52,275 bases of DNA. Origin: Acidobacteriota bacterium. GTDB taxonomy: Bacteria > Acidobacteriota > Thermoanaerobaculia > Multivoradales > JAGPDF01. The stretch's first letter is position 1, and every line of letters begins with the position of its first letter. The DNA lies in contig JACTMI010000023.1 in NCBI GenBank assembly GCA_014584695.1, positions 1 through 52,275 on the forward strand, written 5' to 3'. The notes under the pieces were generated by a model, which saw only the letters and a program-made list of their open reading frames with translations, made no database searches and was not told the DNA's origin. Shown piece after piece: positions 1 through 52,275 of this stretch. A program made the position numbers and the translations under genes.

Positions 1-228
1 TCGATTCTCCCAGAAGACACGGTAGCCCGTTGCTGCGGACCTTGCGCCAGAAAGCCAGACAACCGGAGCGATCTCGGTTGCCACCGCCTGGGGCTCGCTT
101 CTCTCGACACCCGAAGCGTCGATCGTCTGCGCGATCAGGGAGGCTACGAACGAGCTCTTGCCGACCTCCACCCCGCGGCTCAGCAGGCCCTCTACAAATA
201 CCGTTGCCGCAAGGGGGGTGAAACGTGA
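1..228 (+). CDS. C-terminal fragment of an unidentified protein, possibly SUMF1/FGE-like
   Basis: The frame beginning at base 1 is open and stops with TGA at 226-228, giving 75 residues of a protein that starts left of the window. Residues about 18-32 (RKPDNRSDLG followed by CHRLGLA) resemble the end of formylglycine-generating-enzyme/C-type-lectin folds, which typically close with an NR..N.GFR-like motif. The usual GFR reads GCHR here, and the preceding stretch is unusually cysteine-rich (four Cys between residues 11 and 27). A charged, probably helical tail of about 40 residues follows. Such folds are common in stand-alone enzymes and in targets of diversity-generating retroelements, but no reverse transcriptase or template repeat is present here. 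An open frame of this length is weak evidence by itself in GC-rich DNA, so both the reality of the gene and its family are tentative. Confidence 0.4.
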   Translation, partial: SILPEDTVARCCGPCARKPDNRSDLGCHRLGLASLDTRSVDRLRDQGGYERALADLHPAAQQALYKYRCRKGGET

Positions 229-432
229 CACTTGGCCCAAGAAATCTCTCGAATCACCGGCTGGGCGGGGTGACCGGTGCGGGGCGCCGGTGGGCGCTTT
301 CACGCTGGAAAAGCGTTCTGTTGAAGGGGGTGGTAGGCATTGCACCCGTGGCGAGTGCGAGACGCTCTCGCGCTCTCCATCGCCGCGCCCACCACCGGCG
401 TTCGGCCTTCCCCACCAGCGGCCGGCACCCGA

Positions 433-526
433 CCCCTTCTATGGAGCCTTTGCTTTGCTCTTCTCCTCTCGCAGGCCGACCCGCCGGTGGGCTCCTTCAC
501 GTTGAAGAAGCGTTCTGTTGAAGGGG
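433..526 (+). other. Predicted folded element, repeat unit 1
   Basis: A 13-position closing stem (433-445 with 514-526, one T-T mismatch) encloses about 68 bases. Just inside the 3' arm is a second hairpin, GCTCCTTC-ACGTT-GAAGAAGC (491-511), with seven pairs and one mismatch. The copies at 631-720 and 824-917 keep the same layout. No T-run follows, so this does not look like an intrinsic terminator. Strand is arbitrary. Confidence 0.5.
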
Positions 527-630
527 GTGGAGGGAGGTGCACCCGTGGCGAGTAAGAGACTTCCTCGCGCTCCCCCATCGCCGCGCTGACCGCCGACGTT
601 TCGCCTTCCCCCCCAGCGGCCGGCACTCGA

Positions 631-720
631 CCCCTTCTATGGAGCCTTTTGCTTTTCTTGTATCGCAGGCCGACCCGCCGGTGGGCTCCTTCACGTTGAA
701 AAAGCGTTCTGTTGAAGGGG
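631..720 (+). other. Predicted folded element, repeat unit 2
   Basis: Same layout as the element at 433-526: closing stem 631-643 with 708-720 and an internal hairpin 685-705. The internal hairpin is weaker here, with six pairs and two mismatches. Confidence 0.5.
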
Positions 721-823
721 GTGGCGGGAGGTGCACCCGTGGCGAGTGCGAGACGCTCTCGCGCTCCCCATCGCCGTGCCGACCGCCGACGTTTCGCCTT
801 CCCCACCAGCGGTCTGCACTCGA

Positions 824-917
824 CCCCTTCTATGGAGCCTTTGCTTTGCTCTTCTCCTCTCGCAGGCCGGCCCGCCGGTGGGCGCGCTCACGTTGAAAGA
901 GCGTTCTGTTGAAGGGG
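824..917 (+). other. Predicted folded element, repeat unit 3
   Basis: Closing stem 824-836 with 905-917. The internal hairpin uses a different arm sequence, CGCTC (885-889) with GAGCG (899-903), and is perfectly paired. The arms differ from the other units but can still pair. Confidence 0.5.
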
Positions 918-971
918 GTGGCGGGCCGTGCGGCCGCGGCGACCTCGGGGCGCTCGGGGCGCTCGCGGGGT

Positions 972-2105
972 TCAGGTGGAGGGCTGGGAGCGGCGGAGGA
1001 CTTGGGAGACTTCGATCAGCTCGCCGAAGTTCTCGAGCGTGATCATGCCCTTGAGGCCCTCGGCGTCGACCACCAGGATCGGTCCGGCGGGCCGGCTCTG
1101 CAGCAGGCGCAGGACCTCTTCGAGCGGCGTCTCCGGGTCGACGGCCACCGGTTCCCGGTCCATCAGGTCGAGCACCGCCATGTCGCGTCCCGGCCCCGCG
1201 AGGCCGGTCAGCAGGGCGCCCCGGTGCAGCACTCCGGCCACGCGCCCCCAGGCGTCGATCACCGGGAAGTCCTGCTGGTGCGTGGCGAGCAGCAGCTCGG
1301 CCGCCCGCTGCAGTGAATCCTGCGGCGCCAGGGACTCGAAGCGCGTCACCATGGCGGCTCGCGCCGTCAGGCCGCGCACGGCCGTCCGCCCGCGCTGGAA
1401 GGCCGCCTCCTGGCCGGCGCCCAGGAAGACGAAGATCGCGATCAGGAGCAGGACCGGTTTGATCGGTGGCGGGAAGAAGGCCAGCATGGCGAAGAGGATC
1501 GCCATCCCCTGCCCCACCGTCGCCGCGATCTGGGTCGCCCGGTCCTGGCCGATGGCGAGCGACAGCGTCGCGCGGAGGACGCGGCCGCCGTCCATCGGGA
1601 AGGCCGGGATCAGGTTGAAGAAGAACAGCACCAGGTTCGCGAACAGCAGCTGCCAGACCACCGGCGCGCCGGTGAGCAGCTCCTCCGCCGAGCCGGGCGC
1701 GCGCACCTGGCGGACGACCAGGTAACCGAACAGCAGCCCCGCGAGCACCAGATTGACCGCCGGCCCGGCGAGCGCGATCAGCAGCTCGGCCTTGCCCGAG
1801 GGAATCCGCTCGAGCCGCGCCACGCCGCCAATCGGGTAGAGCACGATCTCGCGCGTCTGGACGCCGAACCGGCGCGCCATGGTCGCGTGGCCGAGCTCGT
1901 GCAGGACCACGCAGCCGAACAGCAGCAGCAGGAAGACCACGCCGCCGAAGAAGCCGTCGCCCTGGCTGGCGGAGATGGCGCCGAACCAGAGCAACAGCAA
2001 GATGAAGGTGAAGTGGATCCGAATCGGGATGCCGCCCACCCGGATCGACCAGGAGCCGCCCCCTTCGGGCGGGGTGCGCGGACGGCGCTGCGCGGCGTCG
2101 TTCAT
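972..2105 (-). CDS. Site-2 protease family (M50) zinc metallopeptidase with CBS pair
   Basis: 377 residues. An intramembrane zinc protease of the M50B / sporulation SpoIVFB-like branch, predicted in the cytoplasmic membrane. The zinc motif HELGH is at residues 69-73 inside a hydrophobic segment, and the second conserved motif NLIPAFPMDGG is at 164-174, where the aspartate supplies the third metal ligand. Hydrophobic segments lie at about 31-47, 54-72, 107-132 and 150-170. The last ~125 residues form two CBS repeats (about 250-310 and 313-370), which in this family usually bind adenine nucleotides and gate activity. Its ATG lies about 20 bases after the M2 peptidase stop, so the two are probably co-transcribed. 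The physiological substrate cannot be told from the sequence. Confidence 0.93.
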   Translation of the reverse strand: MNDAAQRRPRTPPEGGGSWSIRVGGIPIRIHFTFILLLLWFGAISASQGDGFFGGVVFLLLLFGCVVLHELGHATMARRFGVQTREIVLYPIGGVARLERIPSGKAELLIALAGPAVNLVLAGLLFGYLVVRQVRAPGSAEELLTGAPVVWQLLFANLVLFFFNLIPAFPMDGGRVLRATLSLAIGQDRATQIAATVGQGMAILFAMLAFFPPPIKPVLLLIAIFVFLGAGQEAAFQRGRTAVRGLTARAAMVTRFESLAPQDSLQRAAELLLATHQQDFPVIDAWGRVAGVLHRGALLTGLAGPGRDMAVLDLMDREPVAVDPETPLEEVLRLLQSRPAGPILVVDAEGLKGMITLENFGELIEVSQVLRRSQPST

Positions 2106-2124
2106 GAGCTTTCGGGCGGCCTCC

Positions 2125-3975
<1,851 letters not shown>

Positions 3976-4045
3976 GGTCACCTCACGAAAGGCGGGTCGG
4001 GACTGCGGTCACGGAGTCGACGGCTGGAGCCATCTCCGCGCGCCC

Positions 4046-5221
4046 TCAGTTGCGGCGCAGGAACCGCTCCAGCCGCTCGAGCCCGCGCGCCAGCTCGTGC
4101 CGCGAGCAGGCGAACGAGATGCGGACGTGGCGGTCGCTGCCGAACGCGGCGCCGGCCACCAGGGCCACGTGGGCCTCCTCCAGCAGGCGCTCCGCGAAGC
4201 TGGTCGAATCGGTGATGTCGCCGCGGAAGTGGGCGGAGACGTCGGGAAACGCGTAGAACGCGCCCTTGGGCGGCTGGCAGGTCACGCCGGGCAGCGCCGC
4301 GAGCGCGGGAACCAGCAGGTCGCGCCGGGCCTGGTACTCGGCCACCATCGCCTCGATGTCGCCCTCCGCCCCCGCGAGCGCCGCCAGGGCGCCGACCATA
4401 GCGAAGGAGGTGGGGTTCGAGGTGGCGTGGCCCTGGATCTCGGCGGCGGCGCGGACCAGCGGCGGCGGCCCGAGCAGGTAACCGACCCGCCAGCCGGTCA
4501 TCGCGTAGGTCTTCGAGAACGAGCCCACGAGCGCGATCGTCTCCGGATACGCGCTCGCCAGCGCGGCCGCGCTGGCCGCGGTGCCGCCGTCGTAGACGAA
4601 GCGCTCGTAGGTCTCGTCGGCGATGACCACGATCCCCCGCTCGGCGGCGGCGGCGACGATCGCGCGCAGATCCTCGGCGGCGATCACCCCGCCGGTCGGA
4701 TTGCAGGGACTGTTCAAGATGACCGCGCGCGTCCGCGCGGTGAAGGCCCCGACGATCTTCTCGGCGTGCACGGCGAAGCCGTCGGCGCCGTCGGTCGGCA
4801 CTTCGACCACCCGCGCCCCGGCGAACCGGATCTGCTCGGGGAAGCTCACCCAGGTGGGGGTGTGGAGGATGACCTCCTGCCCTTCCTCGAACAGCGCCAG
4901 CGCGATCTCGAACAGCGCCCCCTTGCCGCCGACGGAGACCAGCACCTGATCCGCCGTCCAGGGCGCGCCGTACTGGCGCGCGAAGCGCTCCGCCAGGGCG
5001 CGCCGGAGCGCCGGAATGCCGCTGGTGGGGGTGTACTTGGTGAAGCCGTCGGCGAGAGCCTGCCGGGCCGCCTCGACCGCGACGCCCGGGGAAGCGAAGT
5101 CCGGCTCGCCCGCGCCGAAGTCGACCACGTCGGCTCCCGAAGCCTTCAATTCGGCGGCCCGGCGCGACACTTTCAGTGTCGCCGACTCGCCGATTCGACT
5201 CATTCTGGCCGCTAGGTGCAT
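4046..5221 (-). CDS. Class I PLP-dependent aminotransferase (aspartate aminotransferase type)
   Basis: 391 residues. Transfers an amino group between an amino acid (probably aspartate) and a 2-oxo acid in the cytoplasm. The PLP lysine is K237 in SFSKTYAMTGWRVGY, with NPTGG at about 174-178 and ADETYERF just before it at 201-208 holding the cofactor-binding Asp and Tyr. The N-terminus (AARMSRI.ES.T) matches the family start, so I chose the ATG at 5221 over the ATG at 5230 and the internal one at 5203. No Shine-Dalgarno is visible, but TACCAT lies 7 bases upstream, compatible with a leaderless message. It is divergent from the thioredoxin-like gene across about 60 bases. Exact substrate is not certain. 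Confidence 0.92.
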   Translation of the reverse strand: MHLAARMSRIGESATLKVSRRAAELKASGADVVDFGAGEPDFASPGVAVEAARQALADGFTKYTPTSGIPALRRALAERFARQYGAPWTADQVLVSVGGKGALFEIALALFEEGQEVILHTPTWVSFPEQIRFAGARVVEVPTDGADGFAVHAEKIVGAFTARTRAVILNSPCNPTGGVIAAEDLRAIVAAAAERGIVVIADETYERFVYDGGTAASAAALASAYPETIALVGSFSKTYAMTGWRVGYLLGPPPLVRAAAEIQGHATSNPTSFAMVGALAALAGAEGDIEAMVAEYQARRDLLVPALAALPGVTCQPPKGAFYAFPDVSAHFRGDITDSTSFAERLLEEAHVALVAGAAFGSDRHVRISFACSRHELARGLERLERFLRRN

Positions 5222-5281
5222 GTCTTGCATGGTATCATCGCCACGGGCGCCGCACCCTTGGCGGAAGCTCGTCTCGAGCTC

Positions 5282-6166
5282 ATGAAAACGACCCGCTCCG
5301 CCTCCGTCGTCGCGCTCTCTCTTACCCTCGCAATCTCTTGGCTGGCCGGCACTTCGACGGCCCCGGCGGCCGCCTCCGAGGCCGTCTGGCACGAGCGCGC
5401 GGAGGCCGCCTTCGCGGCCGCCCGCGAGTCGGGCAAGCTGGTCCTGGTCGACCTCTACGCCGATTGGTGCACCTGGTGCAAGGTGATGGACAAGGAGGTC
5501 TTCGCGACCCCCGAATTCCAGCGCTTCGCCAGCGATTACGTGCTGCTGCGCGTCGACGTCGAGGACGGCGCGGAGGGCACCGCCATCCAGCGCCGCTACG
5601 GCGCCGAGTCGTTGCCGGCGCTGCTCCTGCTGGACGCCCAGCGCGCCCTGGTCGGCCGGATCGACGGCTTTCTCCCCACCGCGCGCCTGATCGGCAAGGT
5701 GCGCATGGAGCTCGCCAAGTACGAGGCCGAGGTCAAGACCTACCAGGCGGCGCTCGCGGGCTCGAACGTCCAGCAGTGGGAACGGGCGGCCGCGGAGTGG
5801 CACCGGCGCGGCGACGGCCGGCGCGCCGTTCCGCTGTTCGAGAAGCTGGTCGCGGCGCCCTCGGCGGACGCCACCCGCACCGCTTGGCACCGCTTCCTGC
5901 TCGCCGACTCCCACCGCCTCGCCGGCGATCTCGCGGCCGCCGCGACGGCGATGGCGGAGGCCGCGGCCGCGGCCGCGAGCCTGTCGAGCCCGCAGCTGAC
6001 CGAACGGATCGACTGGCTCGGCTTCGCCATCGCCCGCGACGCCCGCGATTGCGCCAAGGCGCAGGGCGCGCTGGCGCGGCTCGAGAGCGGGTATCCGAAG
6101 AGCCCGCTGGTGAGCGAAGCGCGCCGGGACTGGACCGCGCTCAAGACCGTCTCGCGGTGCTCGTGA
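5282..6166 (+). CDS. Exported thioredoxin-like protein with C-terminal helical region
   Basis: 294 residues, starting at MKTTRS, which begins a clear signal peptide (cleavage near residue 32). A DUF255/thioredoxin-7-like fold follows, with the redox pair C63-T-W-C66 in DLYADWCTWCKVMD and the conserved cis-Pro region SLPALLLLD. The last ~120 residues are alanine-rich and helical, TPR-like. It probably reduces or isomerises disulfides outside the cytoplasmic membrane. Its stop overlaps the GTG start of dsbD, so the two are translationally coupled and DsbD is the likely electron donor. The in-frame ATG at 5216 would add a non-signal extension and is less likely. Confidence 0.9.
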   Translation: MKTTRSASVVALSLTLAISWLAGTSTAPAAASEAVWHERAEAAFAAARESGKLVLVDLYADWCTWCKVMDKEVFATPEFQRFASDYVLLRVDVEDGAEGTAIQRRYGAESLPALLLLDAQRALVGRIDGFLPTARLIGKVRMELAKYEAEVKTYQAALAGSNVQQWERAAAEWHRRGDGRRAVPLFEKLVAAPSADATRTAWHRFLLADSHRLAGDLAAAATAMAEAAAAAASLSSPQLTERIDWLGFAIARDARDCAKAQGALARLESGYPKSPLVSEARRDWTALKTVSRCS

Positions 6167-8007
6167 GCCCGCGCACCAGTCGGCGCTGGGCTCGCGCCGC
6201 GCTCGTCCTCGCGCTGCTTTCCGGTGGGGCCGCGGCGCAGGAGACGGAGCGGGGGCCGCGCGAGAAAGCGGCGCTCGAGCTCGTCGGCAGTCGCACCGCA
6301 TACGAGCCGGGAAGCTCGGCTCGCCTGGCCGCGGTCGTCACCGTCGACTCGGGCTGGCACCTCCAGGCGCACGTTCCGACCTACGACTACCTGATTCCGA
6401 CGGTGCTGACCGTTCGTTCCCCCGCGGGTTGGGGCGAGGCGACGGTCGAGTACCCCGCGCCGATTCAGTACAAGTTCGCCTTCGCCGAGGAACCGCTCGC
6501 GGTCTACGAGGGGCGGATGATCGTCCCCTTCGAGCTGGCGGTACCGCCGGCTGCGACCGGCACCGCCACCCTCGAGGCGGAGTTGCGCTATCAGGCCTGC
6601 GACGACAAGTCCTGCCTGCCGCCGGTCAACGCGGTCGCCCGGCTCGAGCTCGCGATCGGGCTGGGTGGCGAGGCGCTCTCGGAGGCGATCTTCGCCGGCG
6701 GCGCGCGCCTCGAGGGCGTCGAGCGCGCTCCCGCCGCGACTGTGGCCGCCGCGCTGCCGCCGGCTTCGCTCGCGGGGATGCTGCTGCTCGGCCTGCTCGG
6801 CGGGTTGATCTTGAACGCCATGCCCTGCGTGCTGCCGATCCTCTCGCTCAAGGCGTTCGGTCTCGCGCAGGCCGCGGGGCAGTCGAAGGGCCAGGTGCGC
6901 GCCGGCGCGCTCGCCACCACGGCCGGCATCGTCCTCTCCTTCTGGGGCCTGGCCGGCGCGGCGATCGCCGCCAAGGGGGCGGGCGCGGCGGTCGGCTGGG
7001 GCATCCAGTTTCAGCAGCCGGGCTTCGTCGCCTTCCTCGCCGTCGTGGTGCTGTTTTTCTCACTCAACCTCTGGGGGCTGTTCGAGATCCAGCTGCCCAG
7101 CCGGCTGGTGACGGCGGCCGAGCGCAGCGGCGCGCGCGAGGGGCTGGGGGGCCACTTCGCCTCCGGCCTGTTCGCCACGCTGATGGCGACCCCCTGCTCC
7201 GCCCCTTTCCTCGGCACCGCTCTCTCGTTCGCGCTGGCGCAGAGCGGCGGCATCGTCTTCGCCATCTTCACCGCCGTCGGCCTCGGGCTCGCGCTCCCCT
7301 ACGTCGCCCTCGCCGTCGCGCCCGGAGCCGCTCGGCTGCTGCCGCGCCCCGGCGCCTGGATGGAGACGCTGCGCGGCGCGATGGGCTTTCTGCTCGCCGG
7401 CGCGGTGGTCTGGCTGCTCTATGTGCTTGCGGCGCAGATCGCGCCGGAGCGGCTAGCCACCTTCCAGGTCGCGCTGCTCGCCATCTCGCTCGGCCTCTGG
7501 CTCGCCCATCGCGCGCGCGCCGGCTCGGCAGGCAAGCGGCTGGGCTGGAGCGTCGCCCTCCTGCTCGCGGTCGCCTCGGTCGCGCTCGCCGCCCGCGCGC
7601 CGCGCGCCGAGGCCCGGGCCGCCGCCAACGTCGCCGGCCCATCGACGATCGCCTGGCTCCCCTTCGACCGGATCGAAGCCGAACGGCTCGCCGCCGAGGA
7701 AGGGCGCCTGGTCTTCCTCGACATCACCGCCGACTGGTGCGTCACCTGCAAGGTCAACGAGCGTCTGGTTCTGCACACCCCGGAGATGGTAGCGGCCTTC
7801 GCCGAGTACGAGGTGGTGCCGATGAAGGCCGACTGGACCAACCGCGACGACGGCATCGCGACCTTCCTCGCCGAGCACGGCCGCTACGGCATCCCCTTCT
7901 ACCTGCTCTACCGCCCCGGCCAGCCCCCCCACCTGTTCGGCGAGCTGATCTCGAAGCAGGGCGTAATCGACGTCCTCGCCGCCTCGGCCGGCAACGGCGC
8001 CACCTGA
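6163..8007 (+). CDS. dsbD: Thiol:disulfide interchange protein DsbD
   Basis: 614 residues. Carries electrons from cytoplasmic thioredoxin across the membrane to periplasmic thiol proteins. All three modules are present: an N-terminal immunoglobulin-like domain with Cys 146 and 151 (QACDDKSCLPP) after a short signal sequence; a polytopic domain with the paired membrane cysteines C222 (NAMPCVLP) and C345 (TPCSAP); and a C-terminal thioredoxin domain with C526-V-T-C529. The GTG at 6163 overlaps the preceding TGA by three bases; a GTG at 6157 is an alternative. Length and cysteine complement are those of a complete, functional DsbD. The gene downstream begins after a 128-bp gap with its own ribosome-binding site. 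Confidence 0.95.
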   Translation: MSPRTSRRWARAALVLALLSGGAAAQETERGPREKAALELVGSRTAYEPGSSARLAAVVTVDSGWHLQAHVPTYDYLIPTVLTVRSPAGWGEATVEYPAPIQYKFAFAEEPLAVYEGRMIVPFELAVPPAATGTATLEAELRYQACDDKSCLPPVNAVARLELAIGLGGEALSEAIFAGGARLEGVERAPAATVAAALPPASLAGMLLLGLLGGLILNAMPCVLPILSLKAFGLAQAAGQSKGQVRAGALATTAGIVLSFWGLAGAAIAAKGAGAAVGWGIQFQQPGFVAFLAVVVLFFSLNLWGLFEIQLPSRLVTAAERSGAREGLGGHFASGLFATLMATPCSAPFLGTALSFALAQSGGIVFAIFTAVGLGLALPYVALAVAPGAARLLPRPGAWMETLRGAMGFLLAGAVVWLLYVLAAQIAPERLATFQVALLAISLGLWLAHRARAGSAGKRLGWSVALLLAVASVALAARAPRAEARAAANVAGPSTIAWLPFDRIEAERLAAEEGRLVFLDITADWCVTCKVNERLVLHTPEMVAAFAEYEVVPMKADWTNRDDGIATFLAEHGRYGIPFYLLYRPGQPPHLFGELISKQGVIDVLAASAGNGAT

Positions 8008-8135
8008 CCCGCCCCGCCGGCGACGCGGCGCCCCCCCTTGCGCCGGACCTCTCGACGGTTCTAGGCTTTGTTTCAGCGTCGTATCTTCAGAAGAAGCTGA
8101 ATCGCCTTTTCGTCGCCTCACCCAGGAGGCCGTCC

Positions 8136-11100
8136 ATGCATCGCCCCGCCGCCGCCGGTCTGTCGATCGCGCTCGTCGCCACGCTCGCCCTGCCCATGGC
8201 CCTGGCTCCCGACGGCGCCTCGGCGTTTCCGGGTCAACCCACCTACGTGATCGTGCCGCTGGTGCCGGATACGGCCGAGGTCAAGGGCGCAGAGGACTTG
8301 CGACCCGCGGCTCCGCCCTACGCCCCGCCGGGGCTGGCTGGACCCTCCGCGCCGCTCGGGCAAGGCTACGTCGTCGAGTCGGAGCCGAACAACACGTTCG
8401 GCACGGCCGACCCGCTGGGCGGCTCGAACGTGGTCGCCTGGGGCAACATCTTCCCCAACGCCGACGTCGACTGGTGGTCTTTCACCGCCGCCGCCGGCGA
8501 CCGGGTCTACGCCGCGACGATGACCTCCTTCTCGGCCAACAGCTCGACCGACAGCCAGCTCCGCCTCTTTCAGAGCGATGGGACGACGCTGATCGAGTTC
8601 GACGACGACGACGGGACAATCGGCGGTTTGTCCTCGTCGATCGCCGGCGCCTCGATCCCGGCGGCCGGGACCTACTTCCTGGAGGTGCGGCACTTCAGCG
8701 CCACGAACCAGCTGCGCCCGTACGAGCTCCACTTCCGCCTCCAGAGCGGCGCGCCGACGCCCGAGGTCGAGCCGAACGACACCCCGGCCACCGCCAACCC
8801 GCTGCCGGCGAGCGGCTGGGTCAGCGGCACGCGCAATCCGGCCGCCGGAACCGAGCAGGACTGGTACAGCTTCACCGCCAATGCCGGCGACACCGTCTTC
8901 CTCTCCCTCGACCTCGATCCCGAACGCGACGGCGTGAGTTGGAACGGGCGGCTCGGTATCGCGCTCTTCGGAGACGCCACGAACCAGATCCTCGTCGTGG
9001 ACGACGGCGGCACGGTCGACGTGATCGACTCCGAAGCACTCTTCATGACGGTCAAGAACACCGGGACCTACTTCGCCTTCGTCGACTCGGCCTCCGCCGC
9101 GACCGGCGGCCCGACGGCGACCTACCACTTGAGCGTCTCGATCCACCCGGCGACGGACGAGGGGGTCAACTGCACGACTTACACCAGCACCGACGTGCCG
9201 GTGGCGATCGGGCCGGGAGCGGGGCTGGTCAGCTCGACGATCACGGTACCCGGCAACCCGCGGATCGCGGACCTCGACGTCGCGATCGTGCTGAACCATG
9301 CGCAGATGGCCGACCTCGACGTCAGCTTGCGCTCGCCGGCGGGCAACGTCAACAGCCTGTTCACGGATATCGGCGCCACCGCGGCCGGCGGCCAGACGCA
9401 GATGGACACCGTCTTCGATGACGAGGCCGCCATGCCACCGCTGTTCACCGTGCTCCGTGGCCCATCGTTCAAGCCGGAGCTCGCCTACCGGCTCTCCTGG
9501 TTCGACGGCGAGGACGCCGGCGGCACCTGGACGCTCGACCTCCGGGACGACGTCACGAACGCCAGCGGCGGTACCCTCACGGCGTGGAGCCTCCGCATCT
9601 GCGAGCCGCCACCGCCGCCCGCCTGCGCGCCCGGCTTCGCGCCGCTGGTGGTCTATTCGTCGGACTTCGAGGCCAACGACGGGGGGTTCACGCACTCCGG
9701 GGCGCAGGACGAGTGGGAGCGTGGATTGCCGAGCTTCGCGCCGATCACCACCTGCAACAGCGGCACGAACTGCTGGGTGACCGACCTCGACAATACGTAC
9801 AACGCGTCGAGCAACCAGGACCTGCTGTCGCCCAACATCAATCTGGCCGGCCTCTCGGCCCCGGTCGTCGTCCGCTGGGCGCAGCGCTACCAGATGGAGA
9901 ACGCGACGTTCGATCACTACTCGGTCGACATCCGGCAGGTCGGCCCGGTCAACCCGAGCCGGCTGTTCGAGTGGCTGGACGCCACCATGACGGATCTGGT
10001 CGGTAACCCCACCGTGACCCTCCAGCAGAGTGCCGGCTGGGGTCTGTTCGAGCGCCGGGCCGACGCTTACGCCGGGCAGAACGTCGAGCTCCTCTTCCAC
10101 CTCGACAGCGACACCACGGTGCAGCTCGCTGGCGTGGCGATCGACGATGTCTCGGTGACCGCCTGCCGGCCGCTCTCGGCGGACCTTTCGATCACCAAGA
10201 CCGACGGTAGCGCCACCGAGATCCCCGGCACGCCGGTGACCTACACCATCACCGCCTCGAATGCCGGACCCGACGGCGTCACCGGCGCGACCGTCGCCGA
10301 CACCTTCCCCGGCATCCTCTCCGGCTGCTCGACCACCTGCGTCGGCGCCGGCGGCGGCACCTGTACCGCCGGACCGTTCGCCGGCAACATCAACGACCTC
10401 GTCAACCTGCCAGCCGGCGGCTCGGTGACCTACACCTCGACCTGCAACATCTCCCCGGCCGCCACCGGCACGCTGGTCAACACCGCCACGGTCGCGAGCG
10501 CGGTCGCGGATCCGACGCCGGGCAACAACAGCGCCACCGACACCGACACGCTGACGCCGCAGGGCGACCTGTCGATCACCAAGACCGACGGCAGCGCCAC
10601 CGAGATCCCGGGCACGCCGGTCACCTACACCATCACCGCCGCGAACTCCGGGCCGTCGAACGCGGTCGGCGCGACCGTCGCCGACACCTTCCCCGGCATC
10701 CTCAGCGGCTGCTCGACCACCTGCGTCGGCGCCGGCGGCGGCACCTGCACCGCCGGACCCTTCGCCGGCAACATCAGCGACGTCGTCAACCTGCCGGCCG
10801 GCGGCTCGGTGACCTACACCTCGACCTGCAACATCTCCCCCGCCGCCACCGGCGCGCTGGTCAACACCGCCACCGTCACCGCCCCCGGCGGCTTCACCGA
10901 TACGGCGCCGGGCAACAACAGCGCCACCGACACCGACACGCTGACGCCGCAGGGCGACCTCGCGATCACCAAGACCGACGGCCTGGCCACCGCCACTGCC
11001 GGCCAGGCGATCGTCTACACCCTCGTCGCCTCGAACCCCGGCCCCTCGAACGTCACCGGCGCCACCGTCGCCGACACCTTCCCGGCGGCGCTCACCGGCA

Positions 11101-11864
11101 TCTCCTGGACCTGCGTCGGCGCCGGCGGCGGCACCTGCACCGCCGGTCCGGTCGGCGGCAACATCAACGACCTGGTCAACCTGCCGGCCGGTGGGTCCGC
11201 GACCTACACGGTCAACGCCACCATTTCCGCCGCCTTCTCGGGCACCCTCTCGAACACGGCGACGATCACCGCCCCCGGCGGCTTCACCGATCCCAACGGC
11301 GGCAACAACTCGGCCACCGACACCACCGAGGTCAGCGGCCTGGCGGCCGACGTCTCCGGCACCAAGACGGTCGGCGGCGACTTCCAGGTCGGCGGGCTCG
11401 TCACCTACACCATCGTGCTGACCAACGCCGGCCCCGGCATCCAGGGGGACAATCCGGGCGACGAATTCACCGACACCCTGCCCGCCACGCTGGCGCTGGT
11501 CTCGGCGGCCGCCAGCTCGGGCACCGTCGGCACGGCCGGCAACACGGTGACATGGAACGGCGCGATTCCGGTCGCCGGCTCCGTCACGATCGTCATCGAC
11601 GCCACGATCCTCCCCGCCGCCGCGGGGCAGACCGTCTCCAACCAGGGGACGATCTCCTACGACGGGGACGGCAACGGCACCAACGAGGCGACGCGGCTGA
11701 CCGACGACCCCGGCGTCGCCGGCGCCGACGATCCGACGCGGTTCTTCGTCAGCTTGTCGCTGATCGAGATCCCGACGCTCACCACCTGGGGCTTCGCGGC
11801 GTTCGCCGGGCTGCTCGCTCTGGTGGCGCTCGCGGGTCTGGCGCGTCGCCGCCGCGCCGCCTGA
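8136..11864 (+). CDS. Large exported DUF11-repeat protein with IPTL-CTERM sorting signal
   Basis: 1242 residues; the ATG is preceded by AGGAGG at 8124-8129, which fixes the start. Order: signal peptide (1-28); two bacterial pre-peptidase C-terminal (PPC) domains at about 78-205 and 205-335 (YVVESEPNNTFGTADPL; VEPNDTPATANPL); a proprotein-convertase P-like domain at about 345-489; a jelly-roll/MAM-like region at about 500-676; four DUF11 beta-sandwich repeats at about 682-808, 809-937, 938-1068 and 1069-1200; then IPTLTTWG near 1212, a hydrophobic helix and RRRR at the end. The tail is the IPTL-CTERM signal, processed in known cases by exosortase H. The protein is therefore probably sorted at the envelope and exposed or released. 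No catalytic motif is visible, so I infer an adhesive or structural role. Confidence 0.88.
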   Translation: MHRPAAAGLSIALVATLALPMALAPDGASAFPGQPTYVIVPLVPDTAEVKGAEDLRPAAPPYAPPGLAGPSAPLGQGYVVESEPNNTFGTADPLGGSNVVAWGNIFPNADVDWWSFTAAAGDRVYAATMTSFSANSSTDSQLRLFQSDGTTLIEFDDDDGTIGGLSSSIAGASIPAAGTYFLEVRHFSATNQLRPYELHFRLQSGAPTPEVEPNDTPATANPLPASGWVSGTRNPAAGTEQDWYSFTANAGDTVFLSLDLDPERDGVSWNGRLGIALFGDATNQILVVDDGGTVDVIDSEALFMTVKNTGTYFAFVDSASAATGGPTATYHLSVSIHPATDEGVNCTTYTSTDVPVAIGPGAGLVSSTITVPGNPRIADLDVAIVLNHAQMADLDVSLRSPAGNVNSLFTDIGATAAGGQTQMDTVFDDEAAMPPLFTVLRGPSFKPELAYRLSWFDGEDAGGTWTLDLRDDVTNASGGTLTAWSLRICEPPPPPACAPGFAPLVVYSSDFEANDGGFTHSGAQDEWERGLPSFAPITTCNSGTNCWVTDLDNTYNASSNQDLLSPNINLAGLSAPVVVRWAQRYQMENATFDHYSVDIRQVGPVNPSRLFEWLDATMTDLVGNPTVTLQQSAGWGLFERRADAYAGQNVELLFHLDSDTTVQLAGVAIDDVSVTACRPLSADLSITKTDGSATEIPGTPVTYTITASNAGPDGVTGATVADTFPGILSGCSTTCVGAGGGTCTAGPFAGNINDLVNLPAGGSVTYTSTCNISPAATGTLVNTATVASAVADPTPGNNSATDTDTLTPQGDLSITKTDGSATEIPGTPVTYTITAANSGPSNAVGATVADTFPGILSGCSTTCVGAGGGTCTAGPFAGNISDVVNLPAGGSVTYTSTCNISPAATGALVNTATVTAPGGFTDTAPGNNSATDTDTLTPQGDLAITKTDGLATATAGQAIVYTLVASNPGPSNVTGATVADTFPAALTGISWTCVGAGGGTCTAGPVGGNINDLVNLPAGGSATYTVNATISAAFSGTLSNTATITAPGGFTDPNGGNNSATDTTEVSGLAADVSGTKTVGGDFQVGGLVTYTIVLTNAGPGIQGDNPGDEFTDTLPATLALVSAAASSGTVGTAGNTVTWNGAIPVAGSVTIVIDATILPAAAGQTVSNQGTISYDGDGNGTNEATRLTDDPGVAGADDPTRFFVSLSLIEIPTLTTWGFAAFAGLLALVALAGLARRRRAA
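10181..11340 (+). repeat. Direct DNA repeats encoding three DUF11 domains
   Basis: Three in-frame copies of about 381-393 bp begin near 10181, 10562 and 10955, each opening with GACC-T/C-C/G-TCGATCACC-like sequence followed by AAGACCGACGG. Copies 1 and 2 are almost identical over long stretches; copy 3 is more diverged. Such identity favours gain or loss of domains by recombination. Confidence 0.85.
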
Positions 11865-11882
11865 GCCACGGCCTCACCCGCC

Positions 11883-11914
11883 GCCGGGCGCTCCGCGATC
11901 GCGGGGCGCCCGGC
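11883..11914. terminator. Bidirectional hairpin between convergent genes
   Basis: GCCGGGCGC (11883-11891) pairs perfectly with GCGCCCGGC (11906-11914). After one T-G pair, CCGCG (11893-11897) pairs with CGCGG (11900-11904), leaving a 2-base loop. It lies in the 56-bp gap between the DUF11 gene and the oppositely oriented pspC. There is no T-tract, so termination is inferred from position and stability. Confidence 0.5.
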
Positions 11915-11920
11915 ACCGCC

Positions 11921-12127
11921 TCACGCCTCGTGCGGCCGGCGCTCGGGAATGACGATCCAGAGGATCAGGTAGACGAGGATCCCCGGAAAGGCCGCGGAGA
12001 GCACCGACAGCAGCACGTAGAGCACCCGCAGCAGCGAAGCGTCGCGGTCGAAGTACTCGGCGAAACCGCCGATCACCCCGCCCAAGATCCGCTGATTCGG
12101 CGAACGGCGCAGCGGTCGTTCGGTCAT
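11921..12127 (-). CDS. PspC-domain membrane protein
   Basis: 68 residues, nearly all of it one PspC domain: a short basic N-terminus (RSPNQRILGGVIGGFAEYF) and a long hydrophobic segment at about 33-61 ending in IPERRP. In the phage-shock system PspC senses membrane stress; stand-alone PspC proteins like this one are widespread and usually unassigned. No pspA or pspB lies next to it. GGAGGGAGGGG just upstream of the ATG supports the start. It follows the M3 peptidase operon on the same strand after a 55-bp gap with a strong palindrome. Confidence 0.9.
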   Translation of the reverse strand: MTERPLRRSPNQRILGGVIGGFAEYFDRDASLLRVLYVLLSVLSAAFPGILVYLILWIVIPERRPHEA

Positions 12128-12154
12128 CGTCGCACCCCTCCCTCCTGATTCCTA

Positions 12155-12172
12155 CGCGGCCGCGCGGCCGCG
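12155..12172. terminator. Perfect 18-bp GC palindrome
   Basis: CGCGGCCGCGCGGCCGCG is its own reverse complement. It lies between the M3 peptidase stop and the pspC start, both on the minus strand. It could be a weak terminator for the upstream operon, but no T-run follows and it may be incidental in such GC-rich DNA. Confidence 0.3.
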
Positions 12173-12182
12173 GTTTCCGCGC

Positions 12183-14063
12183 CTACCTCGCCCCGGAGCG
12201 CCGCGGCGGCTCGAGGCGGTCGGCCAGCCCGGCGAGACGACGCCCGACCGCGGCGAGAGTTTCCGGGCGACGCAAGTCCGCGCCTGCCCGGGCGAGCAGC
12301 TCGACCGGCGAATCGGTCGCGCCGGCCCGCAGGAGGGCGGCGAGGTCGCGCTGGGCCGACTCCCGAATCACCGCATCCGGCGAGGAGATCCGCTCGAACA
12401 GCGCCGCGGCCGCCGCCAGAGAGAGCCCGTAGCGTGGCATGTAGAAGGGCGCGGTGAAGAAGTGCGGGGTCTCGATCCAGCCGTGATCGTCAGCCGGTTC
12501 GAGCTCCAGAGCGCCGCCGTGGAACGCCACTAGACGCTCGCGGTAGAGCTCGCCCAGCTTCGCCCCGTCGTGCTCGCCGCCGAGCGCGTGGACCGCGATC
12601 TCGAAGTCGGCGTCGAGGGCGGTGCCGACGAAAGTCCGGAAGATCGTCTGAACCTCGAAATCGGCGGTCGCCGCGGCCACCGCTCCCGAAGCCAGCTCCC
12701 CCAGCTGCCGGGCCAGCGCCAGCTCGAAGAGGGCCGCGGCCGTCTCGGAGGCCAGGACCGACGGCCGGGCGGCGGCAAAGGGCTGCGCCTCGAAGGCAAG
12801 CTGGTGGTGGACGGCATGCCCGACCTCGTGGGCGAGGCGGAACAGGTCCGCGGTGGCGCCGCGAAAAACGACGCTCACGTAGGGGTGGTCGCGGTAGACG
12901 TAAGTCGAGAACCCCGACGGACGCTTGCGCGGCCGCTCGACCGCGTCGATCCAGCCTTCGCGGAACGCCCGCGCGGTGACCCGGCCGATCTCGTCGCCGA
13001 GGCCCGCCGCCGCCAGCTCGATCGCGGCGCGCGCTTCGACCCAGGTCCAGTCCGTGCGCAGCCCCGCGACCGGAACCCGGATATCCGCCGTGCCGTAACG
13101 CTCGACCGCCAGGAGCGTTCGGCGCGCGGCGTGGATCCGCCCCACCGCCGGACCGGCGGCGCGGGCGCCCTCCACCAGACGAGCGACGACCTCCTCCGGG
13201 ATCGCCTCCTCGGCCAACGCCGCGGCGACCGGCGAAGCGAAGCCACGCTGGCGGGCATCGGACGCCTCGCGGCGGACGACGCCGGCCAACAGGGCAGAGA
13301 GCGATGGCGCGCGCCGGCCGAGCGCCTCCCGCCAAGCCGACTGGGCCCGGCGCCGGTCGACCGGGTCCGCGATCTCGGCAGAGAGATTGCGCGCCAACGC
13401 GGGGGTGATCGCGAGACGCTCTCCCGACGCCAGGCCGACCTCGACCTCGGGGGCTTCGAGCAGCGTCAGCGCCGTGTGCAGTTGCCGCGTGCCTCGACGC
13501 TCGACGTCGATCAGGCCGAGCAGCTCGCGCTCCCGCGGCTCCAGCCTGCGGGGCGCGGCGCGCTGCCCCGCGCCGAGCGACCAGCGGTAGGGTCGAAGCG
13601 ACGGCTCGGCCGCCAGCCAGCGCTCGAGAGTTGCCGCCTCCAACGCCGCCACGGCCGCCTCGAAGGCCGGCAAGGCCTCACCTTCCCAGCGGGTGGCGAG
13701 CGCCGCCATGCGCGGGCGAAGCGTGGCCGCCATCTCGTCCGTGGCGTCGAAGGCTTCGCGCAGGCCGAGATAGCCGTCTACCTCGGCCGCAGAGCGGTGG
13801 ACCTCGTCCTTGGCCCGCAGCGTGGCCACCAGCTCGTCCGCGCTCCTCCACGGGGACGCCGAGAGCGCCTTCACCCGCTCGATGGCCGCTGCGAGCGCGT
13901 CGGCGCCGTGATGCCAGGCGGCGGCATCGGCGAAGAGCCGGCCGAGGTCGACCTCTGGAGGGGCCGTGGCGACCGGGCTCGCCGCGATGGTGGAGGCGAG
14001 CAGACCGAGGGCGCACAGCTCGCGGAGTCGGCGGCGGCGGTTTTCGACGGCAGTCGGTCTCAC
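12183..14063 (-). CDS. M3-family metallopeptidase (oligoendopeptidase F-like), exported
   Basis: 626 residues from a GTG that overlaps the upstream lipoprotein stop by three bases (GTGA), indicating coupled translation. A signal-like hydrophobic segment lies at 17-34. The zinc motif HEVGH is at 412-416 in RLAHEVGHAVHH and the third ligand is E440 in LASETAAALFE, the spacing of thimet/PepF peptidases. Total length and an all-helical pattern fit the family, which cleaves oligopeptides of limited size. Most PepF proteins are cytoplasmic, so an exported version fits this genome's series of secreted peptidases. Confidence 0.9.
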   Translation of the reverse strand: MRPTAVENRRRRLRELCALGLLASTIAASPVATAPPEVDLGRLFADAAAWHHGADALAAAIERVKALSASPWRSADELVATLRAKDEVHRSAAEVDGYLGLREAFDATDEMAATLRPRMAALATRWEGEALPAFEAAVAALEAATLERWLAAEPSLRPYRWSLGAGQRAAPRRLEPRERELLGLIDVERRGTRQLHTALTLLEAPEVEVGLASGERLAITPALARNLSAEIADPVDRRRAQSAWREALGRRAPSLSALLAGVVRREASDARQRGFASPVAAALAEEAIPEEVVARLVEGARAAGPAVGRIHAARRTLLAVERYGTADIRVPVAGLRTDWTWVEARAAIELAAAGLGDEIGRVTARAFREGWIDAVERPRKRPSGFSTYVYRDHPYVSVVFRGATADLFRLAHEVGHAVHHQLAFEAQPFAAARPSVLASETAAALFELALARQLGELASGAVAAATADFEVQTIFRTFVGTALDADFEIAVHALGGEHDGAKLGELYRERLVAFHGGALELEPADDHGWIETPHFFTAPFYMPRYGLSLAAAAALFERISSPDAVIRESAQRDLAALLRAGATDSPVELLARAGADLRRPETLAAVGRRLAGLADRLEPPRRSGAR

Positions 14064-15133
14064 GGATTCCTCCCCTCCAGCGGGCCGCCGGCGCCGAGCC
14101 CCGGCTCCAGCCAGTCGCGAAAGCGCCGCTCGAGCTCAGGCCAGTCCGAGGCCAGCGAAGTGCGCAAGTTTGGGGTGGGACTCTCGCCGCGCAAGGCCTG
14201 CGCGGCGAGCCAGTCGCGAAAGCGCGGGGCGAGCCTTGTATCCAGCAGGAGGAAGCGCGCGAAGAGCGCCGACTGCTCGTAGTCGTAGCTGACGGTGCCG
14301 CGGTCGAAGCGGTCGCGGTCGAGCGAGACCAACCGCTCGAGCGAATCCGCCCGCCCGGATCGATAGCCGAGCACCAACCGCCGACGGATCCCCTCTACCC
14401 CCGCGAAGCCTTCGAACGGCGCGAAGCCGGCGGGACCGGCCGAATCTCCGACCGCATCCGCCAACCCCTCGGCCAGCCACGGCGGCAGCTCCACGCCGAA
14501 GGCCCGCCGGTGGGCGAGATGGGCGAGCTCGTGCGCGAGCGTGCGGGCGATCTCCTCCGCCGCGATATCCCCCACGGGCAGCGCGACCAGCCCCCAGGCG
14601 GCGAGAGAGAAACCGGCGTAGCCCCCCGGCAGCGCCGGATCGCTCGCGGCATAAGCGCGAAAGCGGCTGCGCTCGGAGAAGAGAACGATCGTGCCCGCCG
14701 GCGGGTGATGGAGCGGCACACCGAGCCGCCGCCTGTACTCTGCCTCGAAAGGCTCCGCGATCGCCGCGCACAGGCTCACCCACTCCGCGCGCCGCGCCGC
14801 GGCGCTCTCGGTGATCAGTGCATAGGGCCCGCAAGCTTCCCTCTGGACGGGATCCCGCAAGAAGGCCTGGGCGGCGGCGACAGCCCGAGGATCTCCGGGG
14901 GAGACGGCGCGGCCCGCAGGCGGTGGTGGCGTCGACTCGAGGCGCGGCCGCTCGCGTGACGGCGCGGGCCGCGCCGCTTCCCGCGCGCCAGCGCGCTCGC
15001 GGCCGTCGCAGCCGGCGAGCGTCGCGATGCCCGCCACAGCCGCGAGCGCCACAATCACCCGGTGCCTCGCACTCGCCGACACCGCGCGGCGTCGGCGCGA
15101 GCTGGTCTCCCCACGCCGCTCGCCGCCGCTCAT
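14060..15133 (-). CDS. Lipoprotein with peptidase MA-like (gluzincin) domain
   Basis: 357 residues. An arginine-rich start leads to a hydrophobic segment and the lipobox LAGC with Cys42. The domain carries HELAH at 201-205 and a glutamate at 222 in PPWLAEGLAD, the HEXXH plus WLAEG.A signature of DUF1570/peptidase-MA proteins. It is probably an envelope-anchored zinc peptidase or peptidase-like protein; substrate unknown. Its ATG overlaps the rarA stop (ATGA) and its stop overlaps the M3 start, so three unrelated activities are translated as one unit. Confidence 0.82.
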   Translation of the reverse strand: MSGGERRGETSSRRRRAVSASARHRVIVALAAVAGIATLAGCDGRERAGAREAARPAPSRERPRLESTPPPPAGRAVSPGDPRAVAAAQAFLRDPVQREACGPYALITESAAARRAEWVSLCAAIAEPFEAEYRRRLGVPLHHPPAGTIVLFSERSRFRAYAASDPALPGGYAGFSLAAWGLVALPVGDIAAEEIARTLAHELAHLAHRRAFGVELPPWLAEGLADAVGDSAGPAGFAPFEGFAGVEGIRRRLVLGYRSGRADSLERLVSLDRDRFDRGTVSYDYEQSALFARFLLLDTRLAPRFRDWLAAQALRGESPTPNLRTSLASDWPELERRFRDWLEPGLGAGGPLEGRNP

Positions 15134-16506
15134 CGGCGGGGCTTCTTCGTCCGTGACCGCGCCTCGGCGCGGCGGCGCTCGAGCTCGGCCAGGCGCTCGA
15201 CGACGCGGGCCTCGACGCCGGCGCCGCCGGGCTCGTAGAAGCGGCTGCCGGCGAGGCTCTCGGGCAGGCAGTCGAGGCCGGCGACGCCGGCTTCGGTGTC
15301 GGGCGCGTAGACGTAGCCGGCGCCATAGCCCAGGCCCTTCATCAGCTCGGTCGCCGCGTTGCGGATCGCGAGCGGCACCGGATCCGCGGGCCGGGTGGCG
15401 ATCGTCTCCCGCACCTTTCCCCACGCCCGATAGACCGACACGCTCTTGGGTGCCAGCGCCAGATAGAGGGCGACCTGCGCCAGCGCCAAATCGCCTTCGG
15501 GCGAGCCGAGCCGTTCGTAGGCCTGCCAGCCGGCGAGCGCCCGCTCGAGCGCCGAGGGGTCGGCCAGACCGACGTCCTCGACCGCGAAGCGCACCATCCG
15601 CCGGGCGACGTAGTGCGGATCCTCGCCCGCCTCGAGCATCCGGCCGAGCCAGTAGAGCGCCGCGTCGGGATCGCTCTCGCGCAGCGACTTGTGCAGCGCC
15701 GAGATGAGGTTGAAGTGCTCCTCGCCGCTCTTGTCGTAGAGCAGGATCTTGCGCTGCGCGACGCGGGCGACCTCGTCGGCGGCGAGCTCGGCGCGGCCGT
15801 CGAGGCGCGCGTCTTCGATCGCGAGCTCGAGTAGCGTCAGGGCCTTGCGGGCGTCGCCCGAGGCCTGCGCCGCGACCGCGGCGAGGGCTTCCGGGCCCGC
15901 CGCTACGCCCGCACCGGCGAGACCGCGGTCCGCGTCGGCGAGGGCGCGCTCGAGCAGCCGCACGAGGTCGCTCTCGCCGAGCGGCTCGAGCACCACCACC
16001 CGGCAACGAGACAGCAACGCCGCGTTGAGCTCGAACGAGGGGTTCTCGGTGGTGGCGCCGACCAGCACGATGTCGCCGCGCTCGACGAAGGGCAGGAACG
16101 CGTCCTGCTGCGCCCGGTTGAAGCGGTGGATCTCGTCGACGAACAGCAGGGTCCGTCGGCCGGCGGCGGCGCGCAGCCGCTCGGCGTCGGCCATCACCCG
16201 CTTGATCTCCTGAATGCCCGAAGTGACCGCCGAGAAGGGGACGAAGCGCGCCGCGGTCGCCTCGGCGATCAGCCGCGCCAGGGTCGTCTTGCCGCAGCCG
16301 GGGGGGCCCCAGAAGACCAGCGAGGGGACCCGGTCGGCGGCGATGGCGCGGCGCAGGAAGCCCGCCGGCCCGACGACCTTCGCCTGTCCCACCACCTCGT
16401 CGAGCGTCCGCGGCCGCATCCGCTCGGCGAGCGGCGAAGCGGTTCCGGGCCGCTCGCGCGGCTCGGCGCCGGGTTCCTCGAACAGCGAGCCGGAGCGCTC
16501 GTCCAC
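15130..16506 (-). CDS. rarA: Replication-associated recombination protein A (MgsA/RarA AAA+ ATPase)
   Basis: 458 residues. A clamp-loader-like AAA+ ATPase that acts at stalled replication forks. Walker A GPPGCGKT is at 67-74, Walker B LFVDEIH at 121-127, sensor 1 ATTENPSFELN shortly after, and the C-terminal MgsA domain includes the conserved stretch EDVGLADP. The N-terminus (SLFEE...PLAERMRPRTLDEVVGQ) matches the family, supporting the GTG start at 16506. CAGAAT lies 7 bases upstream of that GTG and there is no Shine-Dalgarno, consistent with a leaderless transcript. Confidence 0.95.
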   Translation of the reverse strand: MDERSGSLFEEPGAEPRERPGTASPLAERMRPRTLDEVVGQAKVVGPAGFLRRAIAADRVPSLVFWGPPGCGKTTLARLIAEATAARFVPFSAVTSGIQEIKRVMADAERLRAAAGRRTLLFVDEIHRFNRAQQDAFLPFVERGDIVLVGATTENPSFELNAALLSRCRVVVLEPLGESDLVRLLERALADADRGLAGAGVAAGPEALAAVAAQASGDARKALTLLELAIEDARLDGRAELAADEVARVAQRKILLYDKSGEEHFNLISALHKSLRESDPDAALYWLGRMLEAGEDPHYVARRMVRFAVEDVGLADPSALERALAGWQAYERLGSPEGDLALAQVALYLALAPKSVSVYRAWGKVRETIATRPADPVPLAIRNAATELMKGLGYGAGYVYAPDTEAGVAGLDCLPESLAGSRFYEPGGAGVEARVVERLAELERRRAEARSRTKKPRR

Positions 16507-16555
16507 GGCCCCGATTCTGGCATCGCCGGGGCCGTGGCGGCGGCGGCGATCGAGA

Positions 16556-17482
16556 TCAGGTCACCGGGCGCGGCCCGACGGGAACCAGGTAGGTCCGGAA
16601 CCGTTCGCCGGCGCGCAGCAGCTCGACCGCCACCGGCTCGCGCTCGGCGGCCGCCAGCCATGCGGCGATCTGGCGCCAATGGGTCTGGCCGGTCGGCTGC
16701 CCGCCGATCTCGACCAGGAGGTCGCGCGGCCGCCAGCCGGCATGCTCCGCCGGGCTCCCCGCCTCGACCCCGGCGAGGACCACGAGCGTCGAACCGTCCG
16801 CGCCGGAGCCCGGCAGAGCGAGAAAGTCCACTCCCAGCCGCACCATGGCGGCCGCCTCCGGCGAGGGAACCGACGCGCGCGGCAAGCTGTCGGCGAGCGA
16901 CAGGACCAGCCGCAGCCAGCTCGGCTCCTCGACCAGCCGGGGGGACTCCGCCCAAGTCTCCGCGCTCCAGGTGCCCCCGGAGGCCGAGACCAGTTGCACC
17001 GCCAGGGACCTGGCACCGTACGCCCAATCCGGAGGTGGGATGCCTGGGGACCGGCTCCCGGCCTGCTCGCGATGGAGGATGTCACCCTCCGACCCGCCGG
17101 GGCCGGCGTTGAAGGTCATCTGTTGGGCCGCACCGCCGCCGCGGTCATCGCCCCTGGCCTCTACCTCGGCACCCCGTGAGCGGCCTGGATCGAGCCGCTC
17201 GCCGAGCCCGACCTCGACCAGGACATCGGCTCCTCCGCCGGGCTCGGCGCTCCAGCCACGGCGCTCGAGCAGCCCGGCGACGAGCGCTTCGAGCTGCGGC
17301 GGCGCCTCCGCGGGCCGCTCGCCGAAGGCGAAGGTCGAGGCGGGGGGCAGGTTGGCCGCGCGGACGCGCACCGGCGTCGACAGCGTGCCCACCGCCGCCG
17401 ACGGGCTCACCCGGGGCGGCGGCGCGGAACTGCAAGAGAGAGCGAGGAGAGCGACGGACGAGACCAGCGAAAAGGTGCGCAT
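16556..17482 (-). CDS. Lipoprotein with DUF4136-like region and C-terminal PDZ domain
   Basis: 308 residues; GGGAGG 6 bases before the ATG fixes the start. The signal ends in the lipobox LALSC (Cys at about 17). Residues about 30-200 resemble DUF4136-type lipoprotein domains (a variable FAFGERP...ADVLVEVGLGERL pattern), an assignment I hold loosely. Residues about 225-305 are a PDZ domain (VVLAGVEAGSPAEHAGWRPRDLLVEIGG). No protease triad is present, so it is likely an envelope adaptor or stress protein. It is transcribed in the same direction as rarA with 49 bases between. Confidence 0.7.
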   Translation of the reverse strand: MRTFSLVSSVALLALSCSSAPPPRVSPSAAVGTLSTPVRVRAANLPPASTFAFGERPAEAPPQLEALVAGLLERRGWSAEPGGGADVLVEVGLGERLDPGRSRGAEVEARGDDRGGGAAQQMTFNAGPGGSEGDILHREQAGSRSPGIPPPDWAYGARSLAVQLVSASGGTWSAETWAESPRLVEEPSWLRLVLSLADSLPRASVPSPEAAAMVRLGVDFLALPGSGADGSTLVVLAGVEAGSPAEHAGWRPRDLLVEIGGQPTGQTHWRQIAAWLAAAEREPVAVELLRAGERFRTYLVPVGPRPVT

Positions 17483-17632
17483 GACGGCCTCCCAGGTTGC
17501 CACGCCCAACGGAGTCCAGGCACGAGCATGCAATGCGTGTTCCCGGGCCGCGCCCGTCGCCCACCGTTCGGACCGTCTCCGCGCGAGCTCACCCGTGGGC
17601 CGGGAGCGTCTCCGGTCGAGGGCGGCGGGGGC

Positions 17633-19801
17633 TCAGCGTGGGCGGCCGGCGAGCTCGAGCAGGAAAGCGTACTGGAGGGCCTTGTCGCGCAGGCGGCGGT
17701 AGCGGCCGGAGGCGCCGCCGTGGCCGGCGTCGAAGTCGGTGTGGAGCAGCAGCCACTTCGAGCGGTCGGTGCGCAGCGTCCGCAGCTTGGCCACCCATTT
17801 CGCCGGCTCCCAGTACTGGACCTGGGAGTCGTGGAAGCCGGTGGTCACCAGCAGGTGGGGATAGGGCTTGGCGGCGACGTTGTCGTAGGGCGAGTAGCCG
17901 AGCAGGAAGTGGTAATCCCGCGGATCGTTCGGATCTCCCCACTCGTCGTACTCGCCGGTGGTGAGCGGGATCGTCGGATCGAGCATGGTGGTGACGACGT
18001 CGACGAACGGCACCGCCGCGATCGCGCCGTCGAACAGCTCCGGCCGCAGGTTTAACACGGCGCCGATCAGCAGACCGCCGGCGCTGCCGCCGACGGCGTA
18101 GGTCCGCCGCGGGTCGGCCCAGCGCTCGCGCTTCAGGTACTCGGCGACATCGATGAAATCGTGGAAGGTGTTCAGCTTGGCGCGCTGCCGCCCGGCTTCG
18201 TACCAGGCCCGCCCCAGCTCCTGGCCACCCCGCACGTGGGCGATGCCGACCACGAAGCCGCGGTCGGCGAGCGACAGGATGTTGGCGTCGAAGGCCGGCT
18301 CGTTGTCGTAACCGTAAGCGCCGTAGCCCTCGAGCAGCAGCGGCGCCGTGCCGTCGCGCGGCGTGCCGCGCCGGTACAGCAGAGTCACCGGCACCTCGGC
18401 GCCGTCGCGCGCCGGGGCGGCGAAGCGCTCGGTGCGATAGGCCGCGGCGTCGAAGCCCCCCAGCACCCGCTCCTGGTGGACCAGGGTCCGCGCCGCCGTC
18501 TCGAAGTCCTCTTCGTAGACCGTCCAGGGGGTGGTCATCGACGAGTAGCGGAAGCGCAGCGGCCCGCCGTGCTCGGAGCGCTCGTCGAGCTCGAGGGCGT
18601 AGGCGGGCTCGTCGAAGGCGAGCGTCCGCAGCTCGCGCCCCCCGGCGTCGAGCAGCCGCAGCCGGGGGAGCCCGCCGCTGCGCTCGAGCAGCGCGATCCG
18701 CCCGGTGAACGCCCGCAAGTCGGCGAGCAGGACGTCTTCGCGGCCGGGCACGAGCTCGCTCCAGCTCTGCCGCCGCGGGCTTGCCACCGGGGCCGCGGCG
18801 AGCCGGAAATTGCGCGCGCCGTCGTTGGTGAGGAAGAGGAAGCGCCCGCCATCCCGACCAGCCTGGTGATCCAGCCAGTACTCGTGGCCCCGCCGCCGGG
18901 GCTCGACGATCTCGAACTCCGCGGCCGGGCGGTCGCTCGGCAGCACGCGGCACTCCGTCGCCAGCGTCTGGCGCGAGCAGAGCACGAGGTAGCGCTCCGA
19001 AGTGGTTTTGGCGAGCGACAGCGAGAAGGTCTCGTCCTCCTCCCGATAGACCACCTCGTCGCCGCGCGGATCCGCCCCGAGACGGTGCCGGAAGGCGCGA
19101 TCGGCCCGCAGCGTCTCGGGATCCTGGCGCAGGTAGAACAGCGTCCGGTCGTCGGCCGCCCACTCGACCTCCCCGGTGGTCGCCTCGATCGTGTCGGGCA
19201 GCGTCTCGCCGGTGGTCGAGTCGCGGATCCGGAGGGTGTAGAAACGCCGCCCCACGGTATCGACGGCGTAGGCGACGTACCGGCCGCTCGGACTCGGCTC
19301 GAAGCGGGCCAACGAGAAGAAGGCGTGCCCCCGCGCCAGCTGATTGCCGTCGAGCAGGACCTCCTCGGGCCCCTCCATCGACCCGGCGCGCCGGCAGGCC
19401 AGCGGGTAGTCGCCGCCCGGCTCGAAGCGCCGATAGTAGAGCCAGTCCCCTTGCCGCCAGGGCGCGGTCTGGTCGGCCGGCGCCAGCCGGCCGGCGAGCT
19501 CTTCGAAGAGACGCTCGCGCAGCGGCGCCGCCGGCGCGAGCACGGCTTCGAGGTAGCGGTTCTCGGCCTCGAGGTAGGAGCGGACCTCGGGGCTCTCACG
19601 CTCCCGCAGCCAATAGAAGGGATCGCTCCGCGTCTCGCCGTGCGCCACCAGGTCGAACGGCCGCTCGGCCGCCCGCGGCTCCGCGGGCGCGGCGGCCGGC
19701 GCCACCGGCTCCACCGGCTCCACCGGGCCAGGCTGCGACGGCGCGCAGCCGGCGCCGAGCGCCGCCGCGAGCGACCAGCACATCGCCTGTTCCCGTTTCA
19801 T
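17633..19801 (-). CDS. Prolyl oligopeptidase-family serine peptidase (S9A, protease II-like) lipoprotein
   Basis: 722 residues from the ATG at 19801 (an ATG three codons upstream is possible). A signal with lipobox LGAGC places it in the envelope. An N-terminal seven-bladed propeller is followed by an alpha/beta-hydrolase domain with the catalytic triad S573 (GGSAGG), D658 (GFHDSQVQYW) and H694 (DAGHGGASGR). This pattern fits oligopeptidase B, which cuts oligopeptides after basic or proline residues depending on subtype. It ends before a 150-bp gap in which I see no gene. Confidence 0.93.
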   Translation of the reverse strand: MKREQAMCWSLAAALGAGCAPSQPGPVEPVEPVAPAAAPAEPRAAERPFDLVAHGETRSDPFYWLRERESPEVRSYLEAENRYLEAVLAPAAPLRERLFEELAGRLAPADQTAPWRQGDWLYYRRFEPGGDYPLACRRAGSMEGPEEVLLDGNQLARGHAFFSLARFEPSPSGRYVAYAVDTVGRRFYTLRIRDSTTGETLPDTIEATTGEVEWAADDRTLFYLRQDPETLRADRAFRHRLGADPRGDEVVYREEDETFSLSLAKTTSERYLVLCSRQTLATECRVLPSDRPAAEFEIVEPRRRGHEYWLDHQAGRDGGRFLFLTNDGARNFRLAAAPVASPRRQSWSELVPGREDVLLADLRAFTGRIALLERSGGLPRLRLLDAGGRELRTLAFDEPAYALELDERSEHGGPLRFRYSSMTTPWTVYEEDFETAARTLVHQERVLGGFDAAAYRTERFAAPARDGAEVPVTLLYRRGTPRDGTAPLLLEGYGAYGYDNEPAFDANILSLADRGFVVGIAHVRGGQELGRAWYEAGRQRAKLNTFHDFIDVAEYLKRERWADPRRTYAVGGSAGGLLIGAVLNLRPELFDGAIAAVPFVDVVTTMLDPTIPLTTGEYDEWGDPNDPRDYHFLLGYSPYDNVAAKPYPHLLVTTGFHDSQVQYWEPAKWVAKLRTLRTDRSKWLLLHTDFDAGHGGASGRYRRLRDKALQYAFLLELAGRPR

Positions 19802-19845
19802 CTCGTCCATCCGCTCGGGGTTCCGTCCGCTCGCCGCCCGCCGCC

Positions 19846-20847
<1,002 letters not shown>

Positions 20848-20881
20848 GTCGGGGCTCTCCTCCTGCGGATCGCGGAATCTA

Positions 20882-22087
20882 TCAGGGTCCGCGCCGGCTC
20901 GTGCGGGTCGACCCCGAAGCCGCCGCGGTCGCGTCGGCGGTGAGCGGGGCCCATTCGAGCTCGAAGGCCCCCGCCTCCGCGAAGACCTCGTCCAAGCGCC
21001 GGATCTTGGCGCCGCGGTGGAAGTCGAGCACCAGATCGGCGGGATCGAGCCGCCCGCGCTCACCCTCGTCCCGGAACAGCACGACGATGCGCGCGCCCCC
21101 CTGGACGAGGTCGCCTGGCGCCGCCGCATCGCTCCCCGCGGCGCGGCCGTCGTCCCAGCGGGGTCCATCGGCCGCGAGATCGACGAGTCGCCAGCGGAGG
21201 TCTCCAGGCCCGCGGCCCGAGGCCTCCAGGTGGTCGCGCAGGAGGGCGGCGCGCTCGAACGCCAGCTCCGCCGCGTGCAGGGCGTCGACGCGGCGCGCGA
21301 GCTCCTCCGGCAGACCCTCCGACGGATCGAGCTGCGGCAACCCGAAGGCGCGCGAGACGCGGCCGAGCGGTGGCGGCAGCGTCGCGGTCGCGGCGGTCAC
21401 CCGGTCGGGCCGCGCCACGAGCTCGGTGGCGCCGGGGCTCGCCACCCGCTCGGCGGCGGTCAATGCCGACGCCGAGTCGTAGACCTCGATCCGCACCGAG
21501 TAGCGCTGCGTCCCGAACGGCAGCGGTCGCAAGGGCGAGGCCGGGTCGAGCTGGACGAGCTTCGGATCGATCGTTCCCTCGGCCGTCCAGGCCGGCCCCC
21601 ACTCCGGGCGGAAGCTCTCGACGTAACGGAGCCGCTCCAGATCCTCCGGCGCCGAGACGGCCAGATAGGGAGCGAAGCCCTCCACCGTCCACCAGCGGAC
21701 CTTCACCGTGCGCGCCCCCGCCGGCCAGCGCCGAAGCTGGTTGGCCGGCACCTCCGCCCCGCCCAGTCGCAGCGCGGACGCTTCGGTGAAGTAGACGGTG
21801 GCTCCCGTCACCGTCTTCGCCTCGAGCACGGCGAAGAGGCGAAACGGGGTGCCGGCCGCGAGCTCGTGCGGCCCGTCGCCGGCCACCGCCGCGCCCTCGG
21901 GCAGCAGCGCGACGTGAGCGGCCACCGGCTGGGGCAGGAACGGGGCCCGCAGCCGTGGCCCGAAGCGCAACAGCGCGATCGCGAGCACCGCCAGCGCCAC
22001 CACCGTCCAGAGGAGCCGGTTGCGTCGGCGGTCGGCGTCGGGTGCGACGGGGAGAATGGGCTCGAGATCCGAGGCGGGCGTCGTCAT
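20882..22087 (-). CDS. Unknown single-pass membrane protein
   Basis: 401 residues; I do not recognise a family. A short cytoplasmic N-terminus, one transmembrane helix at about 25-45, then a large extracytoplasmic part rich in Ala, Pro and Leu with several beta-like stretches (VYFTEASALRLGG; YSVRIEVYDSASAL). There are no cysteines and no catalytic motif. Start: ATG at 22087 without a Shine-Dalgarno; TAAGAT lies 7 bases upstream. It is 35 bases upstream of the isocitrate dehydrogenase on the same strand and may share its transcript. Confidence 0.75.
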   Translation of the reverse strand: MTTPASDLEPILPVAPDADRRRNRLLWTVVALAVLAIALLRFGPRLRAPFLPQPVAAHVALLPEGAAVAGDGPHELAAGTPFRLFAVLEAKTVTGATVYFTEASALRLGGAEVPANQLRRWPAGARTVKVRWWTVEGFAPYLAVSAPEDLERLRYVESFRPEWGPAWTAEGTIDPKLVQLDPASPLRPLPFGTQRYSVRIEVYDSASALTAAERVASPGATELVARPDRVTAATATLPPPLGRVSRAFGLPQLDPSEGLPEELARRVDALHAAELAFERAALLRDHLEASGRGPGDLRWRLVDLAADGPRWDDGRAAGSDAAAPGDLVQGGARIVVLFRDEGERGRLDPADLVLDFHRGAKIRRLDEVFAEAGAFELEWAPLTADATAAASGSTRTSRRGP

Positions 22088-22145
22088 GAAGCCGATCTTA
22101 GTCGGCCCGCGCGGGCCGCCGCGGTGCCGGCTCGGCCCTGGGCTT

Positions 22146-24734
22146 TCAGCCGCCCAGCTCTTCGAGCCGGGCCACCACGTCGCGATAGTTCGAGTTGATG
22201 CCGTAGATCTCGACGAAGGTCTTGCGCGCCTTCTCGGCCTCCCCCACCACCTGGTAGAGGTTGCCGAGATCGTAGAGCAACCCGAGGGTCGCCTCCTCGG
22301 GCAGGTCGGGCACTTCGAGCCCCCGCTGATACCAGCGCACGGCCAGATCCGGCAGCCCCTTGTCGAGGAAGCTGGCGCCCAGGAGCGAGCAGCAGTCGAT
22401 CAGGTACTTGGGGTCCTTGGCCGCCAGCTGGAACTCGCCGATCGCCTCGTCGAGCAGGCCCATTTCGCGATAGGCGATGCCGAGATTGAAGTGGGTGTCG
22501 TAGTCCTCCGCGGAGAGGCTCTCGGCGACCCCCTTCTTGAAGCCCTCGACGATCTCCTCGAGCGACTGCTCCTGGGTCGGAGCGAGGCCGCGGCTGGTCG
22601 TGAGCTCCTCCTGGGAGAGCTCCTGCTCGAGCTCGGCCGCCAGGTCGAAGAAGCCCTCCTCGTCCTCGAACAGCGCCTCGTCCGCCGACGCCGCGCCGCC
22701 GCGCGGCGTCGGTGCGCGATCGAGCCAGGCCAAGCTCTCGTCCGCGGCCGGCGCTTTCGCGGCGGGCGGCGGCACTGGCACCGCGGGCGGCTCGACGGGG
22801 GCGGGAGCCGCCTCCGCCCGGGGGGGAGCCGGCCGGGCGGGCTCGACCGGCGTCGGGGGGGGCGGCGGAACGCGGGCGGGCTTCGCCGTCGGGGCGGTGC
22901 GGCCGAGCTCGGCGGTCAGCGCGGCGAGCGGATCCACCTTCGGCTTGGGCTTCGAGGGCTTGGTCGGTGCGCCGAGGCCCACCAGGTCCTCGAGCAGCGC
23001 CGAGACCGAGTCCTTCTTCTCGCGCTTCGCGGCCGGGCCCGCGAGCAGGTGGTCGTCCTCGAAGCGATAACCGGCCTTGACGAGCCTCGTCCGCAGGTGG
23101 CTCCAGCTCTCGCTCTGCCCGGCCTCGGTCGCGAGCTGGTGCAGCTGCGCGACCCTCGGCACCACGCGATCGTGCCTCCCCTCCTCCAGCCAGAGCGTCA
23201 GCTGCAGCGAGAAGGCACCGACATGGCGCGGATTGGCGTGCAGGATCTCGCGCACCCGGTCGTGGGACTTCTCGCGCAAGCCGTACTTGGCGAAGACCTC
23301 GGCCTCGGCGAGCAGGTCGTCGAGCCGCCGCGCGACCGGCACCTCTTCCGGCACCACTTCGTAGGAGGTCTTCTCGAGCTCTTCGAGGTCGAGCGGCTTG
23401 CGCTCCGCGCTCGGCTGCCGCTCGGGCTCGGCCGGTACCGGCGCGGCGACGGCTGGCGCCTCCGGCAGCTCGAGCTCGAGCTCCGGCTCGGGCTCGAAGT
23501 CCCACTCGATCGCCTCCCCCGACACCGGCGCCAGCCCGAACTCGTCTCCGACGAGCGGCGCTGCAGCCCCTGTCGCCGGAGGCGCCGGCGGCTCGACGGC
23601 TGGCGGCGGGAGGTCCGCTTCGACCGCCTCGAGGCCCTCGATCTCGATCTCGAACTCGGCGGAGGTGTGCTCGAACCACGGCGACTCCGGCGAGCGTTGG
23701 AGCATCTCCTCGGTCGGCTCGACCAGCGAGGAGCCCGGCATGCCCTCCTCCGGTAGGTCGAGGACCAGTTCGTCGTCGAGCGGTCCGATCTCGAGCGGAC
23801 GCGGTGGCTCCACGCTCGGCGGCCCGCCCCGCATCAGCTCCTCGTCGACGAGCAGCACCTCTCGCGGCGGCTCGGGCGGCGGCGGGGCCGCGGGGAGCGG
23901 CCGCTCGGGCGCCCGTCCGGGCGGCTCGGCGATCAGCTCGTTGACCGTGATCGTCCGCGGCCCCGGCTCCGGCAGGTCGACGACGCCGGGACGGTCGCGG
24001 CGGCCGAGTCCGGCCAGGCGCGCGATTTTCTCCGCCTGCGGGTTCTTCTCCACCGCGACCGCGAGCAGGCGCGCCGCCGCGGACACGTGGCCGCCGTCCT
24101 TGAGGCCGAGCACGGCGTCGGTGATGAAGGCGATGTCGGTCGGCGCCGCCGCCACCGCCTTCATGAAGACCTGGGTCGCCTCGTCGATCCGGCCGTGGCG
24201 GACCATCAGGTCGGCGATCGTGCGGTATTCGGCCAGCTCGTTGTCGTGCTGGTCGAGATGGCGGAAGAGATCCGCCAGCTTGACGTGCGGCGACGGATCC
24301 TCGGGCTCGAGCTCCGCCATGCGCCGCAGGACGTTGACCGCGGCCGTCGGATTCGAGTGCTTCTGGTAGTAGTCGACCAGGACCTGGTACTGCGTGCGCG
24401 CCTCGGTGACCAGTCCCTGCTTGTGGTAGAGCTCGGCCAACCGCTCGTAGACGGCGAGCCGGGTGGGATCGAGCTTGATGATCTTCTTGTAGATCGCGAT
24501 CGCCTTGACGAAGAAGCCATCCTCCGTGAAGCGATCCGCGATCTGGGTGAACAGCCGGACGGCCTCGTCGATCCGGTTCAGCCGGACGAAGAGGTCACCC
24601 AGCCGGTTGAGCGTCGAGGCGTCGTTGGGATTCTCGGCGAGGAGCTTGCGGTACTCCTTGATCGCCGCCTCGACCTTGCCCCTGGCGACCAGCTTCTCGG
24701 CCGCCGCGATTGCCGCCTGTCGGTTGAGCGCCAT
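22146..24734 (-). CDS. Large TPR scaffold protein with two disordered linkers
   Basis: 862 residues without signal peptide or membrane segment. TPR repeats fill residues 1-250 (AIKEYRKLLAENPNDASTLN; AIAIYKKIIKLDP and others). A Pro/Glu-rich linker covers about 250-450, a helical region about 450-560, a second Pro/Ala-rich linker about 570-720, and a final TPR block about 725-862. The linkers are acidic and low-complexity. It is presumably an intracellular assembly scaffold. Its ATG directly follows the rnhB stop (TAGATG), so it belongs to the ribosome-gene operon. Partners are unknown; a link to the motility and polarity genes of this window is possible but only inferred. Confidence 0.85.
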   Translation of the reverse strand: MALNRQAAIAAAEKLVARGKVEAAIKEYRKLLAENPNDASTLNRLGDLFVRLNRIDEAVRLFTQIADRFTEDGFFVKAIAIYKKIIKLDPTRLAVYERLAELYHKQGLVTEARTQYQVLVDYYQKHSNPTAAVNVLRRMAELEPEDPSPHVKLADLFRHLDQHDNELAEYRTIADLMVRHGRIDEATQVFMKAVAAAPTDIAFITDAVLGLKDGGHVSAAARLLAVAVEKNPQAEKIARLAGLGRRDRPGVVDLPEPGPRTITVNELIAEPPGRAPERPLPAAPPPPEPPREVLLVDEELMRGGPPSVEPPRPLEIGPLDDELVLDLPEEGMPGSSLVEPTEEMLQRSPESPWFEHTSAEFEIEIEGLEAVEADLPPPAVEPPAPPATGAAAPLVGDEFGLAPVSGEAIEWDFEPEPELELELPEAPAVAAPVPAEPERQPSAERKPLDLEELEKTSYEVVPEEVPVARRLDDLLAEAEVFAKYGLREKSHDRVREILHANPRHVGAFSLQLTLWLEEGRHDRVVPRVAQLHQLATEAGQSESWSHLRTRLVKAGYRFEDDHLLAGPAAKREKKDSVSALLEDLVGLGAPTKPSKPKPKVDPLAALTAELGRTAPTAKPARVPPPPPTPVEPARPAPPRAEAAPAPVEPPAVPVPPPAAKAPAADESLAWLDRAPTPRGGAASADEALFEDEEGFFDLAAELEQELSQEELTTSRGLAPTQEQSLEEIVEGFKKGVAESLSAEDYDTHFNLGIAYREMGLLDEAIGEFQLAAKDPKYLIDCCSLLGASFLDKGLPDLAVRWYQRGLEVPDLPEEATLGLLYDLGNLYQVVGEAEKARKTFVEIYGINSNYRDVVARLEELGG

Positions 24735-25394
24735 CTAGCGAGCGCGCTCCACGCGGCGGGGAAGGACCGAAGCGAAGGTCAGGCGGTGCAGCGGCGACGG
24801 GCCGTGGCGCTCCAGCGCGGCGCGGTGCTCGGCGACGCCGTAGCCCTTGTGCCGAGCGAAACCGTAGTGAGGAAAGTCGCGGTCGAGCTCGGCCATGCGG
24901 CGGTCGCGCTCCACCTTGGCCAGGATCGACGCGCAGGCGACCGCGTAGCTCCAGGCGTCCCCCTTGACCACCGGCAGGCAGGGCAGCGTCAGGCCGGGCA
25001 GCGTCACCGCGTCGGTGATCACGCAATCGGCCGCCGGCGACAGGCGCTCGACGGCGGCGACCATGGCCAGCCGCGTGGAGCGCAGGATGTCGGTGGTGTC
25101 GATGGTCTCGGCGCCGATCTCCGCCACGGCCCAGGCGCGGGCCGAAGCGCGGATCTCGCGGGCGAGCCGTTCGCGCTGTTCGGGAGTGAGCTTCTTGGAG
25201 TCGTCGACGCCGGCCAGCGGGCGCTCCGGATCGGGCACCACCGCGGCGGCGACGACCGGCCCGGCCAGGCAACCGCGGCCCGCTTCGTCGACTCCCGCCA
25301 CCGACCGGTAGCCCGCCAGGGCGAGGGTCTCCTCCAGCCGCCTCATCAGGTCGAGCCGGAACACCTCGCCGCAGAGCTCCCAGATCGTCGGCAC
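24735..25394 (-). CDS. rnhB: Ribonuclease HII
   Basis: 219 residues. Removes RNA from RNA-DNA hybrids and ribonucleotides misincorporated in DNA. Conserved motifs: GVDEAGRGCLAGPVVAAAV with the first catalytic Asp-Glu, DSKKL, TDAVTLPG, and ASILAKVERDRRM with the later acidic residues. The GTG at 25394 has GGGAGG at good spacing and lies 50 bases after the rplS stop; longer in-frame extensions run into rplS and are rejected. Location directly after rplS is common in bacteria. Confidence 0.95.
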   Translation of the reverse strand: MPTIWELCGEVFRLDLMRRLEETLALAGYRSVAGVDEAGRGCLAGPVVAAAVVPDPERPLAGVDDSKKLTPEQRERLAREIRASARAWAVAEIGAETIDTTDILRSTRLAMVAAVERLSPAADCVITDAVTLPGLTLPCLPVVKGDAWSYAVACASILAKVERDRRMAELDRDFPHYGFARHKGYGVAEHRAALERHGPSPLHRLTFASVLPRRVERAR

Positions 25395-25443
25395 CCGCGC
25401 CTCCCCTCTCCCGGCTGCCTGGCGTCGTGGTTCTGGCGCCGTT

Positions 25444-25812
25444 TCAGCCTTCGGTCTTCGCCGGCGCTTCGTCGCGGCGCTCTTCGATGCGCGCCGCCTT
25501 GCCACGCAACTGCCGCAGATAGTAGAGCTTGGCGCGTCGCACGCGACCCCGGCGGATGACCTCGATCCGGTCCACCACCGGAGCGTTGAGCGGGAAGATC
25601 CGCTCGACACCGATGCCCGAGGAGATCTTGCGCACCGTGAACATCTCGCGGGTGCCGTCCCCCTTGCGCGCGACCACCACGCCCTGGAACGCCTGCAGGC
25701 GCTCCTTGTCTCCCTCCACCACGCGCACGTGCACGCGCACGGTGTCCCCCGGCCGGAACTCCGGGACGTCCTGGCGCAGGTAGCTGCGCTCGATCTCGAC
25801 GAGCTGATTCAT
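25444..25812 (-). CDS. rplS: 50S ribosomal protein L19
   Basis: 122 residues, full length for L19. Contains [16 protein letters not shown], the [10 protein letters not shown] core and the basic [14 protein letters not shown] stretch. It sits at the 30S-50S interface. GTGAGG precedes the ATG by 7 bases. Preceded by trmD and followed by rnhB, the standard order. Confidence 0.98.
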
Positions 25813-25866
25813 GACAACCTCACTTGGTTCCCCTCGGCCCAGCCTCCGACCTCCGGATCGGGACCG

Positions 25867-26625
25867 TCAATTATCCTGTTTCCCGTCACTTCCGGCAACC
25901 CCGCCGGCCCGGAGCCGGTCCAGCTCCCGGCGGTCGGCGGGCTCGAGGGCGGCCGTCTCGAGCAGGTCCGGCCGCTTGGCGAGCGTCGCCGCCAGGGCCG
26001 CGCGGCGCCGCCAGCGCTCGATCGCGGCGTGGTCGCCCGAGGTCAGTACCGCCGGCACCCGCAACCCCTCGACCTCCGGCGGCCGGGTGAAGTGCGGATA
26101 GTCCAGCAGCCCCGACCGAAAGCTGTCGCGCGCCACCGAGTCCGGCTGCTGCACCACGCCCGGGATCTCGCGCGACACCGCTTCGATCAGCACCATCGCC
26201 GGCAGCTCCCCGCCCGACAGCACGTAGTCTCCGATCGAGATCTCCTCGTCCACCACGATTCGACGGACGCGATCGTCGATTCCCTCGTAGCGCCCACACA
26301 GCAGCAGCAGCTCGGGGCACTCCGCCAGCGCCCGCACCTTGCGATCGTCGAGCCGGCCGCCTTGCGGCGACAGCAGGATCCGCCGCGGCGCGCCGCCGGC
26401 GGCGAGCTCGCGCACGGCCCGGAGCCAGGGCGGCGCCGTCATCACCATCCCGCCGCCGCCACCGTAGGGCACGTCGTCGACGGTCCGGTGGCGATCGGGC
26501 GCCCAGTCGCGCAGGTCGCGCACCGAGACCTGGAGCCTGCCGCTCTCGATCGCCCGTCCGACCAGCGAGGTGACGAGGAAGCGCTCGAACAGCTCCGGGA
26601 AGATGGTCAGGACCTGGATGCGCAC
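25867..26625 (-). CDS. trmD: tRNA (guanine37-N1)-methyltransferase
   Basis: 252 residues. Methylates G37 of tRNAs using S-adenosylmethionine, preventing +1 frameshifts. Shows the TrmD SPOUT knot: LTIFPELF, DDVPYGGGGGMVM, LLLLCGRYEGIDDRV and IGDYVLSGGELPAMV. The GTG at 26625 gives the canonical N-terminus (RIQVLTIFPELF) and overlaps the 3' end of rimM by 19 bases, so translation is coupled. Confidence 0.97.
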   Translation of the reverse strand: MRIQVLTIFPELFERFLVTSLVGRAIESGRLQVSVRDLRDWAPDRHRTVDDVPYGGGGGMVMTAPPWLRAVRELAAGGAPRRILLSPQGGRLDDRKVRALAECPELLLLCGRYEGIDDRVRRIVVDEEISIGDYVLSGGELPAMVLIEAVSREIPGVVQQPDSVARDSFRSGLLDYPHFTRPPEVEGLRVPAVLTSGDHAAIERWRRRAALAATLAKRPDLLETAALEPADRRELDRLRAGGVAGSDGKQDN

Positions 26626-27173
26626 GCTTCGATCAACCCTTCGGGGAGGTCCCAATCCAGGACGCGGCGCTGCCGGTCGTAGCCGACCAGGAACGCTTCG
26701 ACGAACGGCAGGGCGACCGCGAAGCCGTCCTCGCGCTCGACGCGCAGTAACCAGCCGCCGCCGTCGGCAATCAGGTCGGCGACCGCGCCCAGGTCGCCGG
26801 CCCGGCGATCGCGGCAACGGCAGCCTTGGAGCTCGAAGTGGTAGTAGGAGCCGGCGGGGGGGGGCGGCACGCGCGAGCGTTCGACCTCCAGCCGCGCGCC
26901 GCGCAGCCCCTCGGCGCCCTCCCGGTCCTCGACCCCCTCGAAACGGACCGCCAGCCCGTGGCGGTAGGGCCGGACGGCCGCCACGCGCACGCTGCGCACC
27001 GGGCCGGCGGGCTCGACCAGAGTCAGCCGCTCGCCCGGAGCGAAGCGCCCGGGGACGTCCGACTGGCAGTCGACGATCACCTCGCCCCGCAACCCTTGCG
27101 GGCGCAGGACCTCGCCCACCAGCACGCTTTCCGGAGGAAGCCCGGGATCAGTCTTCGAGGAGCTCGACCTCAT
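26607..27173 (-). CDS. rimM: Ribosome maturation factor RimM
   Basis: 188 residues. Assists maturation of the 30S head through ribosomal protein S19. Typical features: VGEVLRPQGLRGEVIV near the N-terminus and a PRC-barrel C-terminal half (LGAVADLIADGGGWLLRV, ALPFVEAFLVGYD). The ATG at 27173 overlaps the KH gene by 26 bases; a GTG at about 27125 would start closer to the usual N-terminus (VLVGEVLRPQG) and avoid the overlap. I keep the longer form with some doubt. Confidence 0.9.
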   Translation of the reverse strand: MRSSSSKTDPGLPPESVLVGEVLRPQGLRGEVIVDCQSDVPGRFAPGERLTLVEPAGPVRSVRVAAVRPYRHGLAVRFEGVEDREGAEGLRGARLEVERSRVPPPPAGSYYHFELQGCRCRDRRAGDLGAVADLIADGGGWLLRVEREDGFAVALPFVEAFLVGYDRQRRVLDWDLPEGLIEACASRS

Positions 27174-27390
27174 AGGTCCGCCCTTCGCGGTCGGACCGCA
27201 CGCGGGCCAGGGCGCGCAGCGCGTCGATCGTCCGGCCGCGCTTGCCGATCAGCTTGCCGCGGTCGTCGGCGGCGACCCGGACCCTGAGCTCGGTCCGATC
27301 GCCCACGGGCGCCGCCTCGACCGTCACCCGCTTGGGGTCGTCGGCCAGCAGCCGCGCCACCCCCAGCAGGTCGTCCGCCGCGTCCGGCAT
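27148..27390 (-). CDS. KH-domain RNA-binding protein (KhpA/YlqC family)
   Basis: 80 residues. A single KH domain of the YlqC type with the GxxG loop in LIGKRGRTIDALRAL and the family start DLLGVARLLADDP. In Gram-positives KhpA pairs with KhpB to bind small RNAs. Position between rpsP and rimM is the usual one. Its ATG is 5 bases after the rpsP stop. Confidence 0.94.
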   Translation of the reverse strand: MPDAADDLLGVARLLADDPKRVTVEAAPVGDRTELRVRVAADDRGKLIGKRGRTIDALRALARVRSDREGRTYEVELLED

Positions 27391-27394
27391 CGCC

Positions 27395-27637
27395 TCAGCC
27401 GGCCGTGGCCGACCGCGCGACCAGGTTCTTGACCGTGTCGGAGAGCCGCGCGCCTTTGCCGACCCAGTAGTCGATGCGGGGCCTGTCGATCTGAATCCGC
27501 GGCGGGTCCTGGCGCGGGTCGTAGGTGCCGACCTCTTCGATCGCCGCTCCCGTCGTGGCGTTGCGCGAATCGGAGACCACCAGGCGGTAGAACGCCCGGT
27601 TCGTGGCACCCATCCGGCGGAGCCGAATCTTCAGCAT
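27395..27637 (-). CDS. rpsP: 30S ribosomal protein S16
   Basis: 80 residues, full length. Starts with the invariant MLKIRLRRMGATNRAFYRLV and continues with VVSDSR, VGTYDPR and VGKGARLSDTVKNL. It binds 16S rRNA early in 30S assembly. AGGAAGG precedes the ATG. The ffh gene ends 97 bases upstream. Confidence 0.98.
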   Translation of the reverse strand: MLKIRLRRMGATNRAFYRLVVSDSRNATTGAAIEEVGTYDPRQDPPRIQIDRPRIDYWVGKGARLSDTVKNLVARSATAG

Positions 27638-27734
27638 GACCTTCCTCTCCTCCTGCTCGGTTGCGCTTCGGTCCCGCCCGGGGAGGCCTCCAGGGGCGGG
27701 CGTGGAGCCGCGGAGTCTAGCACAACGCCCCGTC

Positions 27735-29057
27735 TCACCCCCCGAAGGCGCGGCGCAGCCAGCCCCCCTTGAGGCTCTTCATCATCTTCTTCATCTGCAA
27801 GTACTGCTTGAGCAGCTGGTTGATCTCCTGGACGCTGGTGCCGGAGCCGCGGGCGATCCGTTTCTTGCGGCTGGCGTTGAGCAGGCCGGGCTGGCGCCGC
27901 TCGGCCGGCGTCATCGAGTTGATGATCGCCTCGAGGCGCACCAGGCGCCGGTCGTCGCCCTCGCCGACGCGCGGCAGTCCCTTGAGGGGCCCCATCTTGG
28001 GCAGCGCCTCGAGCACGCTCTGGAGCGGCCCCATCTTGCGCACCTGGCGCAGCTGGTCGCGCAGGTCCTCGAACGTGAACTCGTTGCGCGACAGCCGCTC
28101 GGCCAGCCGCTCGGCCTCCTTGGCGTCGACCGCCACCTGCGCCTTCTCGATCAGCGCCAGCACGTCCCCCATGCCGAGGATGCGCGAGGCCATGCGGGCG
28201 GGCGAGAACAGCTCCAGGTCCTCGGGCTTCTCGCCGACGCCGACGAAGCGAATCGGCACCTTCGCCACCTCGCGCACCGACAGCGCCGCACCGCCGCGGG
28301 TGTCGCCGTCGAGCTTGGTCAACAGGACGCCGGTGAGGGCGAGGGTGGCCGCGAACTCCTGCGCGCTCTTGACCGCGTCCTGGCCGGTCATCGCGTCGGC
28401 GACGTAGAGGATCTCGTCCGGTCGCACCGCCTCGGCCAGGCGGCCGAGCTCGGCCATCAGCTCGGCGTCGACGTGCAGGCGCCCGGCGGTGTCGATCAGC
28501 ACGACGTCCCGGCCGCGCTCCCGGGCCTCCCGCAGCGATCGGCGGCCGAGCTCCACCACCGTCTCTCCCGCTTCCGGCCGCAGCACCGGCAGCTCGACGC
28601 GCGCGCCGACCTGGACCAGCTGCTCGACCGCCGCGGCGCGCTGCAGGTCCGCCGCCACCAGCAAGGGGTAGCGACCCCGCGCCGCCAGGCGCCGGCCCAG
28701 TTTGCCCGCGGTCGTGGTCTTGCCGGAGCCCTGGAGGCCGCACATCAGCACCACCGCCGGCGATCCCGCGACCCGCAGCTCCTGCGCGTCTTCTCCCCCC
28801 AGCACGGTGGTGAGCTCGTCGCGGACGATGGCGATCACCTGCTGCGCCGGCGACAGGCTCTCGAGCACCCGCTCGCCCAGCGCCTTCTCCTCGACGCGGC
28901 GCAGGAAGTCCTTGACCACGCGGAAGTGGACGTCGGCCTCGAGCAGCGCCAGCCGCAGCTCCTTGAGCGCGGCGGAGAGGTGCTCGGCGGTGATCCGCCC
29001 TTCGCCCCGCAAGCGGCGAAAAACTGCCTGAAACTTCTCCTGCAAGCCTTCGAACAT
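27735..29057 (-). CDS. ffh: Signal recognition particle GTPase Ffh
   Basis: 440 residues. Binds signal sequences on nascent membrane proteins and hands ribosomes to FtsY. An N-domain bundle (1-85), then the G domain with GLQGSGKT at 107-114, DTAGRLHVD and TKLDGDTRGGAA, then the M domain with SMTPAERR and a methionine-rich tail (QMKKMMKSLKGG). Length and motif order are canonical. It is divergent from pyruvate kinase across 144 bp and leads into the rpsP operon. Confidence 0.97.
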   Translation of the reverse strand: MFEGLQEKFQAVFRRLRGEGRITAEHLSAALKELRLALLEADVHFRVVKDFLRRVEEKALGERVLESLSPAQQVIAIVRDELTTVLGGEDAQELRVAGSPAVVLMCGLQGSGKTTTAGKLGRRLAARGRYPLLVAADLQRAAAVEQLVQVGARVELPVLRPEAGETVVELGRRSLREARERGRDVVLIDTAGRLHVDAELMAELGRLAEAVRPDEILYVADAMTGQDAVKSAQEFAATLALTGVLLTKLDGDTRGGAALSVREVAKVPIRFVGVGEKPEDLELFSPARMASRILGMGDVLALIEKAQVAVDAKEAERLAERLSRNEFTFEDLRDQLRQVRKMGPLQSVLEALPKMGPLKGLPRVGEGDDRRLVRLEAIINSMTPAERRQPGLLNASRKKRIARGSGTSVQEINQLLKQYLQMKKMMKSLKGGWLRRAFGG

Positions 29058-29201
29058 GGCGTTTGGAGGGCGCCGGGAACGTCCTGCGGCCCGACGCGGA
29101 ACCAGCAGACTATCAGCTCGGCGGCGGCGCTCCGAGCCGCGCCGGCGGCGGCTTCGCGATAGTCTCTGCCGGCCCGCCGGCGGTTCGCGCGGCGGGCGCC
29201 C

Positions 29202-30692
29202 ATGGAACGTCGCGCCAAGATCGTCGCCACGCTGGGCCCCGCCACGGCGGACGGCACGGCTCTCGCCCGCCTGCTCGAAGCCGGCGCCGACGTTCTGAGG
29301 CTCAATCTCTCCCACGGCACGCAGGAGTCGCACCGCCGGGCCATCCAAACGGTGCGGCGGGTCGCCGCCGAGCAGGGGCGGCACATCCCCGTCCTGCTCG
29401 ACCTGATGGGCCCCCGCTTCCGACTGGGAACGATCCCGGACGGCTCGCGGCCGCTGCGCAAGGGCGCCCGCATCCGGCTCGGCGATCCCGCCTCCGACGC
29501 CGATCTGCCGGTCGACGATCCGGGCTTCCTCCGCCACCTGCGGGTCGGCGAGCGGGTCCTGATCGACAACGGCCTGGTCGAGCTCGAGGTGACCGGCAAG
29601 CGGCGCGGCGCGGTCTTCGCCCGGGTGCTCCACGGCGGCGCGGTCTCTACCCGCAAGGGGATCAACCTGCCCGATTCGCGCATCCCGTTCGCGATCTCGG
29701 ACAAGGACCGCTCCGACCTCGCCTTCGCGGTCGGCGAGGGCGCCGACTTCCTGGCGGCGAGCTACATCGGGCGCGCGCGCGACGTCGAAGCGGTGCGCGC
29801 GGAGGTGCACGCCCTCGGCGCCGACATTCCGATCGTGGCCAAGCTCGAGCGCGCCGCCGCGGTCGAGCAGATCGACGAGATCACCGCCGCGGCCGACGCG
29901 GTGATGGTGGCGCGCGGCGACCTCGGCGTCGAGGTGCCGCTCCACCAGGTGCCGGTGCTCCAGAAACGGATCATCGCGGCCGGGCGGCGGCTGGGCAAGC
30001 CGGTGATCGTCGCGACGCAGATGCTCGAGTCGATGATGTCCCAGCCGCGGCCGACGCGCGCCGAGGCCTCGGACGTCGCCAACGCGGTCTTCGACGGCGC
30101 CGACGCGTTGATGCTCTCGGGCGAGACCGCGGCTGGCCGCTACCCGGTCGAGGCGGTGCGGACGATGGCCCGCATCGTGATCGAGGCCGAGCAGTACAAG
30201 CTCGGCGCGTTCCAGTCCGGTGAGACGCCGCGCGACCCGGCGCTACCCGCCGGCCGATTCCCGGCGCCGGCGCCGCGCGTGCTCGCCGAGCCGACGCTCT
30301 CGGGGGCGATCGAGATCGCCGACGTCATCGCCGCCGCCGCCGTGCACGCCGCCTCGAAGCTCCAGGACAGCGCCATCGTGGCCTTCTCGCAGGGGGGCTT
30401 CACCGCCCGCCGGCTGGCGCGCTACCGGCCGGTGGTGCCGACCTACGTTTTCACCACCGACGTCCAGGTGGCGCGCCGGATCCAGCTGCTGTGGGGCACG
30501 CGCCCGATTCACCTGCCGGACGAGGTGCAGCACCGGGACGATCTGATCCAAGTCGTCGAGCGCGAGCTGCTGATCCGGCGCCTGACCCGGCCGGGCGAGT
30601 GCATCATCCTGTTGATGGGCTTCCCGATCGCCGAGCGGCCGCTGACCAACCTGTTGCGGATCCACCGCATTCCGCGCGTCCCCAAGGGCTGA
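29202..30692 (+). CDS. pyk: Pyruvate kinase
   Basis: 496 residues. Converts phosphoenolpyruvate and ADP to pyruvate and ATP. Motifs: KIVATLGPAT, LRLNLSHG, the catalytic stretch IVAKLERAAAVEQID with the lysine and glutamate for metal and phosphate transfer, VMVARGDLGVEVP and MLESMM..PRPTRAE. A C-terminal allosteric-type domain covers about 350-496. The stop is followed within 7 bases by the rhomboid GTG, so the two form an operon. Confidence 0.96.
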   Translation: MERRAKIVATLGPATADGTALARLLEAGADVLRLNLSHGTQESHRRAIQTVRRVAAEQGRHIPVLLDLMGPRFRLGTIPDGSRPLRKGARIRLGDPASDADLPVDDPGFLRHLRVGERVLIDNGLVELEVTGKRRGAVFARVLHGGAVSTRKGINLPDSRIPFAISDKDRSDLAFAVGEGADFLAASYIGRARDVEAVRAEVHALGADIPIVAKLERAAAVEQIDEITAAADAVMVARGDLGVEVPLHQVPVLQKRIIAAGRRLGKPVIVATQMLESMMSQPRPTRAEASDVANAVFDGADALMLSGETAAGRYPVEAVRTMARIVIEAEQYKLGAFQSGETPRDPALPAGRFPAPAPRVLAEPTLSGAIEIADVIAAAAVHAASKLQDSAIVAFSQGGFTARRLARYRPVVPTYVFTTDVQVARRIQLLWGTRPIHLPDEVQHRDDLIQVVERELLIRRLTRPGECIILLMGFPIAERPLTNLLRIHRIPRVPKG

Positions 30693-30699
30693 ACGGCGC

Positions 30700-31371
30700 G
30701 TGATCCCGCTCCGGGACTCGCGCCGCCCGCGCCGCGCCGCGCTCGTCACCTGGTGTTTCGCCGCGCTCTGCGTCGCCGCTTTCGGCTACCAGCTCTCGCT
30801 CGGCGCCGAGGCTGCCGGGCTGCTCGACCGGCTGGGGGTCGTGCCCGCCGCTCTGCTCGCGCCGCGCGGACCCGCGGCCGTGCTCGACGCCGCGCTCCGT
30901 CTGGTGGCCGCGCTCTTCCTGCACGGCTCGCTGCTCCACCTCGTGGGCAACGTCGCTTTCCTGCTCGTCTTCGGCGACGACGTCGAGGAGCGGCTCGGGC
31001 GCCTCCGTTTCCTCGTCTTCTACCTCACTTGCGGCGTCGCCGCGAGCTTCGGCCAGGCCCTCGCCGCGCCCCGTTCGACCACGCCGATGATCGGCGCTTC
31101 GGGCGCCATCGCCGGCCTGCTCGGCGCCTTCCTCGTGATGTACCCGAAGGCGCGGATCTCGGGCGTCCTGCCGCTCGGCTGCCTGCTCGTCCCGGCCCGC
31201 AGCCCCGCCTACCTCTACCTGCCGCTCTGGTTCCTGATCCAGGCGGCGGCCGCCTTTCTGGAGATCGGCCGCCTCCCGGGCGGCGACCCCCGCGGCGGCA
31301 TCGCCTGGTACGCCCACCTGACCGGCTTCCTCGCCGGCCCCCCATTGGCCCTCCTGCTCCGGCGGCGGTGA
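30700..31371 (+). CDS. Rhomboid-family intramembrane serine protease
   Basis: 223 residues from a GTG, with about six hydrophobic segments. The nucleophile is S134 in IGASGAIAG and the histidine partner is H206 in AWYAHLTGF; the oxyanion-side motif HGSLLHLVGN is at 75-84. The spacing is that of active bacterial rhomboids, which cut transmembrane helices within the bilayer. Co-transcription with pyruvate kinase is positional and gives no clue to the substrate. Confidence 0.93.
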   Translation: MIPLRDSRRPRRAALVTWCFAALCVAAFGYQLSLGAEAAGLLDRLGVVPAALLAPRGPAAVLDAALRLVAALFLHGSLLHLVGNVAFLLVFGDDVEERLGRLRFLVFYLTCGVAASFGQALAAPRSTTPMIGASGAIAGLLGAFLVMYPKARISGVLPLGCLLVPARSPAYLYLPLWFLIQAAAAFLEIGRLPGGDPRGGIAWYAHLTGFLAGPPLALLLRRR

Positions 31372-31390
31372 GCGAGTCGTACCGCAGAAG

Positions 31391-31419
31391 AGCCCCTTGG
31401 AACTCCATTGAAGGGGGCT
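31391..31419. terminator. Hairpin between convergent genes; relative of the 195-bp repeat motif
   Basis: AGCCCCTT (31391-31398) pairs with AAGGGGGCT (31411-31419, one extra G) around a 12-base loop. It lies between the rhomboid stop and the convergent aldehyde dehydrogenase stop. The right arm and the following bases (CCATTGAAGGGGGCTGG, then TCCGTGGCCAG) resemble the TGAAGGGGG...CCCGTGGCGAG part of the array near 313-925. The rest of the 130-bp gap holds no gene. Confidence 0.5.
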
Positions 31420-31501
31420 GGAACGAGGCGTCCGTGGCCAGGCCGCGGCGGCGGGTGGAGACCGGCCTCCTCGGCTGGCCTCTCGTCTCGGCGCCTCCGG
31501 G

Positions 31502-32881
31502 CTACAGCGCGTCGATCGAGACGGCTTTGACGTTGACGAACTCGAGCAGGCCGTGGCTGGAGAGCTCGCGGCCGTAGCCGGAGCGCTTGATGCCGCCGAA
31601 GGGGAGGCGGGGGTCGGAGGCGACCATGGCGTTGACGCAGACGGTGCCGGTCTCGAGCTCGGCGATCGCTCGCTCCGCCTCCGCCCGGTCGCCGGTCCAG
31701 ACCGAGGCCCCGAGGCCGAACTCCGAGCGATTGGCGATCGCGATCGCGTGGCGGAGGTCGCGCGCCCGGAACAGGCAGGCCACCGGCCCGAACAGCTCCT
31801 CGTCGTGGCCGGGGCTACCCGCTGGCGGCTCGGCGATCGCCGTCGGAGCGTAGAAGTTGCCGGGACCCGCGAGACGCGAGCCGCCGCACAGCAGCCGGCC
31901 GCCCGCGGCGACCGTCGCCGCCACCTGCTGCTCGAGCTCGGCCAGGATCGCCGGCGTCGCGAGCGGACCGACCTCGGTCGTGGGCGCCCGCGGGTCGCCG
32001 ACGCGCAGCGCCGCGAGCCGGCCGACGAAGTCCCGCTCGAAGGCGTCGTAGACGGCGTCGTGGACGATGAAGCGCTTGGCGGCGATGCACGACTGGCCGT
32101 TGTTGATCGTGCGCGCGCGCACCGCGACCTCGGCGGCCCGCGCCAGGTCGGCCGACGGCAGCACCAGGAACGGATCGCTGCCGCCCAGCTCGAGCACCGT
32201 CTTCTTGATCGCGCGGCCGGCCGCCGCGGCCACCGCGCGGCCGGCGGGCTCGCTGCCGGTGAGCGTCACCGCCGCGATCCGCGGATCCGCGATCAGCCCT
32301 TCGACACGGCTCGACTCGATCAGCAGCGTGCGAAAACAGCCGTCCGGGAAACCGGCCTCGCGCAGCACACGCTCGATCGCGAGCGCCGAGCGCGGGACGT
32401 TCGAAGCGTGCTTGAGGAGGCCGACGTTGCCGGCGGCGAGCGCCGGCGCGGCGAAGCGAAACACCTGCCAGAGCGGGAAGTTCCACGGCATCACCGCCAG
32501 CACCACGCCGAGCGGCTCGTGCCGGATCCAGCTCTCCGCGGCGCCGGTCTCGACCCGTTGGGGCGCCAGGAAGGCCGCCGCGTTCTCGGCGTAGTAGCGG
32601 CAGGCCAGAGCGCACTTCTCCACCTCGGCCGTCGCCGCCGAGAGCAGCTTGCCCATTTCCGCGGTCATCGTCGCCGCCAGCTCGCTCCGCTCCGCTTCCA
32701 GCCGCTCGGCGGCCCGCAGCAGCAGCCGCGCGCGGTCGGCGACCGGCGTTCGCCGCCAGCTGTCGAAGCGTCGCGTGGCCGCCGCGAGCGCGCCCTCGAC
32801 CTCGGCCGCCGAGGCGGGCGCGAAGGCCTCGAGCAGCTCGCCGGTGGCGGGATCGACGGCGGCGATCTGCGGCCGGCTCAT
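31502..32881 (-). CDS. NAD(P)-dependent aldehyde dehydrogenase (succinate-semialdehyde type)
   Basis: 459 residues. Oxidises an aldehyde to the acid; the closest pattern is GabD-type succinate-semialdehyde dehydrogenases. The catalytic cysteine is C265 in NNGQSCIAAKR, the general base E231 in VLELGGSDP, and the substrate-binding loop MPWNFPLWQ precedes them. PFGGIKRSGYGRELSSHG is the usual C-terminal signature. Its ATG overlaps the MMPL exporter stop (ATGA). Substrate assignment is by similarity of motifs only. Confidence 0.92.
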   Translation of the reverse strand: MSRPQIAAVDPATGELLEAFAPASAAEVEGALAAATRRFDSWRRTPVADRARLLLRAAERLEAERSELAATMTAEMGKLLSAATAEVEKCALACRYYAENAAAFLAPQRVETGAAESWIRHEPLGVVLAVMPWNFPLWQVFRFAAPALAAGNVGLLKHASNVPRSALAIERVLREAGFPDGCFRTLLIESSRVEGLIADPRIAAVTLTGSEPAGRAVAAAAGRAIKKTVLELGGSDPFLVLPSADLARAAEVAVRARTINNGQSCIAAKRFIVHDAVYDAFERDFVGRLAALRVGDPRAPTTEVGPLATPAILAELEQQVAATVAAGGRLLCGGSRLAGPGNFYAPTAIAEPPAGSPGHDEELFGPVACLFRARDLRHAIAIANRSEFGLGASVWTGDRAEAERAIAELETGTVCVNAMVASDPRLPFGGIKRSGYGRELSSHGLLEFVNVKAVSIDAL

Positions 32882-35433
32882 CGGGCGCTCCCTTCGCGGC
32901 GCCAAGCCAGGAACGCCGGCACCACCACCACCGCCACCAGCGCGGTCGCGAGCGTGCCGAGGATCGAGACCACGCCCATCGAGATCAGGCCGGGATAGTG
33001 CGAGGTGGCGAGCGAGCCGAAGCCGACGATGGTCGTGAGCGCGGCGAGAAAGACGCCGCGCACGGTCTCCTCGACCGCCGCCCGGACATCGCCGTCGGGT
33101 TCCCGCTCCTCCTCCCGGTAGCGGTGGATGACGTGGATGCCATAGTCGACGCCGATGCCGATGATCATGGTGATGACGAAGATGTTCATGAAGTTCATGT
33201 GCAGCCCGAGCGCCACCATGGCGCCGATCATCCAGAGCACGCCGAGCGCCAGCGGCAGCAGCGAGAGCAGCGCCGGCCGCCAGGCGCGGAAGTCGATCCA
33301 CAGCAGCACGACCACCAGCGCCAGGCCGATCAGCGCCGAGATCAGCGCGTCGCGCCGGATCTCGGTGCGCAACCCGCGGCTCAGCACGTTGATGCCGGTC
33401 AGGTGCGCGCGCGGCCCGATCTCGTCCGCGATCGCGAGCGCCGCCGCGGGCACTTCGCGCTTGGGCCGTCCCGGCAGGTTGTACAGCTGCACCACGCTCA
33501 CCCAGCCGCTCGGGGTCTCGCGCAAGTAGCGGCCGAGCAGGGCCTCCCCCTGCGGCAGACCGAGGATCGTCTCGCGGGTCACCGGCTGATCGGCGGCGAG
33601 CGCGCGGGCGATCAGGCCGAGGCCCGACTCGAACGGCGCCGAGCGCAGACCCTCGGACTCCAGGGCCGCCAGGAAGTCGCCCCGGACGCGCTCCGGGTCG
33701 AGCCGGCCGGACCGCCGCTCGGCGGCGAGCCACTCGAGCGCCTGCTCCTGGCCCGCGAGCGGTGGCAACAGCGAGGTCACGCCGTCGAAGCCGCCCAGCT
33801 CGCCCCGGTCGACCGCGCCCCGAGCCGCTGTCGCGGCGCGGTCCGCGAGCGCCAGCGCGCCGTCGAGGTCCGGCGCGTCGAGCACCAGCGTGGTCGAGTC
33901 GAAGCCGGCGCCGAAGTGGCGCTTGATCTCGTCCTGGGCGAGGATCCCCCGGTTGCCGGGCGGGCGCAGCGCCTCGACGTTGTCGTCGAACCCGAGCGAC
34001 GGCAGCGCCGCGAGCGCCGCCAGCGTCAGGAGCGCCGAGATCACCAGCGTGGGCCGCGCGTGGCGCATCGCCAGCCGCGACAGCCTCTCGACGCCGAAGG
34101 CGAACAGGTGCAGTGGCGGCTCGCGGTCCCGCTTGCGATGGTGCTCCTCGCTCCAACCGATCAGCGCCGGCACCAGCAGCAGGACCGCGATCAGGCAGAA
34201 CAGCGTCCCGGTGCCGACGATCAGGCCCATCTGCCAGAGCCCGGTGAAATCGGTGATCAGGAAAGCATAGAAGGTGGCCGCGGTGGTGATGGCGCCGAGA
34301 ATCACCCCGCGCGCCGTCGCGCCGCCCATCGACCGGATGCCCTCCTCGAACGACAGGCCGCGCTGGCGCTCGTGCAGGTAGCGGCCGTAGAGCACGATCA
34401 CGAAATCGTTACCCAGCCCGATCAGCAGCGCCGCCACGCCCGCGGTGGTCGAGGCCAGCGTGCCGACGGCGACCGCCGAGAATCCGAACGTGATCGCGAG
34501 CCCGCAGGCGAGCGGCGTGAAGACCAGCAGCAGCAGCGAGGCCCGCCGGTAGGCGATCCAGAACAGCACCAGGACGCCGACCAGGGAGGTCGCCGCGTTG
34601 ACCAGCACGTCGCGCCGGATCAGGCCCGAATCGTCGAGCGCGATCATGTAGCTGCCGCCGAAGAAGACCTCCGGCGCCGGCGCGTCCGTCCCGCCGGTCA
34701 GCTCGGGCCACTCGACGCGCACGCGTTCCACCAGCTCGCCCATGCTCTCGGCGAGCTGGCGGCTGAACTCGAGGTCCTGCGGATTGCGCACCGGCTTGCC
34801 CAGCACGAGCAGCAGCCGGTGGTCACGCGCCAGATACCTGCCGCTCGTCCAGTCCACGGCGAGCGGCCCGCGCGAGCCGCCGATGCGCTCGAGGAAGACG
34901 TCGGCGACGCCGAGCGGATCGAGCTTCATCAGGTCCTTGAGCGCCAGGGCCTGGGGCGTCTCGAGCAACCGGCGCAGCTCCGCAGCGCGCCGCCGGAGCG
35001 CCTCGCCGGTGAGCCGTTCGGCCAGCTCGCCACGGCCAGCGCCGTCCAGGAAGAGCACGGCGCGCGGGATGAACTCCGACAGCAGCTCCTCGGGCTCGCC
35101 GGTCCGGTGCTCGACCTCCGAGAACTGCCCGTCGGTCGCCATCTCCTCGGCCACGCGGTCGCCGAAAGCGACGTAGGGATCGACCGGCACGCCCTCGGGC
35201 ACCCGCACGCCGACGACGAAGAAGTCGAGGTTGCCGAAGCGCTCCACCGTGTGACGGAAGATCCGGACGTCCTCGTTGTCGGCCGGCAGCAGGCGGAGCA
35301 CGTCGGGGTCGAAGTGCAGCTGCGACGCGGCGGCGAGCGCGAGCGCCAGCACCACCGCGGTGCCGGCGAAGATCCGGCGCGGCCGCCGGCCCGCGCCGAG
35401 CAGGAGCGCGCGCGTCGCGCGTTGGAGGATCAC
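32878..35433 (-). CDS. MMPL/RND-family exporter (hopanoid-transporter-like)
   Basis: 851 residues with two repeats of one helix, a large periplasmic domain and five helices (membrane clusters at about 20-40, 255-420, 455-475 and 690-840). Each half carries the MMPL motif: GLGNDFVIVLYGRY and GIGVDYGIHVIHRY. Two-repeat transporters of this kind, such as HpnN, move lipids across the inner membrane using proton flow. The stop overlaps the aldehyde dehydrogenase start and the ATG overlaps the pgsA stop, so it is embedded in one translation unit with a phospholipid gene, which fits a lipid substrate. Confidence 0.9.
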   Translation of the reverse strand: MILQRATRALLLGAGRRPRRIFAGTAVVLALALAAASQLHFDPDVLRLLPADNEDVRIFRHTVERFGNLDFFVVGVRVPEGVPVDPYVAFGDRVAEEMATDGQFSEVEHRTGEPEELLSEFIPRAVLFLDGAGRGELAERLTGEALRRRAAELRRLLETPQALALKDLMKLDPLGVADVFLERIGGSRGPLAVDWTSGRYLARDHRLLLVLGKPVRNPQDLEFSRQLAESMGELVERVRVEWPELTGGTDAPAPEVFFGGSYMIALDDSGLIRRDVLVNAATSLVGVLVLFWIAYRRASLLLLVFTPLACGLAITFGFSAVAVGTLASTTAGVAALLIGLGNDFVIVLYGRYLHERQRGLSFEEGIRSMGGATARGVILGAITTAATFYAFLITDFTGLWQMGLIVGTGTLFCLIAVLLLVPALIGWSEEHHRKRDREPPLHLFAFGVERLSRLAMRHARPTLVISALLTLAALAALPSLGFDDNVEALRPPGNRGILAQDEIKRHFGAGFDSTTLVLDAPDLDGALALADRAATAARGAVDRGELGGFDGVTSLLPPLAGQEQALEWLAAERRSGRLDPERVRGDFLAALESEGLRSAPFESGLGLIARALAADQPVTRETILGLPQGEALLGRYLRETPSGWVSVVQLYNLPGRPKREVPAAALAIADEIGPRAHLTGINVLSRGLRTEIRRDALISALIGLALVVVLLWIDFRAWRPALLSLLPLALGVLWMIGAMVALGLHMNFMNIFVITMIIGIGVDYGIHVIHRYREEEREPDGDVRAAVEETVRGVFLAALTTIVGFGSLATSHYPGLISMGVVSILGTLATALVAVVVVPAFLAWRREGSAR

Positions 35434-36005
35434 GGACCCGGCGCCGGGTCCGGGCTGGACCGGGCCGACTCCACCAGGAACCTGCGGTACCGGAGGAAGT
35501 AGTCGAGCCCGGACAACAGCGTCACCACCAGAGCGACCCAGAGCGACAGCGGCGCCAGATGCGAGAGCTCACCCAGCTTGTTGTAGATGATCAGCAGCGA
35601 GACGGCGACGATCTGCGTTCCCGTCTTCAACTTGCCCGCCCAGGCCGCGGCGATCACCCTGCCCTCGGCCGCCGCCACGGTGCGCAGCGCCCCGACGGCG
35701 AGCTCCCGCGCCAGGATGGCGGCGACCATCCAAGCCGGGGTCACCGCCGGATTGAGCTCGACCAGGGAGATGAAGGCGGAAGCCATCAGGATCTTGTCGG
35801 CGGCCGGGTCGAGCAGCTGGCCCAGCTTGGTCACTTGACGCAGCCGGCGCGCCAGGAAGCCGTCGAGAAAGTCCGTGAGCGCGGCGCCGAGGAAGAGGGC
35901 CAGGCCGAAGAACTCACGCCCCTCGAACTTGGTGAAGAGGACGACGACCAGGATCGGGACGAGCAGGATCCGGAACAGCGTCAGGAGCGTCGGCAGGTTC
36001 GGCAT
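35430..36005 (-). CDS. pgsA: CDP-diacylglycerol-glycerol-3-phosphate 3-phosphatidyltransferase
   Basis: 191 residues. Makes phosphatidylglycerophosphate, the committed step to phosphatidylglycerol and cardiolipin, in the cytoplasmic membrane. The CDP-alcohol phosphotransferase motif is complete: D45, D48-G49, A52-R53, G62, D66 and D70. NLPTLLTLFRILLVP opens the protein as in other PgsA. About four to five transmembrane helices. It overlaps the MMPL gene by 4 bases. Confidence 0.95.
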   Translation of the reverse strand: MPNLPTLLTLFRILLVPILVVVLFTKFEGREFFGLALFLGAALTDFLDGFLARRLRQVTKLGQLLDPAADKILMASAFISLVELNPAVTPAWMVAAILARELAVGALRTVAAAEGRVIAAAWAGKLKTGTQIVAVSLLIIYNKLGELSHLAPLSLWVALVVTLLSGLDYFLRYRRFLVESARSSPDPAPGP

Positions 36006-36034
36006 GCGAAGCGTTCGAGACCGCGCGCGCCGGA

Positions 36035-36667
36035 TCAGCCGCCGAGACCGGCCGTGGTCATCCGGATGCGGTTGTTCTCGTCGCGTTGAATCAGGACGCG
36101 GCGACCGTCGAGCACCTCGCCGCCGTCGTCGCCGCGCAGCAGCCGGTAGACCTTGCGCAGGTAGTTGCGCGTCTCCTCGAAGGGCGGCACACCGGCGTGG
36201 CGAACGACCGCTTCCGGGCCGGCGTTGTAGGCGGCGAGGGCGAGGTCGAGGTCGCCGAAGCGATCCAGCATCTGCCGCAGGTAAGCCGTGCCGCCGCGGA
36301 CGTTCTGCACCGGATCCCAGGGGTCCTCGACCGCCAAGTCCCGGGCCGTGCCGGGCATCAGCTGCATCAGGCCCATGGCGCCCTTGTTCGAGAGCGCCCG
36401 GGCGTTGTAACCCGACTCGACCTGGACGACCGCCTGGACGAGCCGCGGATCGAGGTCGCGATCGGAGGCGTGCTGCTCGATCAGGCCGAGCAGCTCGGCG
36501 GTCGGCGGCGAAATCAAGCGCTCGGCCAGGCGGCGGGCGCGGGAATCCCCGGGCTCGTTGACCATGACCTTGGTGCCGTCCGCGCGCACCTCGAGCTTGA
36601 CCGGCCCCGCGGCGAGCGGAGACGCGGCCAGGACGCAGAGCAACGGGGTCAGGAGACCGTTTCTCAT
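36035..36667 (-). CDS. Exported lytic transglycosylase (SLT domain)
   Basis: 210 residues from the ATG at 36667, which begins an ideal signal peptide (RNGLLTPLLCVLAASPLAAG). An ATG at 36682 is five codons upstream but overlaps a good -10 (TAGAAT, 36686-36681). The SLT domain has the catalytic glutamate near residue 84 in QVESGYNARALSNKGAMGLMQLMPGTA, and AYNAGPEAV further on. It cleaves peptidoglycan between MurNAc and GlcNAc. The last ~40 residues are a short beta-rich tail. It lies between alaS and pgsA with separate spacing on both sides. Confidence 0.93.
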   Translation of the reverse strand: MRNGLLTPLLCVLAASPLAAGPVKLEVRADGTKVMVNEPGDSRARRLAERLISPPTAELLGLIEQHASDRDLDPRLVQAVVQVESGYNARALSNKGAMGLMQLMPGTARDLAVEDPWDPVQNVRGGTAYLRQMLDRFGDLDLALAAYNAGPEAVVRHAGVPPFEETRNYLRKVYRLLRGDDGGEVLDGRRVLIQRDENNRIRMTTAGLGG

Positions 36668-36727
36668 CGCGAGAGCCGACATTCTAACCCGGGGCCCCGA
36701 TTCTCGCCGCCACCCGCCGGGGTCGGC

Positions 36728-39421
36728 TCAACCGCCGCCGCCGAGGGATTCGACCACCGACGCCACCTGCTCGAGCGCGTCCGAGAGCCGCTCCGGCAGC
36801 TTGCCACCCGCCTGCGCGAAGTCGTCGCGGCCCCCACCCGAGCCGCCGACCACGCCGGCGATCTCCTTGAGCAGCCGGCCCGCGGGCACCCGCGCCCGCA
36901 GGTCTTCGGTCACCGCCGCGACCAGCGCGACCTTGCCCTCGCCGCGCGCCCCGATGACGACCACCCCCGAGCCCAGACGGTCGCGCAGCCGGTCGGCGAG
37001 CTGACGCAGCTCGGCCGGCGGCGCCGGCGGCACCTCGCGGGTCAGCACCCGGATGCCCGCGATCAGGCGCTCCTCCGATCCGCCGCCGGTCGCGCCCGAA
37101 GCGATCTGGAGCCGCAGCCGCGCCAGCTCCTGTTCGCGCTCGCGCAGCTGCCGCCGCAGCGCCTCGACCTCGCGCGCCGCGGCGCCCGGCTCGGCCCCCA
37201 GCTCCTGCTCGACTTCGGCGAGCGCCGCGTCCCGGCGCTTCAGGTAATCGAGCGCCCCCTCGCCGGTCAACGCCTCGATCCGGCGGACACCGGAGGCGAC
37301 GCCCCGCTCGTGCCGGAGCACGAAGGGCCCGATCTCGCCGGTGTTGCGCACGTGGCAGCCGCCGCACAGCTCGAGCGAGAAGCCGGGCACCTCGACCGTC
37401 CGCACCCGCTCGCCGTACTTCTCGCCGAACAGCGCCATCGCCCCGGCGGCCACCGCCTCCTGGAAATCGCGCTCGGCGGTGATTCGCGTCTCGACCGCCC
37501 GCAACACCCACTCGTTGACCCGCCGCTCGACCCGCTCCCGCTCCTCCGTCGAGAGCGGCCCGCCGTGCGTGAAATCGAACCGCAGATGGTCCGGCGCCAC
37601 CAGCGAACCCGCCTGGCGCACGCCCGGCCCGAGCGCCTCGCGCAGCGCGGCATGGAGAAGATGCGTCGCCGTGTGATTCCGCTGCGTCGGCAGCCGGTGA
37701 TGAGGAAAAACGAGAAGCTCCATAGAAGAAAAAGGAGCCCGCAATGCTCCTTCGACGACCTCGACCTCGTGGAGGACACGACCGCCGCGGTCCTTCTGCG
37801 TGTCGCGAACTCTTGCACGTCCCCCAGGCCAGCGCATTTCGCCTTGATCGCCGACCTGGCCGCCGGACTCCGCGTAGAAAACCGTGCGATCGAGGACGAC
37901 GATCCCCTTCTCGCCAGCGGAGATCGCACCCGGCGTTGCGGCCGCCTGCGAGTCGGGTCCGGACTCCTCGAGCGCTTCGACCAAGCCACGAACGGCAAGG
38001 ACTCCGACCCCTTCTATGGAAAGCTTCTCGTACCCTTCGAAGGCTGTCGCCGGCTGGCCCTCCAGCTCCTTCGCCAGGGACTCCTGGAGCCCGAGCTTCC
38101 ACTTCTTGAGCGCGCCGGTGGCCGAGCGGGACCGCTCGCGCTGCTCGGCGAGCGCCGCTTCGAAGCCGGCCTCGTCGAGCTCCATTCGCTCTTCCTGCGC
38201 GACCTCACGCTGCCTGTCCAGAGACAGCCCGTAGGTGTCGTAGAGGCGGAAGACCTCGGCCCCTTCGATGGTCGTCTGCTGCTTCTCCTTCTTGGCCTCG
38301 ACCAGCTCTTGCAGCCTCGCCAGGCCGGCCGCGTCGGTGGCGAGGAACTTCTCCTCCTCGGTCCGGACGCTCGCGACCGAGGCCGCGCGGGTCGCCGCGA
38401 GCTCCGGGTAGGCGCCGGCCATCGCCTCTTCGACCACCGGCAGGAGCCGGCAGAGGAAGGGCTCTTCGAAGCCCAGCCGCATGCCGTGGCGGACGGCGCG
38501 CCGCAGCAGCCGCCGCAAGACGTAGCCACGCCCTTCGTTGGAGGGCACCACGCCGTCGGCGAGCAGAAAAGCGATGGCTCGGAGGTGGTCGGCCACCACC
38601 CGCATCGAGATGTCCTGGTCGGCGTCGGTGCCGTAGCGGCGGCCGGCGAGTGCCGCGGTGGCATCGAGTAGGGGCCGGAACAGGTCGGTGTCGTAGTTGG
38701 AATCGACACCCGCCACCACCGCCGCCACCCGCTCGAGCCCGGCGCCGGTGTCGATCGACGGCGCCGGCAGCGGCGTCATCGCGCCCGCGGCGTCGCGCTC
38801 GAACTGCATGAAGACCAGGTTCCAGATCTCCAGGTAACGGCCAGAGTCGGTGCCCTCCTCCCAGCCCACCTGCGGCTCGCCCGGCCGCCGGTCGACGTAG
38901 ATCTCGCTGCACGGTCCGCAGGGCCCGGTCTCGCCCATCGCCCAGAAGTTGTCCTTCTCGCCGCAGCGGACGACCCGCTCGGCCGGCAGCCCGGAGATCC
39001 TGCGCCAGAGATCGAAGGCCTCGTCGTCCCGCTCGAACACCGAAGCGAACAGATGGTCCGGCCGCAAGCCCCAGACCCGGGTGACCAGCTCCCAACCGAA
39101 CTCGATCGCCTCGGCCTTGAAGTAGTCGCCGAAGGAGAAATTGCCCAGCATCTCGAAGAAGGTGTGGTGCCGGGGGCTCGGGCCGACGTTTTCGAGGTCG
39201 TTGTGCTTGCCCGAGACGCGCAGGCACTTCTGTACCGTCACCGCGCGCCGCTGCTCCGGGGTCGCGGCGCCGGTGAAATAGTCCTTGAACTGGACCATGC
39301 CGGCGTTGGTGAACAGCAGCGTCGCGTCGCCGTGGGGCACCAGCGGCGAGCTCGGGAAATGCCGATGGCCTCGCTCGCGAAAGTAGTCGACGAAACTCCG
39401 CCGGATGTCGGCGCTCCTCAT
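36728..39421 (-). CDS. alaS: Alanyl-tRNA synthetase
   Basis: 897 residues. Charges tRNA-Ala and edits mischarged Ser and Gly. The N-terminus MRSADIRRSFVDYFRERGH is canonical, so the longer in-frame form is rejected. The class II motifs are intact (GPSPRHHTFFEMLGNFSFGDYF). The editing site has NHTATHLLHAAL (near residues 580-591) and CGGCH near 686-690; a C-Ala domain with coiled coil and GGSGGGRDDFAQAGG closes the protein. One stretch is odd: residues about 464-571 have relaxed codon use and are bounded by an inverted DNA repeat. At its C-terminal edge, APFSSMELLVFP replaces the VGDxLELEVD-like segment usual before NHT. Confidence 0.96.
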   Translation of the reverse strand: MRSADIRRSFVDYFRERGHRHFPSSPLVPHGDATLLFTNAGMVQFKDYFTGAATPEQRRAVTVQKCLRVSGKHNDLENVGPSPRHHTFFEMLGNFSFGDYFKAEAIEFGWELVTRVWGLRPDHLFASVFERDDEAFDLWRRISGLPAERVVRCGEKDNFWAMGETGPCGPCSEIYVDRRPGEPQVGWEEGTDSGRYLEIWNLVFMQFERDAAGAMTPLPAPSIDTGAGLERVAAVVAGVDSNYDTDLFRPLLDATAALAGRRYGTDADQDISMRVVADHLRAIAFLLADGVVPSNEGRGYVLRRLLRRAVRHGMRLGFEEPFLCRLLPVVEEAMAGAYPELAATRAASVASVRTEEEKFLATDAAGLARLQELVEAKKEKQQTTIEGAEVFRLYDTYGLSLDRQREVAQEERMELDEAGFEAALAEQRERSRSATGALKKWKLGLQESLAKELEGQPATAFEGYEKLSIEGVGVLAVRGLVEALEESGPDSQAAATPGAISAGEKGIVVLDRTVFYAESGGQVGDQGEMRWPGGRARVRDTQKDRGGRVLHEVEVVEGALRAPFSSMELLVFPHHRLPTQRNHTATHLLHAALREALGPGVRQAGSLVAPDHLRFDFTHGGPLSTEERERVERRVNEWVLRAVETRITAERDFQEAVAAGAMALFGEKYGERVRTVEVPGFSLELCGGCHVRNTGEIGPFVLRHERGVASGVRRIEALTGEGALDYLKRRDAALAEVEQELGAEPGAAAREVEALRRQLREREQELARLRLQIASGATGGGSEERLIAGIRVLTREVPPAPPAELRQLADRLRDRLGSGVVVIGARGEGKVALVAAVTEDLRARVPAGRLLKEIAGVVGGSGGGRDDFAQAGGKLPERLSDALEQVASVVESLGGGG
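37710..37727. repeat. Inverted-repeat arm inside alaS (proximal to stop)
   Basis: CGAGAAGCTCCATAGAAG, whose reverse complement equals the arm at 38011-38030 apart from a 2-base insertion. Contains TCCATAGAAG, the complement of the CTTCTATGGA core of the 195-bp units near 431, 629 and 822. Confidence 0.75.
38011..38030. repeat. Inverted-repeat arm inside alaS (distal)
   Basis: CTTCTATGGAAAGCTTCTCG, pairing with 37710-37727. With the preceding bases it reads GACCCCTTCTATGGA from 38006 (after C38005), apart from spacing identical to the left-arm block of the repeat array. The two arms are 283 bases apart. Confidence 0.75.
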
Positions 39422-39491
39422 CGCGGGTACTCGCTTTCCGGGTGTGTCGCCCGCCGCGGCCGCCGGGCCGGCTCCGTGCTCCGGTCCCCGC

Positions 39492-39983
39492 TCACTCGTC
39501 GACCGCCTCGAGCTGCTCGGCGTCCGCGGCGAACTCCTTCGAAACACGGAAGATAACATGCCGGTCGTAGCCCTTGCGGTCGAGGTGGCGGGCGAGCGCG
39601 GCGACCTCGCCGCCACCCCGCCGCGCCCACTTCGCGGCGGCGGCGCGGGCGCGTTCGAGCTCGGCTTCCGCGTCGAGGCCCGCGAGCGCCGCCGCGACCG
39701 TATCCTCGGACGCGCCGCGGCGCCCCAGCTCCCGCCCGATGCCGGCCCGGCCGAGCCCGCGTCGTTCGGCGAGCTCGGCCGCGAAGCTCGCCGCCAGCCG
39801 TTCGTCGTCCAGGTAGCCGAGCTCGATCGCCCGCCCGAGCGCCACTTCGGTCTCGTCCGGGTCGAATCCCCGCTCGCGCAGCTTGCGCCCCAGCTCGGCG
39901 CGGAAGTGCGGGCGTCTCGACAGCAGCTCGAGCGCCTTGGCGAGCGGCCCCGACGGCAGCTCGGACGGCGGGCGGCGCGGCAT
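39492..39983 (-). CDS. recX: Regulatory protein RecX
   Basis: 163 residues. Modulates RecA filaments. Three-helix repeats typical of RecX: AKALELLSRRPHFRAELGRKL, AIELGYLDDERLAASFAAEL, GRAGIGRELGRRGASEDTV. Starts at an ATG with GGAAGG upstream, 23 bases after the DUF4388 gene. recA itself is not in the window. Confidence 0.9.
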   Translation of the reverse strand: MPRRPPSELPSGPLAKALELLSRRPHFRAELGRKLRERGFDPDETEVALGRAIELGYLDDERLAASFAAELAERRGLGRAGIGRELGRRGASEDTVAAALAGLDAEAELERARAAAAKWARRGGGEVAALARHLDRKGYDRHVIFRVSKEFAADAEQLEAVDE

Positions 39984-40006
39984 TCTCGACCTTCCGGGAG
40001 GTGGCC

Positions 40007-41095
40007 TCAGCCGCGCAGGCGGCGCATCATGCGCCGCAGCGGCGACTCTTCGCCCAAGCGGCGCTCGACCTCGTCGAGCGAGGCCGGCAGCAACACGACG
40101 TTGCGGCGCCGCAGCTCGACCAGGAGCATCTCGATCTGATCGGCGCGGGTTTCCGAGTCGCCGGAGAGCAGGCGCCGCAAGGTGGTGCGCCCGTCGATCC
40201 CTTCCAGGAACGCGCGCAGCGAGATCGACTGGCCGACCAGCTCGCCCTCCGTCGGCTCGCGCACCCAGACCGGCACCAGGGCCTCCACCGCGTCGAGCGG
40301 CAGGATCGCCTTGTCGGCGCCCATCAGCACGTCGTCGCCGTCGAGCCCCAGCAGCACTTCGCGCAGGTCGAGGTCGCGGCTCCGGTCTTCGATCGCCTGA
40401 CCGGTGCGCGCGACCGCCAGCACGCGTCGGTCGTAGAGCCGCCAGACCGCCTCGAGAAACGGGAAGTGGACGCCACCGGTCTTCTCGTAGAGCTCGCCGA
40501 GCGTGATCTCGCCGCCGACCAGCCCGGCGATGCGTCGCTCGAACGGCGGCAGGCCGTCGAGGTTCCAGAACGGCCCCCGCGCGAGCACCACGCCGTCGTC
40601 CGGGAAATACTCGCGGATGCGCGCCAGCTCGTCGATCCAGCGCGTCCCCTCGAGCACCAGCTCGCGCGGATCGAGCGACACCTCGAGCGGCTGGCGCGCC
40701 GGCTCGCCGTCCTCGAAGTAGAAGACCCCGCGCGTCCACAGCAGGAGGTCCTGCACCGACTCCCGGATCGAGCGATCGAGCGCTTCGGCGACGGCGCCGC
40801 GGGGCAGTCGGTCGGACTCGGCGAGCGCGGCACCCAGCGGCAACTTCTTCGCCCGCGCCCGCACCAGCGCGTCGATGACCGCCGGGGCGTCGAGCAAACC
40901 GTGCGCGATCAGGTGCTGGCCGAACAGCTCTTGCGGGAAGTTGGAGCGGCAGAACACGACCCGCCCGCGCCGCAGCGCGACCCGCTTCTCCCGCCGCGAC
41001 CGGCGCACCACCAACGTGCCGGTCGACCGCTCGTGGTCGGCCCACTGGAGGAGATTCGAGGCCGGAAAGGCGGCCAGTCGTCCGGTGAAGTCCAC
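40007..41095 (-). CDS. DUF4388 (PATAN) domain protein
   Basis: 362 residues from a GTG. The N-terminal ~100 residues are a DUF4388/PATAN domain: MDFTGRLAAFPASNLLQWADHERSTG followed by a basic strand and FCRSNFPQELFGQHLI. The remainder repeats a similar winged-helix-like pattern. In myxobacteria and acidobacteria such proteins occur with two-component and gliding systems. It lies 40 bases downstream of pilT on the same strand, between it and recX, which suggests a role near type IV pili or polarity. Molecular function unknown. Confidence 0.85.
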   Translation of the reverse strand: MDFTGRLAAFPASNLLQWADHERSTGTLVVRRSRREKRVALRRGRVVFCRSNFPQELFGQHLIAHGLLDAPAVIDALVRARAKKLPLGAALAESDRLPRGAVAEALDRSIRESVQDLLLWTRGVFYFEDGEPARQPLEVSLDPRELVLEGTRWIDELARIREYFPDDGVVLARGPFWNLDGLPPFERRIAGLVGGEITLGELYEKTGGVHFPFLEAVWRLYDRRVLAVARTGQAIEDRSRDLDLREVLLGLDGDDVLMGADKAILPLDAVEALVPVWVREPTEGELVGQSISLRAFLEGIDGRTTLRRLLSGDSETRADQIEMLLVELRRRNVVLLPASLDEVERRLGEESPLRRMMRRLRG

Positions 41096-41135
41096 GTCCC
41101 TCGAATGCCCGCGCCGCCGCCCGCGCGGCGGGCCG

Positions 41136-42320
41136 CTAGCGCTTCGGCCCCTCGATCCGCTCGATCTCGAACGGCGAGCCGGCGTCGCCGCCCATCGCGT
41201 CCGGGATCTCGAGCGAGGACTCCATCTGCTCGCGCGAGGCGTCGGCGGTGAACTGCACGCCCTGCAGCTTGAGCTTGAACTCGTCGGGATTCGACGCCCG
41301 CTTGAGCGCCTCCTCGAGCGTGATCAAGCCCGCCTTGTAGAGCTGGAACAGCGACTGATCGAAAGTCTGCATGCCGTATTGGCTGGTGCCGAGCGCGATC
41401 TGCTCGCGGATGTACTTGGTCTTTTCCTTGTTCTCGATGCAGTCCCGGATGTAGGGGGTCACCACCATCACCTCGGCGGCCGGCACGCGGCCGATGCCGT
41501 CGGCGCGGGGCAGCAGCCGCAGCGAGATCACCGCCTTGAGCACGGTGGCGAGCTGAATGCGGATCTGCTTCTGGTGGTGCGGCGGGAAGACCGCGATGAT
41601 CCGGTTGACCGTCTCCGTCGCGTCGAGCGTGTGCAGGGTCGAGAACACCAGGTGGCCGGTCTCGGCCGCCAGCAGCGCGGTCTCGATCGTCTCGTAGTCG
41701 CGCATCTCGCCGACCAGGACGACGTCGGGGTCCTGCCGCAGCGCGGAGCGCAGGGCGATGGCGAAACCGCGGGTGTCGACGTCGATCTCCCGCTGGTTGA
41801 CGATCGACTTCTTGTCCCGGTGCAGGAACTCGACCGGGTCCTCGATGGTGACGATGTGCTCGTTGCGGAACGAGTTGATGAAGTCGATCATCGACGCCAG
41901 CGTGGTCGACTTGCCCGAGCCCGTGGTTCCGGTGCAGAGCACCAAGCCCCGTTGCTCCTCGCAGATCCGTTCCAGCACCGGCGGCAACATCAGCTCGCGA
42001 ATGGTCAGGATCCGGCCCGGAATGACGCGCAGCACCAGGCCGACGGTGCCGCGCTGCTGGAAGATATTGCAGCGGAAGCGGCCGAGGCCGGGCACCGAGT
42101 ACGCGATGTCGATTTCGAACTCGTCCTTGAAGCGCTGCTTCTGGCGCGCGTTCATCATCGAGAACGCCATCGCGATGGTGTCTTCCTGCATCAGCCGCTT
42201 GAGCTCGCCGAGCGGCACCAGCTCGCCGTCGATGCGCAGCACCGGATGCGACCCGACCTTGAGATGCAGGTCGGAGGCCTTTCGCTCCACGGCGATCTTC
42301 AGCAGGTCGTTGACGTTCAT
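41136..42320 (-). CDS. pilT: Type IV pilus retraction ATPase PilT
   Basis: 394 residues. Hexameric ATPase that disassembles type IV pili and drives twitching. Walker A GTTGSGKST is at 131-139, followed by the Asp box TIEDPVEF, Walker B DPDVVLVGEMRD and the His box HLVFSTLHT. The C-terminal region includes IRDCIENKEKTKYIREQI and GMQTFDQSL, typical of PilT rather than PilB. The tail is about 40 residues longer than the shortest homologues. Core pilus genes are not in the window. Confidence 0.97.
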   Translation of the reverse strand: MNVNDLLKIAVERKASDLHLKVGSHPVLRIDGELVPLGELKRLMQEDTIAMAFSMMNARQKQRFKDEFEIDIAYSVPGLGRFRCNIFQQRGTVGLVLRVIPGRILTIRELMLPPVLERICEEQRGLVLCTGTTGSGKSTTLASMIDFINSFRNEHIVTIEDPVEFLHRDKKSIVNQREIDVDTRGFAIALRSALRQDPDVVLVGEMRDYETIETALLAAETGHLVFSTLHTLDATETVNRIIAVFPPHHQKQIRIQLATVLKAVISLRLLPRADGIGRVPAAEVMVVTPYIRDCIENKEKTKYIREQIALGTSQYGMQTFDQSLFQLYKAGLITLEEALKRASNPDEFKLKLQGVQFTADASREQMESSLEIPDAMGGDAGSPFEIERIEGPKR

Positions 42321-42345
42321 GTCGCCCCCTCGGCCGCTCGGCCGG

Positions 42346-43305
42346 TCAGGACATCGCGTGCACCGGCGCCGGCACCGGCGTCAGCCAGCCGAAGCGATCC
42401 GCCTGCTCGCCGCGCGTGATGGCGAGAAACTCCGCGATCAGCCGCCGCGTCACCGGTCCGGGCGTGCCGTCGCCGATCGTCACTCGATCGACCGAGCGGA
42501 TCGGCGTGATCTCGACCGCCGTGCCGGTGAAGAAGGCCTCGTCGCAGGTGTAGAGCATGCCGCGCGGAATCGCCACCCGCCGGACCTCGAGGCCCGACTC
42601 CTCGGCCAGGGTCAGCACCGAGTGGCGGGTGATGCCGGGCAGGATCGACGAGGAGACGGGCGGCGTGTAGAGCTGGCCGTCCTGGACCAGGAAGATGTTC
42701 TCGCCCGAGCCCTCGGAGACCGAGCCGTTGCTGTCGAGGGCGATCCCCTCGGCGTAGCCGTTGGCGATCGCCTCCATCTTGATCAGCTGCGAGTTGAGGT
42801 AGTTCGCGGTCGCTTTGGCGAGCGCCGGCGAGCTGCCCATGCCCGAGCGCCGCCAGCTGGAGACGCAAGCGTCGACCCCCTTCTCGATCGCGTCGTCGCC
42901 CAGGTAGCGCCCCCACGGCCACACCGCGATCGCGACCTCGACCGGGCTCTTGAGCGGGTTGATCCCCACCGTCCCGAAGCCGCGGAAGACGATCGGCCGG
43001 ATGTAGCACTCCTCGAGGCCGTTCGAACGGACGGCGTCGAAGCAAGCCTGGGTCAGTTGCTCGCGCGTGTAGGGGATCTCCATCCGGTAGACCTTGCACG
43101 AGTTCTCCAGCCGCTTCAGGTGTTCCTGCAGCCGGAAGATCGCCGGTCCGGCCGCCGTCTGGTAGCAGCGGATACCCTCGAACAGTCCGGATCCGTAGTG
43201 CAGGGCGTGCGCCATGACGTGCACCGTCGCCTGCTCGAAGTCGACCAGCCGGCCGTTCATCCAGACGTAACGGATCCCCTCGAACGGGCTCTTCTGCGCG
43301 GTCAC
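42346..43305 (-). CDS. ilvE: Branched-chain amino acid aminotransferase
   Basis: 319 residues from a GTG with GGGAGG upstream. Reversible transamination of Leu, Ile and Val. Fold-type IV PLP enzyme with [35 protein letters not shown] around the PLP lysine, GSGENIFLV and [15 protein letters not shown]. Full length. It is followed 25 bases later by pilT, probably without functional link. Confidence 0.95.
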
Positions 43306-43388
43306 CTGCCTCCCCCTTCCGGCTCGATGCGGGCATGTTACGGCCCGCCCCGGGGGGTGTCAATCGAAGCGGCGGCGAGCGCGCCGCT

Positions 43389-43937
43389 TCAAGACGCGCG
43401 CCGGAAGCGGAACTCCTCTTCCCGCACCTGGCCGGTCTCGGGGTTGCGCAATTGCAGGTAGAGCTTCAGCGAACCGTCGGGCTGGCGCGCGAATGCCAGG
43501 CCGTTGAAGTGGACGACGTCGCCGTCCACCCGCACCAGCGGGAAGGAGACGAAACCGGTCTTCTCCTCCCAGGCCGTGAAGTCGGGCTGGAAGTGCTTGA
43601 CCTTGAGCACCAGCGAGTCGTTCTCCTCGACCAGCAGCATGAGCTCGTAGAACACCGGCTGATCCTTCTTGACCAGGCGGAACATGCCCATCATCTGGCC
43701 GCCGCGCACCGGGCTCCAGACCTCCTCCACTTCGCCGCCCAGACCTTCGCCGATCCAGCGACCGACGAGCCATGCCATCGTTTCGAGCCGCGCCGGCGGC
43801 GACGGCCGGCCTTCGAGCCGCTCGGTGTGGAGCACCGGCGCGGGGGCGGCGATCTGGCCCGCCGGTGGCGCCTGGGCGAGGCTCCCGGTGGCGACGAGAA
43901 TCCAGAGACCGAGCACGGCGATCAGGGATCGGTTCAT
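43389..43937 (-). CDS. Exported DUF6265-like protein
   Basis: 182 residues. A signal peptide ends near residue 22. The body shows the DUF6265/lipocalin-like pattern: WLVGRWIGEGLGGEVEEVWSP, GGQMMGMFRLVK, YELMLLVEENDSLVLKVKHF. Such proteins are found widely in Gram-negatives without an assigned role. AAAGGAG precedes the ATG, and the ATG overlaps the rsmE stop (ATGA), so it is the last gene of the heat-shock/methyltransferase operon. An 83-bp gap follows before ilvE. Confidence 0.8.
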   Translation of the reverse strand: MNRSLIAVLGLWILVATGSLAQAPPAGQIAAPAPVLHTERLEGRPSPPARLETMAWLVGRWIGEGLGGEVEEVWSPVRGGQMMGMFRLVKKDQPVFYELMLLVEENDSLVLKVKHFQPDFTAWEEKTGFVSFPLVRVDGDVVHFNGLAFARQPDGSLKLYLQLRNPETGQVREEEFRFRRAS

Positions 43938-44743
43938 GGTGACTCCTTTCTGCTCCTGGTCGAATCGACCGGCGGTGGATCGACACCGGCCAGCTCCCGG
44001 CACGCGACCGCCAGCACCAGGCCGGCGCCGACCACGGCGGCGGTCTCGACCCGTAGCGCGCGCTCGCCGAGCGACCAGGTCGCGAACCGGCGGGTGGCGA
44101 ACCCCCCCCGCTCGGCGTCGCTCCAGCCCCCCTCCGGGCCGACCAGGACCACGACGCGGCGAGGCGGCATCGCAGCGGGCGAGCCGAGTGGAGAGAGCGC
44201 TCGCGCGAAGGAGGGGGCGTCGCCGCCGTCGAGCACCACCACGGCCGTCGGCGCGCGCGCGAGGAGGTCCTGGAAGCCCTCCCAGTCCGCCTCGCTCGAC
44301 AGCTCCGGCACCCGTGAGCGTCCGCACTGCTCGACCGCGGCCACGGCGACGCGGCGCAGCCGGTCCAGCTGCGCGGGCGTGAAGGCGCGCGCGGCACGGC
44401 CGGTGGCGAGGAAGCGGATGGCGGTGACGCCGATCTCGGTCGCCTTCTCGACCAGCCAGGCGGCGCGCTCGGGCTTCGGCGGCGCCACCGCCAACTCGAC
44501 CTCGACCGCCGGCTCGTTCGACGCCGCTTCGGCGCCGAGACGCGCCACGGCCTCCCGGCGCCCGATCGACGCGAGCGTCGCGGCGCGCGCGCGGCCGCGG
44601 CCGTCGACCAGCCGCAGCGGCGCCCCGGCGGCGAGGCGCTTGACCCGGACCAGGTGGTGGAACGTCTCCGCTTCGAGCGTCACTTCGTCGAGCGCGAGCG
44701 CCGCGGGCGCCACGACGACCGTGGTCGGTGCGAGCCCGGTCAT
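43934..44743 (-). CDS. rsmE: 16S rRNA (uracil1498-N3)-methyltransferase
   Basis: 269 residues. SPOUT methyltransferase acting on U1498 of 16S rRNA. Motifs: FHHLVRVKRL in the PUA-like N-terminal part, LVEKATEIGV, VGPEGGWSDAE and LGERALRVETA. The ATG at 44743 overlaps the prmA stop (ATGA), favouring it over a start ten codons upstream. Confidence 0.94.
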   Translation of the reverse strand: MTGLAPTTVVVAPAALALDEVTLEAETFHHLVRVKRLAAGAPLRLVDGRGRARAATLASIGRREAVARLGAEAASNEPAVEVELAVAPPKPERAAWLVEKATEIGVTAIRFLATGRAARAFTPAQLDRLRRVAVAAVEQCGRSRVPELSSEADWEGFQDLLARAPTAVVVLDGGDAPSFARALSPLGSPAAMPPRRVVVLVGPEGGWSDAERGGFATRRFATWSLGERALRVETAAVVGAGLVLAVACRELAGVDPPPVDSTRSRKESP

Positions 44744-45618
44744 CGATCCCGCAGGGCGGCGAAGGCGATCCACTCCGCCGCGCTCCGTTCGGACGTCACT
44801 CGGAAGCCCAAGCGCTCGAGCCGCCGCCGCGCGGCGTCGCGCTCCTCGGCCAGGAGGCCGGAGAAGATGGCGCCCGCCGCCGGCCGGAGCGCGGCCACCA
44901 GGAGCGGGAGCTCCGGTCCGATCTCCGCGGGGACGACATTGACCAGCGCCAGCTCGAATCCGCTCCTCGCCTCCGCGATGGCGAGAGCGCGGAGCGAGCC
45001 GCAGTAGACCCGCACTCGTTCCACCCCGTTCATCCGCCGATACTGTTCACAGAGCAGCGCCGCCGCCGGGTCGAAGTCGAAGGCGACCACTGCCCGCGCG
45101 CCGAGCCGGCGCGCCGCGAAAGCCAGGATGCCCGTGCCGGTGCCGACGTCGAGCACGCGGGCGCCCCGGCAGCCGGTCTGCTCGAGCAGCTCCAGGGCGA
45201 GTCGGGTCGATTCGTGGCTGCCGACGCCGAAGGCGGTGCGCGCCGGCAGCCTGAGCAGGAAGCGGTCGCCGGGGTCGACCGCCGAGTCGACCTCCTCCGG
45301 CTCCCGGGGATCGACGAGGAAGCGCTCGCCGATCGGGATCGGCGCGGCCGACGACCGCCAGGGCGCCAACCAGTCGGCGAGCTCGACCGGTTCGGCCGAC
45401 CCCACTTCGACGCCGGGGCACCACTCGCGGAGCCGCTCGATCTGCGCTCCGGAGGGCGCGGCGTCGGCGTCGAAATGGAGCCAGCCGGCGCGGCGTCCGG
45501 AGTCGGCGGGCGCGTCGTCGAAGCTCACCCCCGTGCCGCCGTTCGCCCACACCCAGCCGGCGAGCGCCTCCTCCTGATCGGCGGCGACCGCGAAGCGGAG
45601 CCGCAGGCCGCCGGTCAT
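44740..45618 (-). CDS. prmA: Ribosomal protein L11 methyltransferase
   Basis: 292 residues. Methylates ribosomal protein L11 using S-adenosylmethionine. The N-terminal domain is weakly conserved; the catalytic half has [26 protein letters not shown] and the NVVP motif. It overlaps dnaJ and rsmE by 4 bases each. The order dnaJ-prmA-rsmE is found in many bacteria. Confidence 0.94.
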
Positions 45619-46736
45619 CCGCCGAACAGGTCCTTGACCCGCTCGAACACGCCGCGACCCTCGCGCGCGGGCCGCTGGTCGAGATCGCCGAGCCGGCGCA
45701 GCAGGTCGCGCTGCTCCTCGGAGAGATCCGCCGGCCGGGGAACGTGGATCGCCACTTCGACGACGTGATCGCCGCGACCAGCGCCGCCCAGGCGCGGGAC
45801 TCCCTTGCCTTTGAGGCGAAACTGGCGGCCGGACTCGGTCCCGCCCGGAATCTCGAGCTTCTCGTGGCCGTCGAGCGTCTCGATCTCGATCTCGCCGCCC
45901 AGCACGGCCTGGGCGTAGCCGATCGGCTCGACGGTCAGTACGTGCGGACCCTCGCGGTGGAAGCGCTCGTCACTCTCGACCGAGAGCACGACGTAGAGAT
46001 CGCCGGCCGGGCCACCGCGCCGCCCGTGCTCGCCCTCGCCGGACACTCTCAGCCGCGCGCCGGTGTCGACGCCCGGCGGGATGCGCAGCTCGACCTTGCG
46101 CCGCCTCTCCACCCGCCCTTCGCCGCGGCACTCGCGGCAGGGGTCGGAGATCACGGCGCCTTCGCCTTGACACTGCGGACAGGCGCGGGCGACGGTGAAG
46201 AAGCCCTGGGTGAACCTGACTTGACCGCGGCCGCCGCAGGTCGGACAGCTCTTCGGCTTGCCGCCCCCCTGCGAGCCGCTGCCCGAGCAGCTCTCGCATC
46301 GCTCGAGCCGCGGATACTCGATCGTGTGGGTGGCGCCGAAGACCGCCTCGCGAAAGGGCACCCGCAGGTCGTAGCGCAGGTCGGCTCCGGGCTGCGGCTG
46401 ACCGGGGCGACCGCGCGCGCCGAAGCCGCCGAACCCGAACATCTCGCCCAGGATGTCGGAGAAGTCGCCGAAGATCGAGGGATCGAAGCCGCCGCCCGCG
46501 AAGGGGCTCGGCCCGGCGTTGCCGAAGCGGTCGTAGCGGCCGCGCTTGTCCGGATCGGAGAGCACCGCGTAGGCTTCGGCGGCCTCCTTGAAACGGGCCT
46601 CGGCCTCCGCGTCGCCCGGGTTCTTGTCCGGGTGGTAGCGGACCGCGAGCTTGCGGTAGGCGCTCTTGATGTCCTGGGTGGAGGCGTCGCGGTCGACGCC
46701 CAACACCTCGTAGTAGTCGCGGGTACCAGCCGGCAT
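45615..46736 (-). CDS. dnaJ: Chaperone protein DnaJ
   Basis: 373 residues. J domain with HPD at 35-37, a Gly/Phe-rich linker (about 73-115), and four intact CxxCxGxG zinc repeats (starting [32 protein letters not shown]), then the C-terminal substrate-binding domains. Stimulates DnaK. The ATG is 7 bases after the dnaK stop. Confidence 0.97.
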
Positions 46737-46743
46737 CGCGACG

Positions 46744-48596
<1,853 letters not shown>

Positions 48597-48600
<4 letters not shown>

Positions 48601-49274
48601 GCGCCCTCCTCGTCCGGCCGCTCCGCCGCTCCGGGATCCGCCGGCGTCCCCTCCGCTGGCTCCTGCCCGCGGGGCGCCTCGGGCGGCATCGCCACCTTGA
48701 CCATGGCCGGCCTCAGGAGCCGATCGTGCAGCAGGTAGCCGCGCTGCAGCTCCGTCACCACGGTCGGTGCCTGGACCGCGGTGGATTCCTCACGCATCAC
48801 CGCCTCGTGCAGCTTGGGATCGAAGCGCTCGCCGAGCGCCGCGACCGGGGTGAGACCGAAGCGCCGCAGCGTCTCCCGCAGCTGCTTGGCGATCAACTCG
48901 ACTCCCCGTCGCAGATCCTCGCCGGTGGCCTGCGCCGCCAGCGCCCGCTCGAGGTTGTCGACCACCGGCAACAGCTCCCGCAAGGGCTCGGTGAGCGCGT
49001 AGCGCAGCAGCTCCTCGCGCTCGCGCTCGTTGCGCTTGCGGAAGTTGTCGAAATCGGCGCGCAGGCGCAGGTAGCGCTCGCGCAACTCCTCGGTCTCGTC
49101 GCGATCCTCCCCGGCGACGGCCGGCGCTGGCCGCGCGGCGGCCTCTACCGGCGGCGGCCGGAGATAGTCGCCGTCGGGCTGGCCCTCGATGTCGAGGATC
49201 TCGACCTCCTCGGTCTCCATCTCACTCTCGCGCCCGGGCATCTCCGGCTCGCGCTCGTCCTCCGATTCGTGCAT
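48597..49274 (-). CDS. grpE: Nucleotide exchange factor GrpE
   Basis: 225 residues from the ATG at 49274, for which GGGAGGGGAG gives a strong ribosome-binding site. An ATG seven codons upstream (49295) overlaps the hrcA stop and is the alternative. An acidic, disordered N-terminus (1-60), the long dimer helix ([25 protein letters not shown]) and the beta domain with [14 protein letters not shown] and [19 protein letters not shown]. Releases ADP from DnaK. Confidence 0.95.
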
Positions 49275-49291
49275 CCGCCAGCTCCCCTCCC

Positions 49292-50350
49292 TCATCGCGA
49301 AGCGCTTTCGACCAGCGCGCGCGACAGCGACTCGCCGAGGTAATCGACCAGCGGAATGATCCGCTCGTACGGCATCCGCGACGGACCCAGGATGCCGAGC
49401 GTGCCGCGCGCCGGCCCCTCGGCGCCGAACGGCCGCGCCACCAGGGAGAGGCCCAGATCCGACGTGATCGGGCTGTCCTCGCCGATCACGACCCGGACGC
49501 CGTTGCCCTCGAGGCACTGGCTGAGCAGCGCCACCAGGCGCTGGCGTTCGGCGAAGGCGTCGAGCAGGCGCCGGACGCGCTCGACGTCCGAGAGCTCGCG
49601 CTGCGCGACCATCATCGCCGTCCCCTCGACCACCAGCTCCGGCGGCGCGCTCGACTCGAAGCCGCGGTCGGCGAGCAGGATCGCGCGCGCCAGCAGGCGG
49701 TCGACCTCGCCCCGCTGCTCGTGCAGGTGGACCAGCAGCCGCTCGCGGATCGAGCGCAGCGTCATGCCCCGGAAGCTCTCGGTCAGGTAGTTCGAGATCC
49801 GTACCAGCTCGTCGCGGCCGAGCTCCTCGTCGACCTCGATCAGCTTGTTCTCGACGAAGCCGCTGCGCGACACCACGACGCAGAGCACCCGGCGCCCCGA
49901 CAGCGGCACGAAGTCGACCGCCTCGAGCACCGTGTCGCCGATCGCCGGCGTGACCAGCACGCCGATCTGTCCCGACAGCTCCGAGAGCAGCTGGGCGGTG
50001 GCGCCGATCAGCCGCTCGGCGTCGCCGCCCGGACCCTGCAGGTCGACCTCGATGCGCCGCCGCGCCGCGTCCGGAACCTCCTCGGCCTCCATCAGGGAGT
50101 GGATGTAGAGGTGGTAGCCGGAGCGGCTCGGCACCCGGCCGGAAGAGGTGTGCAGCTGCTCGAGGAAGCCCCAGTCCTCGAGATCCGCCATGACGTTGCG
50201 GATGGTCGCCGCCGACACGCCGTGCCGGGCATGCTTCGCCACCGCGCGCGAGCTGACCGGCTCGCCCGAGAGGATGTACGTGTGGACGACATCCTTCAGG
50301 ATCTCGCGATCGCGCGCGGTGAGCTCGATGGGGTTCCGGGGCAGGGCCAT
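49292..50350 (-). CDS. hrcA: Heat-inducible transcription repressor HrcA
   Basis: 352 residues from the ATG at 50350. A winged-helix N-terminal domain (LTARDREILKDVVHTYILSGEPVSS, ATIRNVMADLEDWGFL) with a GAF-like C-terminal domain. It normally binds CIRCE (TTAGCACTC-N9-GAGTGCTAA) upstream of chaperone operons, but I find no such element in the 95 bp before the gene. TATATC lies 7 bases upstream of the ATG and there is no Shine-Dalgarno, so it may be leaderless. It heads the operon. Confidence 0.96.
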   Translation of the reverse strand: MALPRNPIELTARDREILKDVVHTYILSGEPVSSRAVAKHARHGVSAATIRNVMADLEDWGFLEQLHTSSGRVPSRSGYHLYIHSLMEAEEVPDAARRRIEVDLQGPGGDAERLIGATAQLLSELSGQIGVLVTPAIGDTVLEAVDFVPLSGRRVLCVVVSRSGFVENKLIEVDEELGRDELVRISNYLTESFRGMTLRSIRERLLVHLHEQRGEVDRLLARAILLADRGFESSAPPELVVEGTAMMVAQRELSDVERVRRLLDAFAERQRLVALLSQCLEGNGVRVVIGEDSPITSDLGLSLVARPFGAEGPARGTLGILGPSRMPYERIIPLVDYLGESLSRALVESASR

Positions 50351-50357
50351 GGCCGCT

Positions 50358-50363
50358 GATATA
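50358..50363 (-). promoter_or_regulatory. Possible -10 of hrcA operon, leaderless start
   Basis: TATATC on the minus strand ends 7 bases before the hrcA ATG; the predicted start of transcription would be at the ATG. The matching -35 is weak (TGGCGT at 17 bases). No CIRCE element overlaps it. Confidence 0.4.
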
Positions 50364-50408
50364 GGTTGCCCGAGGCGCCGACGCCACGCCGGACCTACGC
50401 CCACGACG

Positions 50409-50438
50409 TTGCGTCGCGCTCGGAAACCGCCCTATCTT
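50409..50438 (+). promoter_or_regulatory. Sigma-70-like promoter for the DUF2520 gene
   Basis: TTGCGT (50409-50414), an 18-base spacer and TATCTT (50433-50438). Transcription would begin at about 50445, the first base of the GTG start codon, implying a leaderless message. Confidence 0.5.
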
Positions 50439-50444
50439 AACGCA

Positions 50445-51401
50445 GTGAACGAGATCCACCCTCCCTCCAGGCCGCTCGCGGCGCCGCGTCCCCTGCGGCT
50501 GGCCCTGCTCGGACCAGGCCGGGTCGGCGCCAGCCTCGCTCATTGGAGCGCGGCCGCCGGAGCGGAGGTGGTGCGCGTCGCCGGTCGCCCGGGCGCGGCC
50601 GCGGCCGGCGACCTCGCGGCGGAGCTGGGAGCGCGCGCGGCCGAAGCGGACCAGCTCGCGAGCGGCGACTGCGATCTGCTCCTGATCACGGTCCCGGACG
50701 GCGAGATCGAGTCGGCCGCGCGCGGCCTGCGGGCGCGGCCGCAGGCGCCGGTCGCGCTCCATGCCGCCGGCGCGCTGGGAGCCGAAGCGCTGGCTCCGCT
50801 CGCAGCGGCCGGGGTGGCCGTCGGGACCTTTCACCCGCTGCGCGCCTTCGCCCGCCCGTCGCGCTCGCTCGCCGACGCCGCCGGCGTCTTCTTCGCGCTC
50901 GACGGCGACGCGGCGGCGGTCGCGCTCGGGCGCCGGCTGGCCCTGGCGTTCGGGGGCTTCGCCGACGCCATCCCCGGCTCCGCCCGAACCCTCTACCACT
51001 TCGCCGCCACTCTGGCCGCCGGCGGTGTCGCGACCCTGCTCGCCGCGGCGGCCGACCTCGCGCGCCGCTCGGGTCTGCCCGCGGCCGTGGTGGCGGGCTA
51101 CGGCGAGCTGGCGCGGGGCGCGCTCGAGGCGGCGCTCGCGGCGAGCGATCCCGCCACCGCCATCACTGGGCCAGCGGCGCGGGGCGACCTCGCCACGGTC
51201 GAGCGCCACCTGGCGGCGCTGGCCGAGCAGCCGCCGGAGCTCGGCGCGCTGGCGGTCGCTCTGGCCCGGGAGGCGCTGCGCCAGTGCGACCGCATCGCGG
51301 CGCCGAATCCGGACCGGCGGGCCTTGGCGGCGCTCCTGGAGCGCTCGGAAGTCCTTGACCGCCCGAAAGATCGGGTGCTAACTTCCCGGCGCGAGCCCTA
51401 G
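50445..51401 (+). CDS. DUF2520 / Rossmann-like oxidoreductase-fold protein
   Basis: 318 residues from a GTG directly at the predicted transcription start. The N-terminal half is a NAD(P)-binding Rossmann fold (LRLALLGPGRVGASLAHW, glycine motif GPGRVG) with DLLLITVPDGEI, and the C-terminal half is the helical DUF2520 domain (TFHPLRAF, ARTLYHFAATLAAGG). Similar to pyrroline-5-carboxylate reductase or ketopantoate-reductase-like folds; in some bacteria it accompanies pantothenate genes, which are absent here. It ends 9 bases before mglA, whose promoter appears to lie inside its last codons. Confidence 0.85.
   Translation: MNEIHPPSRPLAAPRPLRLALLGPGRVGASLAHWSAAAGAEVVRVAGRPGAAAAGDLAAELGARAAEADQLASGDCDLLLITVPDGEIESAARGLRARPQAPVALHAAGALGAEALAPLAAAGVAVGTFHPLRAFARPSRSLADAAGVFFALDGDAAAVALGRRLALAFGGFADAIPGSARTLYHFAATLAAGGVATLLAAAADLARRSGLPAAVVAGYGELARGALEAALAASDPATAITGPAARGDLATVERHLAALAEQPPELGALAVALAREALRQCDRIAAPNPDRRALAALLERSEVLDRPKDRVLTSRREP
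51355..51384 (+). promoter_or_regulatory. Sigma-70-like promoter for mglA
   Basis: TTGACC (51355-51360), an 18-base spacer and TAACTT (51379-51384), placed inside the 3' end of the DUF2520 gene. Transcription would start near 51391, leaving about 20 untranslated bases before the mglA ATG. Confidence 0.55.
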
Positions 51402-51410
51402 GTCGCCAGA

Positions 51411-52275
51411 ATGGTCTTCTTCAACTACAGCACCATGCAGATGGCGGCCAAGGTCGTTTACTACGGCCCGGGGCTGTGCGGGAAGACGACCAACCTGCAA
51501 TACATCTACGGCCACACCGCGAACGACAGCCGCGGCGAGATGGTTTCGCTCGAGACCGAAACCGACCGCACCCTCTTCTTCGATCTCCTGCCGATCGACG
51601 TCGGCTCGATCGCCGGCTTCAACACCCGCATCCAGCTCTACACCGTGCCCGGTCAGGTCTTCTACAACACGACCCGGAAGCTGGTGCTCAAAGGTGTCGA
51701 CGGCGTCGTCTTCGTCGCCGATTCCCAGCGCCCGATGCTCGCCGCCAACGCCGAGTCCCTGCGCAACCTGGAAGAGAACCTGGGCGAGATGGGGCTGTCG
51801 CTCGATACCCTGCCGATCGTCCTCCAGTACAACAAGCGCGACCTGCCCGACGTCGTTCCGGTGGACGAGCTGAACCGCGCGTTGAACCCGCGCGGCTGGC
51901 CCCACTTCGAGGCTTCGGCCGTCACCGGCATGGGCGTCTTCGAGACGCTCAAGGGGGTCTCGAAGCTGACCCTCATCAACCTGAAGAAGCGCCTGACGAA
52001 GATGGGCGGCGAGAGCCCGGCGCGCGCGGCCGGCACGGCGCGAACGGCGGCGCCACCGGCGCGCCCGGCGCCGCCGCCACCGCCGGCCGAGCCCAAGCCG
52101 TCGCCGGCGCCGGTGGCGGCCGCGAAGGCCGCCGCTCCCGCCAAGGGCCGATCGAGCAAGGTCGACGTGCTCGCCGAGCTCGAGAAGCTGCGCAAGCAGG
52201 CATTCCCGACCACGCCCGCTCCGGCGCGCACGCCGCCACGGCCGGCGCCGCCCGCCGCGCGCGCACCGGCCGCGC
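51411..52275 (+). CDS. mglA: MglA-type small GTPase with Pro/Ala-rich C-terminal extension (incomplete)
   Basis: At least 288 residues, open to the right edge of the window. A Ras-like GTPase that sets front-rear polarity for gliding or twitching. The first ~195 residues match MglA closely: YYGPGLCGKTTNLQYIYG (P-loop 19-26), LETETDRTLFFDLLP, LYTVPGQVFYNTTRKL and QYNKRDLPD for guanine recognition. Typical MglA ends near residue 195, but here a Pro/Ala-rich linker follows (about 205-250), then a short helical segment (SKVDVLAELEKLRKQAFP) and more Pro/Ala. No mglB partner is visible within the window. Confidence 0.93.
   Translation, partial: MVFFNYSTMQMAAKVVYYGPGLCGKTTNLQYIYGHTANDSRGEMVSLETETDRTLFFDLLPIDVGSIAGFNTRIQLYTVPGQVFYNTTRKLVLKGVDGVVFVADSQRPMLAANAESLRNLEENLGEMGLSLDTLPIVLQYNKRDLPDVVPVDELNRALNPRGWPHFEASAVTGMGVFETLKGVSKLTLINLKKRLTKMGGESPARAAGTARTAAPPARPAPPPPPAEPKPSPAPVAAAKAAAPAKGRSSKVDVLAELEKLRKQAFPTTPAPARTPPRPAPPAARAPAA

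Follow-up and report, generated by a model that had tools for sequence, protein, structure and literature searches.

A tandem array in an Acidobacteriota genome probably belongs to a family of small palindromic repeats spread through that genome

A tandem array of ~195-bp units lies near the start of the window, the whole 52,275-nt stretch of Acidobacteriota DNA considered here. This array is most probably one locus of a family of dispersed small palindromic repeats of the MITE or Rickettsia-palindromic-element (RPE) kind. The remains of a mobile repeat family had been one of the options in the original prediction, which was made from the sequence alone, and this option is well supported by dozens of dispersed copies, element-free junctions, in-frame insertions and conservation confined to the ends. 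As far as tested, the family is previously undescribed: it is nearest to RPEs in behaviour and partly to BOX elements in modularity but is a member of neither, and no description of it was found in the open-access papers that were searched.

Results

Structure of the array in the window

TRF detected a period of 197 bp at positions 285-925 (3.3 copies, 87% matches, score 962), confirming that the predicted ~195-bp tandem array is real. Based on TRF and BLASTN, the array extends over 285-942 of the forward strand and comprises three full units, as expected, namely unit 1 (285-469, long type), unit 2 (470-663) and unit 3 (664-860), with distances between the left (L) and right (R) ends of 117, 118 and 117, respectively. 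Two partial units had also been proposed, but only one is clear; this half unit 4 on the 3' side (861-942) contains the left part only, matching query positions 1-82 in BLASTN, and a pattern scan of the array found no R end after 824. The conserved blocks are L = AAAAGCGTTCTGTTGAAGGGGGTGG and R = CCCCTTCTATGGAGCTTT. The L end (left arm, B type) occupies 309-333 in unit 1 and is repeated at 506-530, 700-724 and 897-921, with block cores at 316-333, 513-530, 707-724 and 904-921; the R end (right arm, A type) occupies 433-450 and is repeated at 631-648 and 824-841, with cores at 433-447, 631-645 and 824-838, all on the forward strand. The pairing of the two blocks was correctly predicted, but the stem is longer than the 13 positions (12 paired) first described: it has ~15 core positions with 14 pairs, G-U included, and continues outward as AAAGC/GCTTT. 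The arms are also ~100 nt apart (117-118 nt from start to start) rather than about 80, and the units do not differ in their interior and spacer sequence as had been claimed, being 86-89% identical over their whole length. With such identity, the three window units are not independent evidence for the stem, for which the other loci are needed.

Downstream of the array, a gene for an M50 metalloprotease with CBS domains (972-2105, reverse strand) points its 3' end toward it. Upstream, an open frame truncated by the contig end (1-228, forward strand, frame 1) has its stop 56 nt before the array; it has no family match and may be the other, convergent neighbour. Elsewhere in the window, TRF found a 390-bp tandem repeat at 10182-11324 (2.9 copies, 84% matches) within the long open frame 6429-11864, which probably represents repeated protein domains.

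Dispersed copies in the genome

A BLASTN search with unit 2, a check proposed along with the original prediction, returned 54 matches in its own genome, on a dozen contigs. The L pattern (15 nt, up to 2 mismatches) had 78 matches in the genome versus 13 for the reversed-pattern control, and the R pattern (14 nt, 1 mismatch) had 51 versus 0. Furthermore, a covariance model built solely from 13 short-type units at loci outside the window recovered all three window units (E 1e-7 to 3e-9) and gave 41 matches in the genome, a few of which are the opposite strand of a unit already counted. The tally amounts to some three dozen sites, with single ends and a few doubtful ones counted.

At dozens of these loci the L and R arms pair, that is, they are terminal inverted repeats. 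The usual element is ~90-150 bp long, B-type at the left end and A-type at the right; the two ends form an imperfect inverted repeat with G-U wobbles, flanked outward by A/G-rich sequence on the left and T/C-rich sequence on the right. L-R distances are mostly 70-118 and fall into two main classes, 70-73 and 116-118. At some loci (C1, C16 and C18 at 138 kb) several L-only modules in a row end with one R, and a few elements (C32 and C18 at 56 kb) are A-type at both ends. These elements are short and non-coding, with many dispersed copies and no gene of their own. An assembly artefact was rejected, as units within loci are 4-19% different and are spread over many contigs; some contigs end in elements, as expected for real repeats. 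No recent, near-identical copies were found at distant loci, so there is no sign of current activity. Two further observations concern the sequence in and around individual copies: a run of ~29 G in the A-A type element of G000 at 56.9 kb of C18 (locus L025, ~4938-4966), which could be real or an assembly error, and a 16-bp unit with an R-like end (CCTTTCCTTCTCTGGT) that is tandemly repeated downstream of elements on C9 and C32 (L098, L109).

A nearly constant tandem period

Spacings between consecutive L ends fall at 77-80 bp in 12 cases and at 182-218 bp in 21 cases from 13 arrays, with one case at 131. The long period has a mean of 196 bp (sd 8 bp, 13 arrays), and the L-only arrays have one of 79 +/- 1 bp. 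This period is constant although the L-R distance is not, and the sequences of the arrays are largely unrelated. Units are 81-96% identical within a locus, while the median between loci is ~48%, with 75-88% for a few related locus pairs; this fits duplication in place combined with occasional copying between loci. Either a common ancestral unit or a mechanism that sets the length would account for the constant period.

Genomic positions and element-free junctions

With genes called by an ad hoc caller, 9 of the 25 element-bearing gaps were convergent, compared with 24 of the 222 other gaps (Fisher p = 0.002). A hand count of elements beside co-directional genes gave four on the same strand and seven on the opposite one, indicating no bias. 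The same convergent excess is found for BOX, RUP, SPRITE and IS elements in pneumococcus, where it was interpreted as a mark of parasitic elements (PMC3049150). At two junctions, relatives have much shorter, element-free gaps. The nadC-lipA junction spans 746 bp here but only 75 bp in G002, and in G004 there is no gap (0 bp); a gap on C20 measures 611 bp versus 13 bp in G003, the orthology of the second neighbour being assumed. A target-site duplication was not definable at these empty junctions, which are too diverged for a base-level boundary. A possible direct repeat of 6 bp (AGAAGC) that brackets the trpC insert described below was not taken as such a duplication, since the element's own flank contains the same letters.

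Copies in frame inside genes

In the trpC gene on C32, the frame stays open through the element and the Pfam IGPS match is kept. A right end lies in the same N-terminal linker of trpC in G001. In both G004 and G006, the 3' end of trpD is connected to the N-terminal linker of trpC by an inverted repeat whose ends are of the type found in those two genomes. At this trpD-trpC junction (L126, L125), the native 3' end of trpD (AAAAGCTTCCAGTAA) itself forms the left arm of the inverted repeat; in the sister genus an element arm therefore coincides with the gene's own stop region. The native coding sequence AACCCCTTCTATGCAGCTTTG in trpC of G003 (L124) resembles the R end, though G003 lacks the family, and this likeness may be a coincidence. 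In G002, a NuoE/NuoF-like fusion protein is 85 residues longer between its two domains, a stretch that includes the element and that G000 and G003 lack. At least two genes, trpC and the NuoE/F-like gene, hold in-frame elements. Three weaker cases are probable elements in variable linkers of HrpB and of an MrfA/Lhr-like helicase fusion in G002, and of a YfbK-like protein here. The right end is read as PSME in trpC and as PFN in G001 trpC and HrpB; at least two reading frames are in use, so that no conserved peptide is seen.

Range among relatives and co-varying ends

The covariance model found the family in two other genomes of the genus, G001 and G002, the latter matching the MAG CTSoil_010 hit for hit, contig positions included. 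In G003, also of this genus, the model found no family and the end patterns were near control level; nor did the model find it in the remaining sample of the order. An end-pattern search did not find elements in the third genus of the host's taxonomic family. In the other sampled genomes of the phylum the A-end pattern did not exceed chance, and its matches in G011 were discarded as coding coincidences. An exact-pattern scan of genome contigs gave 17 matches, with a single true member by inspection (L077, in CTSoil_010).

The sister genus (G004 and G006) has a version of the element with different ends, terminating in AGCTTCCAGTAAAGG. Ends of this type numbered 31 versus 10 for the control in G004, clearly above control, and 18 versus 10 in G006; both genomes have three exact copies apiece. 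A reverse-complement partner (at least 10/12) was present downstream of the end in 11 of 27 cases in G002, 6 of 17 in G004 and 3 of 15 in G006, whereas the same test upstream gave 1/27, 0/17 and 0/15, respectively. The two ends change together, giving the pair types CCATAGAAGG/CCTTCTATGG, CTGTTGAAGG/CCTTCAACAG and CCAGTAAAGG/CCTTTACTGG. Pairing holds in 87% of cells across 28 arm pairs; the covariation score was 0.282 versus 0.182 for shuffled pairs (reached in 0 of 500) and 0.04-0.16 for slid versions, where some arms were chosen partly for complementarity and the shuffles ignore relatedness. As far as the aligned arms tell, compensatory changes between genera preserve the terminal stem. The interior can be aligned only within subfamilies, and conservation fades inside the stem; an unconserved interior with a kept terminal stem is as expected for terminal inverted repeats and not for a compact RNA. 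Of the things whose joint absence was to count against the original prediction, other copies in the genome, copies in relatives and covariation were found.

Search for the mover and other repeat families

None of 23 Y1 transposase loci in G000, G001, G002 and G004 had the studied ends as flanks, a search limited to the Y1 family, and identity with REP/RAYT was rejected on this basis. At many of the 23 loci the flanks instead contain repeats of the GGGGACAGGCACG or CGGCTGGCACCT type. GGGGACAGGCACG belongs to a second, TIRYT-like repeat family beside a Y1 transposase gene (L238, G000 C6 at 222 kb), and CGGCTGGCACCT to a third that flanks RAYT-like Y1 transposase genes (L247 on C30, L251 on C9). 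Copies of GGGGACAGGCACG also landed in and beside a main-family array on C18 (L026, ~6590-6640 and 7760-7810), and copies of CGGCTGGCACCT adjoin divergent main-family members on C10 and C17 (L034, L106, L107). The sequence TTCTGTTG resembles IS6-family ends, with no other support. Integron attC sites were provisionally rejected, as the ends have GTT..AAC-like motifs in the wrong order for attC and the arrays contain no cassettes. Also rejected were CRISPR, given that the repeats are too long and the spacers are themselves repeated within a locus, and an origin from phages or plasmids, with no BLASTN match in either collection and no true match among viral contigs.

Discussion

A question raised by these findings is whether the elements serve the host. 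They could be useful 3' elements, acting as bidirectional terminators or stabilisers of mRNA 3' ends like some REP/BIME and SPRITE sequences, which spread as repeats and were kept for use. The convergent excess and the hairpin with A/G-rich left and T/C-rich right flanks would suit such a role, but mobile parasites show an equal excess (PMC3049150), copies lie inside open genes, and the same junctions occur in relatives without elements. A terminator scan of window positions 1-1100 also found none, a weak test that covers loops of 3-8 only. We consider this role unlikely. Still less credit is due to a structured non-coding RNA family expressed from tandem genes, which the original prediction had also suggested. 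Its attractions are the conserved terminal stem with G-U pairs, the covarying arms and the folding of some units, which beat shuffles with z-scores of -3.0 to -4.0. Across the seven sense-strand units folded, however, z-scores range from +0.4 to -4.0, and other units (+0.4, -1.0) are no better than shuffles; only the terminal stem is kept, the interior is unconserved between subfamilies, and Rfam covariance models gave no match to the elements. In addition, strand preference is absent, presence is patchy within one genus, and a scan found no sigma-70-like promoter, although the sigma-70 model is not informative for this phylum.

Arrays of protein-binding DNA that organise the nucleoid or chromosome, with spacing as the selected property, would explain the narrow periods of largely unrelated sequences and ends that co-vary between genera as binding sites would. 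The elements are not found in G003 or in the third genus of the host's taxonomic family, however, copies lie inside genes, and a single ancestral unit could equally have fixed the period, which makes this explanation highly improbable as well. A DNA hairpin recognised by a protein, the remaining option of the original prediction, would look the same in these analyses as the terminal repeats of a mobile element.

The best reading is a selfish-looking family with additional amplification in tandem. Working in trans on the ends, a transposase or recombinase would have moved the copies, which would survive where they do little harm, on the 3' sides of genes and in protein linkers; recombination or slippage between direct repeats would then have amplified them in place. 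The observed pattern needs no host function.

Several findings count against this best explanation: no transposase with matching flanks was found among the 23 Y1 loci, no target-site duplication was definable, distant loci share no near-identical copies, and random unequal exchange does not predict the narrow tandem period. Conceivably, although we regard it as rather doubtful, fixed-length units (~196 bp, or ~79 bp when L-only) are produced by an unrecognised dedicated enzyme that works on the paired ends, for example through a circular intermediate. To our knowledge, no such amplification mode is known for RPE, REP or BOX elements. If true, arrays of constant period and locus-specific sequence would form at many sites through such an enzyme.

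Like RPEs and the Wolbachia palindromic elements, the present elements are palindromic, ~100-150 bp long and dispersed, both intergenic and in frame in genes. Related species can have an RPE at a similar position in one and the same gene (PMC3767692, PMC10969869), and trpC gives a comparable case here. Unlike RPEs, however, this family has another sequence in another phylum and a G+C-rich host, uses at least two reading frames with no conserved peptide, has many copies in tandem arrays, and ends in AAAAGC.../...GCTTTT rather than carrying the CGTC end tag (PMC3733652). With MITEs such as Correia, RUP and ERIC it shares short, non-coding, multicopy elements with terminal inverted repeats and an enrichment between convergent genes, but the arms are imperfect copies of each other (B and A types), tandem arrays occur, and no target-site duplication or, at the 23 Y1 loci checked, parent insertion sequence was found. 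Pneumococcal BOX elements have a variable number of boxB between boxA and boxC (PMC3049150) and are similarly modular, as some loci here are several L-only modules with one closing R; no sequence relation is seen, however, and whole L-R units are also tandemly repeated here. REP/RAYT and TIR/TIRYT systems, described in part from Acidobacteria, where TIRYT repeats are known (PMC3733652), likewise consist of interspersed palindromes, at times in dimers or clusters, but the present family is unassociated with the genomes' Y1 transposase genes, and REPs are GTAG-tagged palindromes of 20-40 bp, whereas these elements are ~90-150 bp without a GTAG tag.

The constant tandem period across largely unrelated sequences is a concrete clue to the mechanism of amplification. 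Rickettsia and Wolbachia are the best-known hosts of in-frame palindromic selfish repeats. The separate family in Acidobacteriota, whose ends are specific to each genus and change in concert, offers a second system for asking by what route such elements spread when no transposase is visible and whether the copies inside genes alter the enzymes.
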